A program made the translations under genes and the position numbers. A stretch of 64,000 bases of DNA from Euzebya rosea (GTDB taxonomy: Bacteria; Actinomycetota; Nitriliruptoria; Euzebyales; Euzebyaceae): the NCBI RefSeq assembly GCF_003073135.1, contig NZ_PGDQ01000005.1, forward strand, positions 124,001-188,000. The letters run 5' to 3'. The notes beneath the pieces were generated by a model. The model did no database searches, was not told the origin of the DNA, and saw only the letters and a program-made list of their open reading frames with translations. Shown one piece after another: positions 1-64,000 of this stretch (within the stretch, counting starts at the first letter, position 1; the number at the start of each line of letters is the position of its first letter).

Positions 1-2
1 GC

Positions 3-158
3 GAGGGTGACGTGGTGCTCTGCCATGCCGCGCTGGCGGGTCGTGCGCGGCAGGCAGCGCCGGGTGTCGTCGTCCTGCCGTTCCAGCTGTTCATGGGCGA
101 CCCCGCGTTCGACCGGCTCGAGGCGGCCATCCGCGACGGGGACACGCTGGGTGGATGA
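3..158 (+). CDS. PTS mannitol-type EIIB component, C-terminal end (partial)
   Basis: Only the last 51 codons are in the window; the 5' part lies upstream. The reading frame runs without a stop from base 3 to TGA at 156-158. The residues resemble the C-terminus of EIIB of the mannitol PTS family: an LCHAALAGRARQAAPG stretch followed by FMGDPAFDRLEAAI, matching the usual 'T/CH..L..RA....P......FL..P.YD.L' ending. EIIB passes phosphate from EIIA to the sugar during uptake. The next gene, an EIIA-HPr fusion, starts at 151 and overlaps this stop by 8 bases, so the two are probably translationally coupled parts of one sugar PTS. The substrate cannot be told from this fragment; mannitol or another polyol is likely from family only. 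Confidence 0.7.
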   Translation, partial: EGDVVLCHAALAGRARQAAPGVVVLPFQLFMGDPAFDRLEAAIRDGDTLGG

Positions 159-945
159 CCACGACGTCCTGCCCGTGGGCGGGCTCCGGCTGGGGGTGCA
201 GGTCCCGTCGAGGGACGCGGCCATCGACCTCGTCGGGGGGCTGCTGGTCGACGCCGGGGCCGTCGCGCCCGGCTACGTCGAGGCGATGCACGAGCGCGAG
301 GCGATCGTGTCCTCCATGGTGGGGCCGGGAGTGGCCATGCCCCACGGCACCGACGCGTCCCGGGCCCTGGTGCGGCGGACCATGGTGGCCGTCGTGCAGC
401 TGGCAGCGGCGATCGACTGGGACGGGCACCCGGTGCGGGTCGTCATCGGGCTGGCCTCGGACTCCGAGGCACACCTGCCGCTGATGGCGCGCCTGGCCGA
501 GGTGCTGCAGGACCCGTCGCGGCTGGCCCGGCTGTTGTCCACCGAGGAGGTGGAGGAGGTGCGGCAGCTGCTGCTCGGATCGCCCGCCGACGCCGATCCC
601 GCAGCCGATCCCGACGCCGAGGCCGAGGCCGAGGTCGAGGCCGAGGCCGGGAGGGGGCCAGCCGGTGAGCCGGTCGACGTCGTGGTCGACGTCGCGGTCG
701 AGGTGTGCGTCGGGGCCGACGTCGGGCTGCACGCCCGACCGGCGGCGCGCGTCGCGGCGGTCGCGGCCGCCCAGGACGTCGCGGTCACCGTCGGTCGGCC
801 CGGCAGGACGCCGGTCGACGCCACGTCCATGCTGTCGTTGTTGACCCTCGGCGCCGACCGCGGCGAGATGGTCGAGGTCCGGGCGACGGGCCCGGGTGCC
901 CGGGGGGCGGTTGAAGCGGTGGTCGCGGCCATCGCCGCGCCCTGA
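151..945 (+). CDS. PTS EIIA (mannitol/fructose type) fused to HPr
   Basis: A 264-residue cytoplasmic phosphotransfer protein. Residues about 5-145 are an EIIA domain of the mannitol/fructose family with the active His65 in GVAMPHGT. An Asp/Glu/Ala-rich linker spans about 147-180, and about 182-264 form an HPr domain with phospho-accepting His194 in GLHARPAA. A serine in TSMLSLLTLG aligns with the HPr regulatory Ser46. Phosphate would flow from EI to HPr to EIIA to the EIIB encoded just upstream, so one polypeptide covers two relay steps. The GTG at 151 overlaps the upstream stop by 8 bases. The frame stays open further upstream, but that stretch is Arg/Ser-rich shadow of the EIIB gene, so it was left out. 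Family knowledge: EIIA-HPr fusions are typical of fructose systems (FruB); here the EIIB tail looks mannitol-like, so the sugar is uncertain. Confidence 0.85.
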   Translation: MDDHDVLPVGGLRLGVQVPSRDAAIDLVGGLLVDAGAVAPGYVEAMHEREAIVSSMVGPGVAMPHGTDASRALVRRTMVAVVQLAAAIDWDGHPVRVVIGLASDSEAHLPLMARLAEVLQDPSRLARLLSTEEVEEVRQLLLGSPADADPAADPDAEAEAEVEAEAGRGPAGEPVDVVVDVAVEVCVGADVGLHARPAARVAAVAAAQDVAVTVGRPGRTPVDATSMLSLLTLGADRGEMVEVRATGPGARGAVEAVVAAIAAP

Positions 946-989
946 ACGCGCACGCTCGGGGACGAGTGGCTGCCGAGAGGCCCGCACCC

Positions 990-1007
990 GGCCGCTACCC
1001 TGCGGCC
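990..1007 (+). promoter_or_regulatory. Leaderless-type -10 (TACCCT) inside a palindrome, pdxT
   Basis: TACCCT at 996-1001 lies 8 nt before the pdxT ATG (1010) and there is no Shine-Dalgarno sequence. This spacing fits transcription starting at the A of ATG. The hexamer is flanked by perfect 6-bp inverted arms, GGCCGC (990-995) and GCGGCC (1002-1007). Confidence 0.5.
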
Positions 1008-1009
1008 CG

Positions 1010-1597
1010 ATGACGACCACAGTTGGAGTGCTGGCCCTGCAGGGCGACGTCGCCGAACACCTGCGCGTGCTCGGCGAGCTCGGGGTGCGCACCATGCCGG
1101 TGAAGCACGCCCACCAGCTCGAGGACCTCGACGGGCTGGTCATCCCCGGCGGGGAGTCCACCACCATCGGCAAGCTGCTGCGGCTGTTCGACCTGCTCGA
1201 CCCGCTCCGCGCCCGCATCGCCGACGGGCTGGGGGTCTTCGGCACCTGCGCCGGGGCGATCCTGCTGGCCAGCGAGGCGGTCCACCACGACGGCCGGCCG
1301 GCCGACCAGCCGCTGCTGGAGGTCATGGACACCAGCGTCCGCCGCAACGCCTTCGGACGGCAGGTCGACAGCTTCGAGGCCGACCTGGACGTGACCGGGA
1401 TCACCGGCGGACCGATGAAGGCGGTCTTCATCCGGGCCCCCGCGATCGAGCGTGCCGGAGAAGGGGTGGACGTACTCGCCACGGTGGGCGATACCATCGT
1501 CGTCTGCCGTCAGGGTCGACTCCTGGCCAGCTCGTTCCATCCGGAGCTGACCGACGACCTGCGGTTGCACGAACTCTTCGTCGATTTGATCAGGTGA
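1010..1597 (+). CDS. pdxT: Pyridoxal 5'-phosphate synthase glutaminase subunit PdxT
   Basis: A 195-residue class I-like glutamine amidotransferase of the PdxT/SNO family. It hydrolyses glutamine and channels ammonia to PdxS for the deoxyxylulose-independent synthesis of pyridoxal 5'-phosphate. Visible features are the N-terminal VLALQGDV strand, PGGEST (about 46-51), the nucleophile Cys80 in FGTCAGA, and the catalytic His/Glu pair in SSFHPEL near the C-terminus. Length is normal for the family. The ATG at 1010 was chosen because PdxT proteins begin directly with this strand; the longer open frame upstream adds only low-complexity residues. No pdxS partner is in the window, so it must lie elsewhere. 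In actinobacteria pdxT commonly precedes yebC and ruvCAB, as here; yebC starts 7 bases after the stop. Confidence 0.95.
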   Translation: MTTTVGVLALQGDVAEHLRVLGELGVRTMPVKHAHQLEDLDGLVIPGGESTTIGKLLRLFDLLDPLRARIADGLGVFGTCAGAILLASEAVHHDGRPADQPLLEVMDTSVRRNAFGRQVDSFEADLDVTGITGGPMKAVFIRAPAIERAGEGVDVLATVGDTIVVCRQGRLLASSFHPELTDDLRLHELFVDLIR

Positions 1598-1604
1598 GAG
1601 CGAG

Positions 1605-2357
1605 ATGTCGGGTCACAGCAAATGGGCAACGATCAAGCGCAAGAAGGGCGCGAACGACGCGGCCCGCGGGCGCCTGTTCGGGAAGCTGATCAAGGCCATC
1701 GAGGCTGCGGCGCGTGACGGGGGTGCAGACCCCGACATGAACCCGACGCTGGCCACGATGGTGCAGAAGGCCAAGGACGCGTCGGTCCCCAAGGACAACA
1801 TCGAGCGTGCCTTGGCCCGAGCGGCCGGCCGCGACGGTGGCGGTGCCGACTGGAAGACCGTCTACTACGAGGGGTACGCCCCCGGTGGTGTGGCCGTCTA
1901 CGTCCAGTGCCTGACCGACAACACCAACCGGGCCGCAGCCGACGTGCGCACCGCGTTCAGCAAGAACGGCGGCTCGCTGGCCGAACCCGGCGCGGTCAAC
2001 TACCTGTTCACCCGCACCGGTGTCGTCACGGTCCCGACCGAGGGCACCGACGAGGACGAGGTCATGATGGCGGCGCTGGAGGCCGGCGGCGAGGACGTCA
2101 GCAACGACGGCGACGTCTACACCATCACCTGCCAGCCGACGGACGTGAACGACCTCCGCAAGGCCCTGACCGAGGCGGGCATCCCCGTGTCGTCCTCCGA
2201 CACCACGATGCTGCCCAGCGTCAACGTGCCCATCACCGACGAGGAGAGCGCGAAGAAGGTCATGCGCGTCATCGATGCCCTCGAGGACTCCGACGACGTG
2301 CAGGACGTGTTCGCCAACTACGACATCTCCGACGAGATCATGGAAGCAGTGGCCTAG
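1605..2357 (+). CDS. yebC: YebC/PmpR (TACO1) family protein
   Basis: A 250-residue protein with the strongly conserved N-terminus MSGHSKWATIKRKKGA, the hallmark of the YebC/PmpR/TACO1 family, and full family length. It contains the middle NIERALARAAG and YEGYAPGGVA motifs. Members were first described as DNA-binding regulators (PmpR, and YebC-linked control of ruvC). More recent work on family members links them to translation through polyproline or other difficult stretches. The position upstream of ruvCAB is ancestral, although here about 3.7 kb of other genes separate them. The start is preceded by a GAGAGCGAG ribosome-binding region, and the gene sits 7 bases downstream of pdxT, so the two are likely co-transcribed. 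Confidence 0.95.
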   Translation: MSGHSKWATIKRKKGANDAARGRLFGKLIKAIEAAARDGGADPDMNPTLATMVQKAKDASVPKDNIERALARAAGRDGGGADWKTVYYEGYAPGGVAVYVQCLTDNTNRAAADVRTAFSKNGGSLAEPGAVNYLFTRTGVVTVPTEGTDEDEVMMAALEAGGEDVSNDGDVYTITCQPTDVNDLRKALTEAGIPVSSSDTTMLPSVNVPITDEESAKKVMRVIDALEDSDDVQDVFANYDISDEIMEAVA

Positions 2358-2393
2358 CCATTCCTGTTCGAGTTCGGTCCAAGGACACCGACC

Positions 2394-2858
2394 GTGGGCG
2401 ACCTGCGGATCGAGGGTGAGGACCCGCGGGCGGCCGACGTGGTCGGGCTGCTCGAGGCGCACCTGACGCTGATGCGGGCCACGTCGCCACCGGGGCACGT
2501 CCACGCCCTGGACCTCGACGGCCTGGCCCGGCCCGACATCACGTTCCTCGCCGCCCGCGACGGCGAGGTCCTGCTCGGCGTCGGCGCCCTCCGCGAGCTC
2601 GACCCCTCCCACGGGGAGATCAAGTCCATGCACGTGGCCGAGGCCGCCCGGGGGAGGGGCATCGCCCGCGCGCTGCTGGACGAGCTTCTCGGCCTCGCCC
2701 GCCGACGTGGGTACGACGCGGTCAGCCTGGAGACCGGGACGATGGACGTCTTCGCACCCGCGCGAGCCCTGTACGAGCGCAACGGGTTCCGCACCTGCCC
2801 GCCGTTCGGGGACTACACGACCAACCCCTACAGCACGTGCATGCGCCTGGAGCTGTGA
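2394..2858 (+). CDS. GNAT family N-acetyltransferase
   Basis: A 154-residue protein with the GCN5-related acetyltransferase fold. The acetyl-CoA pyrophosphate loop motif RGRGIA is at about 86-91, followed by ALLDELLGLARRRG. The C-terminal ALYERNGF and FGDYTTNPYS strand is typical of small bacterial GNATs. It would transfer an acetyl group from acetyl-CoA to an amine; the substrate is unknown. The GTG at 2394 has an AAGGA ribosome-binding site a few bases upstream. The gene follows yebC by 36 bases in the same direction and is convergent with the GntR regulator that ends at 2875, so it probably closes the pdxT-yebC transcription unit. Confidence 0.85.
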   Translation: MGDLRIEGEDPRAADVVGLLEAHLTLMRATSPPGHVHALDLDGLARPDITFLAARDGEVLLGVGALRELDPSHGEIKSMHVAEAARGRGIARALLDELLGLARRRGYDAVSLETGTMDVFAPARALYERNGFRTCPPFGDYTTNPYSTCMRLEL

Positions 2859-2874
2859 CCCACCCGGGCAGGGG

Positions 2875-3573
2875 TCACTCCCGGCCGTAGAAGCCGCGGA
2901 TGTGCATCTCGGTCAGGGCCGCCGCGTCGTCGCCGCGACCCTGGTCGACGGCCCGCAGGATCGCCTCGTGCTCCTCGGTCAGCCGCGACAGGGTGGCCTC
3001 GAGGTCGTCGACCTCCGCCAGCGCATCGGCCAGGTAGCGGGTCTGGGCGTCTCGGCAGGCCTGCATGACGGCATGCATGGCCTGGTTGCCCGAGGCCCGC
3101 ACCAGCGCCGCATGGAACGCCACGTCGGCAAGGTCGTAGGCGATCGCGTCGTCGTGGGACCGCCGCATCGTCGACAGCGCCGCGTCGGCCTCCTCCAGCG
3201 CCGTCAGCACCGGCATGGCCGCGGCCAGGCGCAGCGCCTGCCCCTCCACCGCGCAGCGCAGCTCGACGAGATCGGTCAACGGCACCTGCTGCAACGCCAT
3301 GGAGTCCGTCAGCGCCTGCGTCAACGCCTTCCGGTTCGTCCGGGCGACCGTCCGGCCCTGCGCCGTTCGCCCCCCGGCGACCAGCCCCTGTGCCTCGAGC
3401 TGACGCAGGGCCTCGCGCACCGACGCCCGGCTGACGCCGAACGTCTCGGCCAGGTCGCGTTCGCCGGGCAGGGCGTCGCCGGGGCCGAACCGCCCGTCGA
3501 CGATCGCTTCGCGGATGCGCCCGGCCACCTGCTGGTACAGCGGGGACGGGGCCACTGACTCGAACACGCCCAT
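2875..3573 (-). CDS. GntR-family regulator, FadR/FCD subfamily (LldR/GlcC-like)
   Basis: A 232-residue repressor or activator. Residues about 10-75 are a GntR winged helix with ERDLAETFGVSRASVREAL as recognition region. About 95-225 form an all-helical FCD ligand domain, in which D and H of ADVAFH, H of EEHEAIL and H of EMHIRG are the expected metal-binding residues. Members of this group sense small organic acids such as lactate, glycolate and pyruvate. It is divergent from a DJ-1-like gene and a GlcD-like oxidase, and a matching operator lies between them, so it most likely controls those two genes and itself. AGGAG sits 8 nt upstream of the ATG on the minus strand. Confidence 0.9.
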   Translation of the reverse strand: MGVFESVAPSPLYQQVAGRIREAIVDGRFGPGDALPGERDLAETFGVSRASVREALRQLEAQGLVAGGRTAQGRTVARTNRKALTQALTDSMALQQVPLTDLVELRCAVEGQALRLAAAMPVLTALEEADAALSTMRRSHDDAIAYDLADVAFHAALVRASGNQAMHAVMQACRDAQTRYLADALAEVDDLEATLSRLTEEHEAILRAVDQGRGDDAAALTEMHIRGFYGRE

Positions 3574-3624
3574 GATCGGCTCCTGGATGGGGATGACATG
3601 AACAACAGATGATCGTATTGACTG

Positions 3625-3637
3625 TTGGTCAGACCAA
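3625..3637. promoter_or_regulatory. Predicted FadR-type operator (TTGGTC-A-GACCAA)
   Basis: A perfect inverted repeat with 6-bp arms TTGGTC and GACCAA around one base, in the 141-bp gap between the GntR/FCD regulator (start 3573) and the DJ-1-like gene (start 3715). The core TGGTCAGACCA (3626-3636) fits the FadR-subfamily consensus TNGTNNNACNA exactly, and resembles PdhR/LldR sites. It is well placed to control both divergent units. Confidence 0.7.
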
Positions 3638-3714
3638 GCCTAGTGTCTCGGCCACGCCGAGCCAAGCCCCGAGCGCGGACGGCGCACGCACAGCCACTAC
3701 AGGAGGGCAACCCC

Positions 3715-4278
3715 ATGGCAAAGGTCCTGATCATCACCGGCGATGCCGCCGAGAGCCTCGAGGTCATGTACCCCTACCAGCGTCTGCTGGAGGAGGGCTA
3801 CGAGGTCGACATCGCGGCCCCGAGCAAGAAGAAGCTGCAGTTCGTCGTCCACGACTTCGTCGACGGCTTCGACACCTACACCGAGAAGCTCGGCTACATG
3901 TGGGATGCGGACCTGGCGTTCGCCGACGTCGACCCGGCCGACTACGTCGCGCTCGTCGTCCCCGGCGGTCGCGCGCCGGAGTTCATCCGCAACGACGAGG
4001 ACTGCAAGCGGATCGTCCGGCACTTCATGTCCAACGACCTGCCGGTCGCCCAGCTGTGCCACGCCGCCCAGGTCATGGCCGCCGCCGGGACCCTCGAGGG
4101 CCGCCGCACCGCGGCGTACCCGGCGCTGCAGCTCGACGTCGAGGCCGCGGGTGCGGAGTTCGTCGACGGGGCCGGTGTCGTCGACGGCCTGATGGTCTCC
4201 GCCCGCGCATGGCCCGACCACCCCACGTGGATGCGCGAGTTCATGCAGGTCCTGCGCGCCAAGGCGCCGGCGGCCTGA
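3715..4278 (+). CDS. DJ-1/PfpI family protein
   Basis: A 187-residue class I glutamine-amidotransferase-like protein of the DJ-1/PfpI superfamily. The expected nucleophile-elbow Cys115 lies in AQLCHAAQ and is followed by His116; VVPGGRAPEFIR precedes it and Glu13 is a candidate acidic partner. Family activities include protease/chaperone, deglycase or glyoxalase III reactions, all debated, so the true reaction is open. An AGGAGG ribosome-binding site (about 3700-3705) is correctly spaced from the ATG at 3715; the longer frame upstream was rejected. The gene is followed within 5 bases by the FAD oxidase, and both stand downstream of the GntR/FCD operator. This suggests a role in handling reactive 2-oxo or 2-hydroxy acids, by inference. 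Confidence 0.85.
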   Translation: MAKVLIITGDAAESLEVMYPYQRLLEEGYEVDIAAPSKKKLQFVVHDFVDGFDTYTEKLGYMWDADLAFADVDPADYVALVVPGGRAPEFIRNDEDCKRIVRHFMSNDLPVAQLCHAAQVMAAAGTLEGRRTAAYPALQLDVEAAGAEFVDGAGVVDGLMVSARAWPDHPTWMREFMQVLRAKAPAA

Positions 4279-4283
4279 TCCTC

Positions 4284-5657
4284 TTGCTGACCGATCCGCT
4301 CGCCGGCCTGGCCGGCGAGCTCGACGACGGCCTGCTGGTCACCGACCCGCAGGTCGTCGCCGCCCATGCGGGGGACCAGGTCCCCGGGCTGCACGTCGGA
4401 GCGCCCCTCGCGCTGGCCCGACCTCGGACCACCGAGGACGTCGCGACGGTGCTGCGCTGGGCGTCGGCCAACGGGGTGGCCGTCGTGCCACGGGGTGCGG
4501 GCAGCGGACTGGCCGGAGCGGCCAACGCCGTGGACGGGGCGATCGTGCTGTCCCTGGCCGCCATGGACCGTGTGCTGGAGGTCAACCCGGCCGACCGCTA
4601 CGTCGTGGTCCAGCCCGGTGTGGTCACCGCCGACGTCGACGCCGTCGCCCGCTCCCACGGGCTGAGCTACCCGCCGGATCCCGCCAGCAAGGACTTCTCC
4701 ACCATCGGCGGCAACATCGCGACCAACGCCGGCGGGCTGTGCTGCGTCAAGTACGGGGTGACGTCGGACTTCGTGCTGGCACTGGAGGTCGTGCTGGCCG
4801 ACGGCTCGGTCGTGCGGACCGGCCACCGCACCCGCAAGGGCGTGGCCGGCTACGACCTGACCCACCTGATGGTCGGCTCGGAGGGCACCCTTGGCGTGGT
4901 GACCGAGGCCACGCTGCGCCTCGTCCCCGCTCCGCTTGCCGCGGCGACGCTGGTGGCGTTCTTCCCCACGCTGGAGTCCGCGGGACACGCCGTCGCCACG
5001 ATCGCCGCCGACGGCCTGGCCCCCTCCCTCCTGGAGATCATGGACGCGGCCACGATCAGGGTGGTCGACGAGGCGCACCGCATGGACCTCGACCGCGACG
5101 CCGCCGCGCTCGTGCTGGCCCAGTGCGACACCGGCGCCCGGGCGGCCGAGGACATCGCCGCGCTGGCGTCGCGCTGCGAGGCGGCGGGGGCCGCCTTCGT
5201 CGCTTCCACCGACGACCCCGCGGAGGGTGAGGCCCTGCTGGCCGCCCGGCGGGCTGCCTATCCGTCGCTGGAGCGGCTGGGCACGACCCTCCTCGACGAC
5301 GTCTGCGTTCCCGTCAGCGCCCTGCCGGCCGCCATCGCCGCCATCGAGGCCATCGCCGAGCGGTACGAGCTGCTGATCGGCACGTTCGGCCATGCCGGCG
5401 ACGGCAACCTGCACCCCACGATCGTGCACGACGCGTCCTCCGCCGACCGGGCCGCCAAGGCCTTCGACGACATCCTGACCGCGGCGCTGGAGCTCGGCGG
5501 CACGATCACCGGCGAGCACGGGGTCGGCCGCCTCAAGGCACACCGCCTGGTCGACGAGCTCGGCTCCGCCGGCATCCGCCTGCAGCACGCCGTCAAGGCC
5601 GCCTTCGACCCCGCCGGCATCCTCAACCCCGGCGCCGTCCTCCCGCCCCTCCCGTAG
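4284..5657 (+). CDS. FAD-linked oxidase, GlcD/D-lactate dehydrogenase family
   Basis: About 457 residues, typical for GlcD-like flavoproteins that oxidise 2-hydroxy acids such as glycolate, D-lactate or D-2-hydroxyglutarate. The FAD-binding_4 (PCMH) domain covers about 30-215 with PRGAGSGLAG, IGGNIATNAGG and GYDLTHLMVGSEGTLG. The C-terminal FAD-oxidase domain contains HAGDGNLHP and EHGVGRLK, the family's substrate/metal-binding signatures. The start is uncertain: no ATG or GTG lies near the domain start, and the best choice is TTG at 4284, 5 bases after the DJ-1 stop; CTG at 4287 or 4275 is possible. The regulator type and operator upstream suggest induction by lactate or glycolate. No GlcE/GlcF partners are present, so it may act as a single-subunit dehydrogenase. 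Confidence 0.88.
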   Translation: MLTDPLAGLAGELDDGLLVTDPQVVAAHAGDQVPGLHVGAPLALARPRTTEDVATVLRWASANGVAVVPRGAGSGLAGAANAVDGAIVLSLAAMDRVLEVNPADRYVVVQPGVVTADVDAVARSHGLSYPPDPASKDFSTIGGNIATNAGGLCCVKYGVTSDFVLALEVVLADGSVVRTGHRTRKGVAGYDLTHLMVGSEGTLGVVTEATLRLVPAPLAAATLVAFFPTLESAGHAVATIAADGLAPSLLEIMDAATIRVVDEAHRMDLDRDAAALVLAQCDTGARAAEDIAALASRCEAAGAAFVASTDDPAEGEALLAARRAAYPSLERLGTTLLDDVCVPVSALPAAIAAIEAIAERYELLIGTFGHAGDGNLHPTIVHDASSADRAAKAFDDILTAALELGGTITGEHGVGRLKAHRLVDELGSAGIRLQHAVKAAFDPAGILNPGAVLPPLP

Positions 5658-5675
5658 CACCCCGGCGGCCGACCG

Positions 5676-5757
5676 TCGGGTCGGGGTCGGGGGTCGGGTC
5701 GGGGTCGGGGGTCGGGTCGGGGTCGGGTTCGGGGGTCGGGTTCGGGGGTCGGGGGGC
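5676..5757 (+). repeat. G-rich degenerate tandem repeat (GGGTC units)
   Basis: About 80 bases made of short units such as GGGTCGGGGTC and GGGTTCGGG, with many runs of 3-6 G on the plus strand, right after the GlcD-like stop. It could form a G-quadruplex or block transcription. It starts the 428-bp gene-free gap 5658-6085, whose other content is the 158-bp element at 5769-5926 and the ruvC promoter. Confidence 0.7.
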
Positions 5758-5768
5758 CCGGTCTGCGC

Positions 5769-5926
5769 GATTGGCATCCGGCGACGATTGTGATGAGCGG
5801 TGCACGGGTGCTCCCGTTGCCACGATCGTGCCGGGATGCCGGGTTCGTGGGATCGGTGTCCGGCGACGATTGTGGTGGGCGGTGCACGGGTGCTCCCGTC
5901 GCCACGATCGTGGCGCAATGCCAATG
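5769..5926. repeat. 158-bp double-hairpin repeat element, copy 1
   Basis: Non-coding element bounded by GATTGGCAT at 5769 and ATGCCAAT ending at 5925. It contains two tandem palindromic halves, each with the core GACGATTGTG and GGTGCACGGGTGC and a complementary CCACGATCGTG arm. Copy 2 at 12922-13079 has the same length and layout. It resembles a REP/MITE-like or structured intergenic repeat; no transposase is adjacent. Confidence 0.8.
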
Positions 5927-6070
5927 AGGTGAGGAGGGGCGAGCGGGCGGCGTCGGGACGACTCGGGGGCTGCGGAGCCCATCGGGGACTCGACGTGCCC
6001 GTGACTACGGGCCGGTGTGGACGTGGTGGGCCGGGTTCGGGAGTTGCCCGGGGGACGGCGGCGTGGCTGC

Positions 6071-6076
6071 TACGGT
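6071..6076 (+). promoter_or_regulatory. Leaderless-type -10 (TACGGT) of ruvC
   Basis: TACGGT lies 9 nt before the ruvC ATG (6086) with no ribosome-binding site between them, consistent with a leaderless transcript. Confidence 0.45.
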
Positions 6077-6085
6077 GCAGTACAG

Positions 6086-6730
6086 ATGTTCGACCCCTCG
6101 ACCGCCGCCGTTCGTGTGCTCGGCGTGGACCCCGGCCTGTCGCGCTGCGGCGTGGCCGTCCTCGACGGGCCGGCCCAGCGGGCCACGCTCGTCCGGGCCG
6201 AGGTCGTCCGGACCCCACCGCACCAGCCGCTCGGCGACCGGCTGGCGGCCATCCACGCGGCGATCGAGTCCGCCGTGACCACCGACCGGCCGAGCGCCCT
6301 GGCCGTCGAACGGGTCTTCATCAACAACCAGGCCCGCACCGGCGTCGGTGCCATCCAGGTCGTCGGCCTGGTGCACCTCGTCGGGGCCCGCCACGGCCTG
6401 GGGGTCACCGAGCTGACCCCGTCGCAGGTCAAGGCCGCGGTCACCGGGTTCGGTGACGCCGACAAGGACCAGGTCACGTTCATGGTCCAGCGGATGCTCG
6501 GCCTGGCCAAGCCGCCCAGACCCGCCGACAAGGCCGACGCCCTGGCCGTGGCCCTCTGCCACCTCCAGCAGGCCGCCATGCCCACCGCCGGGCCGACCGC
6601 CGGGTCCCCCGGCCAACCGGGCCGACCCGACACCGCCGGCCTTCCCCCGCGGCTGGCCGCCGCGCTGGCCAAGGCTGGACCGGGCCTGCAGGCCGTGCGC
6701 CCCACCACCGACCCGCGGGCACGCCGATGA
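6086..6730 (+). CDS. ruvC: Crossover junction endodeoxyribonuclease RuvC
   Basis: A 214-residue RNase H-fold resolvase that cuts Holliday junctions bound by RuvAB. Catalytic acidic residues are Asp15 in GVDPG, Glu75 in AVERVF, and the C-terminal aspartates of KADALAVALCH. The standard RuvC core ends near residue 170. The remaining about 45 residues are a Pro/Gly/Ala-rich tail of the kind seen in high-G+C actinobacteria. The ATG at 6086 was preferred to the longer open frame from 6017 because it directly precedes the first beta strand and has a -10-like hexamer at leaderless spacing. The stop overlaps the start of a small Thr/Pro-rich frame by ATGA. Confidence 0.95.
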   Translation: MFDPSTAAVRVLGVDPGLSRCGVAVLDGPAQRATLVRAEVVRTPPHQPLGDRLAAIHAAIESAVTTDRPSALAVERVFINNQARTGVGAIQVVGLVHLVGARHGLGVTELTPSQVKAAVTGFGDADKDQVTFMVQRMLGLAKPPRPADKADALAVALCHLQQAAMPTAGPTAGSPGQPGRPDTAGLPPRLAAALAKAGPGLQAVRPTTDPRARR

Positions 6731-6981
6731 CGACCGCGCCGATGACGACCACGCCGATGACCACGCCGATGACCACCGCCCCGGTCGCCCCGGTCGCCCC
6801 GGTGGCCCCGGTCGCCCCGGCCACGACCACGGCCAGCGCCACCGCCACGTCGTCGCACCCGGCGCCTACCCTCGATCCCACCATGCGCCCCATCCCGCCC
6901 GACTCGACCTCGCCCGACTCGACCTCGCCCGACTCGACCTCGCCCGACTCGACCTCGCCCGACCCCCGGCGCACGCCGTGA
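6727..6981 (+). CDS. Possible small Thr/Pro/Ala-rich protein bridging ruvC and ruvA
   Basis: An 84-codon frame made of low-complexity repeats: MTT-P units, APV units, and four tandem DSTSP units. No domain is recognised, and the composition would fit a disordered linker. What supports translation is its edges: it begins with ATGA overlapping the ruvC stop by 4 bases and ends with GTGA overlapping the ruvA start by 4 bases, exactly the coupling used elsewhere in this window. It may exist mainly to carry ribosomes from ruvC to ruvA across an expanded repeat. Alternatively it is non-coding repeat DNA that happens to stay open. Similar small frames in related genomes would decide. Confidence 0.35.
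   Translation: MTTAPMTTTPMTTPMTTAPVAPVAPVAPVAPATTTASATATSSHPAPTLDPTMRPIPPDSTSPDSTSPDSTSPDSTSPDPRRTP
6901..6960 (+). repeat. Four perfect 15-bp tandem repeats (GACTCGACCTCGCCC)
   Basis: Exactly four copies of a 15-base unit, encoding DSTSP four times in the small frame. A degenerate 12-base repeat (about 6727-6780) and a 9-base CCCCGGTCG-type repeat (about 6780-6820) precede it. Copy number could vary by slippage in multiples of 3 without breaking the frame. Confidence 0.85.
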
Positions 6982-7565
6982 TCGCCCTCCTCCGGGGCAC
7001 CGTCGCCCACCTCGAACCCGGCCGCGTCGTCCTCGACGTCGGCGGCGTCGGCTACCTCGTCCGCGTGCCCTCCGGCGCCCGGCTCGGGGGAGTGGGCACC
7101 GAGCTCGTCCTGCACACCCACCTCGCCGTGCGCGAGGACGCCATGGACCTCTACGGCTTCCCGGGCGTCGGCGACCGTGACCTGTTCCAGCTGCTCCTGT
7201 CGGTCTCCGGGGTCGGCCCGAAGCTGGCGCTCGCCGCCGTCGACACGCTCGGCGCCGACGGGATCCGCGCCGCCGTCATCGCCGAGGACGTCACCGGCCT
7301 GACCGCCATCCCCGGCGTCGGCAAGAAGGGCGCCCAGCGCCTCGTGCTCGAGCTGCGCAGCAAGGTCGGCATGCTCCCCTCCGCCAGCCCATCGGGCAAC
7401 GGCCTGCCGGCCGCGGCCGCCGCCGACGACCCGCGCAGCGAGGCCCGCCAGGCCCTCTCGGCGCTCGGCTACGGGGCCGCCGAGGTCGAGCACGCCCTCC
7501 GTGGCGTCCCCGCCGACGAACCAGCCGAGGTCCAGATCCGCGGGGCCCTGCGAGGCCTCGGATGA
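6978..7565 (+). CDS. ruvA: Holliday junction branch migration protein RuvA
   Basis: A 195-residue RuvA, close to the usual 200. Domain I (OB fold, about 1-65) begins [14 protein letters not shown]. Domain II carries two helix-hairpin-helix motifs, [11 protein letters not shown] and [13 protein letters not shown] (about 75-130). A flexible linker leads to the C-terminal three-helix domain III ([12 protein letters not shown]...) that contacts RuvB. RuvA tetramers hold the junction while RuvB drives branch migration. GTG at 6978 is the natural start; the longer open frame upstream is shadow of ruvC and the repeat region. The stop overlaps the ruvB ATG by 4 bases, so the two are coupled. Confidence 0.95.
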
Positions 7566-8614
7566 GCGACGATCACGGCCTCGACAACGAGGTCATCGAC
7601 CCCTACGCCCAGGACGAGGACCTCGACCTCGAGACCAGCCTGCGGCCACGCCACCTCGGCGAGTTCGTTGGCCAGCAACGCATCAAGGACCAGCTCGGCC
7701 TGATCCTCGCCGGAGCCCAGCGACGTGGGGCCTCTGCCGACCACCTGCTGTTCTCCGGCCCGCCGGGCCTCGGCAAGACCTCCCTCGCCCACATCGTGGC
7801 CACCGAGATGCAGGCGGCGCTGCGGGCCACGTCCGGTCCGGCGCTGGAACGCCCCGGCGACCTCGCGGCGATCCTGACCAACCTCGAGAAGGGCGACGTG
7901 CTCTTCCTCGACGAGATCCACCGCCTGCCACGCGCCGTGGAGGAGATCCTCTACCCGGCCATGGAGGACTTCGTCCTGGACATCGTGGTCGGCAAGGGCC
8001 CGGCCGCAAAGGCCTTCCGGCTGCCGCTGCCGCCCTTCACCCTCGTCGGCGCCACCACCCGCACCGGCCTGCTGACCGGCCCGCTGCGCGACCGCTTCGG
8101 CTTCGCGACCCGCCTGGAGTTCTACGACCCCGGTGACCTGCGACGGATCGTGTCCCGCTCCGCCACGCTGCTCGACGTCCCCATGGACGCCGCCGGCGCC
8201 CTGGAGATCGCCCGCCGCAGCCGCGGCACCCCCCGCATCGCCAACCGCCTGCTGAAGCGCGTCCGCGACTACGCCGAGGTCAAGGGCGACGGGACGGTGA
8301 ACCACGCGACCGCGTCGGCTGCCCTGGAGATGTTCGAGGTCGACCCGGCCGGCCTGGACAAGCTCGACCGCATGGTGCTGGACAAGCTGTGCCGCGACTT
8401 CGGCGGCGGCCCGGTGGGCCTCGGCACCCTCGCCGTCGCGGTCGGGGAGCAGCCCGACACCCTCGAGGACGTCGTCGAACCGTTCCTCATCCAGAAGGGC
8501 ATGCTCGCCCGCACGCCCCGCGGCCGGGTGGCCACCGCGGCCGCCTTCGGGCACCTCGACCTGCCCTTCACGCTGGACCGCACCCCCGGGGCCGGCCCCT
8601 CCCTGTTCGACTGA
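7562..8614 (+). CDS. ruvB: Holliday junction branch migration helicase RuvB
   Basis: A 350-residue AAA+ ATPase of full family length. It has the N-terminal [19 protein letters not shown] region, Walker A GPPGLGKT (66-73), Walker B LFLDEIH (about 117-123), sensor 1 GATTRTG, and the arginine finger/sensor 2 [12 protein letters not shown]. The C-terminal winged-helix DNA-binding domain follows. It forms hexameric rings that pump DNA through RuvA-bound Holliday junctions. The ATG overlaps the ruvA stop in ATGA. The 211-bp gap after it, before yajC, contains no gene that I can support. Confidence 0.97.
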
Positions 8615-8825
8615 CCGGTTCGACTGATCGCTCGGCAGGGCGCCACGACGACCGCGCACCCGGGACCACCCGCCGGCTGACCGGCCGTGGACGCGGTCGG
8701 AGGACCGGCACCGACGGTGCTATCGTTTCCCGGCCGGGCCTCTCAGCAGGGCCGCTTCGGTGTGCGCAGTCAGCGACCACCCCCGCAGGCCCCACCCACT
8801 CTCCACCCGGAGGCCCGTCCTCACC

Positions 8826-9269
8826 ATGAACCTGCTTATCGACGTTCCCGTGCTCGCCGAGACCGGCGCAGCTGCCACGGGCAGCCCCATCGGCGCCCTC
8901 CTGCCGTTCCTGCTCATCGGCGCGGCCTTCTACTTCCTCATCATCCGCCCCCAGCGCAAGCGCCAGGCCGAGCAGCAGGCCATGCTCCGCCGGGTCTCCG
9001 AAGGGGACGAGATCGTCACGATCGGCGGCTTCCACGGCCGCATCGTGGCCCTCGAGGAGGACACGATGGAGCTGGAGCTTGCCCCCGGCGTCATCGTCAC
9101 GATGGCCCGCACCGCCATCTCCCGGGCGCTGACCGAGCCGGCTCCCATCACCTTCGACGACGATGACGACCTCGACGAGTTCGACGACGACGAGTTCGAC
9201 TTCGACAACGACGACGACATCGTCATGGGTGACGCGGACGGCGACAACGACACCAACCGCGACGCCTGA
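8826..9269 (+). CDS. yajC: Preprotein translocase accessory subunit YajC
   Basis: A 147-residue protein with one transmembrane segment at about 22-41 (IGALLPFLLIGAAFYFLII), then the family signature RPQRKRQAEQQAM and the small soluble domain with GDEIVTIGGFHGRIV. YajC binds SecDF and the SecYEG channel. An unusual feature is the long acidic C-terminal tail (about 118-147), rich in Asp and poor in anything else; YajC proteins are normally near 85-120 residues. It lies 13 bases before the HD-domain gene and heads the secD/secF cluster. The ATG at 8826 follows a CCGTCCTCACC region with no clear ribosome-binding site. Confidence 0.92.
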   Translation: MNLLIDVPVLAETGAAATGSPIGALLPFLLIGAAFYFLIIRPQRKRQAEQQAMLRRVSEGDEIVTIGGFHGRIVALEEDTMELELAPGVIVTMARTAISRALTEPAPITFDDDDDLDEFDDDEFDFDNDDDIVMGDADGDNDTNRDA

Positions 9270-9282
9270 TCCTCCCCACCAC

Positions 9283-10203
9283 ATGAGCCACGACGACGAC
9301 CGGGGCGCCGAGCCGGACCAGCGGTCCGCCGGCGCTGCCGACACACCCGACGGCGACCTCGCCGACGACGGCGTCGGCGTCGGTGGCCGCACCCCGGAGG
9401 GCACCGAGCAGGCGACCCCGGCGGAGTCCACCGGCCGCAGCCGCATCCCGCTGCTGGACGCCGTGCGGCAGCACACCCTCGCCACGGGGCTGCTGGAGAT
9501 GGCCGACGAGTTCCTCGCCTCGCAGGGGTTCACCGAACACGGCTTCCGGCACGCCAACCTCGTCGGGCACATCGCCTACAACGTCCTGACCCACCTCGGG
9601 TTCGACGAACGCCTGGCCGAGCTCGGGGCGGTCAGCGGCTACCTGCACGACATCGGCAACGTCGTGTCGCGGGCCAACCACGGGCAGTCCTCCGGGCTGA
9701 TCGCGATGACGATCCTCCGCGAGCTCGACGTGCCCGTGCACGACATCGCCCAGGTCATGGGTGCGGCCGGCAACCACGAGGAGTCCTACGGCGTCGCCGT
9801 CTCGCCCGTGTCCGCCGCGGTCATCGTGGCCGACAAGTCCGACGTGCACCGCAGCCGGGTGCGCGACACCGGCGACATCGACAACGACATCCACGACCGC
9901 GTCAACTACGCGGTCACCTCCAGCTTCCTGCGCGTCTCGCCGCGTGACCGCGACCTGGCCGAGCAGGAAACCGGCCTGGTCGAGTCGAACATCTTCACCG
10001 ACGACGGGGAGCGGATGCTGGTTCGTCCGAGCGACCCCGACGTCCGCCGCACGCTCACCCTCGAGCTGACCGTCGACACCGACGTCACGCCCGTCTTCGA
10101 GTACTTCGAGATCTTCATGGAGCGGATGGTGATGTGCCGCCGCGCCGGGCGAACGCTCGGCGCGGAGTTCCGCATCACCGTCAACGACGTCCCGGTCCTC
10201 TAG
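9283..10203 (+). CDS. HD-domain phosphohydrolase-like protein in the sec cluster
   Basis: A 306-residue cytoplasmic protein. The first about 55 residues are acidic and disordered. The HD domain follows at about 75-180, with H of HGFRHANLVGH, the HD pair in SGYLHDIGNVVSRANHG, NHEES, and the later Asp in VIVADKSD, so the metal-binding H...HD...H...D set looks complete. After about 190 comes a second region (VRPSDPDVRRTLTLEL, VTPVFEYFEIFMERM) that I do not recognise as a named domain. HD proteins hydrolyse phosphate esters, often nucleotides or second messengers; the substrate here is unknown. It sits between yajC and secD, which suggests co-expression with the secretion machinery. The exact start is uncertain because the N-terminus is low complexity. 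Confidence 0.8.
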   Translation: MSHDDDRGAEPDQRSAGAADTPDGDLADDGVGVGGRTPEGTEQATPAESTGRSRIPLLDAVRQHTLATGLLEMADEFLASQGFTEHGFRHANLVGHIAYNVLTHLGFDERLAELGAVSGYLHDIGNVVSRANHGQSSGLIAMTILRELDVPVHDIAQVMGAAGNHEESYGVAVSPVSAAVIVADKSDVHRSRVRDTGDIDNDIHDRVNYAVTSSFLRVSPRDRDLAEQETGLVESNIFTDDGERMLVRPSDPDVRRTLTLELTVDTDVTPVFEYFEIFMERMVMCRRAGRTLGAEFRITVNDVPVL

Positions 10204-10257
10204 ACCGTCGCACGCCATCCGCTCAGCCCCACCCACCAACCAACGAAAGCTGTCACC

Positions 10258-11787
10258 GTGTCACGAGGACGCCTGATCACGCTGATCGTCATCTACGCCG
10301 TCGCACTCGCGGCGGTGTGGGGATGGATCGCCGTCGCCGGGCTCGAACCGCGTCTGGGCCTGGACCTGCAGGGTGGCGTCAGCGCCAACCTGATCCCGGC
10401 CGAAGGACAGGGCGAGATCGACGACGAGATCCTTGACCAGACCGTCGCCACCATCCGCGAGCGCGTCGACGCGCTGGGTGTTGCCGAGCCCGACATCGCC
10501 CGCCAGGGCGACACCATCCAGGTGCAGCTGCCGGGTGTGGCCGACCAGGAGCAGGCCCGGGAGATCATCGGCCGCACCGCCCAGCTGCAGTTCCGCCAGG
10601 TGCTGGAGGTGCTGCCGCCCGACACCTCCGAGCTGAGCGAGACGGCCACTGCCACCGCCGGGTCGACCTGCGACGAGCGGTCCGACACGGCGATCCCGCC
10701 GGCCGACGAGGAGGTCGTGCTGTGCCTGCGCACCTACGACCCCGTCGACCCCGACGTCGAGCTGCCCCGGTCGGAGTGGAACCGCCTGCGCATGGGCCCG
10801 GTCGCCGTCTCGGGTGCCAACCTGACCGACGCGTCCGCCCAGCTGATCCCGCAGCAGATCGTCGAGCAGTGGATCGTGGAGATGGAGTTCGACGACGAGG
10901 GCGCCGACGCCTTCGCCGAGGTCACCGGCAACCTCGCCTGCCTGCAGGGTGTCCAGCGGCAGCTGGCCATCGTGCTGGACTCCATCGTCGAGCAGGCCCC
11001 GCCGGTCAGCCAGGACGTGGCCTGTGGCCAGGGCATCCAGGGCGGTTCGGCCGTCGTCAACACCGTCGGCGAGAACGACGCCAAGGACCTGGCGCTCGTG
11101 CTCAAGGCCGGTGCGCTGCCCATCCAGCTGGACTTCGGCACCTTCCAGACGATCTCTCCGACCCTCGGTCGTGACTCGCTGGACGCCGGCCTGCTGGCCG
11201 GCCTGATCGGCCTCGTCCTCGTGGCCCTGTACCTGATCGCGCTGTACCGCGGCATGGGTGCGGCTGCGGTGATCGAGCTGATCTTCTTCGGCATCACCGT
11301 GTTCGGCCTGATCATCGTCCTCGGCGAGGTCATCGGCTTCACCCTGACCCTGGCCGGTATCGCCGGTGTCATCGTCTCCATCGGCATCGCGGCGGACTCC
11401 TCCATCATCTACCGCGAGCGGTACCGCGACGAGGTCCGCGCCGGACGCACCATCCGCACCGCCGCCGACCACGCCTTCACCAAGGCGTTCCGCACCAACC
11501 TGACCGGCAACACCGTCAGCTTCCTCGCAGCCGTCGTGCTGTACCTGCTGGCGGTCGGCCCGGTCCGTGGGTTCGCGTTCACGCTGGGCCTGTCGACGCT
11601 GATCGACACCCTGCTGTTCGCCACGTTCACCCGCGGGGTGTTCGGGCTCGTCGCCCGCAGCCCCAAGCTGGTCAACGCACCCTTCATGGGGCTGCGTGCC
11701 GGCGTCACCAGTGAGCAGCTGGCCCTCTCGGCCAACGTCGGATCCGGCCGCAAGGGTCGCAAGAACGGGAAGAAGGGTCGCAAGTGA
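10258..11787 (+). CDS. secD: Protein translocase subunit SecD
   Basis: A 509-residue RND-family membrane protein. TM1 is at about 6-27, followed by the SecD signature LGLDLQGGV, the large extracytoplasmic P1 region, and then five transmembrane segments from about residue 310 with the GIAADSSIIYRERYRDE motif. With SecF it uses the proton motive force to pull proteins out of the SecYEG channel. The extracytoplasmic part holds four Cys (in STCDERS, VLCLRT, LACLQG and VACGQ), which could make disulfides. The tail ends in Gly/Lys/Arg. GTG at 10258 starts the gene and the stop overlaps the secF GTG by 4 bases. Confidence 0.96.
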   Translation: MSRGRLITLIVIYAVALAAVWGWIAVAGLEPRLGLDLQGGVSANLIPAEGQGEIDDEILDQTVATIRERVDALGVAEPDIARQGDTIQVQLPGVADQEQAREIIGRTAQLQFRQVLEVLPPDTSELSETATATAGSTCDERSDTAIPPADEEVVLCLRTYDPVDPDVELPRSEWNRLRMGPVAVSGANLTDASAQLIPQQIVEQWIVEMEFDDEGADAFAEVTGNLACLQGVQRQLAIVLDSIVEQAPPVSQDVACGQGIQGGSAVVNTVGENDAKDLALVLKAGALPIQLDFGTFQTISPTLGRDSLDAGLLAGLIGLVLVALYLIALYRGMGAAAVIELIFFGITVFGLIIVLGEVIGFTLTLAGIAGVIVSIGIAADSSIIYRERYRDEVRAGRTIRTAADHAFTKAFRTNLTGNTVSFLAAVVLYLLAVGPVRGFAFTLGLSTLIDTLLFATFTRGVFGLVARSPKLVNAPFMGLRAGVTSEQLALSANVGSGRKGRKNGKKGRK

Positions 11788-12782
11788 GCGACGACATCAC
11801 CACCACCGACCGCCAGGAGGACCGGGACACCGGCCTCGCACGGCTGCTGACCGGGCAGGCGAACGTCGACTTCATCGGTCGTTCGCGCCAGTTCGGCCTG
11901 ATCACCCTCGCGCTGATCGTGATCAGCCTGGCCGCCCTCGGCATCCGCGGGCTGAACTTCTCCATCGAGTTCACCGGCGGGTCCTCCTTCGTGGAGGAGG
12001 GGGCCACCCAGGAGTTCACCGTCGACGACATCGAGGCGGCGCTGAGCGACCTCGGCGTCACCGGCGCGATCGTGCAGATCGTCGCCGACGGCGAGGGTGC
12101 CCAGGTGTCCACGCCGGCGATCTCGGAGATCTCCGGCGTCGACGACCTCGAGGTCGCGGCTGCCATCGAGGAGCTGACCGGCGGCGACGTGAGCGTCTCC
12201 ACCATCGGCCCCCGCTGGGGTGACGCGGTCACCGAGCAGGCCGTCCGCGGCCTCATCGTGTTCCTCGTCCTGGTCATCGCCTACATCACGTTCCGCTTCG
12301 AGTGGCGCATGGCCGTCTCCGCGGTGCTCACCCTGCTGCACGACGTGATCATCACGGTCGGCCTGTACGCGCTGATCGGCTTCACGGTCTCGCCGTCGAC
12401 GGTCATCGCCATCCTGACGATCCTCGGGTACTCGCTCTACGACACCGTCGTGGTGTTCGACCGCATCACCGAGGACAGCGAGAAGCTGACGTCGGTGTCG
12501 ACGGTGTCCTACGGCCAGCTGGCCAACAACGCCCTGAACAACGTCCTGGTCCGGTCCTTGTCGACGTCCATCACGTCGGTGCTGCCGGTCGCCTCGCTGC
12601 TGTTCGTCGGCGCCAACCTGCTGGGCGCGGCCACGCTGTCGGACCTGGCCCTCGCGCTGTTCATCGGCATGACGGTCGGTACCTACTCCTCCATCATCAT
12701 CGCCACCCCGATGCTGGTGTGGCTGAAGGAGAAGGACCCCAAGTTCGCCGAGCTCAAGGAACGCGCCGCCCGCGCCACCTGA
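11784..12782 (+). CDS. secF: Protein translocase subunit SecF
   Basis: A 332-residue partner of SecD. It has a short cytoplasmic N-terminus, TM1 (LITLALIVISLAALGI), the SecF signature NFSIEFTGGSSF, an extracytoplasmic P4 domain, and five further transmembrane segments. The motifs GYSLYDTVVVFDRITE and LNNVLVRSLSTSIT match SecD_SecF family signatures. The SecDF complex completes export of Sec substrates. The GTG start lies inside the secD stop (GTGA), showing tight coupling. A 466-bp gap with repeats separates it from apt. Confidence 0.96.
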   Translation: MSDDITTTDRQEDRDTGLARLLTGQANVDFIGRSRQFGLITLALIVISLAALGIRGLNFSIEFTGGSSFVEEGATQEFTVDDIEAALSDLGVTGAIVQIVADGEGAQVSTPAISEISGVDDLEVAAAIEELTGGDVSVSTIGPRWGDAVTEQAVRGLIVFLVLVIAYITFRFEWRMAVSAVLTLLHDVIITVGLYALIGFTVSPSTVIAILTILGYSLYDTVVVFDRITEDSEKLTSVSTVSYGQLANNALNNVLVRSLSTSITSVLPVASLLFVGANLLGAATLSDLALALFIGMTVGTYSSIIIATPMLVWLKEKDPKFAELKERAARAT

Positions 12783-12790
12783 CCGCGCCA

Positions 12791-12855
12791 GCGGCATCCC
12801 GGCCTCGTCCCCTCGACCTCGACCAGAGATCGGGGGGACAGCCCGTTTCTGGGCC
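12791..12855 (+). repeat. Direct repeat, left copy, flanking the 158-bp element
   Basis: About 65 bases beginning GCGGCATCC and including CCCTCGACCTC and ACCAGAG. An imperfect direct copy lies at 13129-13192. The pair flanks element copy 2 within the gap 12783-13248. I judge the similarity at roughly three quarters by eye, with one gap. Confidence 0.6.
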
Positions 12856-12921
12856 GGGCGATTGCTGCCAGGGGCGGGTCGCCGGAGTCGAATTGGGGCT
12901 GCTGCCACGGCCCGGGGGGAC

Positions 12922-13079
12922 GATTGGCATCCGGCGACGATTGTGGTGAGCGGTGCACCCGTGCACCCGTGACCACAATCGTCGGCGTATCCCAGCTTCG
13001 GAGGATTGGCGGACGACCACGATTGTGGCGAGGGGAGCACCCGTGCCCCGTTCGCCACAATCGTGGCGAGAAGCCAATC
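12922..13079. repeat. 158-bp double-hairpin repeat element, copy 2
   Basis: Bounded by inverted ends GATTGGC (12922-12928) and GCCAATC (13073-13079). The first half has perfect arms GACGATTGTGGT (12936-12947) and ACCACAATCGTC (12972-12983), closed by GGTGCAC-CC-GTGCACC. The second half has perfect 15-bp arms at 13017-13031 and 13052-13066. Same length and plan as copy 1 at 5769-5926. Confidence 0.85.
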
Positions 13080-13128
13080 GCGCAGTCCGGACGGCCGCGA
13101 GCGGCGTCGACGACCAGACCGCCCCCGA

Positions 13129-13192
13129 GCGGCATCCAGTCCTCTCTCCCTCGACCTCCACCAGAGGTTGACGGGATGGGTCGTTTTCGGCC
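13129..13192 (+). repeat. Direct repeat, right copy, flanking the 158-bp element
   Basis: Imperfect direct copy of 12791-12855, 338 bp away, sharing GCGGCATCC, CCCTCGACCTC and ACCAGAG blocks in the same order. The rest of the gap 12783-13248 holds only copy 2 of the 158-bp element and the apt promoter. Confidence 0.6.
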
Positions 13193-13234
13193 CCGCAGAG
13201 CGCAGGGATGGGCCTCGGGAGGGGGAGGGGCGTC

Positions 13235-13240
13235 TACAGT
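13235..13240 (+). promoter_or_regulatory. Leaderless-type -10 (TACAGT) of apt
   Basis: TACAGT lies 8 nt before the apt ATG at 13249, with no ribosome-binding site in between. This matches the leaderless pattern seen at other genes here. Confidence 0.5.
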
Positions 13241-13248
13241 CCGTGGTC

Positions 13249-13758
13249 ATGGACTTCGACGCCCTGATCCGCGACATCCCAGATTTTCCCTCCGAGGGCA
13301 TCGTCTTCAAGGACATCACGCCGCTGCTGGACGACCCCGAGGGATTCGGGGCGGCCATCGAGGCGTTGGCCGCCCCCTACGAGGGGAGGGTCGACCGGGT
13401 GATCGGCATCGAGGCGCGTGGGTTCATCCTGGCCGCCCCCATCGCGCTCCGCCTCGGTGCCGGGTTCGTGCCGGTCCGCAAGGCGGGCAAGCTGCCGGCC
13501 GCCACGATCGAGCAGGCCTACGCCCTGGAGTACGGCACGGCGACGATCGAGATGCACGCCGACGCACTGGCCGAGGGGGACCGGGTCCTCGTTGTCGACG
13601 ACGTCCTGGCCACCGGGGGCACCGCCGAGGCGGCCGTCGCGCTCGTCACCCGGTCCGGTGCGACCGTGGCCGGTCTGTCGTTCCTCATCGAGCTGGACTT
13701 CCTCGACGGCCGCACCAAGCTCGCCGGCCACGACATCACGACGTTGCTCCATTACTGA
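13249..13758 (+). CDS. apt: Adenine phosphoribosyltransferase
   Basis: A 169-residue type I phosphoribosyltransferase that salvages adenine to AMP with PRPP. It shows the N-terminal [19 protein letters not shown] typical of Apt, the IGIEARGFI loop, [11 protein letters not shown], and the PRPP-binding motif [13 protein letters not shown] (about 118-130). Length is normal. The ATG at 13249 fits the family N-terminus and a leaderless promoter; the open frame further upstream crosses the repeat element and was dropped. In actinobacteria apt regularly sits between secDF and rel, as here. Confidence 0.95.
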
Positions 13759-13950
13759 ACGGGGCTGCACTACTGACCGGGACTGCTCGACCGAACGCTG
13801 CCCAAGCAACGGGACTCGCTTCCCCGGTTCCGTGGCCGATGACACGAATTCGTCCGCCGATGTGTGTTGGCAACTATCGACGCCGTAGCATCCTCCGTCC
13901 CACGGACGTCCTTGTGATGACGACTACAGTCGGTGGTGAGTTCCACCGTC

Positions 13951-13956
13951 AGGAGG
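13951..13956 (+). promoter_or_regulatory. Strong ribosome-binding site (AGGAGG) in front of an in-frame ACG, rel
   Basis: AGGAGG is followed by 7 nt and then ACG at 13964, in frame with rel and open onward. The nearest standard start in that frame is GTG at 14054, which has no such site. Either ACG is used as a rare start or a T is misread as C. Confidence 0.5.
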
Positions 13957-14053
13957 CAACGCCACGACCGCTGACCAGCGACCGACCTCCGGGGCCACCG
14001 ACACCCGGTCCCCCGAGACGCTGGAGGGCGCGCCGACACCGCCGGCCGACCCC

Positions 14054-16450
14054 GTGCATCCCCCCGCCGACGCACCTACGGACGAGGCAGCCAGTCCGGA
14101 CGTGACCGCCGACGGCGGGGCGTTGCCCGTCCCCGCCGGTGACATCCCGCAGGGATCCCGCGCCGCCCGTCGCCAGTCGGGGGTCCGCGCCGTGCTCGCC
14201 CGCCTGCCGTTCGGCGACCTGGGCACACAGATCCCCGAGCCGGTCCAGCCGCTGGTCCAGGCGCTCAAGCGGTCCTCCTCGAGGGTCGACCTCAAGCTGA
14301 TCCTGAGGGCCTACGAGGTCGCCGACGCCGCCCACTCGGGGCAGAAGCGCAAGTCCGGCGAGCCCTACATCATCCACCCGATCGGGGTGGCGGAGATCCT
14401 GGCCGACCTCGGGGCAGACACCGCCACCATGTGTGCGGCCCTCCTGCACGACGTGGTCGAGGACACCGAGTGGACCCTCGACGACCTGCGCAACGAGTTC
14501 GGTGACGCCGCCGCCGCGCTGGTCGACGGGGTCACCAAGCTCGAGCGCGTCGCGGTGCAGTCCAAGGAGGAACAGCAGGCCGAGTCGCTGCGCAAGATGT
14601 TGCTGGCGATGGCCGACGACTACCGCGTCCTGCTGATCAAGCTGGCCGACCGCCTGCACAACATGCGGACGATCCACCACATGCCGCGGCACAAGCAGGA
14701 GGAGAAGGCCGCCGAGACCCTCTCCATCTACGCCCCGCTGGCCCATCGGCTGGGCATGCAGCAGTTCAAGTGGGAGCTGGAGGACCGGTCCTTCCAGTGC
14801 ATGCATCCCAAGCGGTACGACGAGATCAAGGCGATGGTGGCCGAGCGGCAGCCCGGCCGTGACGTCTACATCCAGCAGGTCCTCGCCGACGTCACCGAGC
14901 GGCTGCGGGCCGTGAAGATCCGCGCCCAGGTCACCGGCCGGCAGAAGCACTACTGGTCCATCTACGAGAAGATGGTCGTCCGCGGCAAGGAGTTCGACGA
15001 GATCTACGACCTGGTGGGCATCCGGGTCATCGTGGACTCCGTGAAGGACTGCTACGCCGCGCTCGGCACCCTCCATGCGGTCTGGCGCCCGGTTCCCGGG
15101 CGGTTCAAGGACTACATCGCCATGCCGAAGTTCAACCTCTACCAGTCGTTGCACACGACGGTGGTCGGTCCCGGCGGCAAGACGATGGAGGTGCAGATCC
15201 GCACCCACTCCATGCACCGCACCGCCGAGTTCGGTGTCGCGGCCCACTGGCGCTACAAGGAGACCAACCGCGCCGCGGGGGAAGGGGGCGGCGACGCCCA
15301 GTGGCTGGAGCACATGCTGGACATGGAGTCCTCCACCCGCGACTCACCGGGCGAGTTCATGCGCGGGGTCACCCTCGACCTGTACGCCGACGAGGTGTTC
15401 GTCTTCACCCCCGACGGCGACATCCGGCAGCTGCCCCGTGGGTCGACGCCCGTGGACTTCGCCTACGCCATCCACACCGAGGTCGGCCACCGCACCATCG
15501 GCGCCCGGGTGAACGACCGCCTCGTGCCCCTGGAGTACGAGCTGCGCAACGGCGAGACCGTCGAGGTGCTGCTGTCGTCGTCCAAGGACTCCGGCCCGTC
15601 GCGTGACTGGCTGGAGTTCGTCGGCTCGTCCCGGGCCCGCTCCAAGATCCGGGCGTGGTTCAGCCGCGAACGGCGCGAGGACGCGATCGATCGGGGTCGT
15701 GAGGACCTGCGCAAGGCGCTGTCGAAGTCCGGAAGGGGCTGGAAGCGGCTGATCCGCTCGCCCGAGCTGATGGAGGTCGCGCAGAACCACAACTACGCCG
15801 ACTTCGACTCCCTCTACCGGGCCATCGGCGACGGGCACATCACCGCCAAGGCCATCGCCCAGCAGCTCGGGCAGAAGCTGGCGGAGGCGGAGGCACCGCC
15901 GATCGCCGACGACGACGAGGACGCCTACTCCGCGCCCGCCGTGGTCGAGGAAGCTCCCCGGCGGTCCAGCGAGGCCGTCATCGTCGAGGGCATCGACGAC
16001 GTGCTGGTCACCCTCGCCCGCTGCTGCACGCCGGTGCCACGCGACGACATCATGGGCTTCGTGACCCGGGGGAGGGGCATCAGCGTCCACCGCACCGACT
16101 GCCCCAACGCCGCGTCGCTGCGGGCGCAGGACGACCGGCTGGTCGAGGTCCGCTGGAACACCCAGACCCCCGCGACGTTCCGCGTGACCGTCGACGTCGA
16201 GGCGCTGGACCGCAAGCACCTGCTCCGCGACATCACCACCGTGCTCGGCGACGAACACGTCAACATCCTGTCGGCCAACGTCACCACCAAGCGCGACCGG
16301 ATCGCCCTGCTGCGGTTCACCTTCGAGCTGGCCGACATCACCCACTTCGACCACGTCATCCGCCAGGTCAAGCGGGTGGAGAGCGTCTACGACGCCTACC
16401 GCGTCATCCCTCGCGCCGCCGGTGGCGGACGGGTGTCCGAGGACCAGTAG
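14054..16450 (+). CDS. rel: Bifunctional (p)ppGpp synthetase/hydrolase (RelA/SpoT family)
   Basis: A 798-residue (or 828 if started at 13964) long-form stringent-response enzyme. After a Pro/Asp-rich disordered leader come the HD hydrolase domain with LLHDVVEDT (about 135-143), then the synthetase domain with FKDYIAMPKFNLYQSLHT (about 352-370) and EVQIRTHSMH. The TGS domain starts at EVFVFTPDGDIRQLPRG, followed by helical and zinc-finger-like CCTPVPRDDI regions and a C-terminal ACT domain (TFRVTVDVEALDRK). Both catalytic domains look intact, so it should make and degrade (p)ppGpp. It follows apt in the canonical order. The start is uncertain: GTG 14054 is the first standard codon, but a strong ribosome-binding site stands 5' of ACG at 13964. 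Confidence 0.95.
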   Translation: MHPPADAPTDEAASPDVTADGGALPVPAGDIPQGSRAARRQSGVRAVLARLPFGDLGTQIPEPVQPLVQALKRSSSRVDLKLILRAYEVADAAHSGQKRKSGEPYIIHPIGVAEILADLGADTATMCAALLHDVVEDTEWTLDDLRNEFGDAAAALVDGVTKLERVAVQSKEEQQAESLRKMLLAMADDYRVLLIKLADRLHNMRTIHHMPRHKQEEKAAETLSIYAPLAHRLGMQQFKWELEDRSFQCMHPKRYDEIKAMVAERQPGRDVYIQQVLADVTERLRAVKIRAQVTGRQKHYWSIYEKMVVRGKEFDEIYDLVGIRVIVDSVKDCYAALGTLHAVWRPVPGRFKDYIAMPKFNLYQSLHTTVVGPGGKTMEVQIRTHSMHRTAEFGVAAHWRYKETNRAAGEGGGDAQWLEHMLDMESSTRDSPGEFMRGVTLDLYADEVFVFTPDGDIRQLPRGSTPVDFAYAIHTEVGHRTIGARVNDRLVPLEYELRNGETVEVLLSSSKDSGPSRDWLEFVGSSRARSKIRAWFSRERREDAIDRGREDLRKALSKSGRGWKRLIRSPELMEVAQNHNYADFDSLYRAIGDGHITAKAIAQQLGQKLAEAEAPPIADDDEDAYSAPAVVEEAPRRSSEAVIVEGIDDVLVTLARCCTPVPRDDIMGFVTRGRGISVHRTDCPNAASLRAQDDRLVEVRWNTQTPATFRVTVDVEALDRKHLLRDITTVLGDEHVNILSANVTTKRDRIALLRFTFELADITHFDHVIRQVKRVESVYDAYRVIPRAAGGGRVSEDQ

Positions 16451-16563
16451 CGCCGCAGCCACGTCGTCCACGATCCCGAACAAACGGTTCGCTAACGGTC
16501 GACTGCCATCCTTCGCGCCACCGAGCCCAGACGGACTCGGCCAACACGAAGGGACGCAGTCGA

Positions 16564-17433
16564 ATGAACGCAGTCATGTCCGAACGGCGCCTGGGGTATC
16601 ACACCCGGGCCGCATCAAGTCTCCTGTTGGTCGCGCTGGTCCTGCTGCTGCCGATGACCCCTGCGGCGGCGAAGCAGGACCACAAGGTCGACGTGTGCCA
16701 CCGCGACGGTGACGCCTTCACGCTCATCCGCGTGTCGGACCGTGGCAACGCCGTCGAGGCACACCGCGACCACGGGGACGCGCTGCCGGGCGACCCGGTG
16801 CCCGGGGATCCCACGATGGTCCTCGACGAGGCGTGCCAGCCCACGTCGATCGACGACGACGGCGACGGCGTGCCGAACGGCGATGACAACTGTCCTGGGG
16901 TGGCCAACGCCGATCAGCTCGACCGCTTCGGTTCCAGCGACGGCGACGTGTGCGAGCGCGACGCCAACGACAACGGGGTCCCGGACGTCTCCGAGGCCAA
17001 CATCTGCGTCCACGTGAACGGGACACTGTTGACGGGCACCGGCACAGCCACCTGTTCGTCGGACCGAACCGGCATCGCCATCGCCGAGGGCGACAGCGCC
17101 GATGCATGGGCCGTCGGCGGATCCGACAACCTGGCCCGGGCGATCGGCCCGCGTGCCACGGCGTGGGCGCTCACCGGCGACCGCAACACCGCGCTGGCCC
17201 GCGGCGCCGACGCCCACGCCCAGGCAGCGCAGGGCGACGACAACGTCGCGGAGGTCCGCGACAGCGCCAGCGGATCGGCATCGGCGATCGACGGCGATCG
17301 CAACACCGCGATCGTGGAGAACGGTGCACACGCGGCGGATGCGTCAGGCGGCAACGACAACTACGCCTACGCCGGCTCCCCCGGATGTCACGCCCACACC
17401 GTCGGCGTCAGCAACGCCAGCGTCACCTGCTGA
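16564..17433 (+). CDS. Secreted repeat protein with thrombospondin type 3-like calcium motif
   Basis: A 289-residue exported protein of unknown function. A Sec signal peptide (about 1-36) ends in TPAAAK. Next is a conserved-looking module VDVCHRDGDAFTLIRVS...EAHRDHGD (about 41-71). A thrombospondin type 3-like stretch (DDDGDGVPNGDDNCPG, NDNGVPD) would bind calcium. The C-terminal half is made of degenerate roughly 20-residue units built on GD-N-A patterns (GGSDNLARA, TGDRNTALA, QGDDNVAEV, DGDRNTAIV, GGNDNYAYA), suggestive of a beta-roll or beta-solenoid. Conserved Cys residues at both ends may be disulfide bonded. It stands alone; its terminator-like palindrome overlaps the next gene's promoter. 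Confidence 0.75.
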   Translation: MNAVMSERRLGYHTRAASSLLLVALVLLLPMTPAAAKQDHKVDVCHRDGDAFTLIRVSDRGNAVEAHRDHGDALPGDPVPGDPTMVLDEACQPTSIDDDGDGVPNGDDNCPGVANADQLDRFGSSDGDVCERDANDNGVPDVSEANICVHVNGTLLTGTGTATCSSDRTGIAIAEGDSADAWAVGGSDNLARAIGPRATAWALTGDRNTALARGADAHAQAAQGDDNVAEVRDSASGSASAIDGDRNTAIVENGAHAADASGGNDNYAYAGSPGCHAHTVGVSNASVTC

Positions 17434-17466
17434 CGGGCGACCACCCCGGCAGCGGTCGTGCACGTG

Positions 17467-17493
17467 GGGCCCCGCAGGTAGCCTGCGGGGCCC
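17467..17493. promoter_or_regulatory. Perfect 27-bp palindrome abutting a start codon, with -10 hexamer inside
   Basis: Arms GGGCCCCGCAGG (17467-17478) and CCTGCGGGGCCC (17482-17493) are perfectly complementary around TAG. The last base touches the ATG at 17494. The hexamer TAGCCT (17479-17484) lies 9 nt before that ATG, the leaderless spacing. It may serve as terminator of the preceding gene, operator of the next, or both. Confidence 0.65.
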
Positions 17494-18228
17494 ATGGCTT
17501 CCGACACCACCTTCGTCGACGTGCTCACCCTCGGCATCTGGCAGGCCAACTGCTACATCGTCGGTGACTCCGAACGCGGGACCGCGTTCGTGGTCGACCC
17601 CGGACAGGACGGGGAGGGGCCGGTCACCAAGGCCCTCGCCGCCCGCGGGGTGACCTGCGAGGCGATCCTGCTGACCCACGCCCACCTCGACCACCTGTGG
17701 TCGGCGCCGGAGCTGGCGCGCAGCCTGGACGTCGGCGTGCGCATGCACGAGGAGGACCGCTGGCTGTGGGACGAGCCGGGCGCCGGCATCGGCGCGGCGC
17801 CGGGCAACCTCGAGGCCCAGTTCGGCCTGGTCTGGGACCCGCCGCACGAGCGGCTGGAGACCTTCCGCGACGACCACACCATGACCATCGCCGGCATGCA
17901 GGTCGACGTGCGCCACACCCCCGGCCACACACCCGGGTCGTCGGTCTTCATCACCGAGGACCTCGGCGACGCCCCGGTCATGATCTCCGGAGACCTGATC
18001 TTCGCCGGGTCCGTGGGCCGTACCGACTTCCTGCGCGGGTCGTGGGAGGAGGAGGCCCGGTCCATCCACCGGGTCGTCCTGCCCCAGCCCGACGACATGC
18101 GCATCGTCTCGGGCCACGGCCCCGAGACCACCGTCGGCGCCGAGCGGCGCCAGAACCCGTTCGTGCACCAGATCATGGCGGATCTGGGCAGCCCGGAACC
18201 GGTCATGAAGCAGAGGCGTGGACTGTGA
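17494..18228 (+). CDS. MBL-fold metallohydrolase (glyoxalase II-like)
   Basis: A 244-residue cytoplasmic metallo-beta-lactamase-fold hydrolase. The metal motif THAHLDH gives His62, His64, Asp66 and His67. Further ligands are in DVRHTPGHTPGS, ISGDLIF and the late SGHGPETTVG, so the two-metal site looks complete. Enzymes of this group hydrolyse thioesters such as S-lactoylglutathione or analogous mycothiol/bacillithiol adducts; which one is not visible. In many bacteria a gene of this type precedes hisS, as it does here: the stop overlaps the hisS GTG by 4 bases, so they form an operon. Confidence 0.88.
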   Translation: MASDTTFVDVLTLGIWQANCYIVGDSERGTAFVVDPGQDGEGPVTKALAARGVTCEAILLTHAHLDHLWSAPELARSLDVGVRMHEEDRWLWDEPGAGIGAAPGNLEAQFGLVWDPPHERLETFRDDHTMTIAGMQVDVRHTPGHTPGSSVFITEDLGDAPVMISGDLIFAGSVGRTDFLRGSWEEEARSIHRVVLPQPDDMRIVSGHGPETTVGAERRQNPFVHQIMADLGSPEPVMKQRRGL

Positions 18229-19478
18229 GCATCCCCGACGGCGTCAAGGGCGCCCCCGACCGACTGCCCCCCGAGGCCGCCGCGTTCGACGCGGTCGAGC
18301 AGGCGTTCCTCCGGACCGCCCTCACCTACGGCTACCAGCGGATCCGCACCCCCGTCTTCGAGCACACCGAGGTGTTCTCCCGCGGCGTCGGTGCCTCCAC
18401 CGACATCGTCAACAAGGAGATGTACACCTTCACCGACCGGGGTGACCGGTCGTTGACGCTCCGCCCCGAGGCGACCGCCGGCATCATGCGCGCGGCGCTG
18501 GAGGGTGGCGTGCCCAAGGCAGGCGGGCTGCCGCTGAAGATCTCCTGGGCAGGGGAGTGCTTCCGGGCCGAGAACGTCCAGAAGGGCCGCCAGCGCATGT
18601 TCACCCAGGTGGACGTCGAAGCGCTCGGCACCGACGACCCGATGGTCGACGCCGAGTTGGTCCTGCTGGGCTGGGAGGCGCTGAAGGCCGCCGGCTGCGG
18701 CGAGGTCACCCTGCTGATGAACAACCTCGGCGACCCCGAGGACCGGCCCGGCTACCACGAGGTGCTCAACGCCTACCTCGACGGGGTCGGCGACCTGCCG
18801 GCGGAGGTGGAGGAGCGCCGGGCGATCAACCCGCTGCGCGCCTTCGACTCCAAGGCGCCCGGCATGGCCGAGGTCATGGACGCCGCCCCGCTGCTGCGCG
18901 ACCACGTCAACGCCGACGCCAAGGCCCACTACGAGGAGGTCTGCGGGCTGCTGGCCGACGCCGGCATCCCCATCACCCAGGACCCCCGCCTGGTGCGCGG
19001 GCTGGACTACTACACCCGCACGACCTTCGAGTACCAGGTGTCGACGCTGGGTGCCCAGTCCGCCGTCGGCGGCGGCGGCCGCTACGACGGCCTCGCCGAG
19101 CAGCTCGGCTATCCCGACCGGTTCCCCGGCATCGGGCTGGCCCTCGGCGTGGACCGCACGCTGCTGGCCATCACCGACGGCGCCACCCCCGACGCCGCAC
19201 AGCGGGTCCGCTGCTTCGTGGTCCCGGCCACCGACGACGTCCGCCCGGCCGCGTTCGCGCTGGTCACCCGGCTGCGTCGCGAGGGCATCACCGCCGACAT
19301 CGGCGCCGACCGACGACGGGCTCGCGCCCAGTTCAAGGCCGCCGACCGCGCCGGCGCCGACTTCGCCCTCGTGCTCGGCCCCGACGAGGTCGCCCAGCAG
19401 GCCGTCACCGTCAAGGACCTCCGCTCGGGCGAGCAGACCCTGGTCCCCGAGGCCGAGCTGCTGGCCCACGTCCGCTGA
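18225..19478 (+). CDS. hisS: Histidine--tRNA ligase
   Basis: A 417-residue class II aminoacyl-tRNA synthetase, normal for bacterial HisRS. Motif 1 lies around TPVFEHTEVFSRGVG and motif 2 around LRPEATAGIMRA with the following GECFRAENVQKGRQRMFTQ. The histidine-specific motif is RLVRGLDYYTRTTFE, and motif 3 is FPGIGLALGVDR. The C-terminal anticodon-binding domain begins near RCFVVPATDD. GTG at 18225 overlaps the preceding stop (GTGA). The longer open frame upstream lies inside the MBL gene and was rejected. Confidence 0.96.
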   Translation: MSIPDGVKGAPDRLPPEAAAFDAVEQAFLRTALTYGYQRIRTPVFEHTEVFSRGVGASTDIVNKEMYTFTDRGDRSLTLRPEATAGIMRAALEGGVPKAGGLPLKISWAGECFRAENVQKGRQRMFTQVDVEALGTDDPMVDAELVLLGWEALKAAGCGEVTLLMNNLGDPEDRPGYHEVLNAYLDGVGDLPAEVEERRAINPLRAFDSKAPGMAEVMDAAPLLRDHVNADAKAHYEEVCGLLADAGIPITQDPRLVRGLDYYTRTTFEYQVSTLGAQSAVGGGGRYDGLAEQLGYPDRFPGIGLALGVDRTLLAITDGATPDAAQRVRCFVVPATDDVRPAAFALVTRLRREGITADIGADRRRARAQFKAADRAGADFALVLGPDEVAQQAVTVKDLRSGEQTLVPEAELLAHVR

Positions 19479-19484
19479 CGCTTC

Positions 19485-19490
19485 TACGGT
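19485..19490 (+). promoter_or_regulatory. -10-like hexamer (TACGGT) close to the start at 19497
   Basis: TACGGT lies 6 nt before the ATG, just after the hisS stop. Spacing is at the short end of the leaderless pattern. Confidence 0.35.
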
Positions 19491-19496
19491 GAGGCC

Positions 19497-20297
19497 ATGA
19501 CCACGCTGTCCATGACCCCGCCGTCGATGCCGGTCGTCCTCGCCCAGTCCTCCGACGACTTCGCCGCCCTCGGGGTGGTGTTCGCCCTGTTCGGGCTGGT
19601 GATGCTGGCCGTCGCGATCCTGATGGTGGTGGCGGCGTGGAAGGTCTTCGCCAAGGCCGGCTACGAGGGCTGGGAGGCGCTGCTGCCGTACCACAACCTC
19701 CTCGTGGGGCTGGAGATCGCCGGTCGGCCGCGGGTCTGGTCGCTGTTCCCGATCGTCGGGGCGTTCGTGCTGATCCTGCCGTTCATCGGTCCCCTCGTCT
19801 GGCTCGTCGGGGGCGTGGCGCTCGCGGTCGTCGTCGGCATGGACTTCGCGAGGTCCTTCGGCAAGGACACCGGCTTCGGCGTGGGCCTGGCCCTGCTGCC
19901 GTTCGTGTTCCTGCCGATCCTGGCGTTCGGTGACGCCCGGTACCTGGGGCCGGCAGGACCCGAGGGGTACCAGCGAGGCGGGACCGGCGCACCGCCCGTC
20001 CCGGAGTGGGGTCCGCCCGGGCCGGGGGCGTGGGGCACCCCTGCGCCGCCCGCCCCGAGTGTCGGCTGGGGGCAGGACCCCGGCTGGGGCCAGGACGCCG
20101 GGTACGGCCAGACCCCGGGGTGGGGTCAGCCGCCCAGCCAGGATCCGGGCTGGGGTCAGCAGCCGGGTCAGGATGTGGGCTGGGGCCAGCAGCCGGGCCA
20201 GGACGCGGGGTGGGGGCAGCCCCCCGGCCAGGACGCGGGCTGGGGCCAGCAGCCCGGTCAGGACGGACCACCCTCGCCGGAGGACTGGAACCGCTGA
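19497..20297 (+). CDS. DUF5684-like membrane protein with GWGQ-repeat tail (paralogue 1)
   Basis: A 266-residue membrane protein. About four hydrophobic segments lie within residues 20-150. The domain signature is a WKVFAKAGYEGWEALLPYHN stretch in the first loop, then FARSFGKDTGFGVGLALLPFVFLPILAFGDARYLGP, resembling DUF5684. The last about 100 residues are a soluble tail of near-repeats such as DPGWGQ and QQPGQDAGWGQ, rich in Gly, Pro, Gln, Trp and Asp. The function of the domain is unknown; family members often sit near signal peptidases or have tails of low complexity. A second copy at 20417 shares the same domain and a similar tail, so this is a local duplication with divergent repeats. 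Confidence 0.75.
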   Translation: MTTLSMTPPSMPVVLAQSSDDFAALGVVFALFGLVMLAVAILMVVAAWKVFAKAGYEGWEALLPYHNLLVGLEIAGRPRVWSLFPIVGAFVLILPFIGPLVWLVGGVALAVVVGMDFARSFGKDTGFGVGLALLPFVFLPILAFGDARYLGPAGPEGYQRGGTGAPPVPEWGPPGPGAWGTPAPPAPSVGWGQDPGWGQDAGYGQTPGWGQPPSQDPGWGQQPGQDVGWGQQPGQDAGWGQPPGQDAGWGQQPGQDGPPSPEDWNR

Positions 20298-20358
20298 CCC
20301 TCCTTCGCGGAGTGGTGAGGTCTCGTCACGGATGGTCACCTCATCCGACGGCAGGGCC

Positions 20359-20393
20359 TATCCTCAACGCACGTTGCGGGGGCTGAGCCCCGC
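20359..20393 (+). promoter_or_regulatory. -10 hexamer (TATCCT) and leader hairpin of paralogue 2
   Basis: TATCCT (20359-20364) is followed by a stem with arms GCGGGG (20376-20381) and CCCCGC (20388-20393) in the predicted leader. A GAGGGA ribosome-binding site then precedes the ATG at 20417. Confidence 0.4.
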
Positions 20394-20416
20394 GCCACCG
20401 TCTCGAGGGAACCCAC

Positions 20417-21253
20417 ATGCACGCTCCAGTCCTGGCCCAGTCCAGCGATGCCGCCGCCGCCGGCATCATCATCGTCGCCGTCGTCATCGGCCTGGCGATC
20501 CTCGGCTTCATGATCGCCACCTTCTGGAAGATCTTCGAGAAGGCCGGCGAGGACGGCTGGAAGGCGATCATCCCGATCTACAACCAGGTCGTGATCCTCC
20601 AGATCATCGGCCGCCCAATGTGGTGGATCGCGTTCTTCGTCGCCCAGCTCGTCCCGATCCTCAACCTGATCGCATGGATCCCGGCGCTGGTCTTCTCCGT
20701 CATCATGATGATCGACCTGGCGAAGTCCTTCGGGAAGGACACCGGCTTCGGCGTGGGCCTGGCGTTCCTGCCCTTCGTCTTCGGGCCGATCCTGGCCTTC
20801 GGGGACGCCCGCTATCTCGGCCCGGCCGGCCCCGAACCGCGCCCCGGCTACGCCAACCTCGGTGGCGGCGGATACGGCCAGCAGGGGTTCGCCGCAGGTG
20901 GCTACCAGCCGCCGCAGCAGTGGGGCCAGCCCGACCCCTACGGCCAGCAGCCGCAGCAGTGGGGCCAGCAGCCCGACGCCTACGGCCAGCCGCAGGCACC
21001 CCAGTGGGGCCAGCCGGCCCAGCCCGACCAGCCCGGCCAGCAGGGCGGGTGGGGCCAGGCGCCGGCGCAGCCGCAGCAGGACTGGGGACAGCCGGCGCAG
21101 CCCGACCAGCCCGGCCAGCAGGGCGGATGGGGCCAGCCGCCGGCGCAGCCGCAGCAGGGCTGGGGTCAGCCGTCGCAGCCCGAACAGGGTGGATGGGGCC
21201 AGTCCGACCAGCAGGGCGACGACCAGGGATACCCGCCGCCGCCCGTCAGCTGA
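20417..21253 (+). CDS. DUF5684-like membrane protein with WGQ/QPxQP-repeat tail (paralogue 2)
   Basis: A 278-residue paralogue of the preceding gene. Hydrophobic segments at about 12-36, 63-95 and 105-130 enclose WKIFEKAGEDGWKAIIPIYN and LAKSFGKDTGFGVGLAFLPFVFGPILAFGDARYLGP, almost identical to the upstream protein. The tail from about 145 onward is repeats of WGQPAQPDQPGQQGG and WGQ-x-PAQPQQ type, without charged anchors. The two membrane domains are much more alike than the tails, so the tails evolve by repeat turnover. Function is unknown. The gene has its own promoter-like sequence and is convergent with the EAL-protein gene, whose end lies 10 bases away. Confidence 0.75.
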   Translation: MHAPVLAQSSDAAAAGIIIVAVVIGLAILGFMIATFWKIFEKAGEDGWKAIIPIYNQVVILQIIGRPMWWIAFFVAQLVPILNLIAWIPALVFSVIMMIDLAKSFGKDTGFGVGLAFLPFVFGPILAFGDARYLGPAGPEPRPGYANLGGGGYGQQGFAAGGYQPPQQWGQPDPYGQQPQQWGQQPDAYGQPQAPQWGQPAQPDQPGQQGGWGQAPAQPQQDWGQPAQPDQPGQQGGWGQPPAQPQQGWGQPSQPEQGGWGQSDQQGDDQGYPPPPVS

Positions 21254-21263
21254 TCGTCAGCCG

Positions 21264-22964
21264 TCAGCCGTCAGCCCCGAGGCTGGCGGCCAGCACCTCG
21301 GCCGGTTCGGCGTGGCCGATCAGGAACCCCTGCCCCAGGTCACAGCCGAGCTCGGTCAGCAGCCGCATCTGCGTCGGGTGCTCGATGCCCTCCGCGACCA
21401 CCGTCAGGTCCAGCGACTTGGCCAGCCCCACGACCGCCCGGACGATCGCGGTGTCCTCGCGGTCGGTGCCCAGGCCCATCACGAACGACTTGTCGATCTT
21501 GACGAAGTCGATCGGCAGGTGCTTGAGGTAGCTCATCGACGACCAGCCGGTCCCGAAGTCGTCGATGCCCAGGCCCACACCGAGGTCCCGCAGGTCGCTG
21601 AGGTTGCGGCGGACCTGCTCGTCGGCCTCGACGAGGATGGTCTCCACGATCTCCAGCCGCAGCGCCCGGGGCGGCAGGCCGTCGTTGCTCAGCGTTGCGG
21701 CGATCTCGGTGGCCAGGTTGCGTCGTGACAGGTCCTGCGCCGACAGGTTGACGGCCACGTGGATGTCGACCCCCGTCGTCGCCCGCCAGCCGGCCGCGTC
21801 GGCCACCGCCCGGTCGAGGACGAAGCGCGTCAACGGCTCGACCAGCCCGCTGTCGCGGGCGACGGGCATGAACCGTTCGGGAGTCACCGTGCCGAGGTCG
21901 GGGTCGTCCCACCGGGCCAGGGCCTCGGCGCCGGCGATCCGGCCGGCCCGCAGGTCACGGATGGGCTGGTAGGCCACGCGGAGGCGCTCCTCGGCCAGCG
22001 CCGTCCGCAACGACGTCTCCACGCGCAGCCGGTCGGTTGCGGTCGTGCGGACGTCGTCGTCGTGGACGAGGAACCGGGCCCGGCCCTGGCGCTTGGCGGC
22101 ATGCAGCGCGTCGTTGGCCTGGGTGATCACCTCGTCGGCGGTCGGCCGGTCGTGGCGCCCCACCAGCGTCACGCCGGCCGATGCGGTGATCCGCAGGTCC
22201 AACCCCTCCACCTGCATGGGTTGGGCGATCGCGTCGAGCATCCGCTCGACCCGGCTGGACGCATGCGCACGGGTCGACACGCCGTCGCAGAGCACCACGA
22301 AGTCGTCGCCGGCCACCCGTGCCACGGCGTCCTCGGGACGCAGCAACGCCTGAAGGCGGTCGGCCACGGTCACGAGGACCGCGTCACCGCTGGCGTGGCC
22401 GAGCCCGTCGTTGACGGCCTTCAGGCGATCGACGTTGAGCGCGACGACGGCGAGGGTGCGGTCGTCCCCGGCCAGCCGGTCCTCCAGCAGGCCGACCAGC
22501 AGCGGGCGGTTGCGCAGCTGGGTGAGGGCGTCCAGCCGCGTCTGCCGCCGCGCCTCCTCCACCTGCGCCAGGCTCGGGCCGCGGTCGGCGACCAGCACGA
22601 GGACCGGGGTGTCGCCGGCGCGGTCACCGATCCGGCAGACGGCCATCCCCACGTGCGCCCAGGACCCCGCACGCTCGACGTGGACCACGAGGGTGCGGCT
22701 GGGCTCGACCCCCATGGCGTCGAGCGCCTGCTGCAACGCCTCGGCGTCCCGATCGCGGACCAGCTCGGTCAGCGGCGTACCGACCAGCAGCGGCGCGGTG
22801 CTGCCGAGCTGCGCAGCACCCCGGTCGTTGAGGCGCGCGATGCGGCCGTCGGCGCCCAGCCACAGCAGGCCGACCAGGTCCTGGCCGTACAGGGTGGACA
22901 GGTCCGCACCGGACAACGCGGGCACGACGACGCGCCCGCTTGCCCCGGACGACCCATCGGTCAC
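21264..22964 (-). CDS. PAS-GGDEF-EAL protein, probable cyclic di-GMP phosphodiesterase
   Basis: A 566-residue cytoplasmic signalling protein. A PAS-like sensor lies at about 20-130 (LVGLLWLGADGRIARLND). The GGDEF domain (about 155-290) has the active-site motif changed to AGDDF, so cyclase activity is doubtful. The EAL domain (about 310-560) keeps the catalytic set: E of AEALARW, N of AVNLSAQDL, E of LEIVETI, DD of GIDDFGTGWS, K of FVKIDKSF and E of VAEGIEH. It should therefore hydrolyse cyclic di-GMP, perhaps with the GGDEF domain as GTP sensor. No transmembrane segment is seen. It is divergent from aspS. Confidence 0.9.
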   Translation of the reverse strand: MTDGSSGASGRVVVPALSGADLSTLYGQDLVGLLWLGADGRIARLNDRGAAQLGSTAPLLVGTPLTELVRDRDAEALQQALDAMGVEPSRTLVVHVERAGSWAHVGMAVCRIGDRAGDTPVLVLVADRGPSLAQVEEARRQTRLDALTQLRNRPLLVGLLEDRLAGDDRTLAVVALNVDRLKAVNDGLGHASGDAVLVTVADRLQALLRPEDAVARVAGDDFVVLCDGVSTRAHASSRVERMLDAIAQPMQVEGLDLRITASAGVTLVGRHDRPTADEVITQANDALHAAKRQGRARFLVHDDDVRTTATDRLRVETSLRTALAEERLRVAYQPIRDLRAGRIAGAEALARWDDPDLGTVTPERFMPVARDSGLVEPLTRFVLDRAVADAAGWRATTGVDIHVAVNLSAQDLSRRNLATEIAATLSNDGLPPRALRLEIVETILVEADEQVRRNLSDLRDLGVGLGIDDFGTGWSSMSYLKHLPIDFVKIDKSFVMGLGTDREDTAIVRAVVGLAKSLDLTVVAEGIEHPTQMRLLTELGCDLGQGFLIGHAEPAEVLAASLGADG

Positions 22965-23017
22965 GACTGCACGCTCCGTTCAACTCTCTTGAAGGGTTTT
23001 CACTATCGACGGTCCCG

Positions 23018-23063
23018 GTACCGTTGCACAACTCGACGGCTGGCGGGTGTGCAGTACCGTTGC
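23018..23063 (+). repeat. 10-bp direct repeat (GTACCGTTGC) upstream of aspS
   Basis: Two exact copies, 23018-23027 and 23054-23063, 36 bp apart, in the gap between the EAL gene and aspS. Each contains TACCGT, a plausible -10 hexamer, so these may be two promoters or a regulator-binding pair. Confidence 0.5.
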
Positions 23064-23171
23064 GGGTTCGTGACGTCGCACGGGCCTCATCGCCCAGACC
23101 ACGTCGCGACCCGACCGACGGCGCCGGTGTCACCGGCCCATCCAACCATCATTCCGGGAGACCCTCGACTC

Positions 23172-24959
23172 ATGAACGCCCACGGCAGCATGCGATCCCA
23201 TGGCGCCGGCACCATCCGCGCCAGCGACGACGGGCAGGAGGTGGTCCTGGCCGGGTGGGTTGCCCGCCGTCGCGATCACGGGGGCGTGGCGTTCCTCGAC
23301 CTGCGTGACCGCAGCGGGGTGTGCCAGGTCGTCGCCGACCCCACCGCCGGCGAGGCGCTGCAGGCCGTGCACGACGTCCGCAACGAGTACGTCGTCCGCG
23401 TGACCGGCACCGTCAGGGTCCGCCCCGAGGGGCAGGCCAACGAGAAGCTCGACACCGGTGAGGTCGAGGTCTTCGCCTCGGCCGTGGAGGTGCTCAGCGC
23501 CGCCGACACCCCGCCGTTCCCCATCGAGGACGGCATCGAGACCGACGAGGGGGTGCGCCTGACCCACCGCTACGTCGACCTGCGTCGTGACGAGCTGGCC
23601 ACCCGCATCCGCGCCCGCGCCCAGGTCACCTCGATCATGCGTCGCGTCATGGAGCGCCACGGCTTCCTCGACATCGAGACGCCGATCCTCACCCGCTCCA
23701 CCCCGGAGGGGGCCCGCGACTTCCTCGTGCCCTCGCGCCTGCAGCCGCGGTCCTTCTACGCCCTGCCGCAGTCGCCGCAGCTGTTCAAGCAGCTGCTGAT
23801 GGTCTCCGGCTTCGAGCGGTACTACCAGATCGCCCGCTGCTTCCGTGACGAGGACCTGCGCGCCGACCGCCAGCCCGAGTTCACCCAGCTCGACGTCGAG
23901 GCGTCCTTCGTCGACGAGGAGGACATCTACAGCGTCTGCGAGGAGCTGATGGTCGAGTTGTGGCACGACGTCCTCGGGGAGGAGCTGTCGGTGCCGTTCC
24001 CGCGCATGCCCTATGAGGAGGCCATGCGGCGCTTCGGCTCCGACAAGCCCGACCTGCGCTACGCCATGGAGCTGGTCGACCTCGACGCCGTCCTCGCCGA
24101 CACCGGCGTGGGCGTGTTCAAGGGTGTGCTCGACGGCGGCGGGTCCGTGGTCGGGCTGTGCCTGCCCGGTGGGGGCGAGCTGACCCGCAAGGAGTTCGAC
24201 GGCTGGATCGACTTCGCCAAGAAGCGTGGGGCCAAGGGCCTGGCGTGGGGCGTCGTGGAGGCCGACGGCGCGCTTCGCTCGCCGCTGTCGAAGTTCATGA
24301 CCGAGGACGAGATCGCCGGGATCCTCGAGGCGTGCGGCGCCTCGGAGGGTGACGCGATCTTCTTCGGGGCCGGTGAGACGCAGTTCGCCCGCGAGCTGAT
24401 GGGTGCGCTCCGCGTGGCCCTGGCCCACGCCCGCGGCATGGTGCCGGAGGGGGAGTGGCGCTTCGTCTGGGTCACCGACTGGCCGATGTTCGAGTGGGAC
24501 GAGGACGCCAAGCGCTGGGACGCGCTGCACCACCCCTTCACCGCCCCGGCGGCAGAGGCGGCAGACTCCTTCGCCGACGACCCCGGTCCGGCGCTTGCCC
24601 GTGCCTACGACCTGGCGCTCAACGGCACCGAGCTCGGTGGTGGGTCGATGCGTATCCACGACCGCGCCATGCAGGAGAAGGTCTTCGAGCTGCTGGGGAT
24701 CTCCAGGGAGGACGCGGAGGAGCGCTTCGGCTTCCTGCTTCGTGGCCTGTCCTACGGCGCCCCGCCCCACGGCGGCATCGCCTTCGGCCTGGACCGCATC
24801 GTCATGCTGATGACCGGTGCGACCTCGCTGCGAGACGTGATCCCGTTCCCGAAGACGCAGTCGGGCGGCGACCCCATGACCGAGGCCCCCGCCGGCATCG
24901 ACACCGAGCAGCTGACCGACTTGGGTCTGCGGATTCTCCCTCCCCCGGTCAAGGGCTGA
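23172..24959 (+). CDS. aspS: Aspartate--tRNA ligase (bacterial type)
   Basis: A 595-residue class II synthetase of normal bacterial length. An N-terminal OB-fold anticodon-binding domain (about 15-110, VVLAGWVARRRDHGGVAFLDLRD) is followed by the catalytic core with motif 2 CFRDEDLRADRQPEFTQLD, the bacterial GAD insertion domain in the middle, and motif 3 GGIAFGLDRIVMLM. It charges tRNA-Asp; whether it also charges tRNA-Asn cannot be judged here. The ATG at 23172 with a GGGAGA ribosome-binding site was chosen; the frame is open far upstream only because it lies antisense to the EAL gene. A clear hairpin terminator follows at 25024-25042. Confidence 0.96.
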   Translation: MNAHGSMRSHGAGTIRASDDGQEVVLAGWVARRRDHGGVAFLDLRDRSGVCQVVADPTAGEALQAVHDVRNEYVVRVTGTVRVRPEGQANEKLDTGEVEVFASAVEVLSAADTPPFPIEDGIETDEGVRLTHRYVDLRRDELATRIRARAQVTSIMRRVMERHGFLDIETPILTRSTPEGARDFLVPSRLQPRSFYALPQSPQLFKQLLMVSGFERYYQIARCFRDEDLRADRQPEFTQLDVEASFVDEEDIYSVCEELMVELWHDVLGEELSVPFPRMPYEEAMRRFGSDKPDLRYAMELVDLDAVLADTGVGVFKGVLDGGGSVVGLCLPGGGELTRKEFDGWIDFAKKRGAKGLAWGVVEADGALRSPLSKFMTEDEIAGILEACGASEGDAIFFGAGETQFARELMGALRVALAHARGMVPEGEWRFVWVTDWPMFEWDEDAKRWDALHHPFTAPAAEAADSFADDPGPALARAYDLALNGTELGGGSMRIHDRAMQEKVFELLGISREDAEERFGFLLRGLSYGAPPHGGIAFGLDRIVMLMTGATSLRDVIPFPKTQSGGDPMTEAPAGIDTEQLTDLGLRILPPPVKG

Positions 24960-25023
24960 CCGAGGATCGGAGCCGGCGACGCAGGAGCCTTCGCGAGGCC
25001 CGGAGGTCAGCCCGGGGGTTCGA

Positions 25024-25042
25024 AAGGGGGCGGAGCCCCCTT
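25024..25042 (+). terminator. Hairpin terminator after aspS
   Basis: Perfect 8-bp arms AAGGGGGC (25024-25031) and GCCCCCTT (25035-25042) with a 3-base loop, 64 bases after the aspS stop. Confidence 0.65.
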
Positions 25043-25529
25043 GGGGCGAGCAGGGCTAGTCGGTTCGGGGCCTGTCGATCCCTCGCGACGTCGACTACAT
25101 GCGAGTGGTTGCATGGCAGAAACGCTGATTTACCTGTCCATACGGGAGTCAGCGTTGCTTGCGTATGCCCCCCACCGGAACTAGCCTCCCACAGCGGTCG
25201 TGGATTGTGATCGGGTTCGCATTCGATCTCGATTCACCCGTAACGGATCGCTCGTCGGGTGCGTCACTGCACCGGACACCGCCACGGGGAACCGCGGTGG
25301 GAGATCCACAGCAAACAACTGCAGATGGAGAGAACTCGCGCGCAGCCGAGGCGCGCCCCGGGATTACCGAGAGCCGATGGTGGGGACGTGTTCCCATGGG
25401 ACGCTCAGGTATGGGGGCCGCAGATGACCCAGCCGGAGAACCGGTGCGCGGGTCGGGTGCGCAGTGAGACACCCTCAATATCTGCTTGTTCCGCAATAAG
25501 GAAGTCGAGGCTCTAGGAGGCCTTTTCCA
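25043..25529 (+). other. Long gene-free leader of the CWB2 surface-protein gene
   Basis: About 490 bases with no supportable gene. It contains a stem-loop with perfect arms AACGCTGA (25121-25128) and TCAGCGTT (25149-25156), extended inward by CCTGT/ACGGG pairing. It ends in a strong AGGAGG site (25515-25520) before the ATG at 25530. Local composition is lower in G+C than the flanks. It probably holds the promoter and a structured 5' untranslated region; I could not match it to a riboswitch class by eye. Confidence 0.5.
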
Positions 25530-26699
25530 ATGACAATCACCAAGACTGGTCGCCGCGTGGCGTTCCTCGGTCTGCTGGCGCTGGTAGTGGCAATCCTGCC
25601 GCTCACCGCCGCTTCGGCCCAGGACGCGACGTACATCGACTTTGACATCAACGAGGACTTCGAGGCCAGCGACGCGCTGCAGACCTCGATCCTCGCCAGC
25701 CAGCAGGCGTTCCCGGACGGTGCTGACACCGTCCTGCTGACCACCTCCGAGGACGGCGCCGACGCGCTGGTCTCCGGTGTGCTCGCCAACGACGCTGCGC
25801 TGCTGTACTACAACACCGACGAGGGCGTCGTCGACGCGCACGTCGACGAGATCACCCGCCTGGGTGCGACCGACGTCATCATCATCGGTGGCACCGAGCG
25901 CATCTCCGAGGACGTCGCTGACGCCCTCGAGGGCATGGGCCTGACCGTCACCCGCCTGGCTGGCGACGAGCGCATCACCACGGCCAACGAGGTCCTGGAG
26001 TACGCCGAGGCCAACCGCGACGACTTCAACGAGACCGCCTCGCACCTGTCCCGCGCCTTCGGCACCGAGGACAACTCCCAGACCGCCTTCGCTGACGCTG
26101 TCGGCCTGGGTGCATGGGACGCGCAGGGCGGCGCCGGCACCGTGCTGGCCCCCTCCGACGCTGAGGTCCTCTCCCCCGAGTACCCCACCACCCAGTACTT
26201 CACCGACGTGAACCCGGAGAACGAGACCATCGTTCCGATCGGTGGCGTCGCTGCCGTCCCGGCCGAGGTCGTCGACTACCTGACCGGCGAGCCCGCCGAG
26301 CAGACCGCTGGTGACCGCGTCGAGAACGAGGAAGCCAACAACCGCGCCGGCACCGCCGTCGCGATCAACGAGGCCCGTGGCCTGGACGCGTCCGACCTGG
26401 ACGGCGTCGTCGTCGTGGATGCCTTCGCTGACAACTTCTTCATCGACGCCTACGCCACCTCCGCGCTGGCCGGCAACAACAACTACGCGGTCATCGTCTC
26501 CAACGGCGACGAGCTCTCCCCCGAGTCCGCTGAGTGGCTCGGTTCCCCCCGCGTTCGCCCAGAACGACGGCACCACCTCCGTGTTCTGCATGCCGAAGAC
26601 CTCCGGTCCGGCGTGTGCCCAGACCGTGACCGCCACCGGTGGCGACCCCGAGGACATCGAGACCGTCTCCCTCGACTCCGAGCCCGAGGCGTCCGCTGA
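25530..26699 (+). CDS. CWB2-repeat surface (S-layer-like) protein, N-terminal part up to a frameshift
   Basis: Exported acidic protein with signal peptide about 1-31 ending in ASAQD. It contains cell-wall-binding repeat 2 (CWB2) modules. One has DTVLLTTSEDGADAL, then TDVIIIGGTERISEDVADAL, TRLAGDERITTANEV; a second has IVPIGGVAAVPAEVVDYL; a third begins NRAGTAVAINEARG and DLDGVVVVDAFADNF. CWB2 triplets anchor surface proteins to anionic cell-wall polymers. As read, the frame is genuine to about residue 338 (EWLG) and then turns into out-of-frame Arg/His-rich sequence until 26699. The continuation is in the next frame, so this and the following entry are one gene of about 808 residues (25530-27957) broken at C6 26545-26550. 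GCT codons for Ala are unusually frequent compared with neighbours, suggesting high expression. Confidence 0.85.
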   Translation: MTITKTGRRVAFLGLLALVVAILPLTAASAQDATYIDFDINEDFEASDALQTSILASQQAFPDGADTVLLTTSEDGADALVSGVLANDAALLYYNTDEGVVDAHVDEITRLGATDVIIIGGTERISEDVADALEGMGLTVTRLAGDERITTANEVLEYAEANRDDFNETASHLSRAFGTEDNSQTAFADAVGLGAWDAQGGAGTVLAPSDAEVLSPEYPTTQYFTDVNPENETIVPIGGVAAVPAEVVDYLTGEPAEQTAGDRVENEEANNRAGTAVAINEARGLDASDLDGVVVVDAFADNFFIDAYATSALAGNNNYAVIVSNGDELSPESAEWLGSPRVRPERRHHLRVLHAEDLRSGVCPDRDRHRWRPRGHRDRLPRLRARGVR

Positions 26700-27957
26700 C
26701 GCTGGCACGGTCATCGACACCGACGGTGCGACCTTCTACGACTACCAGCCCGAGGACGGCTCCGCCGTCGTCACCGTGGACTTCGCCGATGACGACCAGA
26801 ACGTCTTCTTCGTCGATGGCACCCAGGCCACCTACGCCGTCTTCGCCGGCCAGATCGGTGCAGGCGACTACATCGAGGTCGAGGTCGACGACGCCGGTAC
26901 CCCGGACGACGACTCCGACGACATCACCACCCACCGCCTGACCAACGTCGAGGCTGCCGAGACCGGCACCGTCGGCAACGTCAACACCGCTGCGGGCACC
27001 TTCGAGATCATCGAGCCGGTCTCCGGTGCCACGATCTCCGCTGCGCCGATCGACTACACCGCTGAGTGCGACCTGTTCCAGGTCAACGGCGGCGTCGTGA
27101 TCGCTGCGCAGTTCGAGGCCGCCCTCAACGAGGGTGACACCTTCGACAAGTCCGAGGACGCTGCGGGCAACGTCACCTGCATGATCACCGACGGCACCGT
27201 TGCCGGCGTGGTCACCGTTGATGACACCCCCGGTGCCGAGTACTTCCAGATCGGCAACCTGGGCGACGACTTCGCTTCGGCCAACGACGACACCTTCGTC
27301 GCCACCATGGCGAAGTTCGACGCCGGTGACCTGGTCATCAACGTCGACGGTGAGCCCATCACGGACTACTCCGACTTCGCCGACGTCCTGTCGGACGGCG
27401 ACCAGGCCGAGTACAGCCGCGCCAACGACACCGAGACCATCTCGCTGACCAACGGTCTGCCGACGACGGTTTCCGGTCAGGCCATCGACGACGCGACCCC
27501 CGGCGACGGCTTCTTCATCGCCACCAACCCCGGTGTCGAAGAGGCTCCGGACCCGCAGGTCGACGACCGCTTCATCGTGAACGGCATCCTGGCGACCGAG
27601 GCTGACTTCGTCGCTGCGTACTCCGCTGGCGACGCCGTCTCCTACACCCCCGAGGACGTTGCTGGTGGCACCGACGCCACCTACACCCTCTCCGACCAGG
27701 ACCTGGCCGGCCCCGTTGGCGTCGTCGCCGGGACCACCTACGAGGTCCTGTCCTCCGAGGGCGACGAGGTCCTCGAGGTCGTCGACTACACCGCCGGCGT
27801 CCCTGCCGACCGGTACTTCGTCGACGGCGAAGAGGTTGACGAGCCGACCTTCACCGCGGCTCTGGCCGACATCACCGCTGGTGACACCGAGGGCGACATC
27901 GTCGTCATCGATGGCACCCTGGCTGTCGAGCACCGTCTGACCACCACCGAGGTCTAG
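26542..27957 (+). CDS. CWB2-repeat surface (S-layer-like) protein, C-terminal part after the frameshift
   Basis: Continuation of the surface protein in the +1 frame, starting around AFAQNDGTTSVFCMPKTSG; no start codon of its own is needed if the two halves are one gene. About 470 residues, very acidic, rich in Asp, Thr, Val, Gly. It holds repeated units of the form 'y-F-V-D/N-G-x-x-A-T-x-A-x-F-x-A-x-x-x-x-G-D', for example NVFFVDGTQATYAVFAG, LFQVNGGVVIAAQFEAAL, RFIVNGILATEADFVAAY and RYFVDGEEVDEPTFTAAL, each followed by a strand-rich segment. These look like tandem beta-domains of the exposed shaft or lattice region. Two Cys (about 26587 and 26607) may pair. Two stem-loops follow the stop. 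Confidence 0.8.
   Translation, partial: VPPAFAQNDGTTSVFCMPKTSGPACAQTVTATGGDPEDIETVSLDSEPEASADAGTVIDTDGATFYDYQPEDGSAVVTVDFADDDQNVFFVDGTQATYAVFAGQIGAGDYIEVEVDDAGTPDDDSDDITTHRLTNVEAAETGTVGNVNTAAGTFEIIEPVSGATISAAPIDYTAECDLFQVNGGVVIAAQFEAALNEGDTFDKSEDAAGNVTCMITDGTVAGVVTVDDTPGAEYFQIGNLGDDFASANDDTFVATMAKFDAGDLVINVDGEPITDYSDFADVLSDGDQAEYSRANDTETISLTNGLPTTVSGQAIDDATPGDGFFIATNPGVEEAPDPQVDDRFIVNGILATEADFVAAYSAGDAVSYTPEDVAGGTDATYTLSDQDLAGPVGVVAGTTYEVLSSEGDEVLEVVDYTAGVPADRYFVDGEEVDEPTFTAALADITAGDTEGDIVVIDGTLAVEHRLTTTEV
26545..26550 (+). other. C6 tract at the frameshift point of the surface-protein gene
   Basis: With five C the sequence reads through as G-S-P-A-F-A-Q-N-D-G, joining both halves smoothly; with six C the frame breaks. 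The run also offers a CCC-C site for +1 slippage. Assembly error, phase variation and programmed shifting are all possible. Confidence 0.75.
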
Positions 27958-27973
27958 TACCACTCGGTGTTGG

Positions 27974-27989
27974 TGAACCCTCGGGTTCA
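27974..27989 (+). terminator. First hairpin after the surface-protein gene
   Basis: Perfect arms TGAACCC and GGGTTCA with a 2-base centre, 17 bases after the stop at 27957. Confidence 0.5.
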
Positions 27990-28003
27990 TCGCTAGACAC
28001 AGG

Positions 28004-28035
28004 CTTGGGCCCCATCCATCCGGATGGGGCCCAAG
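28004..28035 (+). terminator. Strong hairpin terminator after the surface-protein gene
   Basis: Perfect 14-bp arms CTTGGGCCCCATCC (28004-28017) and GGATGGGGCCCAAG (28022-28035) with an ATCC loop, followed by TCGTTT. A very stable terminator that isolates the surface-protein gene from the glycan locus. Confidence 0.8.
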
Positions 28036-28102
28036 TCGTTTCCGCACCGGTACCGTCTTGGGTCGAGGATCCGCCGGGCAGGACGAGAGGACACAGACGT
28101 TG

Positions 28103-29980
28103 ATGACCGCCACGAGCCGACCGAGCCGCTGGGAGTGGCTCGTTGGCGGGACCCCGGCCCTTGTTGCCGTGGCCAGCCGCTTCGCCGGCCGCGACCCCTT
28201 CGAGGCCACGAAGCTTGCGCTCCTGAGTCTTCTGCTCACCGCCCTGGTCGGGATCGCCGTGGTCTCGACCGGCCGGCGCGGCACGGGACGCTGGCCTGTG
28301 TCGCCGTGGTCCGCAGCGCTGGGCCTCTTCCTGGCCGTGGCCGGCATCGCAACGCTCCTGGCCGACAACACTGCGGCCTCGTTCTTCGGGGTGCCCTCCC
28401 GACAGATCGGCTGGCTGCTCTACGGCACTGCAGGGGGCCTGGGCATGCTCGCCGCGGTGGCGTCCGGGCGGACCCTCGTCGATGCCTTCCGCCGGAGCAT
28501 GCTCGCCGCGCTCGTGCTGCTCGGTGTCTACGCCCTCCTCCAGGTCCTCGGCGCCGAGCCCTTCCCCGTGTCCAGCAGCGTGTCCGGGGTCTTCGTCACG
28601 CTGTCCAACCCGAACTTCGCCGGCGCGTGGGGCGGGTCCCTGCTCGGCCTGGCCGCCCTCACCGCGATCGACAGCCGAGCGGCTGGGTGGGAGCGCGGCG
28701 TTGCGGCGGCCGGCATCGTCGCAGCCATCCTCATCGTGGGGGGTGCTGGGTCGGTGGTCGGCGTGGTCGCTGCCGGGGTGTCCACGATGGTCGCTCTCGG
28801 GGCGTGGGTGGCCGCTCGGGGCGGCACGCTTCGCCGCGTCGGCTTGCCGGCACTGGGAGTCACAGCCGTCATCGCCGCGGTGCTCGGAGCCCTTGGCACG
28901 TTCGAGCTCGGCCCGCTGGCACGCTTGGGGTCCACGACCGGTGTCGTGCTGCGGCGCTTCTACTGGGACGCCGCGCTGGTCATGGGCGTCGACCAACCCC
29001 TCACCGGTGTGGGGTTCGACCGGTTCGTGCGCTTCTACCGGCTCTACCGTTCACCGGCCGCCGCCGACCGGGTCGACGTCACCATCGAGACCGACGCCGC
29101 GCACAGCGTCCCCATGCAGATGCTGAGCGGGGGCGGGTTCCCACTCCTGCTGGCTTGGCTGCTCCTCGTCGGTGTCAGCCTGTGGGCAGCGGTGCGGGCC
29201 TACAGGCGGGCCGAGGGACTCGATCGGCTCGTCGTCGCAGGGCTCGCCAGCGTGTGGGCCGGCGTGACGGTGCAGTCGCTGGCCAGCTTCGACGTGGCAG
29301 CGCTGCTGACCCTGTCGATGGTCTCCGCCGGCATGCTCGCTGGCATGGCCTGGCCCGACGCCGTGGCGTCGTTCGTGCTGCCCGGCTCGGACGTCACCAC
29401 GGTCCAGCGCAGGAAGCGGACCGCGACGAGCGTCCGTCCCCCGGCATGGGCAGTTCCTGCCGCCTGGACCGCTGCCGGGGTGCTCGTGGTTGCAGGCCTG
29501 GGTATCGGCACCAAGCCCCTGCGTGCCGAGCTGAGGGCCAGCGACGGCCTGGCCGCCGTAGCCGCCCAGCAACCGCAGCTGGTCCAGGCGTCCTGGTCAG
29601 CGGCATCCGAGGTGGCGCCGTGGGAGGTGGACTACCCCTACCGGGAGGGGTTGGGCATGCTGCAGCTGGGCGAACTCGACGAAGGCGTGGCGGCGTTCGG
29701 GCGGGCCCTCTCGATCCAACCCGACCACGTCGGTTCGCTCGTGTCCCGGGCGCGGGCCCTCGAAGCCCTTCAGCGCCGCGACGAGGCCGAGCAGGACTAC
29801 GTGGCTGCGCTGGCCCACGAACCCCATCATCTCGACCTGAAGGTCGAGGTGGCGCTCTTCGTGGCCGACAGCAACCGACCGCTCGCCGAGGAGCTGCTCG
29901 CGGAGGTCTCGGCACGGGACCCGGACCACGAGCAGCTCGGAATCCTTCGCGAGCGGCTGGCGCTGACGCCCGGTGACTGA
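28103..29980 (+). CDS. O-antigen ligase/polymerase-like membrane protein with C-terminal TPR
   Basis: A 625-residue integral membrane protein with about 10-12 transmembrane segments over residues 10-440. A large extracytoplasmic loop precedes TDAAHSVPMQMLSGGGFPLLLAWLLL, with the WDAALVMGVDQPLTGVGFDRF signature of the Wzy_C/O-antigen ligase family. The last about 130 residues are soluble and contain TPR-like helices (EGLGMLQLGELDEGVAAFGRALSIQPD, RARALEALQRRDEAEQDY). Such proteins transfer or polymerise lipid-linked glycans outside the membrane. In a Gram-positive it would ligate glycan to a cell-wall or protein acceptor rather than LPS. Start ATG 28103 (TTG 28100 also possible) follows a GAGAGGA site and a TACCGT hexamer at 28051. 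The stop overlaps the next gene by 8 bases. Confidence 0.8.
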   Translation: MTATSRPSRWEWLVGGTPALVAVASRFAGRDPFEATKLALLSLLLTALVGIAVVSTGRRGTGRWPVSPWSAALGLFLAVAGIATLLADNTAASFFGVPSRQIGWLLYGTAGGLGMLAAVASGRTLVDAFRRSMLAALVLLGVYALLQVLGAEPFPVSSSVSGVFVTLSNPNFAGAWGGSLLGLAALTAIDSRAAGWERGVAAAGIVAAILIVGGAGSVVGVVAAGVSTMVALGAWVAARGGTLRRVGLPALGVTAVIAAVLGALGTFELGPLARLGSTTGVVLRRFYWDAALVMGVDQPLTGVGFDRFVRFYRLYRSPAAADRVDVTIETDAAHSVPMQMLSGGGFPLLLAWLLLVGVSLWAAVRAYRRAEGLDRLVVAGLASVWAGVTVQSLASFDVAALLTLSMVSAGMLAGMAWPDAVASFVLPGSDVTTVQRRKRTATSVRPPAWAVPAAWTAAGVLVVAGLGIGTKPLRAELRASDGLAAVAAQQPQLVQASWSAASEVAPWEVDYPYREGLGMLQLGELDEGVAAFGRALSIQPDHVGSLVSRARALEALQRRDEAEQDYVAALAHEPHHLDLKVEVALFVADSNRPLAEELLAEVSARDPDHEQLGILRERLALTPGD

Positions 29981-31118
29981 TCGGATCCGCGTCGTCCAGG
30001 TCATCGCTCGGCTGAACGTGGGTGGGCCGGCCGCGCTGGTGCTCGCGGTCGCCGAGGGCCTCGACCCCGACCGCTACGAGTCCGTGGTCCTCCACGGCGA
30101 GGTCGACGAGGGCGAGGCCGACTGGCGAGACGTCCGTGGCGGGTCCAGACTGACCCGTCCCGTCCCCGGGCTGGGCAGGGCCCTGCGGGCCGGTGACGAC
30201 GCACGGGCCATGGGGGCGCTGGTCCGCGAGCTGCGCCGGCTGCGTCCCGACGTCGTGCACACCCACACCGCGAAGGCCGGGGCGCTCGGGCGCACGGCCG
30301 CTCGCCTGGCCACGAGGAACGGCCGCCGGCCGAGGATCGTGCACACCTTCCACGGGCACGTGCTGCACGGCTACTTCCGGCCGGCCGTCCGCCGGGGCAT
30401 CGTCACCGTCGAACGCCAGCTGGCGCGAGGGACCGACCGCATCGTCACCGTCGGCACACCGGTTCGCGACGACCTGCTGGCGGCGGGCATCGGGCGGGCC
30501 GAGCAGTACACCGTCATCCCACCCGGCATCGATCCCCTGCCGACCATGCCGGCGGCGGTGGCCCGGCGGTCGCTCGGGATCCCCGAGGGCCGAGCGGTCG
30601 TGGTGTTCATCGGGCGCCTCACCGGCATCAAGCGGCCGGACCGTGCCGTCCGGGCCGTGCAGGACGTCCGGGAACGGGGGATCGACGCACACCTCGTCAT
30701 CGCCGGCGACGGCGACCGTCGGGCCCAGGTCGAGCGCCAGGCGAGCGTGCTCGGTGACGCGGTCACGTTCCTCGGGTGGACCAGCGACATCGGGGGCGTG
30801 CTCTCGGCCGCTGACGTGATCATCGTGACCAGCGACAACGAGGGCATGCCCGTGACCCTCGTCGAGGCGGCACACGCCGGAGTGCCGGCGGTGGCCACCG
30901 ACGTCGGCGGCGTGGGCGAGGTCGTCACGCATGGCGTCACGGGCCTGGTGGTGCCCCCGCACAGCGCCGCGGTGGGGGAGGGGTTGCTGGACCTGCTGTC
31001 GGACGCCGCCCTGCGTTCCCGGATGGGGGCGGCCGCCGTGGCCCACGCGGCCGATCGATTCAGCACGCGGTCGCTGGTTGCAGCGCACGAGACGCTCTAC
31101 GACAGCGCCATGGCCTGA
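29973..31118 (+). CDS. Glycosyltransferase family 4 protein
   Basis: A 381-residue GT-B glycosyltransferase. The N-terminal domain has VVQVIARLNVGGPAALVLAVAEGL and HTHTAKAGALGRTAARLA, while the C-terminal nucleotide-sugar domain has VVFIGRLTGIKRPDRAVRAV, FLGWTSDIGGVLSAADV and the E-x7-E type element SDNEGMPVTLVEAAHAGVPAVATDVGG. It transfers a sugar from a nucleotide donor to a lipid-linked glycan on the cytoplasmic face; donor and acceptor are unknown. GTG at 29973 overlaps the O-antigen-ligase-like gene by 8 bases, so the two are co-translated. Confidence 0.9.
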   Translation: MTDRIRVVQVIARLNVGGPAALVLAVAEGLDPDRYESVVLHGEVDEGEADWRDVRGGSRLTRPVPGLGRALRAGDDARAMGALVRELRRLRPDVVHTHTAKAGALGRTAARLATRNGRRPRIVHTFHGHVLHGYFRPAVRRGIVTVERQLARGTDRIVTVGTPVRDDLLAAGIGRAEQYTVIPPGIDPLPTMPAAVARRSLGIPEGRAVVVFIGRLTGIKRPDRAVRAVQDVRERGIDAHLVIAGDGDRRAQVERQASVLGDAVTFLGWTSDIGGVLSAADVIIVTSDNEGMPVTLVEAAHAGVPAVATDVGGVGEVVTHGVTGLVVPPHSAAVGEGLLDLLSDAALRSRMGAAAVAHAADRFSTRSLVAAHETLYDSAMA

Positions 31119-31270
31119 AGGCACGCGAAAGACTCGAGTCCCGCGTCGAGGGTCGACCGCAAGTCGACGTCGAGGTGGCCATGGGGGTTGAACCACCGGT
31201 CGCGTCGGCACCGACCCCACGGGTCGTACTCTGGATCACCAACCCAACCAAGAGAAGGCGAGGAAGCGGC

Positions 31271-32230
31271 GTGCGCGCCCTCATCACCGGCGGGGCGGGA
31301 TTCATCGGGTCCCATCTTGCCGACCACCTGATCGCCAACGGCGCCGACGTGATCGCCCTGGACAACCTGTCCACGGGGCGTCACAGCAACATCGAGCACC
31401 TGATCGGGCGCCCGGACTTCGAGTTCGTCCTGGGGTCCATCCTCAACGTCGACCTCGTCGACGACTGCGTCAGCCGTGCCGATGTGGTGTTCCACCTCGC
31501 AGCAGCAGTCGGCGTCGACCTGATCGTCCGACGGCCCGTCGAGAGCCTGCGGACCAACATCCTCGGCAGCGAAACGGTCATCGAGAAGGCCCACAAGTAC
31601 GGACGACCGGTCCTGGTCACGTCCACGAGTGAGATCTACGGCAAGAACACCTCCGACTCGTTGTCGGAGGACGATGACCGCATCCTCGGCTCGCCGCTGA
31701 AGTCTCGTTGGGCCTACAGCGAGGCGAAGGCGATCGAGGAGATCCTCGCCTACACCTACTTCCGCGAGAAGGGCCTGCCCACGGTCATCGTTCGACTGTT
31801 CAACACCGTCGGGCCGCGGCAGGTCGGGCACTACGGCATGGTCGTGCCACGGTTCGTCAACCAAGCCCTTCGTGGACAGGCCCTCACGGTATTCGGAGAC
31901 GGTGCGCAGACACGCTGCTTCGTGGACGTGGGGGATGTCGTGCCGGCGCTGGACACACTGATCCGTACCGAAGGGGCGTTCGGGAACGTCTTCAACATCG
32001 GTAGCAGCGACGAGGTCAGCATCGCTGATCTCGCCACGCGCGTGATCGAGCTGAGCGGTTCGACGAGCGACGTCCGGATGGTTCCATACGACGAGGCCTA
32101 CGAGGAAGGGTTCGAGGACATGGAACGGCGTGTCCCCGACACCACGCGTGTGCGCGAGCTGATCGGGTGGAAACCGGAGCTCAGCCTGGACGACATCATC
32201 GGCCGTGTTATCGGGGAGCAGCGATCGTGA
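31271..32230 (+). CDS. NAD-dependent nucleotide-sugar epimerase/decarboxylase
   Basis: A 319-residue short-chain dehydrogenase/reductase of the extended type. The NAD-binding GGAGFIGSHLADHL is at about 7-20, VTSTSEIYG holds the catalytic Ser/Thr, and YSEAK (Tyr and Lys) is the active-site pair. The FNTVGPRQVGHYGMVVPRFV region and the late FVDVGDVVPAL resemble UDP-glucuronate decarboxylases and UDP-glucose 4-epimerases. The product would feed the glycan locus; UDP-xylose or UDP-galactose type chemistry is likely, but the exact sugar is not visible. GTG at 31271 has a GAGGA site and a TACTCT hexamer at 31227-31232 upstream. The stop overlaps the next start by 4 bases. Confidence 0.88.
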   Translation: MRALITGGAGFIGSHLADHLIANGADVIALDNLSTGRHSNIEHLIGRPDFEFVLGSILNVDLVDDCVSRADVVFHLAAAVGVDLIVRRPVESLRTNILGSETVIEKAHKYGRPVLVTSTSEIYGKNTSDSLSEDDDRILGSPLKSRWAYSEAKAIEEILAYTYFREKGLPTVIVRLFNTVGPRQVGHYGMVVPRFVNQALRGQALTVFGDGAQTRCFVDVGDVVPALDTLIRTEGAFGNVFNIGSSDEVSIADLATRVIELSGSTSDVRMVPYDEAYEEGFEDMERRVPDTTRVRELIGWKPELSLDDIIGRVIGEQRS

Positions 32231-32889
32231 GTGGGCGACCGTCGTGGCTGGGCAGCCCCGAACGCCGGGACCCGGCCCCGCTGCGCCGTCGCGGCAAGGA
32301 GGCATGGGAGCGCGCGCTGGCTACCGCCCTGCTGCTTCCGGCCACCCCTGTCGTGCTGGCCATTGCTGCGGCGATCAAGGCCGAAGGGCTCCTCGACCCC
32401 GACGCCCGCGGTCCGGTGTTCTTCGTCGAGCGCCGTATCTCCCGGGGCCGCGAGATCGACCTCCTCAAGTTCCGCACCCTCAGCGCCCCGGCGCTTGACG
32501 GCCTGGGGGACGGGCCCACACACATCAAGGCGATGGAGAAGACCCACGTCACCCGTGTGGGCAAGGTCCTGAGGGACTGGTACCTGGATGAGCTCCCGCA
32601 GCTGATCAACATCGTGCGTGGTGACATGTTCCTCATCGGCACCCGTCCTTGGCCCCTCGAACCGGCAGCGGCGGAAATGGCGCGGGGTGTGACGCGGAAG
32701 CACGACATGCCTGCTGGGCTGGTTGGGCCCGTGCAGTCCCACAAGGGTCGCCGGAGCCCGACGGAGCACGAGCTTGACGAGGAGTACTGGGAGGCCTTCT
32801 GCACTTGGAGTGGCTGGGACCTCCTTAGGTTCGACCTCTCGATCCTTCGGCGTTCCTTGGTTGTCCAGCTCGCGCACGAGGGTCGTTGA
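32227..32889 (+). CDS. Bacterial sugar transferase (polyprenyl-phosphate sugar-1-phosphate transferase)
   Basis: A 220-residue monotopic membrane enzyme of the PHPT/WcaJ-WbaP family. One hydrophobic re-entrant helix (about 28-50, ALATALLLPATPVVLAIAAA) is followed by the catalytic domain: GPVFFVERRISRGREIDLLKFRTL, THVTRVGKVLRDWYLDELPQLINIVRGDM and FLIGTRPWP. It loads the first sugar-1-phosphate onto undecaprenyl phosphate and so starts a repeat unit. It lacks the extra N-terminal helices of WbaP and is the short form. GTG at 32227 sits in GTGA with the epimerase stop. It converges on the minus-strand glycosyltransferase, only 2 bases apart. Confidence 0.88.
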   Translation: MSGRPSWLGSPERRDPAPLRRRGKEAWERALATALLLPATPVVLAIAAAIKAEGLLDPDARGPVFFVERRISRGREIDLLKFRTLSAPALDGLGDGPTHIKAMEKTHVTRVGKVLRDWYLDELPQLINIVRGDMFLIGTRPWPLEPAAAEMARGVTRKHDMPAGLVGPVQSHKGRRSPTEHELDEEYWEAFCTWSGWDLLRFDLSILRRSLVVQLAHEGR

Positions 32890-32891
32890 GG

Positions 32892-33920
32892 CTACGGAAG
32901 GCTCTCGACGAACTCAGCAATTCGCGACGCGCGAGCTGACCAGCCGTGTGCCAGTCTCTGCTGGACGGCGGCTTGCACCATGCGCGACCGCAGATCGGGC
33001 GAGGCATCCAGCGTGGCCACCGCTTTCGCCAGTTCGCGGGGAGAGTTCGCGGCATAGGTCAATCCCAGCCCTCCCTTGGTGACGATGTGCTCCTGATCTC
33101 CAGCGTCGGAGGCAACTACCGGCGTCCCACACGCGATGCTCTCGTAGAGCTTCATTGCACTACCGGCTCGAGTCGTCCGGGTGTTGGGGCTGAGTCCCGC
33201 GAGAGCGCCAGCGAGCACACCGGCGACGTCGGCAAGGGGGATGACGCCCAGCCACAGGGCAGGTCCCCGATCAATTTGGTGGCTCATTGCTCCCTCTCCG
33301 GCGACCACCAGCTCGACACCCTCAGGCCAAGCCTCGTCCTGACGCGCACGCACCATCACATCAACCCCTTGCCACGGCGCGAGGGCCCCGCAGAAGGCGA
33401 CGTACCGATGGGGAAGGGCGAGGCCCGTCTTGGCGTCGGGGTGGAAGATCTCGAGGTCCGCTGCGTTGTCGACGACCGTCACAGGGGTCCTTGGAGCTTG
33501 CCCCTGGACCCACCCAGCCAGTCCCTTGCTTACCACGACGATTCCTTCTGCCCGGCGCATGGCCGTCCGGTCCGCGATGCGGAGCAGGGAGCCGATCCGT
33601 CGCATCGAGGGGTAGACGGCCAGTAGGTCATCCGTGGCACCGTTGACTTCGAGGACCACCAGCGGTCGGAACCGCCTCGGTATCAGGGTCAGGACAGCAG
33701 CGACCGGATGGGCCCGGACGTACCACAGGTCGGCGTCTCTCGCTGCCCAGGCGCCTCGGAGAAGGGCTGCGTACCGGCCGAGCTTTCCCTTTTCCGAGGC
33801 CCCTGCGAGAAGGGTTCCCATCCAGCCCAACCCACACAGCGCCCTGAAGACGCCCGAGACATGAGAGGACGCCGCCTGCCCTTCAGTACTGCTGTGAAAG
33901 CTGATCGAAACGAAGGTCAC
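32892..33920 (-). CDS. Glycosyltransferase family 4 protein
   Basis: A 342-residue GT-B protein. The N-terminal half has HSSTEGQAASSHVSGVFRAL and LWYVRAHPVAAVLTLIPRRF, while the C-terminal half has VAFCGALAPWQGVDVMVRAR, ELVVAGEGAM, NTRTTRAGSAMKLYESIACGTPVVASDAGD. The donor-binding Glu of KLYESIACG is present. The acceptor is unknown. The longer open frame upstream is antisense to the divergent gene at 34026, so the GTG at 33920 was chosen; an internal start is possible. The 105-bp divergent promoter region contains TATACT (33959-33964) for the plus-strand gene. Confidence 0.85.
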   Translation of the reverse strand: MTFVSISFHSSTEGQAASSHVSGVFRALCGLGWMGTLLAGASEKGKLGRYAALLRGAWAARDADLWYVRAHPVAAVLTLIPRRFRPLVVLEVNGATDDLLAVYPSMRRIGSLLRIADRTAMRRAEGIVVVSKGLAGWVQGQAPRTPVTVVDNAADLEIFHPDAKTGLALPHRYVAFCGALAPWQGVDVMVRARQDEAWPEGVELVVAGEGAMSHQIDRGPALWLGVIPLADVAGVLAGALAGLSPNTRTTRAGSAMKLYESIACGTPVVASDAGDQEHIVTKGGLGLTYAANSPRELAKAVATLDASPDLRSRMVQAAVQQRLAHGWSARASRIAEFVESLP

Positions 33921-34025
33921 GTGCCTTGCCGGTCGGAGGGAGGGCTGTTTGGCAACCCTATACTGCGCCGAAGAGCGGGGCCCAGCACGCGGGTCGGGCC
34001 CGAAGTCGGCGGAGAAGGCGCGGTC

Positions 34026-35312
34026 GTGTCCACCACAGTCCTGTACGTGTGTCATAACCATCCCGAGCTGCGTCCGGGGGGTGCGGAGGCCTACGCGCTC
34101 GAGCTGTACAAGGCGATGCGAGAGCAGGATGACGTGGCCCCCATCTTCCTCGCGCGCGGTGGCCCGCCGCTCGCGCGAAGCGGACGCATCCATCCGGATC
34201 GACAGATCGGGCCCGCTGGAGACGACGACGGTCAGTACTACTTCTACGGTGAGGGCTACCGCTTCGACGACTTCATCGGGTCGATGTCGGACAAGCGCTT
34301 CTACTCCGAGCACTTCAGGAGATTCCTCCAAGCAACGACGCCGGACGTCGTCCACTTCCAGCACACCTGGATGCTTGGCTTCGACATGATCCGTGAGGTT
34401 CGTCGGACTCTCCCGGACGCGGTCATCCTCTACACCTTGCACGAGTTCCTGCCCATCTGCTACCGCAACGGTCAGATGGTGCGGACGTTCGACGACTCGA
34501 ATTGCTCCGAGGCCTCGCCTCGGCGGTGTCACGAGTGTTTCCCGCACATCAAGCCGCAGGAGTTCTTCCTGCGCAAGAACCTGATCCTGAGCCATTTGTC
34601 GCTCGTCGATCGGTTCATCGCCCCAAGCCGGTTCCTGAGGGACCGCTATGTCCAGTGGGGCCTGTCCGAGGAGCGGGTTGTCGTCGAGGACTACGGACGG
34701 TCAAAGCCCCGCGCGGTGGCGAATACGCACAACCGATCCGCCCGGAACCGCATCGGATTCTTCGGCCAACTCACTGAGTTCAAGGGGGCTGACGTCCTTC
34801 TCGAGGCCATGCTGCACCTGGAGGAGGACCCCGACCTGCTGCCTCGCGAGGCTGCCATGCCCCAGCTCAGGGTCCACGGCGCAAATCTGGACCTGCAGAG
34901 GAAGGAGTACCGCGAGAAGGTCGAGGATCTCTGCGAACGGACCTCCGAGACGGTCAGGATGATGGGCCGCTACTCGCACGACAGCTTGCCCGCGCTCATG
35001 GAGCAGGTGGACTGGGTAGTCGTCCCGTCGGTCTGGTGGGAGAACTCACCGCTCGTCATCCAAGAAGCGTTCATCCATGGACGCCCCGTTATCTGTAGCA
35101 ACATCGGTGGCATGGCCGAAAAGGTCACCGATGGTGTGGACGGGCTGCACTTCGCGGTCGGTGACCCCCTGGACCTTGCTCGTGTGCTGGCTCGCGCGGT
35201 CAGCACGGAAGGCCTTTGGGATCAGCTGCACGCGGCCATCCCCGGGATCTACGACATGACGACCCACGTGAAGGTTCTGGCCGAGATGTATCAGGAGCTG
35301 ATGGCCGAGTGA
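34026..35312 (+). CDS. Glycosyltransferase family 4 protein
   Basis: A 428-residue GT-B protein. The N-terminal Rossmann half has VCHNHPELRPGGAEAYALEL and TLHEFLPICYRNGQMV with a Cys-containing CSEASPRRCHECFP segment. The C-terminal half has RIGFFGQLTEFKGADVLLEAM, MGRYSHDSLPALMEQVD, and VWWENSPLVIQEAFIHGRPVICSNIGG with the catalytic Glu. The CxnC segment is common in GT4 enzymes of capsule or exopolysaccharide loci. Donor and acceptor are unknown. GTG at 34026 follows GGAGAAGG. The stop overlaps the next gene by 4 bases (GTGA). Confidence 0.88.
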   Translation: MSTTVLYVCHNHPELRPGGAEAYALELYKAMREQDDVAPIFLARGGPPLARSGRIHPDRQIGPAGDDDGQYYFYGEGYRFDDFIGSMSDKRFYSEHFRRFLQATTPDVVHFQHTWMLGFDMIREVRRTLPDAVILYTLHEFLPICYRNGQMVRTFDDSNCSEASPRRCHECFPHIKPQEFFLRKNLILSHLSLVDRFIAPSRFLRDRYVQWGLSEERVVVEDYGRSKPRAVANTHNRSARNRIGFFGQLTEFKGADVLLEAMLHLEEDPDLLPREAAMPQLRVHGANLDLQRKEYREKVEDLCERTSETVRMMGRYSHDSLPALMEQVDWVVVPSVWWENSPLVIQEAFIHGRPVICSNIGGMAEKVTDGVDGLHFAVGDPLDLARVLARAVSTEGLWDQLHAAIPGIYDMTTHVKVLAEMYQELMAE

Positions 35313-37102
35313 CAACTGTGGATCCCCGAATTGGCCAGTCAGCTGGTGAAGCGCGAGTCGTTGCCCACGCACCCTTCGCGGGTGGGTTGGAGCTGCTGCT
35401 GTTGGCGGACGTGAGCGTGAGTGGTCACGCGGAGGTGACCGGGGCTGGCAGCGTGAGTCCTGCAACGTGCATCCGCCTGCCGGGAGGCGACGGGCATCCC
35501 TCTGGAACCCTAGTGGCCGCTGCCAAGGTCGTACGCGTGGACGAGGTCTCCGAGCTTGCCGTCCGAGGCCGAAAGGCCGTCGTTCTCGTGCAGGGTGAAC
35601 GACAGGAGTTGACACTCGAAGAACTGCTCGAGGACTACCTCTCGGTCGAGGACATGAAGTGGCGCGACCGGCTGCTCGAGTTCTTGGTCGAAGCCGTCAC
35701 GGAATTGCAGGAACGTCCGGGCGCCGCAGCAGCCACTGACCTGCGCGTCGCTCGGCTTCACCTGCGCACTCCCCTCACCAAGGTCAACGCCAAGGATCAT
35801 GCCGCCCCACAGGCGGGGTACGCCGACATGTTCGTCGCGATCAGCCCGCACCAGTTCTGGGTGCAGGGGTGGCTCGTCGATCGTGAGTCACCAATCCAGA
35901 CGATCTTCGGGGTGTCCCCGGAGGGCGAGCGAGTGGAGCTCGCGAGCCACATGACTCGGCACCGTCGTCCGGATGTTGAGGAGGCCCTCGGCATATCCCC
36001 CAACGCGCCGGATCGAACCATCGTTGCGTTCTCGGCGCATGTCACGTGCCAGATCCCCAGCCCGCCCGCGCTTGGCTGGAAGCTGGAATGGGAGAGCGCG
36101 AACGGCCACCTGTTCGAAGTGTCGCTTCCAAGCCCCGAGGACGACCGCGGGGCCATACCGAGGGACATCGTCGAGCAGGCGATGGCTCGAGCCCTGGCGG
36201 ATGACCGGCAGAACCAGATCCTCCTCAGCAGCTTGGGCCACCGGCTCGAGTCCCAGCGGTCGGCGAAAGTCGATCGGACCATCCGGCTAGGGCAGGCACC
36301 GGCTCCCCTCTTGGCGACCGCAATCGTGGCCGTTGGAGACCGGCCTGACCTCATCGAGCACCATCTGGCCAATGCCGCTGGTGCCCACGACGAGATCGAG
36401 TTCCTCTTCGTGTGCACGGACCCCAGTTCAGCGGGGGACTTCGAGGACCGACTGCATCAGCTCGACGCCTTGTACGACGCGAGCGTGACGGGCGTAATCC
36501 TCGACACGGCAGTGACTGGGGCCGTCGGCGCCACGTTGGTAGCAGACCTCGCCGCAGCGGATGTCCTGATCGTGCTTGCTGGGGACGCGATGCCAAGTGA
36601 GCACGACTGGTATCGGCGCCTCGCAGCTGTGGTGCAGCGTCCCGGAACGGGGGCGGCGGGTCCCGTCACGCTCTACGAGGACGACTCCATCAGGGAAGCG
36701 GGATTGACCGTTCGCGCGCGGGAGGATGGCCGACTGGAGGTCTTGTCCTTGCTTCGTGGTTTCCATCGCGACTTCATGGGCGCCGCGTCCCCGGGGTGGC
36801 AGGGGCTGCCTTCCACTTGCATGGCCATGACGAAGGACACGTTCGCATCCGTCGGCGGCTTCTCCCCGAGCTTCGCGACAGCGGCAGCTGCTGGTGTTGA
36901 CATGTCGTTCCGCGTGCGAGAACTGGGACTCGACGTTGTCCTGTGCGATGACGTGCACGTCTACTCCCTCGGCTTGCTGCCCGACCCCTTCGCTGATGAC
37001 CCGTTCGCGGTCATGCACGATTCCCAGGCACTGGCGGATCGTCACAGCGCCCGAGCTCGGGCGGTCGTCGAGGGTGGGCACGAGGTCTCGGTCAGCTCGT
37101 AG
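35309..37102 (+). CDS. Multi-domain protein with C-terminal GT2-like glycosyltransferase region
   Basis: A 597-residue cytoplasmic protein. Residues 1-170 are unrecognised. About 171-275 form a beta-rich module (FWVQGWLVDRESP, then RRPDVEEAL, then FSAHV) that also appears, by eye, in the sulfotransferase at 43727. Residues about 330-560 look like a GT-A glycosyltransferase of family 2 (AIVAVGDRPDLIEHHLANA, ADVLIVLAGDAMPSEHDWYRRLA, CMAMTKDTFASVGGFSPSFATAAAAGVDMSFRVRELG), although the DxD site is not obvious. It may elongate the glycan or be a non-standard transferase. It is translationally coupled to the preceding GT4 gene by GTGA and overlaps the convergent minus-strand gene end by 11 bases. 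Confidence 0.7.
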   Translation: MTTVDPRIGQSAGEARVVAHAPFAGGLELLLLADVSVSGHAEVTGAGSVSPATCIRLPGGDGHPSGTLVAAAKVVRVDEVSELAVRGRKAVVLVQGERQELTLEELLEDYLSVEDMKWRDRLLEFLVEAVTELQERPGAAAATDLRVARLHLRTPLTKVNAKDHAAPQAGYADMFVAISPHQFWVQGWLVDRESPIQTIFGVSPEGERVELASHMTRHRRPDVEEALGISPNAPDRTIVAFSAHVTCQIPSPPALGWKLEWESANGHLFEVSLPSPEDDRGAIPRDIVEQAMARALADDRQNQILLSSLGHRLESQRSAKVDRTIRLGQAPAPLLATAIVAVGDRPDLIEHHLANAAGAHDEIEFLFVCTDPSSAGDFEDRLHQLDALYDASVTGVILDTAVTGAVGATLVADLAAADVLIVLAGDAMPSEHDWYRRLAAVVQRPGTGAAGPVTLYEDDSIREAGLTVRAREDGRLEVLSLLRGFHRDFMGAASPGWQGLPSTCMAMTKDTFASVGGFSPSFATAAAAGVDMSFRVRELGLDVVLCDDVHVYSLGLLPDPFADDPFAVMHDSQALADRHSARARAVVEGGHEVSVSS

Positions 37103-38141
37103 AAGACCTGGCTCGGACTGCCTCGAAGAGTCGGACTGTACGGTCTGCGATCCGTTCCCAGTCCTGTCCTGCAAGGTTCGGTACGCCAGTGGGCGGATCG
37201 CGTTCGATCGACCGAAGCGCGCGCCGCAATGAGTCGGGGGTCAGGGGGGTCGGCACCGTCCGAACCCATCCCTGTCCGACCGTGTGGGCGAGCTCCAGCA
37301 TCCCGGGGTCATCGCTGGTGATGACCGGGCGCCGTGCGGCCAGCGCCTGGAGGACGCTTCCACTGTGCCAGACTCGGCGATAGGGGAGCACCACGACGTC
37401 GGATGCCAGAAGGCGCGTGCGTAGCTCCTCTGCGCTCAGCTGATGCAGCTCCAGCCGCACGTCCACTTGGCCGTGAACGGCCTGCGACAGCACGTTCGCC
37501 AGCTCCGGCGGGCGAACCCGCCCCGCCACCAGGACAACTGCGTCGGCGTCCAGTCCCTGAACAGCATCGATGAGGTCAACGGTCCCCTTGTACTCGCGCA
37601 GGTGACCGAAGTGCAGGAGAAGCCTTCGATCGACGTCGACGCCCATGTCGGTCCTGGCCGCCTGCTTGTCCCCCACTATGGGTTCGTAGGCGCCGTGTCC
37701 AACCACGGTGCTCGGAATGTGCTGAAGACGCGGATAGCGCCTCTGTGCCTCCTGCAGCGCTGACTCGGACAACGAGATGACACCCGCGACCGATCGAGTC
37801 CAGACCAGGTACAGAACGCGTTCCAGAACGGGGTGCCAACGCTCGTGGGACCCGACGTTGTGCACTGTCCACACCACCGGGATGCGTCGGAGCCTGCACA
37901 CCGTGATGAGGACGAGGAACTCCACCAGCTTCACCGTTGCTGCCGCTGTCTTCCGCGGGCCCACTGCTAGTTCGGGCCAGTGCACGTGAAGGATGTCGAC
38001 AGGATGCCTCAGCAGTGCCCGCCAGGACCACCCCTCGTAGCGGACACCTGCCGCCCGCAAGGCCTTGGCGAGTAGTCCGAGGTAGGCGTTGGCTTCCTCG
38101 ATGTGCGGGTGGGCGAGGACGAACACGGCGGACCTAGTCAT
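37092..38141 (-). CDS. Glycosyltransferase family 4-like protein
   Basis: A 349-residue GT-B protein. The N-terminus has AVFVLAHPHIEEANAYLGLLAKAL, LHVHWPELAVGP and VVWTVHNVGSHERWHPVLERVLY, a pattern of GT4-like enzymes that use N-acyl amino sugars or mannose. The C-terminus has LLHFGHLREYKGTVDLIDAV, VVLPYRRVWHSGSVLQALAARRPVITSDD. The start ATG 38141 overlaps the stop of the methyltransferase gene upstream by 8 bases, so the two form an operon on the minus strand. Donor and acceptor are unknown. Confidence 0.85.
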   Translation of the reverse strand: MTRSAVFVLAHPHIEEANAYLGLLAKALRAAGVRYEGWSWRALLRHPVDILHVHWPELAVGPRKTAAATVKLVEFLVLITVCRLRRIPVVWTVHNVGSHERWHPVLERVLYLVWTRSVAGVISLSESALQEAQRRYPRLQHIPSTVVGHGAYEPIVGDKQAARTDMGVDVDRRLLLHFGHLREYKGTVDLIDAVQGLDADAVVLVAGRVRPPELANVLSQAVHGQVDVRLELHQLSAEELRTRLLASDVVVLPYRRVWHSGSVLQALAARRPVITSDDPGMLELAHTVGQGWVRTVPTPLTPDSLRRALRSIERDPPTGVPNLAGQDWERIADRTVRLFEAVRARSSTS

Positions 38142-38976
38142 CCGCCGCCGCTGGATACATCCTCTTGGTCTCCAGAACGGTCGGCGCCGCGACTGACTCG
38201 ATTGGCTCCAGCAGTCCGGGGCGACGAGAGGCCAGCACGCGAATCCGCCCGTAGCCGTCGCGTGCAGTGTTGGTCTCGGCGAACCAATGGGCCACCTTGA
38301 TGTCGACGAAGCCGAGCCAGCGCAGGATGCTTTCCAGCACTCGGGGGCCGGTCGGGAACCACGCCAGGCCGTGGACACCAGACATCAGCATCTCGGTGCT
38401 CTCCTTGGTGACGGCCAGCATGCCGTCGGGAAGGTCGACGCGACACGCCGTGTCGAGGAACAGGAGCTCTCGTGTCCGGTCCGCAGCGATCTTCAGTCCC
38501 GCCACAGGATCCGGCAAGTGGTAGAAGATGCCTTGGAACATCGTTATGTCGGCAGGTCCCACGGGTGGGCTGACCTTCTCCAAGCCGAGTAGGTCGGATA
38601 CCTCGAAACGGATGCCATCGACAGGTCCTTTTCGGTGCTGCAGGAGGAACCGGGCCTGCTCGATCCAGTGTTCGCGGACGTCGAACCCAGTGCAGCTCGA
38701 CGCCCCGAGCTCCCTCGCCCAGAAGCTGTAGGCGCCACAGTTGCACGCACACTCGAGGAACGAACGTCCCTCCAGGCCGTCCGGATAGATGCGGTGCATC
38801 AGGGACTTCCAGTGGCGTTCCGGTCGAAGGAAGGACACACGCGCTTCGGCGTCCTCCGACGACAGGTGGTCGAGATAGACCGCGGTGCTGAGGTCCTCGG
38901 TGAGACGCACATCAAGATGCCACGGCCCGAGGGCCACGATCTTGTCGACGAGCCCTTCATGGTTTGGCTGGCTCAC
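38134..38976 (-). CDS. SAM-dependent methyltransferase (CmoB/DUF1698-like)
   Basis: About 280 residues. The SAM-binding motif is FLECACNCGAYSFWARELG, followed by TGFDVREHWIEQARFLL and ITMFQGIFYHLPDPVAGLK, a layout like DUF1698 (CmoB-type) methyltransferases. In this setting it more likely methylates a sugar or glycan end than a tRNA. The GTG at 38976 was chosen because GGGAG lies 5 nt upstream; GTG at 38982 or an earlier start at 39024 is possible. It is coupled to the glycosyltransferase downstream and is divergent from another methyltransferase at 39104. Confidence 0.8.
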   Translation of the reverse strand: MSQPNHEGLVDKIVALGPWHLDVRLTEDLSTAVYLDHLSSEDAEARVSFLRPERHWKSLMHRIYPDGLEGRSFLECACNCGAYSFWARELGASSCTGFDVREHWIEQARFLLQHRKGPVDGIRFEVSDLLGLEKVSPPVGPADITMFQGIFYHLPDPVAGLKIAADRTRELLFLDTACRVDLPDGMLAVTKESTEMLMSGVHGLAWFPTGPRVLESILRWLGFVDIKVAHWFAETNTARDGYGRIRVLASRRPGLLEPIESVAAPTVLETKRMYPAAADD

Positions 38977-39103
38977 GGTCACTCCCAAAGTCCGATGCGG
39001 CACGGGCGGCAAGTCTCTCACCAACCGCGATCGTCCTCGACGTCTGCGCTTGGCCTACTGTCTAGGCTCCTCCAACGAACTAGACGCACCCGAAGGACTA
39101 CCA

Positions 39104-40072
39104 GTGGCCGACGACGCGGCAAACCCGGCCCCCACGAGCCAGGACGTACACCGCATCATCACGAACCGGATGCGGAACGGACGTCCGGCGCGGTGGGAGG
39201 ACGACATCTCCCGCAACGGGCTGGAGACGGAGCCGTTTCGGAACGGTGAGCCGCCTTCGACCTTCTCTACCGCCGCGGTCAGGGGCCACCCTGTGTGGGC
39301 CGAGGCTGCGGATCTCGATCCGGGCCTCGGTCTCGACGCGACCCTAAGCCGAGACACTGCTCCGATTCCGCCTTCGGATGACCGGGAGGGCTACCGGCCG
39401 GGCGACGACGTCGCCTTCTGGATCAAGGGCCTCGTTGACTACCTGAAGGTCAGGGCGGCCATCGAGCGACACGGTGTCACTGCCCGGAGCATCCTCGACT
39501 TCGGATGCGCGAGCGGGCGGGTGCTGCGGCACTACGCCTTTCAAGGCGAGTACGACGTCGTCTGGGGCTCGGATCTCAATCACCGGCACGTCCGATGGCT
39601 TGCCGAGCACATGCCTGGCCACGTACGTCCAATCGGAAACCACGCGCTGCCAGCGCTGCCGCTGCGCGATGCGTCGGTGGACGTGCTCACGGCATTCAGC
39701 GTCTTCACGCACATCGATGTCTTCGAGCTCCACTGGTTGGCCGAGCTCGCCAGGGTTCTTCGCGACGGCGGCTTGGCATACGTGACGGTCCACGACGAGT
39801 CGACCTGGGACATGCTCACCACCGACCATCCCCTTGCGGGTCGTCAGAGGCAGCGCCTGAAGGACGCCGACGCCGACTTGGCCAACAGGGTTGGGGGGCC
39901 ACTGCCCCCGGGGCGGTCGGTTGCCCGGTTCACCGAGCGAGGTCCCTATCGTGCACAGGCCTTCCACTCCAGCAGCTACATCGAGCAGGTCTGGGGCCGC
40001 TACTTCGAGATCGCCGAGGTCCTACCGTTGCACCACAACCTGCAGACTGTCTTGTGTCTGCGCCCCCGGTAA
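39104..40072 (+). CDS. Class I SAM-dependent methyltransferase
   Basis: A 322-residue protein. The N-terminal 110 residues are polar and unrecognised; the methyltransferase core covers about 115-270 with ILDFGCASGRVLRHYA (SAM loop), VWGSDLNHRHVRWLAEHMP, and LPLRDASVDVLTAFSVFTHID. The C-terminal part ends HSSSYIEQVWGRYFEIAEVLPLHHNLQTVLCLRPR. It is probably a glycan or sugar methylase. GTG at 39104 has a GAAGGA site at good spacing; the earlier open frame is antisense to the divergent gene. It is convergent with the sulfotransferase-like gene, with stop codons 1 base apart. Confidence 0.82.
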   Translation: MADDAANPAPTSQDVHRIITNRMRNGRPARWEDDISRNGLETEPFRNGEPPSTFSTAAVRGHPVWAEAADLDPGLGLDATLSRDTAPIPPSDDREGYRPGDDVAFWIKGLVDYLKVRAAIERHGVTARSILDFGCASGRVLRHYAFQGEYDVVWGSDLNHRHVRWLAEHMPGHVRPIGNHALPALPLRDASVDVLTAFSVFTHIDVFELHWLAELARVLRDGGLAYVTVHDESTWDMLTTDHPLAGRQRQRLKDADADLANRVGGPLPPGRSVARFTERGPYRAQAFHSSSYIEQVWGRYFEIAEVLPLHHNLQTVLCLRPR

Positions 40073-40073
40073 G

Positions 40074-41204
40074 TCAGCGGGACTTCTGGAGTTCGTCCAG
40101 ACGCGTTCTCAACCTTCGAGCTCTGAGGGTGGCCTCCCCGGCGGCGTGCAAGGACAGGCCCAGTGCCACCGCGGTGAGTTCTGGAGCTACCGTCGCCTGC
40201 CCTGATGTGACCTCTGCAGGGAGTGGGGGCAGGTCACGGTCGCGAAGACGTTCGGGCTCAGTGAGACGACCCAACGGACCGAACTCGGACAGCTTCGCCC
40301 ATTCTTCCCTAAAGGTCGCCGTCATGGCGCTGCGCCGCTCATCATCCAGCAACCGGTAGCTGGGCGCCATCTCGTCGAGACCGGCGGCAATTGCCTGCAC
40401 GCCTTGGTGCAATGCGCCTGGATGATGCATGGCCGTAGGCGTTCCGGGAGCGCACTGCACGGCTTGTCGGACGACCTCCAGTGCGGCGACTGGAAGACTC
40501 GGATTGGCGTTCTTGGAGGGTATGCGCCACTCGGCAGCCTGCGGGGCGTGCGGGATGTTCAGCACCGTGCGCAGGAACTGCTCGGTTGCGTCGCCGTCTG
40601 GTGCCGAGTCGCGGACATAAGGGAGCGCCGTGACCCGTACCGGGACGTCCAGGCCCAACCAAGGTCGTAGTGCGCCGGTCAGGCGGTCCGCGGACCAGTC
40701 GGATGCCTGCCCGTCGGCGAACCATTCATCGACCGGGCGTGTCTCCTCACCCGACTTGATGCGTTGTGCGTACAGCGACTCCAGCCAGTGGACAGGGTGA
40801 CGGATGACCACCACGACGTCCATGGAGAACCCGGCCGCTGTCAGCACCCGGCTCAGCACCGGGACCACTACTCGTGCAATGGCAGGAACTGACAGGTACT
40901 CGGTGCTGAGCACGGGAGTCGAATCCTCATCTATGCGTCCCAACTCGTCGCCAAGACGACTTGCGATCGAGTGGGTCGGCTCTTGTGCAAGCAACGTCGC
41001 GAGCGCATGGTGGCCGGTAAGTCCGCGGAGTCCCGTCAGGCAGTAGTGGATTCGGTGCTGGGACCTGAGGAGTTTGCGGTTGGCGTTCAGACAGTCCTGA
41101 ACCGCGGTTGACCCGGACTTGGTGGCACCAATGTGCACGACAGCGTGCTGACCCGGGGGTCGAGAGCGTGTCGGCAACTCGTCTTGAGTTCTTGCGCTTC
41201 CCAC
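40074..41204 (-). CDS. Sulfotransferase-like protein (P-loop PAPS-binding type)
   Basis: A 376-residue protein. The 5'-phosphosulfate-binding loop is VVHIGATKSGSTAVQDCL (about 23-40). The 3'-phosphate-binding element is VVVVIRHPVHWLESLYAQRI. These are the two signatures of PAPS-dependent sulfotransferases and this variant (HIGxxKSGST) is common in polysaccharide loci. It would move sulfate from PAPS to a hydroxyl on the glycan. The last about 60 residues are helical and unassigned. It is the third gene of a minus-strand unit after the SGNH and MBOAT genes, 11 bases after the MBOAT stop. Confidence 0.75.
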   Translation of the reverse strand: MGSARTQDELPTRSRPPGQHAVVHIGATKSGSTAVQDCLNANRKLLRSQHRIHYCLTGLRGLTGHHALATLLAQEPTHSIASRLGDELGRIDEDSTPVLSTEYLSVPAIARVVVPVLSRVLTAAGFSMDVVVVIRHPVHWLESLYAQRIKSGEETRPVDEWFADGQASDWSADRLTGALRPWLGLDVPVRVTALPYVRDSAPDGDATEQFLRTVLNIPHAPQAAEWRIPSKNANPSLPVAALEVVRQAVQCAPGTPTAMHHPGALHQGVQAIAAGLDEMAPSYRLLDDERRSAMTATFREEWAKLSEFGPLGRLTEPERLRDRDLPPLPAEVTSGQATVAPELTAVALGLSLHAAGEATLRARRLRTRLDELQKSR

Positions 41205-41215
41205 AGTCTTGTTCC

Positions 41216-42616
41216 CTAGAACTGAAAGTAGATGAACTGAACAGATGAGGTGCCAGAGAATGCGAGGATGAGTGCGGAGGCGAGGCCGACGATCAGGCCG
41301 GTGCGAGCAGGCGCCCGTAAGGCGAGTGCCGGCACGTGAGAAACCCTGCTCTCGCTCAGATCGATGGCAACTGTCAACAATGCAGCCGCTGACACCAGCG
41401 CGACTTCCTCGAACACGATGGGTCCGCCGCGGCCCAAGGACTGGAGCACGCCCATTGTATCGCTAAATGATTCGGCTCTGAAGGGGATCCACAACAGGGT
41501 AACAACTGCAAACGTGCTCATAGCAGCGATCGCTTGACCTGCTCTAGATGTCCGACGTGGGCGGACCATAATGCGAGCTACCCGAACAACTGCCAACCAA
41601 ACCCCGTGGGCCGCGCCCCATGCGACGAAAGTCCAAGCTGCTCCATGCCACAGGCCTCCGAGGCACATAGTGATCATGAGGTTGCGCATAGTTCTCCACA
41701 GCCCTCCGCGGTTGCCCCCCAACGGAATGTACAGATAATCGCGGAGCCATTGCGAAAGCGTTATGTGCCAGCGGTCCCAGAACTCCGAGGGGCCCTTGCT
41801 CGCGTAGGGGCGGCGGAAGTTCTGGCTAAGGTTTATGCCAAGGAACTTCGCCGAACCGCGGGCCATATCGGTGTATCCCGAGAAATCACCGTAGATCTGT
41901 AGGGAAAACGCGAGGACGGCGCTTACACCCATGCTCCAGCTTGCTTCGGCGGGACTATCGAAGGTGCGCTGAACGATCGGAGCCATGGTGTCCGCGATCA
42001 CCACCTTTCGGAGGAGGCCGCGCCCGAAAAGCCATAACCCGTCCAATACGTCGTCCTGGCCGAGCCGCGACGGACTCTGACGAAGCTGCGGGATGAGCGT
42101 CGAGCTACGTTCGATCGGTCCTGCAACCAACTGTGGGAAGAACGCCACGTACGCAGCGAACAGGTCGAGGCGTTCGATCGCACTTTGGGTTCGCTTGTAA
42201 ACATCGATAGTGTACGACAGCGTTTGGAAGGTATAGAAACTTATGCCCACCGGGAGAATGATCTGCAATGTGCTGGCGTCGGGTTGGAGTCCAAAGGTCT
42301 CCATCAGGGAGGCGAAGCTCTCCCTGAAGAAGTTGAAGTACTTGAAGGTTCCAAGAAGGCCAAGGTTCGTGGTCAGGCTCACGAACAGAAGGGTGCGACG
42401 TCGCCGATGCGAAGTTGCTCGCTGCATTCTTCGTGCGACGGTGAAGTCGACCAATGTGCTAGCAATGATAAGGGCGATGAACCGCGGGTCCCACACTGCA
42501 TAGAATGCGTAGGAGAGAAGTGTGAGGACGATAAGTCGCAGGCGTTCGGGTACGTGCCGGTAAACCACCACGGCGAAGGGCAGCGACAAGACATAGCCAA
42601 GCGAGTTGAAGGTCAT
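41216..42616 (-). CDS. MBOAT-family O-acyltransferase (AlgI-like)
   Basis: A 466-residue polytopic membrane protein with about 10-12 hydrophobic segments. MBOAT signatures are LPVGISFYTFQTLSYTIDVYK, FPQLVAGPIERSSTLIPQL, FWDRWHITLSQWLRDYLYIPLGGNR, and the catalytic His in CLGGLWHGAAWTF. AlgI-type proteins pass an acyl group (usually acetyl) across the membrane for glycan O-acetylation. The SGNH protein immediately upstream overlaps by 4 bases and is the expected periplasm-side partner. G+C (about 55% where counted) is clearly below the neighbours and codon use differs, suggesting recent acquisition. Confidence 0.92.
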   Translation of the reverse strand: MTFNSLGYVLSLPFAVVVYRHVPERLRLIVLTLLSYAFYAVWDPRFIALIIASTLVDFTVARRMQRATSHRRRRTLLFVSLTTNLGLLGTFKYFNFFRESFASLMETFGLQPDASTLQIILPVGISFYTFQTLSYTIDVYKRTQSAIERLDLFAAYVAFFPQLVAGPIERSSTLIPQLRQSPSRLGQDDVLDGLWLFGRGLLRKVVIADTMAPIVQRTFDSPAEASWSMGVSAVLAFSLQIYGDFSGYTDMARGSAKFLGINLSQNFRRPYASKGPSEFWDRWHITLSQWLRDYLYIPLGGNRGGLWRTMRNLMITMCLGGLWHGAAWTFVAWGAAHGVWLAVVRVARIMVRPRRTSRAGQAIAAMSTFAVVTLLWIPFRAESFSDTMGVLQSLGRGGPIVFEEVALVSAAALLTVAIDLSESRVSHVPALALRAPARTGLIVGLASALILAFSGTSSVQFIYFQF

Positions 42617-43608
42617 GCGCGGACGCCTAGTCGGTTGAATTCTTCGAGGAGTTGTGAGGTGGCACGATCTCGGCCCTCACTGTTCACGTGGTAGAGGTCC
42701 GCATAGTTGGATGGGGGGTAATCAGGGAAGTCGCTATCCGCCAACTCAGCACCTGCTGCTAATGCGGCGGTCACTGCAGCTTCGGTCGCCAGGGACCCTG
42801 TATCCACGCCGTCGACTATGTAGTTGGCCAGCAGGTCGGGGTGTCTAGAGAGTCGGGTGACAATTACTCGCTTTCCCTCCTCGCTTAGCCTCGCGACGAG
42901 GGAAACCAAGTGTTCTTGCTGGTGTCTGGAATCGAGGGGCCGAATGTTGGAGGGCGGTTCGGCGTCGTTTGTGCCCTCCAGAGAACCGAAGTCGCCCCAT
43001 GGTCGTTGTTCCGTGATGGCGACTCGAACCGGGTCCTGAGATCCCCACCAGGTACTGGGTGCGCGAAGGACTCGGCGTCTGCGCCACGCCTCCGATACCG
43101 TCCCGAAGGCGAAGTCCAAGCGGCCGATGATGTCCTGCCTGCCGGCGGGGAGATCGGTGTATCCAGGATTTGCTTGACCTGGCTCCAGGAGGACGGTAGA
43201 GATTTCCAGCACGACGATGTCGGGGTTCAGTGGCTGCACGTGGTCGGTCCACCACAGGTTGAGGTCGCTGTACCTGCTTCCGGGAAGGGCCGCCACATAT
43301 GGCCGTAGCCCGGTGGAGCGCGCGATGAGGGCACCGTCCCAAGCTCGCCCTGTCATCGACGATCCAAGGAAAACGATGTCGGCTCCTCCGTCTTGAACGA
43401 CGGATTCCATGAGTGCAAGGTGCGCATCCATGCGCTCGTGGTAGGAGAGCGCGGGCAGGGGCAATGCTGAGCTCGACAGGCGGACCAACGCCTCGATGGC
43501 AAACAAGACGGAGAGCGCGGCGGCTACAAGGACGACAAGGGGCCGTTTGACACGATCTGGACCTGCGGCCGCGCGGTCTCGCTTGCGCTTGACTGTGGAC
43601 GTACGCAC
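42613..43608 (-). CDS. SGNH/AlgX-DltD-like protein, partner of the MBOAT acyltransferase
   Basis: A 331-residue membrane-anchored protein. An N-terminal transmembrane segment (about 22-42, PLVVLVAAALSVLFAIEALV) leads to an extracytoplasmic domain with VFLGSSMTGRAWDG (candidate Ser nucleophile block) and the C-terminal YADLYHVNSEGRDRAT, which supplies the Asp-x-x-His pair of SGNH hydrolases. In AlgJ/AlgX/DltD-like pairs such a protein receives the acyl group from the MBOAT and places it on the polymer. GTG at 43608 is supported by TACAGT (minus strand, 43622-43617) 8 nt upstream, a leaderless pattern. The longer frame upstream overlaps the divergent sulfotransferase gene. Its stop overlaps the MBOAT ATG by 4 bases. 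Confidence 0.78.
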   Translation of the reverse strand: MRTSTVKRKRDRAAAGPDRVKRPLVVLVAAALSVLFAIEALVRLSSSALPLPALSYHERMDAHLALMESVVQDGGADIVFLGSSMTGRAWDGALIARSTGLRPYVAALPGSRYSDLNLWWTDHVQPLNPDIVVLEISTVLLEPGQANPGYTDLPAGRQDIIGRLDFAFGTVSEAWRRRRVLRAPSTWWGSQDPVRVAITEQRPWGDFGSLEGTNDAEPPSNIRPLDSRHQQEHLVSLVARLSEEGKRVIVTRLSRHPDLLANYIVDGVDTGSLATEAAVTAALAAGAELADSDFPDYPPSNYADLYHVNSEGRDRATSQLLEEFNRLGVRA

Positions 43609-43616
43609 GCCGACGG

Positions 43617-43622
43617 ACTGTA
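43617..43622 (-). promoter_or_regulatory. Leaderless-type -10 (TACAGT) of the SGNH gene
   Basis: On the minus strand TACAGT lies 8 nt before the GTG at 43608, with no ribosome-binding site. Confidence 0.45.
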
Positions 43623-43712
43623 GCCGACGCCCGTGGCCATCGATGTCTGCGGGCCGCTCCGTCTTGGACGGAACCTGGGCGCAGCCCATCAAGGTCTCGG
43701 GAGGCAGCCTGT

Positions 43713-43718
43713 TACCCT
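43713..43718 (+). promoter_or_regulatory. Leaderless-type -10 (TACCCT) of the sulfotransferase gene
   Basis: TACCCT lies 8 nt before the ATG at 43727; no ribosome-binding site between them. Together with the minus-strand signal at 43622 it makes a compact divergent promoter. Confidence 0.5.
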
Positions 43719-43726
43719 GCGCTTTC

Positions 43727-45013
43727 ATGGAGACATCTGCGGCGACCGGCGGGGCGTATGTAGAGATCGATCGGTCCGACCCTCGGATCTTCAGCGCATA
43801 CGTCGGGGAGCGGAGCAACGACGCAGCGTGGTCCAGCAACGTCCTGAGCTTGGTGGGACACGTCCGCCCGGCTGCCGGCCCGCCTCGTGCCGTGTGGCTG
43901 CAGGCGGATCGGAAGGTTCTGGGCCGGACCGAGACCTTCGAAGCGCGTCCGCATCTCGAGGCGCACGGCGACGAACCAGTTGGCTTCGCGTTCGCGAGCA
44001 CTCTCCTTGCGACGGGGACTCATCCGGAGATCGAGGTGATGGTCGAGGCAGGCGATGGCAGCACGTTCCGGTTCGCCACGATCAGCACGAACAGACGGCT
44101 GGTGGCCGATGGCCTCGTCCAGCCCGACCTGCAGCCGCTCCTGATGACGACGACCGGGCGCTCGGGATCGACCTGGCTCACCCGCGTGCTGGCCGCCCAT
44201 CCGGCGCTGACCTGCTACAACCCCTTCGGGAACGATCTCCGACTGGCCAGCTACTGGGCGCAGACTGCGAGGTCCCTCAGCCGACCTGCCGCAAGCATGG
44301 CACCTATCGTCGGGGGTGAGGTCAACTCGAGCCCGCTCTGGTGGGCCGGGAGCGACCACGATCTGGCCGCTGACCTCATCAAGGAGGAAACGGTCCGCCA
44401 CGAGTTGTTCGACGACCAGGTGTCCGCCTTGTGCCAGCTCGGAGTCGACCGAACGGCGGCCTTCTACCGGGCCTACACGGACGGTCGCGGCGATGTGACT
44501 CACTTCGTGGAGAAGGCACGCGGGGTCCACGATCGCCTCCTTGTACAGGAGCTCTTCAAGGACGTTAGGGACTTCGTGCTCATCCGGGACCCTCGGGACG
44601 TGTTCGCCTCCATCCTCGCGTTCAACGCAAAGCGCGGCGTGCACGAGTTCGGGGCGCGTGCCGAGGACACCCCTCTTGAGTTCTTCCAGAGGTGGAAGGG
44701 GAACATCACCGTGATCGCCGACCACCTGTCGCTCTTTCCGGACACGCCAGTGGTCCGGTACGAGGACTTGGTGGCGACACCTCACGACTCCGTCGAGGGC
44801 CTGCTGCGTAGCCTGCACCTGGACGCCGGCGATGATCTCGTTGACAAGCTCGTGGAGGCTGGGGACGGCGACTCTCGCGCCTCGGCCCACCGGACGACCC
44901 CGACCAGGGAGGCCTCCGTTCGGCGGTGGGAGCAGCATCTCACCGTTGACGTGGTCCAAGCGGCCTCCGCGGAGCTCCGTGACGAACTGGATCTCTTCGG
45001 CTACGAGGACTGA
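43727..45013 (+). CDS. Sulfotransferase with N-terminal beta-rich accessory module
   Basis: A 428-residue protein. Residues about 10-125 form a beta-rich module (LSLVGHVRPAAG, then EARPHLEAHG, then VGFAFAST) that resembles residues 171-275 of the protein at 35309. The sulfotransferase domain starts at the PAPS loop TTTGRSGSTWLTRVLAAHP (about 141-159). It has FVEKARGVHDRLLVQELF and the 3'-phosphate element VLIRDPRDVFASILAFNAKRG, and ends with a conserved RWEQHL segment. It would sulfate a sugar hydroxyl. The ILAFNAKRG block is also in the double sulfotransferase at 46253, so the two catalytic domains are paralogous. The FkbM-type gene follows 10 bases later. Confidence 0.85.
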   Translation: METSAATGGAYVEIDRSDPRIFSAYVGERSNDAAWSSNVLSLVGHVRPAAGPPRAVWLQADRKVLGRTETFEARPHLEAHGDEPVGFAFASTLLATGTHPEIEVMVEAGDGSTFRFATISTNRRLVADGLVQPDLQPLLMTTTGRSGSTWLTRVLAAHPALTCYNPFGNDLRLASYWAQTARSLSRPAASMAPIVGGEVNSSPLWWAGSDHDLAADLIKEETVRHELFDDQVSALCQLGVDRTAAFYRAYTDGRGDVTHFVEKARGVHDRLLVQELFKDVRDFVLIRDPRDVFASILAFNAKRGVHEFGARAEDTPLEFFQRWKGNITVIADHLSLFPDTPVVRYEDLVATPHDSVEGLLRSLHLDAGDDLVDKLVEAGDGDSRASAHRTTPTREASVRRWEQHLTVDVVQAASAELRDELDLFGYED

Positions 45014-45023
45014 GGTTCGCTCG

Positions 45024-46256
45024 GTGACGGAGCTCGTCCAGGTCCGAACTGCCGGGGGGACCATCGTTGCTCCGGCGGGTCTCCTGCAACCGGTGCATCG
45101 ATACGCGCTTCTGGCCGAGACGTACGAGCGAGACGAGATCTTCCTGTCGGAGGTGGTCCTCGAGAACGGTCCCGGGAACGTCGTCGAACTGGGGTCCGGT
45201 CTGGGAATGGTGGCGCGCCGTGTGGGTGCGTCGGCAACGCACGTCACGGCTGTCGAAGCCAACCCGGTGCTGATCCCGTCCATACGACGCAATCTCGAAG
45301 CGTTTGACCACGTTGACATTCTCCACGTGGCTGCAGTGCCGGATGGGACCGAAGCCAGGGGTTGGGTGCTTGGGGCCGACGAGAGCTTCCTGTCCAAGGG
45401 CGTAACCAGCCAGGCCACCGCAGGTTCGGTACCCACGCGCTCCATCGACGAGCTGGTGGGCGACGGCTGTGATCTGTTGGTCATGGACGTTGAGGGGATG
45501 GAACGAGAGCTCGTTGCTTCTCCCGCCCTGAACCGAGTCCATGCTGTCGTGCTGGAGCTGCACCCCGAGGTCATCGGGATCGATGGCTGCCGCGCGGTGA
45601 TGGCGGCGCTCGAGGAGCACGGGCTGCGGCCCGACCCTGTCGCGGCAGGGGGCCACTGTGCAACCTTCGTTCGAGGGCGACAGCAAGCGGACCCGAGGTG
45701 GAGCCTGAACGTCTTGCGAGGAGCTGTGGCGGTGGGAAAGGGGGAGTTCATCGAGGCGGCGGAGTTGTTCGAGCGGGCGATCAAGGACGCTCCCGGTGCG
45801 GACCTGCTGCACATCCATCTGCTCGAGGCCCTCGTCCGGGGCCGGCGACTCGACGATGCAGCATCGCTGTTGGATCGCTGGGACCCCCCGCCACGACTCG
45901 AGGTCTTCGCACTCCGGGCGGCGGTCGACGCTGGTCTGATGGGTTCCGAATGTGCGGCCGTCGAGGAAAACCTGCTACGGCTGCAAGCCCTGCGCCCCGG
46001 GAACCCGCTGGACTCGATCCGCTGGGCGCGCTATCGCCATCAGAAAAAGGACCACGTCCTCGCGGTGGAAGCTGCGCAGTCCGTTGTCAGCCTCGTTCCG
46101 GAACTACCGCAGGCGCACTTCGTGCTCGGTCAGGTGTTGATGGGCGCCCGCGAGCAGGGACGAGCGCTCGCGTCGTTCGTTGAGGCCGTTCGGCTGGCGC
46201 CCGACAACGAGGCGTATCGAACACGCCTGGAATGGGTTCGCGAGCGATTCGGCTAG
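45024..46256 (+). CDS. FkbM-family methyltransferase with C-terminal TPR-like repeats
   Basis: A 410-residue protein. The methyltransferase domain (about 1-215) has NVVELGSGLGMVARRVG as the SAM loop, THVTAVEANPVLIPSIRRNL, SIDELVGDGCDLLVMDVEGMERELV and VVLELHPEVIG, the order seen in FkbM enzymes that O-methylate sugars. Residues about 230-410 are helical TPR-like repeats (GEFIEAAELFERAIKDAP, PQAHFVLGQVLMGAREQGRALASFVEAVRLAPDN), possibly for docking to other glycan enzymes. GTG at 45024 has a GAGG element upstream; the frame upstream is shadow of the sulfotransferase gene. Convergent overlap of 4 bases with the next minus-strand gene. Confidence 0.85.
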   Translation: MTELVQVRTAGGTIVAPAGLLQPVHRYALLAETYERDEIFLSEVVLENGPGNVVELGSGLGMVARRVGASATHVTAVEANPVLIPSIRRNLEAFDHVDILHVAAVPDGTEARGWVLGADESFLSKGVTSQATAGSVPTRSIDELVGDGCDLLVMDVEGMERELVASPALNRVHAVVLELHPEVIGIDGCRAVMAALEEHGLRPDPVAAGGHCATFVRGRQQADPRWSLNVLRGAVAVGKGEFIEAAELFERAIKDAPGADLLHIHLLEALVRGRRLDDAASLLDRWDPPPRLEVFALRAAVDAGLMGSECAAVEENLLRLQALRPGNPLDSIRWARYRHQKKDHVLAVEAAQSVVSLVPELPQAHFVLGQVLMGAREQGRALASFVEAVRLAPDNEAYRTRLEWVRERFG

Positions 46257-48304
46257 CTGGGCTCAGCCGCGCTGTCGATGTCGTCAAGCAACCGTTGGAT
46301 GTCGTCGGCTGTGTCCTTCAGGTCCTCTGGCGCGATCTCGTGCTGCCACCTGCCGATCGATCCCGTGTCCGAGGACGTGGCATGGACATCACGCAACAAG
46401 GTGTCCTGCAGGGCCTGCTTGGCTGCCGACGCCGCCGCTGCGGCTGGGTCGGCGAGATCCAGATGGCTGAACACCCTTTGCGCAGAGTGTTGCGGGTGAC
46501 GGACGACGTCCTCGTAGCGAAGGAGCATTCGACGGTCCTCTGTCCAGCGTTCGGTATAGCTCTCCAGGGTCCGACGCGTTCGGTCCGTCCACATCCTGAG
46601 GAGATGCGCAGGACCCTCTGCGTTCGCGGCACCGAAGTCTGCACGCCCCCGCTTGGCGTTGAAGGCGAGGATCGAGCACACCAGATCTCGCGGGTCGCGA
46701 AGGATGAGCAGTTCCCGGGTCGAGGGAAAGATCCGACGTGCCAGTTCGACCAGGGGTCCCCGACAGAACTTCTCCATCATCAACGTGGCCGTGGCATCGG
46801 CGTTGCTGCGGTAGGTCGTCTCCGCGATCGAGTGGACTGCCCGGACCGCGACGTCGAGGACGGAACCGGCGACCTCGAACGGCAACCCGTGGTCGTGTGT
46901 CGCGTATGGGTTCGAGCCCGTCCAGCGACGCGCCGCGATGAGGTCGTGCGGGGTGGTGGAATCCCGACGGTCTGCCGGGGCGGTGATCACGTCGAGTGTG
47001 TGGAGCCAGTACACGAGGTGGCGCGTCTCGAAGGGATAGCGGTCGATCGCTGCGATGGCGGGGTGGGTACCCAACAAGCGCATGAGGAACGTCGTCCCAC
47101 TCCGTGGCGTGCCGTTGACGAACACGGGTGCCAGTGCCCCTCTCGGCGGGGCTGGGAGCTCCACCTGGATCTCTCCGGAGACCCATCCGACCGTCGCGTG
47201 CTCGCTGCCCTGAAGGACGCGAACCTCGACGCGAGCGTCGGACGGCAGCGTGAGGGCCGACACTTCTGCGTGGAAGCGTCCGTTGGACTGGATGGGTACG
47301 GTCCGCATCACGCGGGTCCCGTCCAGAACGCGAACGACCCCCTCCGTCGACGGGAGATCCCCACTGATGACGAGGATGTGGCCACGAAAGGTCGCGTCCA
47401 GACGTACACCCGGGTAGCGGGCGGCAGCGTTCGGCGCCAACGTCGGCGTGGCCGGCGCGGTACCGAACAGGACTCGCCGAGGAGGTGACCCGATTGTGGG
47501 GGGACTGGAGGCCGGACCGGCATCGTTCACGGACCCCGCGTCTGCAGGGAACGGGTCGTCCACCGTGAAGAACCCTGCCCAGCGGGTTCCGGCGAACCGC
47601 TCGGCGAGCGCCGAGAAGTTCCGTATGGACCGGTGCAGCGGCGTGCGGCTCAACTGCCGCGTCGTGACGGACAACGACGTCGGGGCGACGCCGAGGAACG
47701 ACTGGATGTCGCGGAGGGCCGTCGACACGTCTGCGGTGAGTGCCTCGTAGGTCAAGTCGAGGACCGGGTGCTGCTCGAACTCCTCCTCGAAGTGCGTCTC
47801 CCAGTCAACGCTCCTGCGGAACGCCTCTTCGAGAGCGTCCCCATCCAGTGTCACCACGGGATCCGGTGGAAGCTGGCCCTTGCCCTGCACGTTGAAGACG
47901 CCCGTGACGTTCACGGCCTTGTACTCGCTCAGGTACCTCGCCAGGAGGTTCTCGCGGCGTAGCCTCACGACCTTGATCGACGTGTCCTCGACGATTCGAG
48001 CCCGCACATCGGCCCATCGCGGTTGGGTCAGCTCTTCGTACTTGAACTTCAGGCCAACCGCCTCGTGCGTCCCTGCGGCGAAGACCACGTCGTCCAGGAA
48101 CGAGATCGGACGGTCGTCCCGCCAACGCCGCAACACGCTGTCCAACGGGGGGTTCACGCGGTGATCGACGCCGTAGAGGTGCAGGTACTCGTCGTCGCCG
48201 AAGACCTCTCCATGCATCGCCACATCGGGATGACGTCGAAGGCTGGTGTTGACCAGGGTGCTGCCGGTCCGGGCGAAGCCGGTGATGAGGAATCGAGTGG
48301 GCAC
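46253..48304 (-). CDS. Tandem double sulfotransferase
   Basis: A 683-residue protein with two PAPS-dependent sulfotransferase-type domains. The first (about 1-250) begins directly with the loop RFLITGFARTGSTLVNTSLR and KVVRLRRENLLARYLSEYK, close to the Stf0/LPS-type group. A linker and beta-rich segment (about 275-390) follows. The second domain (about 392-683) has VFVNGTPRSGTTFLMRLLGTHP, LMMEKFCRGPLVELARRIF and LLILRDPRDLVCSILAFNAKRG, and ends RWQHEIAPEDL. Two active sites on one chain suggest sulfation at two positions of one repeat unit, or an intramolecular fusion of sequential enzymes. GTG at 48304 starts 5 bases after the upstream stop; the earlier open frame runs into that gene. Last gene of the ABC-exporter operon. 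Confidence 0.82.
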   Translation of the reverse strand: MPTRFLITGFARTGSTLVNTSLRRHPDVAMHGEVFGDDEYLHLYGVDHRVNPPLDSVLRRWRDDRPISFLDDVVFAAGTHEAVGLKFKYEELTQPRWADVRARIVEDTSIKVVRLRRENLLARYLSEYKAVNVTGVFNVQGKGQLPPDPVVTLDGDALEEAFRRSVDWETHFEEEFEQHPVLDLTYEALTADVSTALRDIQSFLGVAPTSLSVTTRQLSRTPLHRSIRNFSALAERFAGTRWAGFFTVDDPFPADAGSVNDAGPASSPPTIGSPPRRVLFGTAPATPTLAPNAAARYPGVRLDATFRGHILVISGDLPSTEGVVRVLDGTRVMRTVPIQSNGRFHAEVSALTLPSDARVEVRVLQGSEHATVGWVSGEIQVELPAPPRGALAPVFVNGTPRSGTTFLMRLLGTHPAIAAIDRYPFETRHLVYWLHTLDVITAPADRRDSTTPHDLIAARRWTGSNPYATHDHGLPFEVAGSVLDVAVRAVHSIAETTYRSNADATATLMMEKFCRGPLVELARRIFPSTRELLILRDPRDLVCSILAFNAKRGRADFGAANAEGPAHLLRMWTDRTRRTLESYTERWTEDRRMLLRYEDVVRHPQHSAQRVFSHLDLADPAAAAASAAKQALQDTLLRDVHATSSDTGSIGRWQHEIAPEDLKDTADDIQRLLDDIDSAAEPS

Positions 48305-48309
48305 GGAGG

Positions 48310-50778
48310 TCAGCTTCCTGACGATCGGAGATCGAGTGCGAGGTCCAGGGTGTCGGTGACGCCCTCGAGGATCTTTGCGGGAGCACATTCGGATCTGACG
48401 GCGTCAGTGGCCGCGCGACGGCGAGCCTCGTAGAGATCCCGCTCCTCGATGAGACGTGTACAGGCCTCGACCCACTCCTTGGGGTCGTCGGCAACCTCCA
48501 CCGCGTCGGTCCAGCTCTTCCCCAACTGCGTCGCGATCAGTGGGGTCACCACCATCGGGCGATGGTGCGCCGCTGCCTCGTGGGCCTTCCAGGGGACGCC
48601 GGCGGCGAAGCGAGTGGGGACGACCACGACACTGATGCGCCGGTAGAACTCCTGCACGTCTGCGACGTCGCCGAGCACGTCGAGTCCCGGCACAGTCCGG
48701 AGGTCGTCAGCAGCGCTGCGGCTGCCGCGTCCCGCCACTACCAAGCGCTCGCCGGTACGTTCGTGCAGGTCAGGCCACACCCACCGAACGAACCATCGGA
48801 GTGCATCGACGTTCGGGGAGCGGTTTCCAGTGAAGCCGGCCAGCATGCCGAACCCGGCCTGTTCGGTGGATCGAATCGGAAGGTCGGACACCTTCAGGGC
48901 ATGGCCGACCACGGTCGTCACGGGCGGCTGCTCGACCATCCCGGCCAGCGTCGTGGCGTCGCGGGCGCTCACGGCGACGACAACGTCGGCGTCACGCACC
49001 GCCTGCCGCTCGATCTCCCGCATGGTGTCCGCCATGGCTGCCGCTGATGCATCACCCAGATGTGCTTGGGCCACGTACCGTTCGTGCATCACGGCCTCCG
49101 CGTCGTAGACGACCGCGGCGTCGGTACGGGCGGGGATCTCGCCCAGATCAGCCATGTTGTGGGGGCGGGAGACCCACAGCACGTCCACCTCGCCGGCCCG
49201 ATGCTCGAGTTCCACGCGAGTGATGTCCACGCCGACGACCAGCAGCTCCACGTCCGGGTGTGCGGTCCGCCACCGGTCGGCAACCTCCTGCGGAGTCGTC
49301 CGCCGGTCGGTACAGACCACCGTCACGGTCGCAGCAGCCGTTCGGAGCGCATCGATCACCGCTGCGGCACGGGGAGACCCTGCCCCCAGGGACGGATCCG
49401 GGACCCGATCCTCCACGACCAGCACCCTGGGTCGTGCGGAGTGGTGGACGGCCGCAGCCCATGTGCGTTCGTCGAACGGACGGTGGTCGGCGAGTGTCGC
49501 AGCATGACGGGCGGCGAACGTCGCCCGGTTCGCCGACATCATCGACCGGGCATCGTCGCTGCCGGAGCTTCCGTACTCGAAGTGCATCACCGGTGCGCCA
49601 CGGAGGTAGCGGACGCGATGTCCTGCCTCCCAGGCCCGGAGGCACAGGTCGGTGTCCTCGTAGTAGGCGGGGGCGTACCGTTCGTCGAAGCCCCCGAGGG
49701 CTTCCCAAAGCGACCGACGGACCACCAGGAACGCGCCCGAGCAGAAGTCGACGTCCCTGTCGACGTGCGTTGCTGCGGAGCCGAGCTGCTGCCCCCGCCC
49801 GTAGGGCGCACACGACCCGTCGCGCCACACGATGGAGCCGGCCTCCTGCAGGCGGCCGTCGTAGTTGACGATGGGACCCCCGGCGACACCGATGGACGGG
49901 TCCGACAGCGCGGCAGCCGCGGCCTCGATCGCGCCCGGCAGCAGCTGGGCGTCGGAGTTGAGGAGTACCACGACGTCCCCGCTGCTCCGCTCGACCCCTT
50001 GGTTGCACGCGAGCAAAAAACCGAGGTTGTCATCGTTGCGCAGCACGGTTGCGCCGTCGAGTCGGTCCAGGAGCGTCTGCGTCAGCGGTTCCGACCCGTT
50101 GTCGACAACGATGGTCTCGCTGTCGGCAGGGCCATGCAGTGCGATGCTCTGCAACGCCTGCAGGCAGAGCTCTGGGGAGTTCCAGGTCACCACGACGATG
50201 CTCGTCCGTGGCTGATCGACCCGGGGCAGCCGGAGTGACCCGCCAGCGGCAAGCCAGGCGTCCAGGTGTGCCCTGAAGCCTGCGCGAAGCACCGACTTCG
50301 GGTCGACGGCGCCGTCTGGTGATCGGTACTGGTCGAGCAGGTCCCGGTCACCCTGCCCCACAACTTGGCTGTCGGCCAAGCGGTTTGCGACACCGGTGAC
50401 CGGGCCCCCTTGCCGGAGGGCCAGGCGCAGCGCCTCGAGGGTTCGGACCGAGAGGACGTTGCGGACTCCGCGACGACGGATGTAGTCCGCACCCGCCCGT
50501 ACGGCAAGCTCGCCAGAACCCGGCTGCCGAAGCGTGGCTCGTACTGGCCGCAGCGTTTCCCGGCTCGTGGCATCGCGGAGGTGCACCGTCCCGTCCGTCG
50601 GCACCTTGATGAGTCGGCGAACGAGCACGCCCTCGTCGGGCCACGGGAGTGTGTCCAGAAGCACCTCGTCGCCCCCGCGCCGGAGCACCACTTCCACACG
50701 GGACAGGCGGACATCGGACAACACGAAGCGGAGGACGTGCGCTCCCCCGGATCGTGCGGTCAGGTCGGCCTCGGTCAC
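48310..50778 (-). CDS. Bifunctional glycosyltransferase (GT2 plus GT4-like domains)
   Basis: An 822-residue protein. A beta-rich N-terminal region (about 10-85) precedes a GT-A family 2 domain (about 190-440) with TSIVVVTWNSPELCLQALQ, ETIVVDNGSE, VVLLNSDAQLLPGAIEAA, and FCSGAFLVVRRSLWEALGGFDERYAPAYYEDTDL. A GT-B family 4-like domain follows (about 465-800) with RVLVVEDRVPDPSLGAGSPR, FGMLAGFTGNRSPNVDALRWF, VPGLDVLGDVADVQEFYRR and AAGVPWKAHEAAAHHRPMVVT. It could add two different sugars in sequence. The start is either GTG 50778 (GTGA overlap with the gene before) or ATG 50802. The frame further upstream is shadow. Confidence 0.88.
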   Translation of the reverse strand: MTEADLTARSGGAHVLRFVLSDVRLSRVEVVLRRGGDEVLLDTLPWPDEGVLVRRLIKVPTDGTVHLRDATSRETLRPVRATLRQPGSGELAVRAGADYIRRRGVRNVLSVRTLEALRLALRQGGPVTGVANRLADSQVVGQGDRDLLDQYRSPDGAVDPKSVLRAGFRAHLDAWLAAGGSLRLPRVDQPRTSIVVVTWNSPELCLQALQSIALHGPADSETIVVDNGSEPLTQTLLDRLDGATVLRNDDNLGFLLACNQGVERSSGDVVVLLNSDAQLLPGAIEAAAAALSDPSIGVAGGPIVNYDGRLQEAGSIVWRDGSCAPYGRGQQLGSAATHVDRDVDFCSGAFLVVRRSLWEALGGFDERYAPAYYEDTDLCLRAWEAGHRVRYLRGAPVMHFEYGSSGSDDARSMMSANRATFAARHAATLADHRPFDERTWAAAVHHSARPRVLVVEDRVPDPSLGAGSPRAAAVIDALRTAAATVTVVCTDRRTTPQEVADRWRTAHPDVELLVVGVDITRVELEHRAGEVDVLWVSRPHNMADLGEIPARTDAAVVYDAEAVMHERYVAQAHLGDASAAAMADTMREIERQAVRDADVVVAVSARDATTLAGMVEQPPVTTVVGHALKVSDLPIRSTEQAGFGMLAGFTGNRSPNVDALRWFVRWVWPDLHERTGERLVVAGRGSRSAADDLRTVPGLDVLGDVADVQEFYRRISVVVVPTRFAAGVPWKAHEAAAHHRPMVVTPLIATQLGKSWTDAVEVADDPKEWVEACTRLIEERDLYEARRRAATDAVRSECAPAKILEGVTDTLDLALDLRSSGS

Positions 50779-51635
50779 AGGGTGTCCCGAGTTGCCCGCC
50801 ATCTTGCCCACATGTCCGCACGTTCGGCCTCCGTCCAGAAATGGTGGACGAAGTCGGTCTCGAGATACTGACCGATCAGGTCGTCGGACGGGCCGAGGTG
50901 GCGACGCGCGAACTGGTACAGGCCGACGTAGGCCTTCTCCCCGGACCGGTTGGCGTTGACGATGTCGATGTCGACGTCCTGGTCGAGGACATCGTCGCAG
51001 AGCCACCTCACCGCGTCCGGGAGATGGCGGCTCATGTCCTCGAGGCGGATGATCACCGCTCGCGGCCCGTCGTTGTCCGCCTCGTACCGGCCGAAGCCCA
51101 AGCCCTTGGGGAAGGGGCGGTTCCTGACGGTGACGGCGAACGGACGCTCCAGGTGCTGGCCTACCCATTCCCATCCGTCGACGTCGTGGAAGTCGCGCCA
51201 CAACGAGCGCAGCAGGTCGAGGACCGATGCAGCGTCCGTGTGGCACAAGACGTCCTGGTAGGAGGCTTCTCGCTCCAGCAGGACGGCTGCCGCCCCGTGC
51301 CCCGGGTGGTCGCGGTAGCCGTTCAGAAGGCGATGGATGTTCTGGAACGCTGCTGAGAGATGGCGGCCCAACGGTTCACGAACACACGACACGATCCGGA
51401 GGTCCGGCCGGTTGCCATCCGCAAGCAAGTCGCTCAACCGCGCTGCGTCTCGGACCGGGCGTGACGGCACCGCGCCGGCTCGCCTCGCAGCCTCTGCCCG
51501 ACGTCGTGCGGCAAGTGCGTTGGTGGAGTGCAGGTGCAGCAGGGGGGTGCCCGAGCGAAGGTGGTGCTGGAGGGTCTCAACAGCCGTGTTCGACCCGGTC
51601 TTGCCCATCGAGACCACGGCGACGACAGGACTCAT
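50775..51635 (-). CDS. Putative capsular polysaccharide synthesis/sulfotransferase-like protein (NKWYS-like)
   Basis: A 286-residue protein. It starts with PVVAVVSMGKTGSNTAVETLQHHL, a P-loop like that of PAPS sulfotransferases. LLHLHSTN and IVSCVREPLGRHLSAAFQNIHRLL follow, resembling the 'NKWYS' family annotated as putative capsular polysaccharide synthesis proteins. The rest (RAVIIRLEDMSRHLPDAVRWL, ETDFVHHFWTEAERADMWARW) fits that family's C-terminal helices. Sulfate transfer to the glycan is probable but not proved by sequence. ATG 51635 and the stop are both in 4-base overlaps with neighbouring genes, so it is tightly embedded in the ABC-exporter operon. Confidence 0.72.
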   Translation of the reverse strand: MSPVVAVVSMGKTGSNTAVETLQHHLRSGTPLLHLHSTNALAARRRAEAARRAGAVPSRPVRDAARLSDLLADGNRPDLRIVSCVREPLGRHLSAAFQNIHRLLNGYRDHPGHGAAAVLLEREASYQDVLCHTDAASVLDLLRSLWRDFHDVDGWEWVGQHLERPFAVTVRNRPFPKGLGFGRYEADNDGPRAVIIRLEDMSRHLPDAVRWLCDDVLDQDVDIDIVNANRSGEKAYVGLYQFARRHLGPSDDLIGQYLETDFVHHFWTEAERADMWARWRATRDTL

Positions 51636-52387
51636 GTCGCGCCCTCGGACTCGTCGTAGGCGGCGGTGACCTCGTCGGCCGGTCCGTCCATGACGATGCT
51701 GCCCTTGTCCAGCCACACGACCCGGTCGCACATGTCCCTGACCTCCTTGGTGCTGTGGCTGACGAGCACCACGGAGCCCGCGCGCTCGGTGATCTCCCGC
51801 ACTCGGTCCCTGCTGCGGCGGCGGAAGCGGGCGTCGCCTGCAGCCAGCGCCTCGTCGATGAGCAGGATCTCCGGTTCGACGACAGTGGCGATCGAGAAGT
51901 TGAGCCGGGCCCGCATTCCGGCGGAGTACGCGCGCATCGGTACGTGGGCGAACTCCTCGAGCCCCGCGTAGGCGATGATCTCCGATGCGCGGTCGAGGGC
52001 TTCGGTGCGGCGCATCCCGAGGGCGGTGCAGCCGAGGATCACGTTGCTGTGCCCGCTCAGCTCCTTGTTCAGCGCAGCGCTGATCCCGAGGAGCACAGGG
52101 TAGGAAGACGCCAGGACGCGGCCTTCGGTCGGCGTGAGCAGTCCTGCCACGATCGACAGCATCGTGGACTTGCCGCTGCCGTTGCGGCCGATCAGCCCCA
52201 GCCGTTGGCCGTGGGGAATCGTGATCGACACACCCTTGAGGGCGTGTACCTCTCGCATGGTGCGACCGCGCTTCCCGCGCAGCAGACGCTGCGCCCGGGC
52301 TCGTCTCCCCCCGTCCTCGAAGATCCGGTAGCGCATGTGGACGTCGTCCAGCACCACCACCGGTGGCATGCCAGCGAGATCAGACAC
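51632..52387 (-). CDS. Polysaccharide ABC exporter ATPase (Wzt/TagH type)
   Basis: A 251-residue ATPase. Walker A is GRNGSGKSTML, the signature region is YSAGMRARLNFSIAT, Walker B is EILLIDEALAAGD, and the switch His is in VLVSHSTKEV. The ALKGVSITIPHGQRLGLIG start and ALNKELSGHSNVILG match exporters of O-antigen and teichoic acid. It lacks the C-terminal carbohydrate-binding domain of long Wzt proteins, so chain-length coupling to a capping group is not expected from this protein itself. GTG at 52387 overlaps the permease stop by 8 bases, and its own stop overlaps the NKWYS-like gene by 4. Confidence 0.93.
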   Translation of the reverse strand: MSDLAGMPPVVVLDDVHMRYRIFEDGGRRARAQRLLRGKRGRTMREVHALKGVSITIPHGQRLGLIGRNGSGKSTMLSIVAGLLTPTEGRVLASSYPVLLGISAALNKELSGHSNVILGCTALGMRRTEALDRASEIIAYAGLEEFAHVPMRAYSAGMRARLNFSIATVVEPEILLIDEALAAGDARFRRRSRDRVREITERAGSVVLVSHSTKEVRDMCDRVVWLDKGSIVMDGPADEVTAAYDESEGAT

Positions 52388-53246
52388 TGCTGTAGCTCCG
52401 TTCGCGGCCTCGGAAGAAGACGAAGCCGATCACTGTCGCACCGAGTGCGTAGCACATCCCCCATGCCCAGGTCCATGCGTGGAAACGACCATCGATGACC
52501 GCGTCGCGATACATGCTCAGGAAGATCCAGATCGGGTTGGCCTCGAAGATGGTGAGGATGGTCCCGCCTGCCTTCTCGGCGAGGAGGTCGGCGGGAAAGA
52601 CCACGCCGGAGACGTACAGCCACACGCGCAGCAGATGGGGGGCCAGCTGCTGGAGGTCTCGGACGTGGAACGAGGCCCGAGCTGCGATCATCCCGACCCC
52701 GAGGTTGAAGAAGGTCTGGATCACTGCCGCGGGGACGATCAGCAGCCACGCCGGGTGCGGCCGCACACCGGTCAGGAGGGCGATGGCGATCATCACGAAC
52801 AGGCCGGGGATGTGGATGTAGAGCTCTCCGAGGGTCGAGGCGAGGGGTAGGGCAGCCCTGGGGAAGCTCAGCGTCTGCATCAGTGACCGGTTGCTGTACA
52901 CCGTGTTCAGGCAGCTCGTGATCGACCGCTGGGTGAAGTGGTAGGCGAAGAGGCCCACAACGAGGAAGGCCGGGAAGTTGCCCACGCCACGGCTTGTCTC
53001 GAACAGGACGCCGAAGACGAAGTAGAAGACGAGGGAGAAGAAGAGCGGGTTCAGCAGCAGCCACACCACACCAAGTCGCTGGCCGAACAGCTGCCCCTTG
53101 AGGTTGGCGGCTGGCAGGCTGACCACGAAGTCGCGCATGTCCCACAGCCGGCGCAGGTACGTGCCGACGCCGAGCTGTGCGTGGATGTCGAACAGCTCGG
53201 GGTCGGCCCGGTCGAGGGCCGGCTCGCGGGGGGTTGTCTGCGTCAC
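52380..53246 (-). CDS. Polysaccharide ABC exporter permease (Wzm/TagG type)
   Basis: A 288-residue membrane protein with six transmembrane segments, typical of ABC-2 exporters of lipid-linked glycans. Signatures are DFVVSLPAANLKGQLFGQRLG before TM1, VVWLLLNPLFFSLVFYFVFG, and RDLQQLAPHLLRVWLYVSGVVFP. It moves undecaprenyl-diphosphate-linked polymer across the membrane, powered by the ATPase encoded next. The ORF is open to an ATG at 53297, but that ATG lies inside a good -10 hexamer (TATGAT), so GTG at 53246 is preferred. First gene of a five-gene minus-strand operon. Confidence 0.93.
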   Translation of the reverse strand: MTQTTPREPALDRADPELFDIHAQLGVGTYLRRLWDMRDFVVSLPAANLKGQLFGQRLGVVWLLLNPLFFSLVFYFVFGVLFETSRGVGNFPAFLVVGLFAYHFTQRSITSCLNTVYSNRSLMQTLSFPRAALPLASTLGELYIHIPGLFVMIAIALLTGVRPHPAWLLIVPAAVIQTFFNLGVGMIAARASFHVRDLQQLAPHLLRVWLYVSGVVFPADLLAEKAGGTILTIFEANPIWIFLSMYRDAVIDGRFHAWTWAWGMCYALGATVIGFVFFRGRERSYSSV

Positions 53247-53292
53247 GTGCTCACTTCTGTCGTTCTCGCCATCGGGGCGCGATGGGCCGACG

Positions 53293-53298
53293 ATCATA
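53293..53298 (-). promoter_or_regulatory. -10 hexamer (TATGAT) of the ABC-exporter operon
   Basis: Minus strand, read 53298 to 53293; the leader to GTG 53246 would be about 40 nt. It supports the shorter start of the permease. Confidence 0.45.
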
Positions 53299-53342
53299 GG
53301 ACGCCACCGGCGTGGCCCAGACCTGCCCTGTCCGTCGGACGG

Positions 53343-54470
53343 TCACGACCCGTCGGTGCTGGCCATCCCTGCCGTCTGGTGCTCGTGTGCATAGTCGGCG
53401 TCGGTCTTCTCCACGGACTGGAGGACGATCTTTCGCTGGATCGAGTTGGAGTACACGGGAACTCGGCCGAGCAGGAACCCGGCTGTCACCAGGACGGCTC
53501 CCACCAGTCCGAGCACGAGGTACGCGGTACCGACGTCCAACCGCGACACGATGAGCCCGACCCAGCCAAGCGCAATGGCGACGCCGTACAACGACTTGAC
53601 CGCGTGCGGCACGGACAGACCGATGAAGACCAAGCGATGCGACAGGTGGTCCCGGCCGCCCGAGAGGGGGTTCCGCCCGTGTCGAAGGCGGGTGATGGTG
53701 ACGAGGGTCGTGTCAAGGATGGGGAGGCCGAGGACCACGATCGGGACGAACGCCGTGATCTGCCGGGGAGCGTCGAACCGCAGCTTCAGCGCGAGGACCG
53801 CCAGTACGAAACCGATGAACAGCGAACCGGCGTCGCCCATGTAGACCCGCGCCGGGTGGAAGTTGTGCCGCAGGAAGCCGATGGCGCATCCGGCCAGCGC
53901 GGCCGAGAGGGCGGCGACGAGGAACTGGCCGTTGAAGACGGCGATGACGAACAGGGAGATCGACGCGATCGTGCCGATGCCGGCCGACAGCCCGTCCATG
54001 TTGTCCAGCAGGTTGAAGGCGTTGGTGATGCCCGCGACCCAGAGGATCGTGATCGCGATGTCTACCGGACCACCGCTGTCCACGAGTCGGACACTGATGT
54101 CGGTGAAGATCAGCAGCCCTGTCGCAGCGGCGACCACGGCGAGCCGAAGGAAGGGACCGAGCCCACGAAGGTCGTCGATCAGCCCCATCAGGCTGAGCAG
54201 AACGGCTGTACCGAGGATGACAACGAGCTCGTCGAGGCCGCTGATGGGCGGGCGAAGGATCGCAGCAGCCAGGACCACGGCAGCGAACGACACCACGATG
54301 GCGACGCCGCCCAAATAGGGGACCGGGCTCTCCTGCGACTTGTACCCGCCCGGTCTGTCGACGAAGTCTCGCTGGATGGCAACCTTCATCGCGACCGGGA
54401 CCAGAAGCCACGACAGCATGCCGGCGACCAAGAAGATCGCCGGGTAGGCCCAGGTGACTAGCTCGCCCAT
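53343..54470 (-). CDS. Undecaprenyl-phosphate N-acetylhexosamine-1-phosphate transferase (WecA/TagO/MraY family)
   Basis: A 375-residue protein with about 10-11 transmembrane segments. Family motifs are DRPGGYKSQESPVPYLGG (near the N-terminus), LMGLIDDLRGLGPFLRLA, the catalytic NAFNLLDNMDGLSAGIG, RVYMGDAGSLFIGF, and the cytoplasmic loop LRHGRNPLSGGRDHLSHRL with the HxxH-like site. It transfers GlcNAc-1-P (or a related sugar) to undecaprenyl phosphate, starting cell-wall glycan or teichoic-acid-like polymers. The ATG at 54470 has GGAG upstream. It is transcribed in the same direction as the exporter operon, 96 bases before it, and may supply the lipid carrier for that system. Confidence 0.92.
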   Translation of the reverse strand: MGELVTWAYPAIFLVAGMLSWLLVPVAMKVAIQRDFVDRPGGYKSQESPVPYLGGVAIVVSFAAVVLAAAILRPPISGLDELVVILGTAVLLSLMGLIDDLRGLGPFLRLAVVAAATGLLIFTDISVRLVDSGGPVDIAITILWVAGITNAFNLLDNMDGLSAGIGTIASISLFVIAVFNGQFLVAALSAALAGCAIGFLRHNFHPARVYMGDAGSLFIGFVLAVLALKLRFDAPRQITAFVPIVVLGLPILDTTLVTITRLRHGRNPLSGGRDHLSHRLVFIGLSVPHAVKSLYGVAIALGWVGLIVSRLDVGTAYLVLGLVGAVLVTAGFLLGRVPVYSNSIQRKIVLQSVEKTDADYAHEHQTAGMASTDGS

Positions 54471-54777
54471 GCGTGAAGGACTCCGTCCCGGTCGTCGATG
54501 AGTCACGGCTTGCTCGAGGCACGGACGTCCTCGGACCCGCATCCGGTGTGGCCACGTCTGAGAGCATTCTGCCTGCTGCGGCAGGCGAGAACCACCGTGC
54601 GTCCGGGCCACCTCGTAGACGGGGTGGGCTTCCGTGTCCAGATTGGGCCCTCACCGTCCCTGCAGGCCGCCCGGATCACCGGCGCGCAGGCTGGCACTTC
54701 GGCCCGTCGGGGTGCACGACGGCCTGCGCTGCACCTTCGAGTCGGTTCGGCCCGCCGGCGTCCCCTGACGTGACGGA
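54471..54777. other. 307-bp gap without a supportable gene
   Basis: No frame here has a recognisable product. The only structure I see is a small hairpin, GCCTGC-TGCG-GCAGGC, near 54570. The gap presumably holds the promoter of the WecA-like gene and the end of the haloperoxidase transcript. Confidence 0.4.
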
Positions 54778-56631
54778 TCAGGCGGTGCCGTCGTAGTACC
54801 GCTGCGCCAGGGCCCAGGCGCCCTCGCCGCATTCGGCACCGATCACCCGTCCGGCGAGGTCGTCGGCACGAACGTGGATCCCCCCGTAGAGCCGTGACAA
54901 GCCGGCCTGATCGGCGGCGTCGTAGTAGGACGCCCACTGCAGCACGACGTCCTCGGCGGGGCCGGCCTCGAACTCCAGTCCCTCTGCCGGCACCGTCCAG
55001 GTGCCGATCCCACCGGGGAACCACGGACTGCCGGTGATGCCGGCCATCACTTCGGCGGCGGCGCGGCTGAACGTGGAGTGGCCCGACACGTACCCAGCGA
55101 AGGCCGGTGTGACGAAGGTGGCGCGCTGGTAGGGCACCCAGTCAACAGCGAGGATCCAGTCGACCCCGCCGACGTCGGCCTCCGGGTTGCGGGGGTAAGC
55201 GTCCCACGACCGCACCGCGACCTCGCCGATGTGGTCGTCCAGTCGTTCATGGCGTTCGCCCTCGGCGGCGCTCTCGGCAGTCACCACCTCGACCAGGCCG
55301 TCCTCCAGTGGCAGTCCGTCCTCGTGGAAGGCCGGCCCGTCCGGGTCACTGGACTGACCGTTGCGCCCCATCCATCGGATCATCGAGATCGGGCGGACGT
55401 AGTCGTAGTGGCCCTTTGCTCCCCACGCTGCCACCGCGGCATCGTGGGTGGCCCCGTTCAATGCCAGGTACAGCTTGACGTCCCACTCCAGCCGGTCAAC
55501 GACCGGTCCGTCGCCGCCGATCCGCAGCTCCCCAAGGTCGTCCGACACGGTATTGGCCAGGGTGTTCCAGTGCCCCGGTGGGGTCTCGGACTCCGGGCCG
55601 TCGGCCCAGAACTCCGCGACGACCCGTCCGAAGTCTGCGTGCGGGACCACCTGCGGGTGGTAGGACTCGCCCGTCACCGGGTTGGTGTCGTACCCGTCGC
55701 CGTCGTAGGTGCCGAGGGGGTTGTCGCCCATAGCCGCGGGGGAGATGTCGATCGGGTCGGTCTGCTCCGGGTCGAGCAGCGCGGAGTAGCGAATGACCTC
55801 GAGCGCCGACTCCCGGAACTCGGCGTCGGTGGCCGGGTCCCCGAAGGACGGTGGCGGCCCGGGATCGATCGGCAGTCCCGCCTCGCCCTCGGGCAGCGCG
55901 AATCCCTGGACCGACCCCCAGTGGGAGCCAACGAACGTCTGCTGGTTGTCGGCCAGCGGGATCTGGTTCTGCGTCGCGGCGACCTCGAACGCCAGCGGCT
56001 GCCAGCGGTTGGGATCGGCCATCTCGATATTGCGCTCGACCAGGACCAGCGGGTCGTTCACCGGCTGGTAGTCCGGGTCCAGGTAGTCGCCGGCCTCGTT
56101 GGCGCCGTCGTCGAGGAACCGCTCGACGACCGCGTCGCCGATCCCCCTGCCGAGCGCGATCGCTGCGTCCGCGCCGGCGTCCACGTGCTCGGGGGAGTGG
56201 CACAGCGCCGCCAGGGTGGCGTCGAGCCCTGCCAGGGTCTCCTCCGCACCGACCGCGTCGGCGTACCGATGGGACAGCACGCGATACGCCGCGTGGCTGA
56301 TCGCGATATCGCGGGCATCGGCGATGCCCTCGGCACCCTCAGCAACGGCCTCGACGTCGAGGACGTATCCAGCAGCGGTGTCGTCGTGGGCCGCCCAGGC
56401 ATCCCACATGGCCACCGACAGGTGGAAGAGGTTGCGGGCGTGGACCGTGGGTGCGGGGAAGTCGCGACGGATGGCCTCCAGCGCAGCCTCGTTCCAGACC
56501 CGTGCGACCGACACGTCGGCTGCGCGGGGTTCCGGGGTGCATCCACCGGTTGCGACGTCGTCCGGTGTGCACGCCACGAGCAGGACGGCAAGCGCCGCCA
56601 CGGCTGCCAACGTTCTCCCTCCGAACCGCAC
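54778..56631 (-). CDS. Vanadium-dependent haloperoxidase/PAP2-type lipoprotein
   Basis: A 617-residue exported lipoprotein: LAAVAALAVLLVACTP is a lipobox (Cys about 20). The complete vanadate/phosphate-binding triad of the PAP2 superfamily is present near the C-terminus: KGHYDYVRP (K-x6-RP), YVSGHSTFSRA (SGH) and SRLYGGIH (SR-x5-H). Known members are vanadium haloperoxidases or acid phosphatases; the length and helix-rich N-terminal region favour the haloperoxidase group. It would act outside the membrane on halide or phosphate substrates. GTG 56631 is supported by TAGACT 7 nt upstream (leaderless pattern); the much longer open frame is antisense to the next gene. Divergent from the lipoprotein gene at 56701. 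Confidence 0.85.
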   Translation of the reverse strand: MRFGGRTLAAVAALAVLLVACTPDDVATGGCTPEPRAADVSVARVWNEAALEAIRRDFPAPTVHARNLFHLSVAMWDAWAAHDDTAAGYVLDVEAVAEGAEGIADARDIAISHAAYRVLSHRYADAVGAEETLAGLDATLAALCHSPEHVDAGADAAIALGRGIGDAVVERFLDDGANEAGDYLDPDYQPVNDPLVLVERNIEMADPNRWQPLAFEVAATQNQIPLADNQQTFVGSHWGSVQGFALPEGEAGLPIDPGPPPSFGDPATDAEFRESALEVIRYSALLDPEQTDPIDISPAAMGDNPLGTYDGDGYDTNPVTGESYHPQVVPHADFGRVVAEFWADGPESETPPGHWNTLANTVSDDLGELRIGGDGPVVDRLEWDVKLYLALNGATHDAAVAAWGAKGHYDYVRPISMIRWMGRNGQSSDPDGPAFHEDGLPLEDGLVEVVTAESAAEGERHERLDDHIGEVAVRSWDAYPRNPEADVGGVDWILAVDWVPYQRATFVTPAFAGYVSGHSTFSRAAAEVMAGITGSPWFPGGIGTWTVPAEGLEFEAGPAEDVVLQWASYYDAADQAGLSRLYGGIHVRADDLAGRVIGAECGEGAWALAQRYYDGTA

Positions 56632-56638
56632 GGTGGCG

Positions 56639-56644
56639 AGTCTA
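56639..56644 (-). promoter_or_regulatory. Leaderless-type -10 (TAGACT) of the haloperoxidase gene
   Basis: Minus strand, 7 nt before GTG 56631, no ribosome-binding site. Confidence 0.45.
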
Positions 56645-56669
56645 GTGCCGGCACGCGGCAGCCCGCCGC

Positions 56670-56675
56670 TACGCT
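56670..56675 (+). promoter_or_regulatory. -10 hexamer (TACGCT) of the lipoprotein gene at 56701
   Basis: Plus strand, 25 nt before GTG 56701, with an AAAGGA ribosome-binding site at 56689-56694 in between. The divergent promoters share a 69-bp region. Confidence 0.4.
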
Positions 56676-56700
56676 GCCAGCCCGACCGAAAGGACCCCTG

Positions 56701-58116
56701 GTGCCCATCCGCCTGCTCGTCTCCCTGCTGCTCGTCCTCGTGGCTGGCTGCACGACGACGCCCGACGCTTCGCCGCCCTCCGGCGAGGCCGACGGACGGG
56801 CTGACGAGGATGCGGCGAACGGGGTTGACGACGACACGCCGCTGGTCGACGCGCCGGACGGGGTCATCGTCTACGCGGGGGCGGACGAGGACGGCACGGC
56901 CACCGGCGACCTTGTGGTGGCGCTGCCCGATGGGACCGAGCTGTACCGCGCCGAGGGGCGCGACACGCCGGTCTATCCCGTCCCCACCGGGTTCCCCGAC
57001 CGCGCGTGGCTGCTGGCGGAGTCGCCCGAGGGCGGTCTGGAGGTCGGCCTGCTGGACGTCACGGCACTGGGGGTGCGTGGGCTCGACCTGCCCGCAGCCG
57101 ACTGGCAGGTCCCACGTCCAGGCTCCGCGCGTGTGGTCGACCGATACGCGGCGCTGGTGGCGCCCGGACAGGCTGTTGCGCTGGTGGACCTCGGCGCAGG
57201 GACCGCCACGGTGCTCGACATCGTCCCGGAGCCGAGCGTGGCCTCGCTCTCTCCTGACGGCACCACGCTGCTGATCGGGGGGGCGCAGGCTGGCGCGTTG
57301 GTCGAGACCGCCGACCCGACACGAGTCCTGCCGCTGGACGTGACGCCGATCGAGTGGCTGGATGGCGGAACACGGCTGCTGGTGGAGGCTGACCCCGGCC
57401 CCGGTGTGCTGACCCTTGCCGACGGCAGCATCACTTCGGTTGGCGTGGCCAGGCCCCGTTCGGCCGTGCCGACCAGCGAGGACACCATCATCGCCGAGGT
57501 TGACGGTCAGCTGGTCCTCACCGACCTCGACGGCGCCAACCCGCAGCCGCTGGCTGACGCGGTCGGCGGCACGCTGGTGGTCGACCCCGGGGGGGAGGCG
57601 GTTGTCACCGACACCCCGGACGGGCTGATGTGGGTGCCGCTGGACGGCGGACAGGCGACGCCCATCGGCCCCTCGACCCTTCAGGTCGTCGCCTGGCCGG
57701 GACCCAGCGGTCCACGGGTCGCATGGTTCGGCCTGTCCGGCGAACGCGGAGCACCGCTGGTCGGCGTGGACCTGGCCACAGGCGCGGTGTCGGCGGTCGC
57801 GCCCGACGTCCAGGGCGACGAGTGGGCCACGTTCGACCTGTCGGGCTTGGCGCTGACCGACGACTGGCGCACCGGCCTCGTGCCGCTCCGCAACGGTCTG
57901 CACACCGACTTGCTCTACGTGGGCCTCGACCGCCCGGCATCCCTCGTGGTCAGCGGGAACGGAGTGACCGGCGATCTCTCACCGGACGGCACCCTGCTCG
58001 TCACGTCCCGAGCGACCGACGACGCCGCGGTTGTTGTCGGCATCGGAGGGCCCGGTGGCGCAATAGTGGTCGAGGTGGGCGCTGGGACCGACCCGGTCTG
58101 GCTGCCCGTCGAATGA
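56701..58116 (+). CDS. Exported lipoprotein with beta-propeller-like repeats
   Basis: A 471-residue protein. The signal RLLVSLLLVLVAGCTT carries a lipobox with Cys about 17. An acidic spacer (about 20-50) leads to a strand-rich domain with repeated short motifs of WD40/TolB-like propellers, for example EPSVASLSPDGTTLLIG, ANPQPLADAVGGTLVVDPGGEAVVT and GDLSPDGTLLVTS. No catalytic residues are apparent; binding or scaffolding outside the membrane is likely. GTG 56701 is supported by AAAGGA; the frame upstream is antisense to the haloperoxidase gene. Shares a divergent promoter with that gene and is followed after 31 bases by the CRTAC1 gene. Confidence 0.75.
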   Translation: MPIRLLVSLLLVLVAGCTTTPDASPPSGEADGRADEDAANGVDDDTPLVDAPDGVIVYAGADEDGTATGDLVVALPDGTELYRAEGRDTPVYPVPTGFPDRAWLLAESPEGGLEVGLLDVTALGVRGLDLPAADWQVPRPGSARVVDRYAALVAPGQAVALVDLGAGTATVLDIVPEPSVASLSPDGTTLLIGGAQAGALVETADPTRVLPLDVTPIEWLDGGTRLLVEADPGPGVLTLADGSITSVGVARPRSAVPTSEDTIIAEVDGQLVLTDLDGANPQPLADAVGGTLVVDPGGEAVVTDTPDGLMWVPLDGGQATPIGPSTLQVVAWPGPSGPRVAWFGLSGERGAPLVGVDLATGAVSAVAPDVQGDEWATFDLSGLALTDDWRTGLVPLRNGLHTDLLYVGLDRPASLVVSGNGVTGDLSPDGTLLVTSRATDDAAVVVGIGGPGGAIVVEVGAGTDPVWLPVE

Positions 58117-58147
58117 GCACTCTGCTCGACACCGAGGACACCCATCG

Positions 58148-59857
58148 ATGACCCTTCACCGCCTGACGCTCGCCGGGCTGGCGCTCGTCCTGTGCACCAC
58201 CGCCTGCACCGGGACCGACACCGGGGCCGATTCCGTCGAGGGCGCGGTGGAAGGCATGTCGGCCACCACCGACACACCGGTGGCCACCGGTGCCGCATCT
58301 CCGGTGGAGCCCCCAACCGCTGCGCTGGTCGACGGCCCGGACCGCACCCACGAGGGCCCCGTTCGGCTGAGGTTCACCGACATCACCGAGCCGGCTGGGG
58401 TCGGGCTGCTGCACGAGAGCCCCCTGGACGACAAGGACGATGGCCGTCGGTTCATGGGCGGCGCGGCCGCGGCGGACCTCGACAACGACGGGTTCACCGA
58501 CCTGTTCGTCCTTGGCGGTGGCAACCGGCCCGACGCGCTGTACCGCAACAACGGGGACGGCACCTTCACCGACGTCGCCGCCGAGGCCGGTGTCGACGCG
58601 CCCCACATCGGCGCCGGTGCGACCATGGCCGACTACGACGGGGACGGGTGGGTCGACATCTACGTGACCAGTCACGGTCCCCCGGACGCTCGCGGGCCCG
58701 GCGCGCATCGCCTGTGGCACAACGAGGGGGACGGCACGTTCACCAACCGCGCATCCGAGGCCGACGTCGCCTGGACCACCAGCGTCAACGCCGACGGGTT
58801 CGGTGCCGCGTTCAGTGACTACGACCTGGACGGCGACCTGGACCTGTTCGTCGCCGGCTGGCGTCGTGACACCGACAGCAACCGACTGTTCCGCAACGAG
58901 GGGGACGGCACATTCACCGACGTGACTGAGGACCTTGGGATCAACAACGAGGGCGTCAGGGGGTTCGGCCCGTGCTGGACGGACCTCGACGGCGACCGCG
59001 ATCCCGACCTGCTCCTGGTGGCCGATTTCGGGACCACGCAGGTGTACCGCAACGACGGCGCGGACGGCTTCGTGGAGGTCCGCGACGAGATGGGCATCGG
59101 CCTCAACGACGCCCAGGCCATGGGCACGTTCGTTGCCGACCTCACCGGCGACGGCCTCCTGGACTGGTATGTCACCGCCATCCACGACGATGACGACGTC
59201 GGCAGGGGCCTTGGCAACATGCTCTTCGTCGCCCAGCCCGACGGGACGTTCCTCGAGCAGGGCGCATCGCTCGGTGTCGACGACGGCGGGTGGGGTTGGG
59301 GTGCGGTTGACGTCGACCTCGACCACGACGGTCGGCTGGACATAGTCGAGACCAACGGCTGGTCCCTGCCGTCCTACGAGGACGAGCCCTCGAAGGTCTT
59401 CATGAACCGAGGGGAGGTCTTCGAGGAGGTCGCGCTGGACGTCGGCCTGGACCACGTCGTTGACGGCCTGTCGGTCGTGCGGTTGGATGTGGAGAACGAC
59501 GGAGACCAGGACATCGCGTTGACCGCGGCGAACGACCGGTTCGCGCTGTTCCGCAACGATCTCGACGGTGCCGGGACGGCGTGGCTGCGGATCTTCCTCG
59601 ACACCAGCGACGATCCCGCTCTGGCCCCTCACGGGTTCGGCAGCCGGATCGTCGTCGAGGCCGGGGGGCAGCGCCAGGTCCGCCACCTCGACGGCTGCGC
59701 GAATTACCTCAGCAGCAACGAGCTGTCGGTGCACGTCGGATTGGGTGGAGCCGAGACCATCGACCGGGTCACCGTGGAATGGGCCGACGGGACCACGACC
59801 GAAGCGACCGACCTGGGCGTCAACCAGACGGTGACCCTGCGCCCCGACGGTTCGTGA
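58148..59857 (+). CDS. CRTAC1-family lipoprotein (FG-GAP repeats plus ASPIC/UnbV domain)
   Basis: A 569-residue exported protein. Signal peptide with lipobox LALVLCTTAC; Thr/Ala-rich spacer to about residue 70. Seven FG-GAP-like calcium-binding repeats follow, with DxDxDG loops: DLDNDGFTD, DYDGDGWVD, DYDLDGDLD, DLDGDRDPD, DLTGDGLLD, DLDHDGRLD and DVENDGDQD. A C-terminal ASPIC/UnbV domain (GSRIVVEAGGQRQVRHLDGCANYLSS...GLGGAETIDRVTVEW) completes the architecture. The repeats form an integrin-like beta-propeller; such proteins are surface binding proteins of largely unknown ligand. ATG 58148 was taken as start. An inverted repeat follows the stop. Confidence 0.9.
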   Translation: MTLHRLTLAGLALVLCTTACTGTDTGADSVEGAVEGMSATTDTPVATGAASPVEPPTAALVDGPDRTHEGPVRLRFTDITEPAGVGLLHESPLDDKDDGRRFMGGAAAADLDNDGFTDLFVLGGGNRPDALYRNNGDGTFTDVAAEAGVDAPHIGAGATMADYDGDGWVDIYVTSHGPPDARGPGAHRLWHNEGDGTFTNRASEADVAWTTSVNADGFGAAFSDYDLDGDLDLFVAGWRRDTDSNRLFRNEGDGTFTDVTEDLGINNEGVRGFGPCWTDLDGDRDPDLLLVADFGTTQVYRNDGADGFVEVRDEMGIGLNDAQAMGTFVADLTGDGLLDWYVTAIHDDDDVGRGLGNMLFVAQPDGTFLEQGASLGVDDGGWGWGAVDVDLDHDGRLDIVETNGWSLPSYEDEPSKVFMNRGEVFEEVALDVGLDHVVDGLSVVRLDVENDGDQDIALTAANDRFALFRNDLDGAGTAWLRIFLDTSDDPALAPHGFGSRIVVEAGGQRQVRHLDGCANYLSSNELSVHVGLGGAETIDRVTVEWADGTTTEATDLGVNQTVTLRPDGS

Positions 59858-59882
59858 ACCTCGTGGCCTGTTTCGCGATGTA

Positions 59883-59917
59883 AGGGACACCACCTGTCCT
59901 GACGGTCTAGTGTCCCT
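59883..59917. terminator. Inverted repeat AGGGACAC/GTGTCCCT after the CRTAC1 gene
   Basis: Perfect 8-bp arms at 59883-59890 and 59910-59917 with a 19-base loop, between the CRTAC1 stop and the next ATG at 59956. It could be a terminator or an operator for the next gene. Confidence 0.4.
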
Positions 59918-59955
59918 CGCTGAGCCCGAATCCGAGACAAGGGTGTGAGGGAGAC

Positions 59956-61038
59956 ATGACTCTGCAGCGCGTGTTCGTGACCATGACCGTGGTGGCGCTG
60001 GCGTTCCTCGCCGTGCCCGCGGCGACCGGCCAGCCGATCGAGCGCCGAGGCCCCGAGGAGACCGAGTCCCGGGGGCTTGATGCCGGGGGCGGTGAGGAAG
60101 CCGCGGAGGAGGAGCAGGTATCCCGCTTCGACGACCAGGCATTCGCCGACCAGGTCATCCTCGACGACCTGATCGTCGACGGCAGCGCCTGCGTAGGGTT
60201 TGACTGCGTGAACGGTGAGTCGTTCGGTTTCGACACGATCCGGTTGAAGGAGAACAACCTCCGGATCAGGTTCTTCGACACGAGCACGTCGGCGAGCTTC
60301 CCGAGCAACGACTGGCAGATCACGGTCAACGACTCGACCAACGGCGGCGCGAACAAGTTCTCCATCGACGACATCGACGGCGGTCGCACCCCGTTCACGA
60401 TCGAGGCAGGCGCGCCGTCGCATTCCCTCTACGTCGATGACGGTGGTCGCATCGGCTTGGGGACCAGCACGCCGGTGGTCGAGGTTCACCTCAAGGATGG
60501 CGATACCCCAACTGTGCGCCTCGAGCAGGATGGTTCGTCCGGCTTCACCGCGCAGACCTGGGACATGGCTGGTAACGAGACCAACTTCTTCATCCGTGAC
60601 GTCACAAACGGTTCGCGTCTGCCCCTGCGCATCCGTCCCAACGCGCCGAGCAACTCGATCTACGTTGACGCGGATGGAGACATCGGGATGGGGACGTCCT
60701 CGCCCGAGGCCCCCCTCGACGTTGCTCGAAACGGCCTTGTGTACATGCGCCTGACCAACACCGAGACTGGAGGGGACGACTGGCAGTTCGCCACTCGCCA
60801 GACCGGATTCGCCCTCGGGAGCGGCGAGCTCGCTGACGGACTGATCATCCGGCGCATCGGCGCGGACGCTTCGCCCGAGCTGCGTTTGACCCCGGACGGT
60901 GCGCTCGTGCTCCACAACGGCGCTGCGCCCGTCGGGCCAGTGGCCGGGGCCATGTACTTCGACGGCGACACGTTCTGCGGCTACGACGGGACCACGTGGC
61001 ACCCGTTGCAGGCTGCTGGCGACCAAACCTGCAGCTAG
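59956..61038 (+). CDS. Secreted fibre-like protein of unknown function
   Basis: A 360-residue exported protein with a signal peptide (about 1-25, ending ATGQP) and an acidic stretch (about 30-55). The body has two similar units: 'DLIVDGSACVGFDC ... FGFDTIRLKENNLRIRFFDTS ... NDWQITVNDS', then 'PFTIEAGAPSHSLYVDDGGRIGLGTSTPVVEVHLK' and again 'PLRIRPNAPSNSIYVDADGDIGMGTSSPEAPLDV'. The GxGTSxP turns resemble shaft repeats of phage tail fibres and related bacterial surface proteins. Near the end, FDGDTFCGYDGTTWHPL resembles a motif that often closes such fibres. No enzyme motif is seen. The ATG has a GGGAGA site. Confidence 0.7.
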   Translation: MTLQRVFVTMTVVALAFLAVPAATGQPIERRGPEETESRGLDAGGGEEAAEEEQVSRFDDQAFADQVILDDLIVDGSACVGFDCVNGESFGFDTIRLKENNLRIRFFDTSTSASFPSNDWQITVNDSTNGGANKFSIDDIDGGRTPFTIEAGAPSHSLYVDDGGRIGLGTSTPVVEVHLKDGDTPTVRLEQDGSSGFTAQTWDMAGNETNFFIRDVTNGSRLPLRIRPNAPSNSIYVDADGDIGMGTSSPEAPLDVARNGLVYMRLTNTETGGDDWQFATRQTGFALGSGELADGLIIRRIGADASPELRLTPDGALVLHNGAAPVGPVAGAMYFDGDTFCGYDGTTWHPLQAAGDQTCS

Positions 61039-61122
61039 GGCGATCAGCGGCCAACGATGCCGCGGAGCACCGCCGCCGGGCACGCGCACCGCGTGCCCCA
61101 CACCCTTCGAGGAGGGGCCCCG

Positions 61123-64000
61123 ATGAGGTCGATTCGCCACCTGTTGCTCGTGACCGTCCTGGCCGCGGCGATGCTTGCCCTGCCGGCAGCGCCGGTGTCT
61201 GCACAGGAGCCGTACTCGCTGGACCTGGCCTTCGCGCCATCCACGATCGGGCCGACCAGCACAACGCGTGCCACGTGGACGCTGACCAACAACACCACCG
61301 GCCCGGTCGACCCCGTCGGGTTCGTCTCCATCCTCGATCCGGACGTCACCGTCCAGGACCCGGCATCCGCGACGACCACGTGTGCCCAAGCCACCGTCAC
61401 CGCGCTGCCGGGGTCCAGCCAAGTGGAGTTGTCCGACGCCAAGCTCGGGGCCGGTCAGTTCTGCCGGGTGACCGTCGACGTCACCGCCAGCGTCGTCGAC
61501 ACCCACTTCAACGACCCAGGGTTCGTGACCACCGGCAACAACGGTCCTCCCTTGTTCGCCGGTGAGGTCGGGACGGTCCCGCTCACCGTCGATGGCGGTG
61601 TTCCCGGCATCACCAAGTCCTTCTCCCCCCTCGGCCGGGTGATGGACCGAGGGTTGGCACCCGGCTACCAGCAGGGCGACGACATCGTCCTGACCATCAC
61701 GTTCGACAACTCGAGAAACGGGGCTGTCGAGAGCAACCTGTTCGTGACCGACCCGCTCCCGGCAGGCCTCGTCGTGGCCGATCAGTCGAACGCCTTCACC
61801 AACTGCAACGCTGGGCCGTTCCAGTTCGCGAGCGTTGACGCCGTCCCGGGCTCCAGCAGCGTCAGCCTTCTCAACGGGGCAGTCGACGTCGAGTCCTCCT
61901 GCGTCGTCGAGGTGGTCCTGACAGCAACGCGGCCGATGGACGCCGTCAACCGCACCGATCAGGCTGGCTCCGGGGACATCGGCTTCGCCGTGGCGGCCAT
62001 CTCCGTGGAGGCGCTCGACTTCCGCAAGGCCTTTCTCGACGGCGTGGTGGCGCCCGGGGGCGTCACCACGGTCGAGTTCACCATCGACAACCGCACGGGG
62101 TCGCAGCTTGCCGATGGCACGTTCACCGACGACCTCGACGCCATGCGGACGGGTACGACCATCGCCGGTGGGCTCCCGACGGATCCCTGCGGCCTCGGGT
62201 CGACCCTGTCCTTCGCCGGGGGAGTGCTCGAGCTCGCCGACGCCTCCCTGGCCGCGGGAGCCTCGTGCACCTTCGAGGTTGCCGTCCAGCTGCCCGGCGG
62301 CGAGCTCGTCGGGCAGGTGCTGACCAACACCACTTCGGACTTCACCGCGATGGGGACCTCGGACCCGGGAGGTGGCGGCGACGGCCGCCCCGGCGAAGAC
62401 GGCCCCGTCGTCATTCCCGCGGCCTCCGACGACATCGTCGTCCGCTACCTGCCCATCGCGTCCAAGGAGTTCGTGGACGACCCGGTCGGCCCGGGCGACC
62501 AGGTCACGCTCGAGTTCACGCTGGAGAACCCGGACTCGACCACGGCGATGACCGACGTGTCGTTCACCGACCTGCTCACTGACATCTTCGCGTTCCCGGT
62601 GACGGTCGACCTGCCGACGGACCCCTGCGGGCCGAGTTCGGAGATCACGCTCGTGTTCCCGGCGACGGAGACACAGGCGCTGGCCTTCAGCGACGACTCG
62701 TTGGAACCCTCGCAGGTCTGCACCTTCCAGGTGGTCATCACTGTCGGTGACTCCATCGCCGGGGGGCTCTACACCAATACCGTGTCGGACCTCACTGCCA
62801 CCGTCGCAGGGGCGCTCGTGAACACCCGAGCGTTCTCCGACGACCTGCTCGTCGTCGGCGCGCCATCGGTACGGCTCGCCGTGACCAACAACCCCGTCCC
62901 GGCCGGCGGGACAGCGACCGTCGAGTTGGAGATCATCGCCGACGACAGCAGCGGCACCGCCAACGACATCGCATTCGACATCCAGCTGCCCGGTGACGTC
63001 ACGGTCGGCGCCGGCGGCCTGCCCGCCGACATCTGCGGCGGCGCCAACGGCACGTTGACGTTCCTGGCGCCGGACATCGTCCTCGATGGGGTCAGCCTGG
63101 ACCCCGGCGAGTCGTGTGTCATCACGCTCGACCTGACGGTGGACGCTGGTGCCAACCCGAGCCTCTACACCGTCCAGACGACAGTGCCCACCGCAACCGT
63201 CGACGGCGTGGCAGTCGAGGGCGTCCCTGCTGCGGACGACATCGACGTCCCGGGCATTGTCCTGACGAAGGACTTCACCGACGACCCGGCACTGCCGGGT
63301 GGTGAGACGACGCTGGAGTTCACCCTCGAGAACGTCACATCGGGTACCGACTACGACGAGATCCTCTTCACCGACAGCGTCTCTGCCGCGGTCAGCGGCG
63401 CCACCATCACCAGCGCCGACCAAGCCGCCTGTGGCGGCACCGCCCAGACCATCGGCGGGAACTTCCTCTTCTTCTCCGGCGGCGCCGTCCCTGCAGGCGG
63501 AACGTGCAGCTTCTCCGTGTCCATGGCGGTTCCTGCTGGGACCGCTGACGGCGACTACCGCAACACGACCTCGTCGGTCAGTTATCAGAACCCGGCCAAC
63601 GATGCCCTCGTCGGCATGCCGGCCACCGACGTCCTGATCGTCGACAAGACTCTGATCGACGCCACCAAGGCCTTCCTCGACTTCCCCGTCCGGGCCGGCG
63701 ACCTCGTCGACCTCGAGTTCACACTCACCAACACCAGTGACACACTGACCATCGATGAAGTCGGCTTCACCGACGACCTGACTGCAGTCCTTCCCGGCCT
63801 GGAGGCCATCGGGCTGCCGGCCGCCGACGTGTGCGGGGCCGGCTCCCAGGCCACTGGTACCGACGTCATCACCGTGACCGGCGGCACCCTTGCCCCCGGT
63901 GCCGGCTGCACGTTCTCCGTGACCCTCCAGGTGCCGGCCAGCGCCGCTGCCGGTGGCACCTTCCCCAACCAGACCAGCATCGTCACCGGAGAAACCGTTG
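61123..64000 (+). CDS. Large multi-domain secreted repeat protein (DUF11/DUF7933-like), runs off the end
   Basis: At least 959 residues; no stop before the end of the window. Signal peptide about 1-27 (LPAAPVSAQ). Then about seven tandem immunoglobulin-like units of roughly 130-140 residues. Each starts with 'KxFxDDPVxPGxxVTLEFTLEN', continues 'FTDDL...LPxDxCG' and ends 'G.SCTFxVxVxVP...G.Y.NTxS', with two conserved Cys. Examples lie near 62470, 63260 and 63660. This is the pattern of DUF11-type/DUF7933 domains in bacterial cell-surface adhesins and stalk proteins. GAGGAGG at about 61109-61115 supports the ATG at 61123. The missing C-terminus may carry a cell-wall anchor. Confidence 0.85.
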   Translation, partial: MRSIRHLLLVTVLAAAMLALPAAPVSAQEPYSLDLAFAPSTIGPTSTTRATWTLTNNTTGPVDPVGFVSILDPDVTVQDPASATTTCAQATVTALPGSSQVELSDAKLGAGQFCRVTVDVTASVVDTHFNDPGFVTTGNNGPPLFAGEVGTVPLTVDGGVPGITKSFSPLGRVMDRGLAPGYQQGDDIVLTITFDNSRNGAVESNLFVTDPLPAGLVVADQSNAFTNCNAGPFQFASVDAVPGSSSVSLLNGAVDVESSCVVEVVLTATRPMDAVNRTDQAGSGDIGFAVAAISVEALDFRKAFLDGVVAPGGVTTVEFTIDNRTGSQLADGTFTDDLDAMRTGTTIAGGLPTDPCGLGSTLSFAGGVLELADASLAAGASCTFEVAVQLPGGELVGQVLTNTTSDFTAMGTSDPGGGGDGRPGEDGPVVIPAASDDIVVRYLPIASKEFVDDPVGPGDQVTLEFTLENPDSTTAMTDVSFTDLLTDIFAFPVTVDLPTDPCGPSSEITLVFPATETQALAFSDDSLEPSQVCTFQVVITVGDSIAGGLYTNTVSDLTATVAGALVNTRAFSDDLLVVGAPSVRLAVTNNPVPAGGTATVELEIIADDSSGTANDIAFDIQLPGDVTVGAGGLPADICGGANGTLTFLAPDIVLDGVSLDPGESCVITLDLTVDAGANPSLYTVQTTVPTATVDGVAVEGVPAADDIDVPGIVLTKDFTDDPALPGGETTLEFTLENVTSGTDYDEILFTDSVSAAVSGATITSADQAACGGTAQTIGGNFLFFSGGAVPAGGTCSFSVSMAVPAGTADGDYRNTTSSVSYQNPANDALVGMPATDVLIVDKTLIDATKAFLDFPVRAGDLVDLEFTLTNTSDTLTIDEVGFTDDLTAVLPGLEAIGLPAADVCGAGSQATGTDVITVTGGTLAPGAGCTFSVTLQVPASAAAGGTFPNQTSIVTGETV

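Follow-up and report, generated by a model that had tools for sequence, protein, structure and literature searches.

A gene for a CWB2 surface protein, spanning positions 25530–27957 of the plus strand of the window (the whole 64-kb stretch of DNA analysed, C5:124001–188000 of the genome), changes reading frame at a tract of six C. Since an ortholog from the same genus reads on across the junction, the comparison of the two sequences confirms that the gene is truly frame-broken relative to its homolog. The reading we favour, at about an even chance, is that the clone that was sequenced recently lost the frame of an abundant S-layer-like protein.

Reading frames, flanks and relatives of the broken gene

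The preliminary description of this DNA had placed the gene in one frame up to 26544 and in the +1 frame from 26551 to 27957, one base apart at the C6 tract, and had calculated that one C fewer would give an 808-residue protein; both the coordinates and the arithmetic are right. As assembled, the first ORF encodes 389 aa: about 340 native residues up to ...EWLGSP, and then about 47 missense residues forming an Arg-rich tail (RVRPERRHH...GVR) that ends at a premature stop. The +1 frame reads AFAQNDGTTSVFCMP... and continues for 468 aa. Around the tract the frame is TCC CCC CGC, the codon after CCC being CGC and not a stop. The break separates the three CWB2 anchor domains, kept in the 5' part, from the C-terminal repeat region, which is lost. 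The features of the gene and its flanks are collected in Table 1.

Table 1. Features in and around the broken CWB2 gene (positions in the window)
Feature	Positions	Strand	Description and basis
Leader between upstream ORF and CWB2 gene	25211–25529	+	AGGAGG shortly before ATG; 25300–25529 well conserved in G022
5' part of broken gene	25530–26699	+	Signal-peptide-like N-terminus, three CWB2 domains (translation, Pfam PF04122, ortholog identity)
C6 tract with frame change	26545–26550	+	Five C in the G022 ortholog (DNA alignment)
3' part, +1 frame	26551–27957	+	468-aa C-terminal region with repeats of ~80–90 aa (translation, 80% identity to G022)
GC-rich inverted repeat after stop	28001–28040	+	TTGGGCCCCATCC...GGATGGGGCCCAA; conserved in G022; looks by eye like a terminator stem

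The leader is presumed to hold the promoter and 5' UTR, and is possibly an untranslated regulatory leader; a search of the 64-kb window, leader included, against Rfam gave no family at the gathering score. A consensus scan for promoters and terminators found none and did not call the stem after the stop codon.

The syntenic ortholog in another genome of the genus (G022) is one intact ORF of 814 aa, with five C at the tract, and reads ...EWLGSPAFAQNDGTT... across the junction. An aspartyl-tRNA synthetase gene lies just upstream in both genomes, and the two proteins are 90% identical before the break (residues 1–341) and 80% identical after it. A more distant homolog, in genome G023, likewise crosses the junction in a single frame. 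Because both relatives read through, the ancestral gene is, by sequence comparison, a single frame. Scans of contigs by protein and by junction pattern found no independent isolate. On the minus strand of a 3.5-kb contig of G023 (C8, ~312–1357) we observed a CWB2 homolog (L063) whose frame changes and which lacks a stretch close to the end of its CWB2 region; it may be another broken copy, or an artefact of assembly.

Domains and predicted fold of the protein

Three stretches in the 5' part of the gene match Pfam family PF04122 (E = 7.6e-19; 68.5 bits against a cut-off of 24.9), and the same is found in the ortholog; the protein thus carries the domain in tandem above the Pfam cut-off, in the normal number of three. 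The NCBIfam model for Clostridioides difficile SlpA (NF033435) gives only a local match of 32.1 bits, below its equivalog cut-off of 650, and the protein is therefore not assigned to that family. It resembles C. difficile SlpA (an S-layer protein anchored by CWB2 domains, PF04122) in having a secretion signal, three CWB2 domains and a large extra domain, but in the present protein the CWB2 domains are N-terminal, and no homology was found for the rest of the protein. The genome (5.51 Mb in 40 contigs) contains at least 159 matches to PF04122, an unusually large family of surface proteins. Such an abundance of CWB2 genes, in DNA of very high GC content, may point to Euzebya or a related actinobacterium.

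Codon bias points to high expression of the gene, and its product is likely to be an abundant S-layer-like protein anchored to the wall. The C-terminal region consists in part of several repeats with a VDG...GD pattern, and is present in few genomes of the class. No Pfam family scored above cut-off in this region, either in the protein itself or in the ortholog; a PDZ match of the C-terminal part was below the Pfam cut-off and covered a short stretch, and was judged to be a local resemblance. A structure model of the region was built from an alignment of eight sequences, with moderate confidence (mean pLDDT 70.9, pTM 0.46). The structure that matches it best is that of the self-assembly domain from the Viridibacillus arvi S-layer protein (PDB 9fs9), with a Foldseek probability of 1.00 at 31% identity and a VIA-align Z of 9.1 (rmsd 3.1, 78/82 residues, 28% identity; Z 6.8 for the next row). 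The likeness is one of predicted fold and does not extend to detectability by sequence, as searches with the C-terminal region did not recover 9fs9. The modelled resemblance supports an S-layer role for the CWB2 protein, short of proof, and the beta-rich C-terminal repeats are probably used for surface assembly.

Age of the break and survey of the assembly

In the DNA alignment of the gene with its G022 ortholog, all remaining indels are multiples of three or are compensated. The effective number of codons (Nc) is 26.7 and 27.7 for the two halves, a very strong codon bias in each, and that of the ortholog (27.0) is the third strongest among 169 long ORFs (two ORFs are lower). From the frame-keeping indels and the strong codon bias of both halves, it follows that the break either arose long after the species had separated or is not real. 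The dN/dS ratio against G022 is 0.37 upstream of the break and 0.51 downstream (dS is low), compared with 0.13 for the median gene pair of the same contig; the whole CWB2 protein is fast-evolving, and its 3' part is still under coding-type evolution. That the 3' frame is free of stops is a weak sign of youth in such GC-rich sequence: the probability of finding no stop downstream is 0.54 even if 20% of the branch had drifted neutrally.

We surveyed four contigs (C5, C3, C11 and C13) against the matching regions of G022, a comparison that took in 628 G022 genes matched at 70% or better (256,632 aa, ~770 kb of coding sequence). Seven candidate frame breaks within gene bodies were found in the genome, and by DNA alignment only the one in the CWB2 gene is a single clean base. 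The other six look like ORF over-extension or fusion, mostly showing multiple untidy indels or a large insertion where two genes adjoin. No further CWB2 gene with a clean tract break was found on these four contigs. A place near a short CWB2 gene (L117), flagged by a codon-model scan for frame switches, is an apparent antisense chance hit. One clean break per ~770 kb of coding sequence speaks against a sequencing platform prone to indels, and frequent indel errors are not a general feature of this assembly; a single error is still compatible with this figure.

The tract itself is ordinary. There are 33 C/G runs of six or seven in the 64-kb window; on one 400-kb contig, C/G runs number 971 at a length of five, 140 at six and 7 beyond six, and the ORFs of one contig (328 kb) contain 106 runs of at least six. 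The C6 tract is no specialised switch, because C5 and C6 runs are very common in the genome, and at six bases it is not unusually long, as the tract of a phase-variable gene would be.

Origin of the extra base and its meaning

A recent mutation is favoured because the sole clean break in the survey hits a gene that is among the most codon-biased and that encodes a surface protein; a random consensus error would seldom land in such a gene. The intact protein would have a secretion signal, three CWB2 anchors and, towards its C-terminus, beta-rich repeats arranged in a row. In the sequenced clone, and shortly before sequencing on an evolutionary scale, an ordinary run of five C would have become six by replication slippage, and the truncated protein would end just past the anchor region, with its assembly half lost. 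A costly and probably dispensable surface protein would have been hit by a recent mutation, with no evolved switch involved. Surface layers are often dispensable in culture; a search of the literature on S-layer loss in laboratory culture found nothing usable. We infer that the extra C is truly in the cell, and it may be absent from it. If it is absent, the error lies in the consensus or the assembly, the cell's tract is as in the ortholog and the gene is whole. The preliminary description had named sequencing error as a possibility, and it has become a serious one, a close rival that we rate somewhat short of an even chance: homopolymer length is a common type of error, the ortholog has five C, one indel per ~770 kb of coding sequence is within the range of a good consensus, and the 3' half is constrained, codon-optimised and free of secondary lesions, as expected for an intact gene. 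The gene also looks highly expressed, so that its natural loss would be costly. Against an error stands the finding that none of the 628 conserved genes has a second clean single-base break, despite the abundance of C/G runs of six or more.

The explanations that would keep the full-length protein in use, or retire it long ago, fare less well. Phase variation, in which changes of tract length at high frequency would toggle the S-layer-like protein, had been proposed at the outset and is now improbable. It would suit a tract in a surface-protein gene whose break spares the anchor and removes the outer part, and there is a precedent in the meningococcus, where a tract in NMB1760 alternates between C5 and C6 between strains (PMC5084427). 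That is one case, however: the variable meningococcal tracts are predominantly of at least 8 nucleotides (PMC5084427). The poly-C genes of the meningococcus and the present gene are alike in having poly-C in a surface gene where one base loses the frame (PMC5084427), but the present tract is shorter than is typical there and of a class that is common in this genome. The only close ortholog has five C, and no other clean break, in the other surveyed CWB2 genes or elsewhere in the survey, accompanies the hundred or so runs of at least six that 328 kb of ORFs contain. A weaker form of the idea, to which we give a slighter chance still, is that the tract, lying at the boundary between anchor and assembly regions, may be a low-rate contingency site that yields either the full coat protein or an anchor-only form. 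The lineage in question has more than 100 copies of the CWB2 domain per genome. Slippage had been the other proposed mechanism, and programmed or leaky +1 frameshifting at CCC-C, yielding some full-length protein, now appears very unlikely. TCC CCC CGC does contain the known slippery sequence CCC-CG, in the right direction, which when adjoining a start codon in E. coli gives up to ~1% of +1 shift (PMC4519876), and the RNA around it folds with some stability (z −2.5); low-level leaky read-through at this site is, by this analogy, possible. But the ortholog is in frame and does not use a shift, so that the mechanism is not conserved as it would be in a programmed +1 gene. The codon that comes next is CGC, neither a stop nor a pause codon, and no stimulatory element was identified. 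Ordinary +1 errors occur at less than 0.003% (PMC4519876), and leakage at a low level would be too little for an abundant protein. Least credible of all is that the gene split in two long ago or is a decayed pseudogene: two open frames are present, but the syntenic ortholog is intact (90% and 80% identity in the two parts), there are no further lesions, the codon bias is kept in both halves and nothing gives reason to count the 3' frame as a gene of its own.

Should the additional C prove genuine, the strain that was sequenced is probably without its normal surface coat, a point of importance for work on the envelope, adhesion and phages of this lineage. If it is not, an abundant S-layer-like protein has been mis-annotated as two fragments. 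Through the resemblance of its predicted C-terminal fold to 9fs9, this protein would be an initial candidate, open to testing, for the role of main S-layer protein in this CWB2-rich group.
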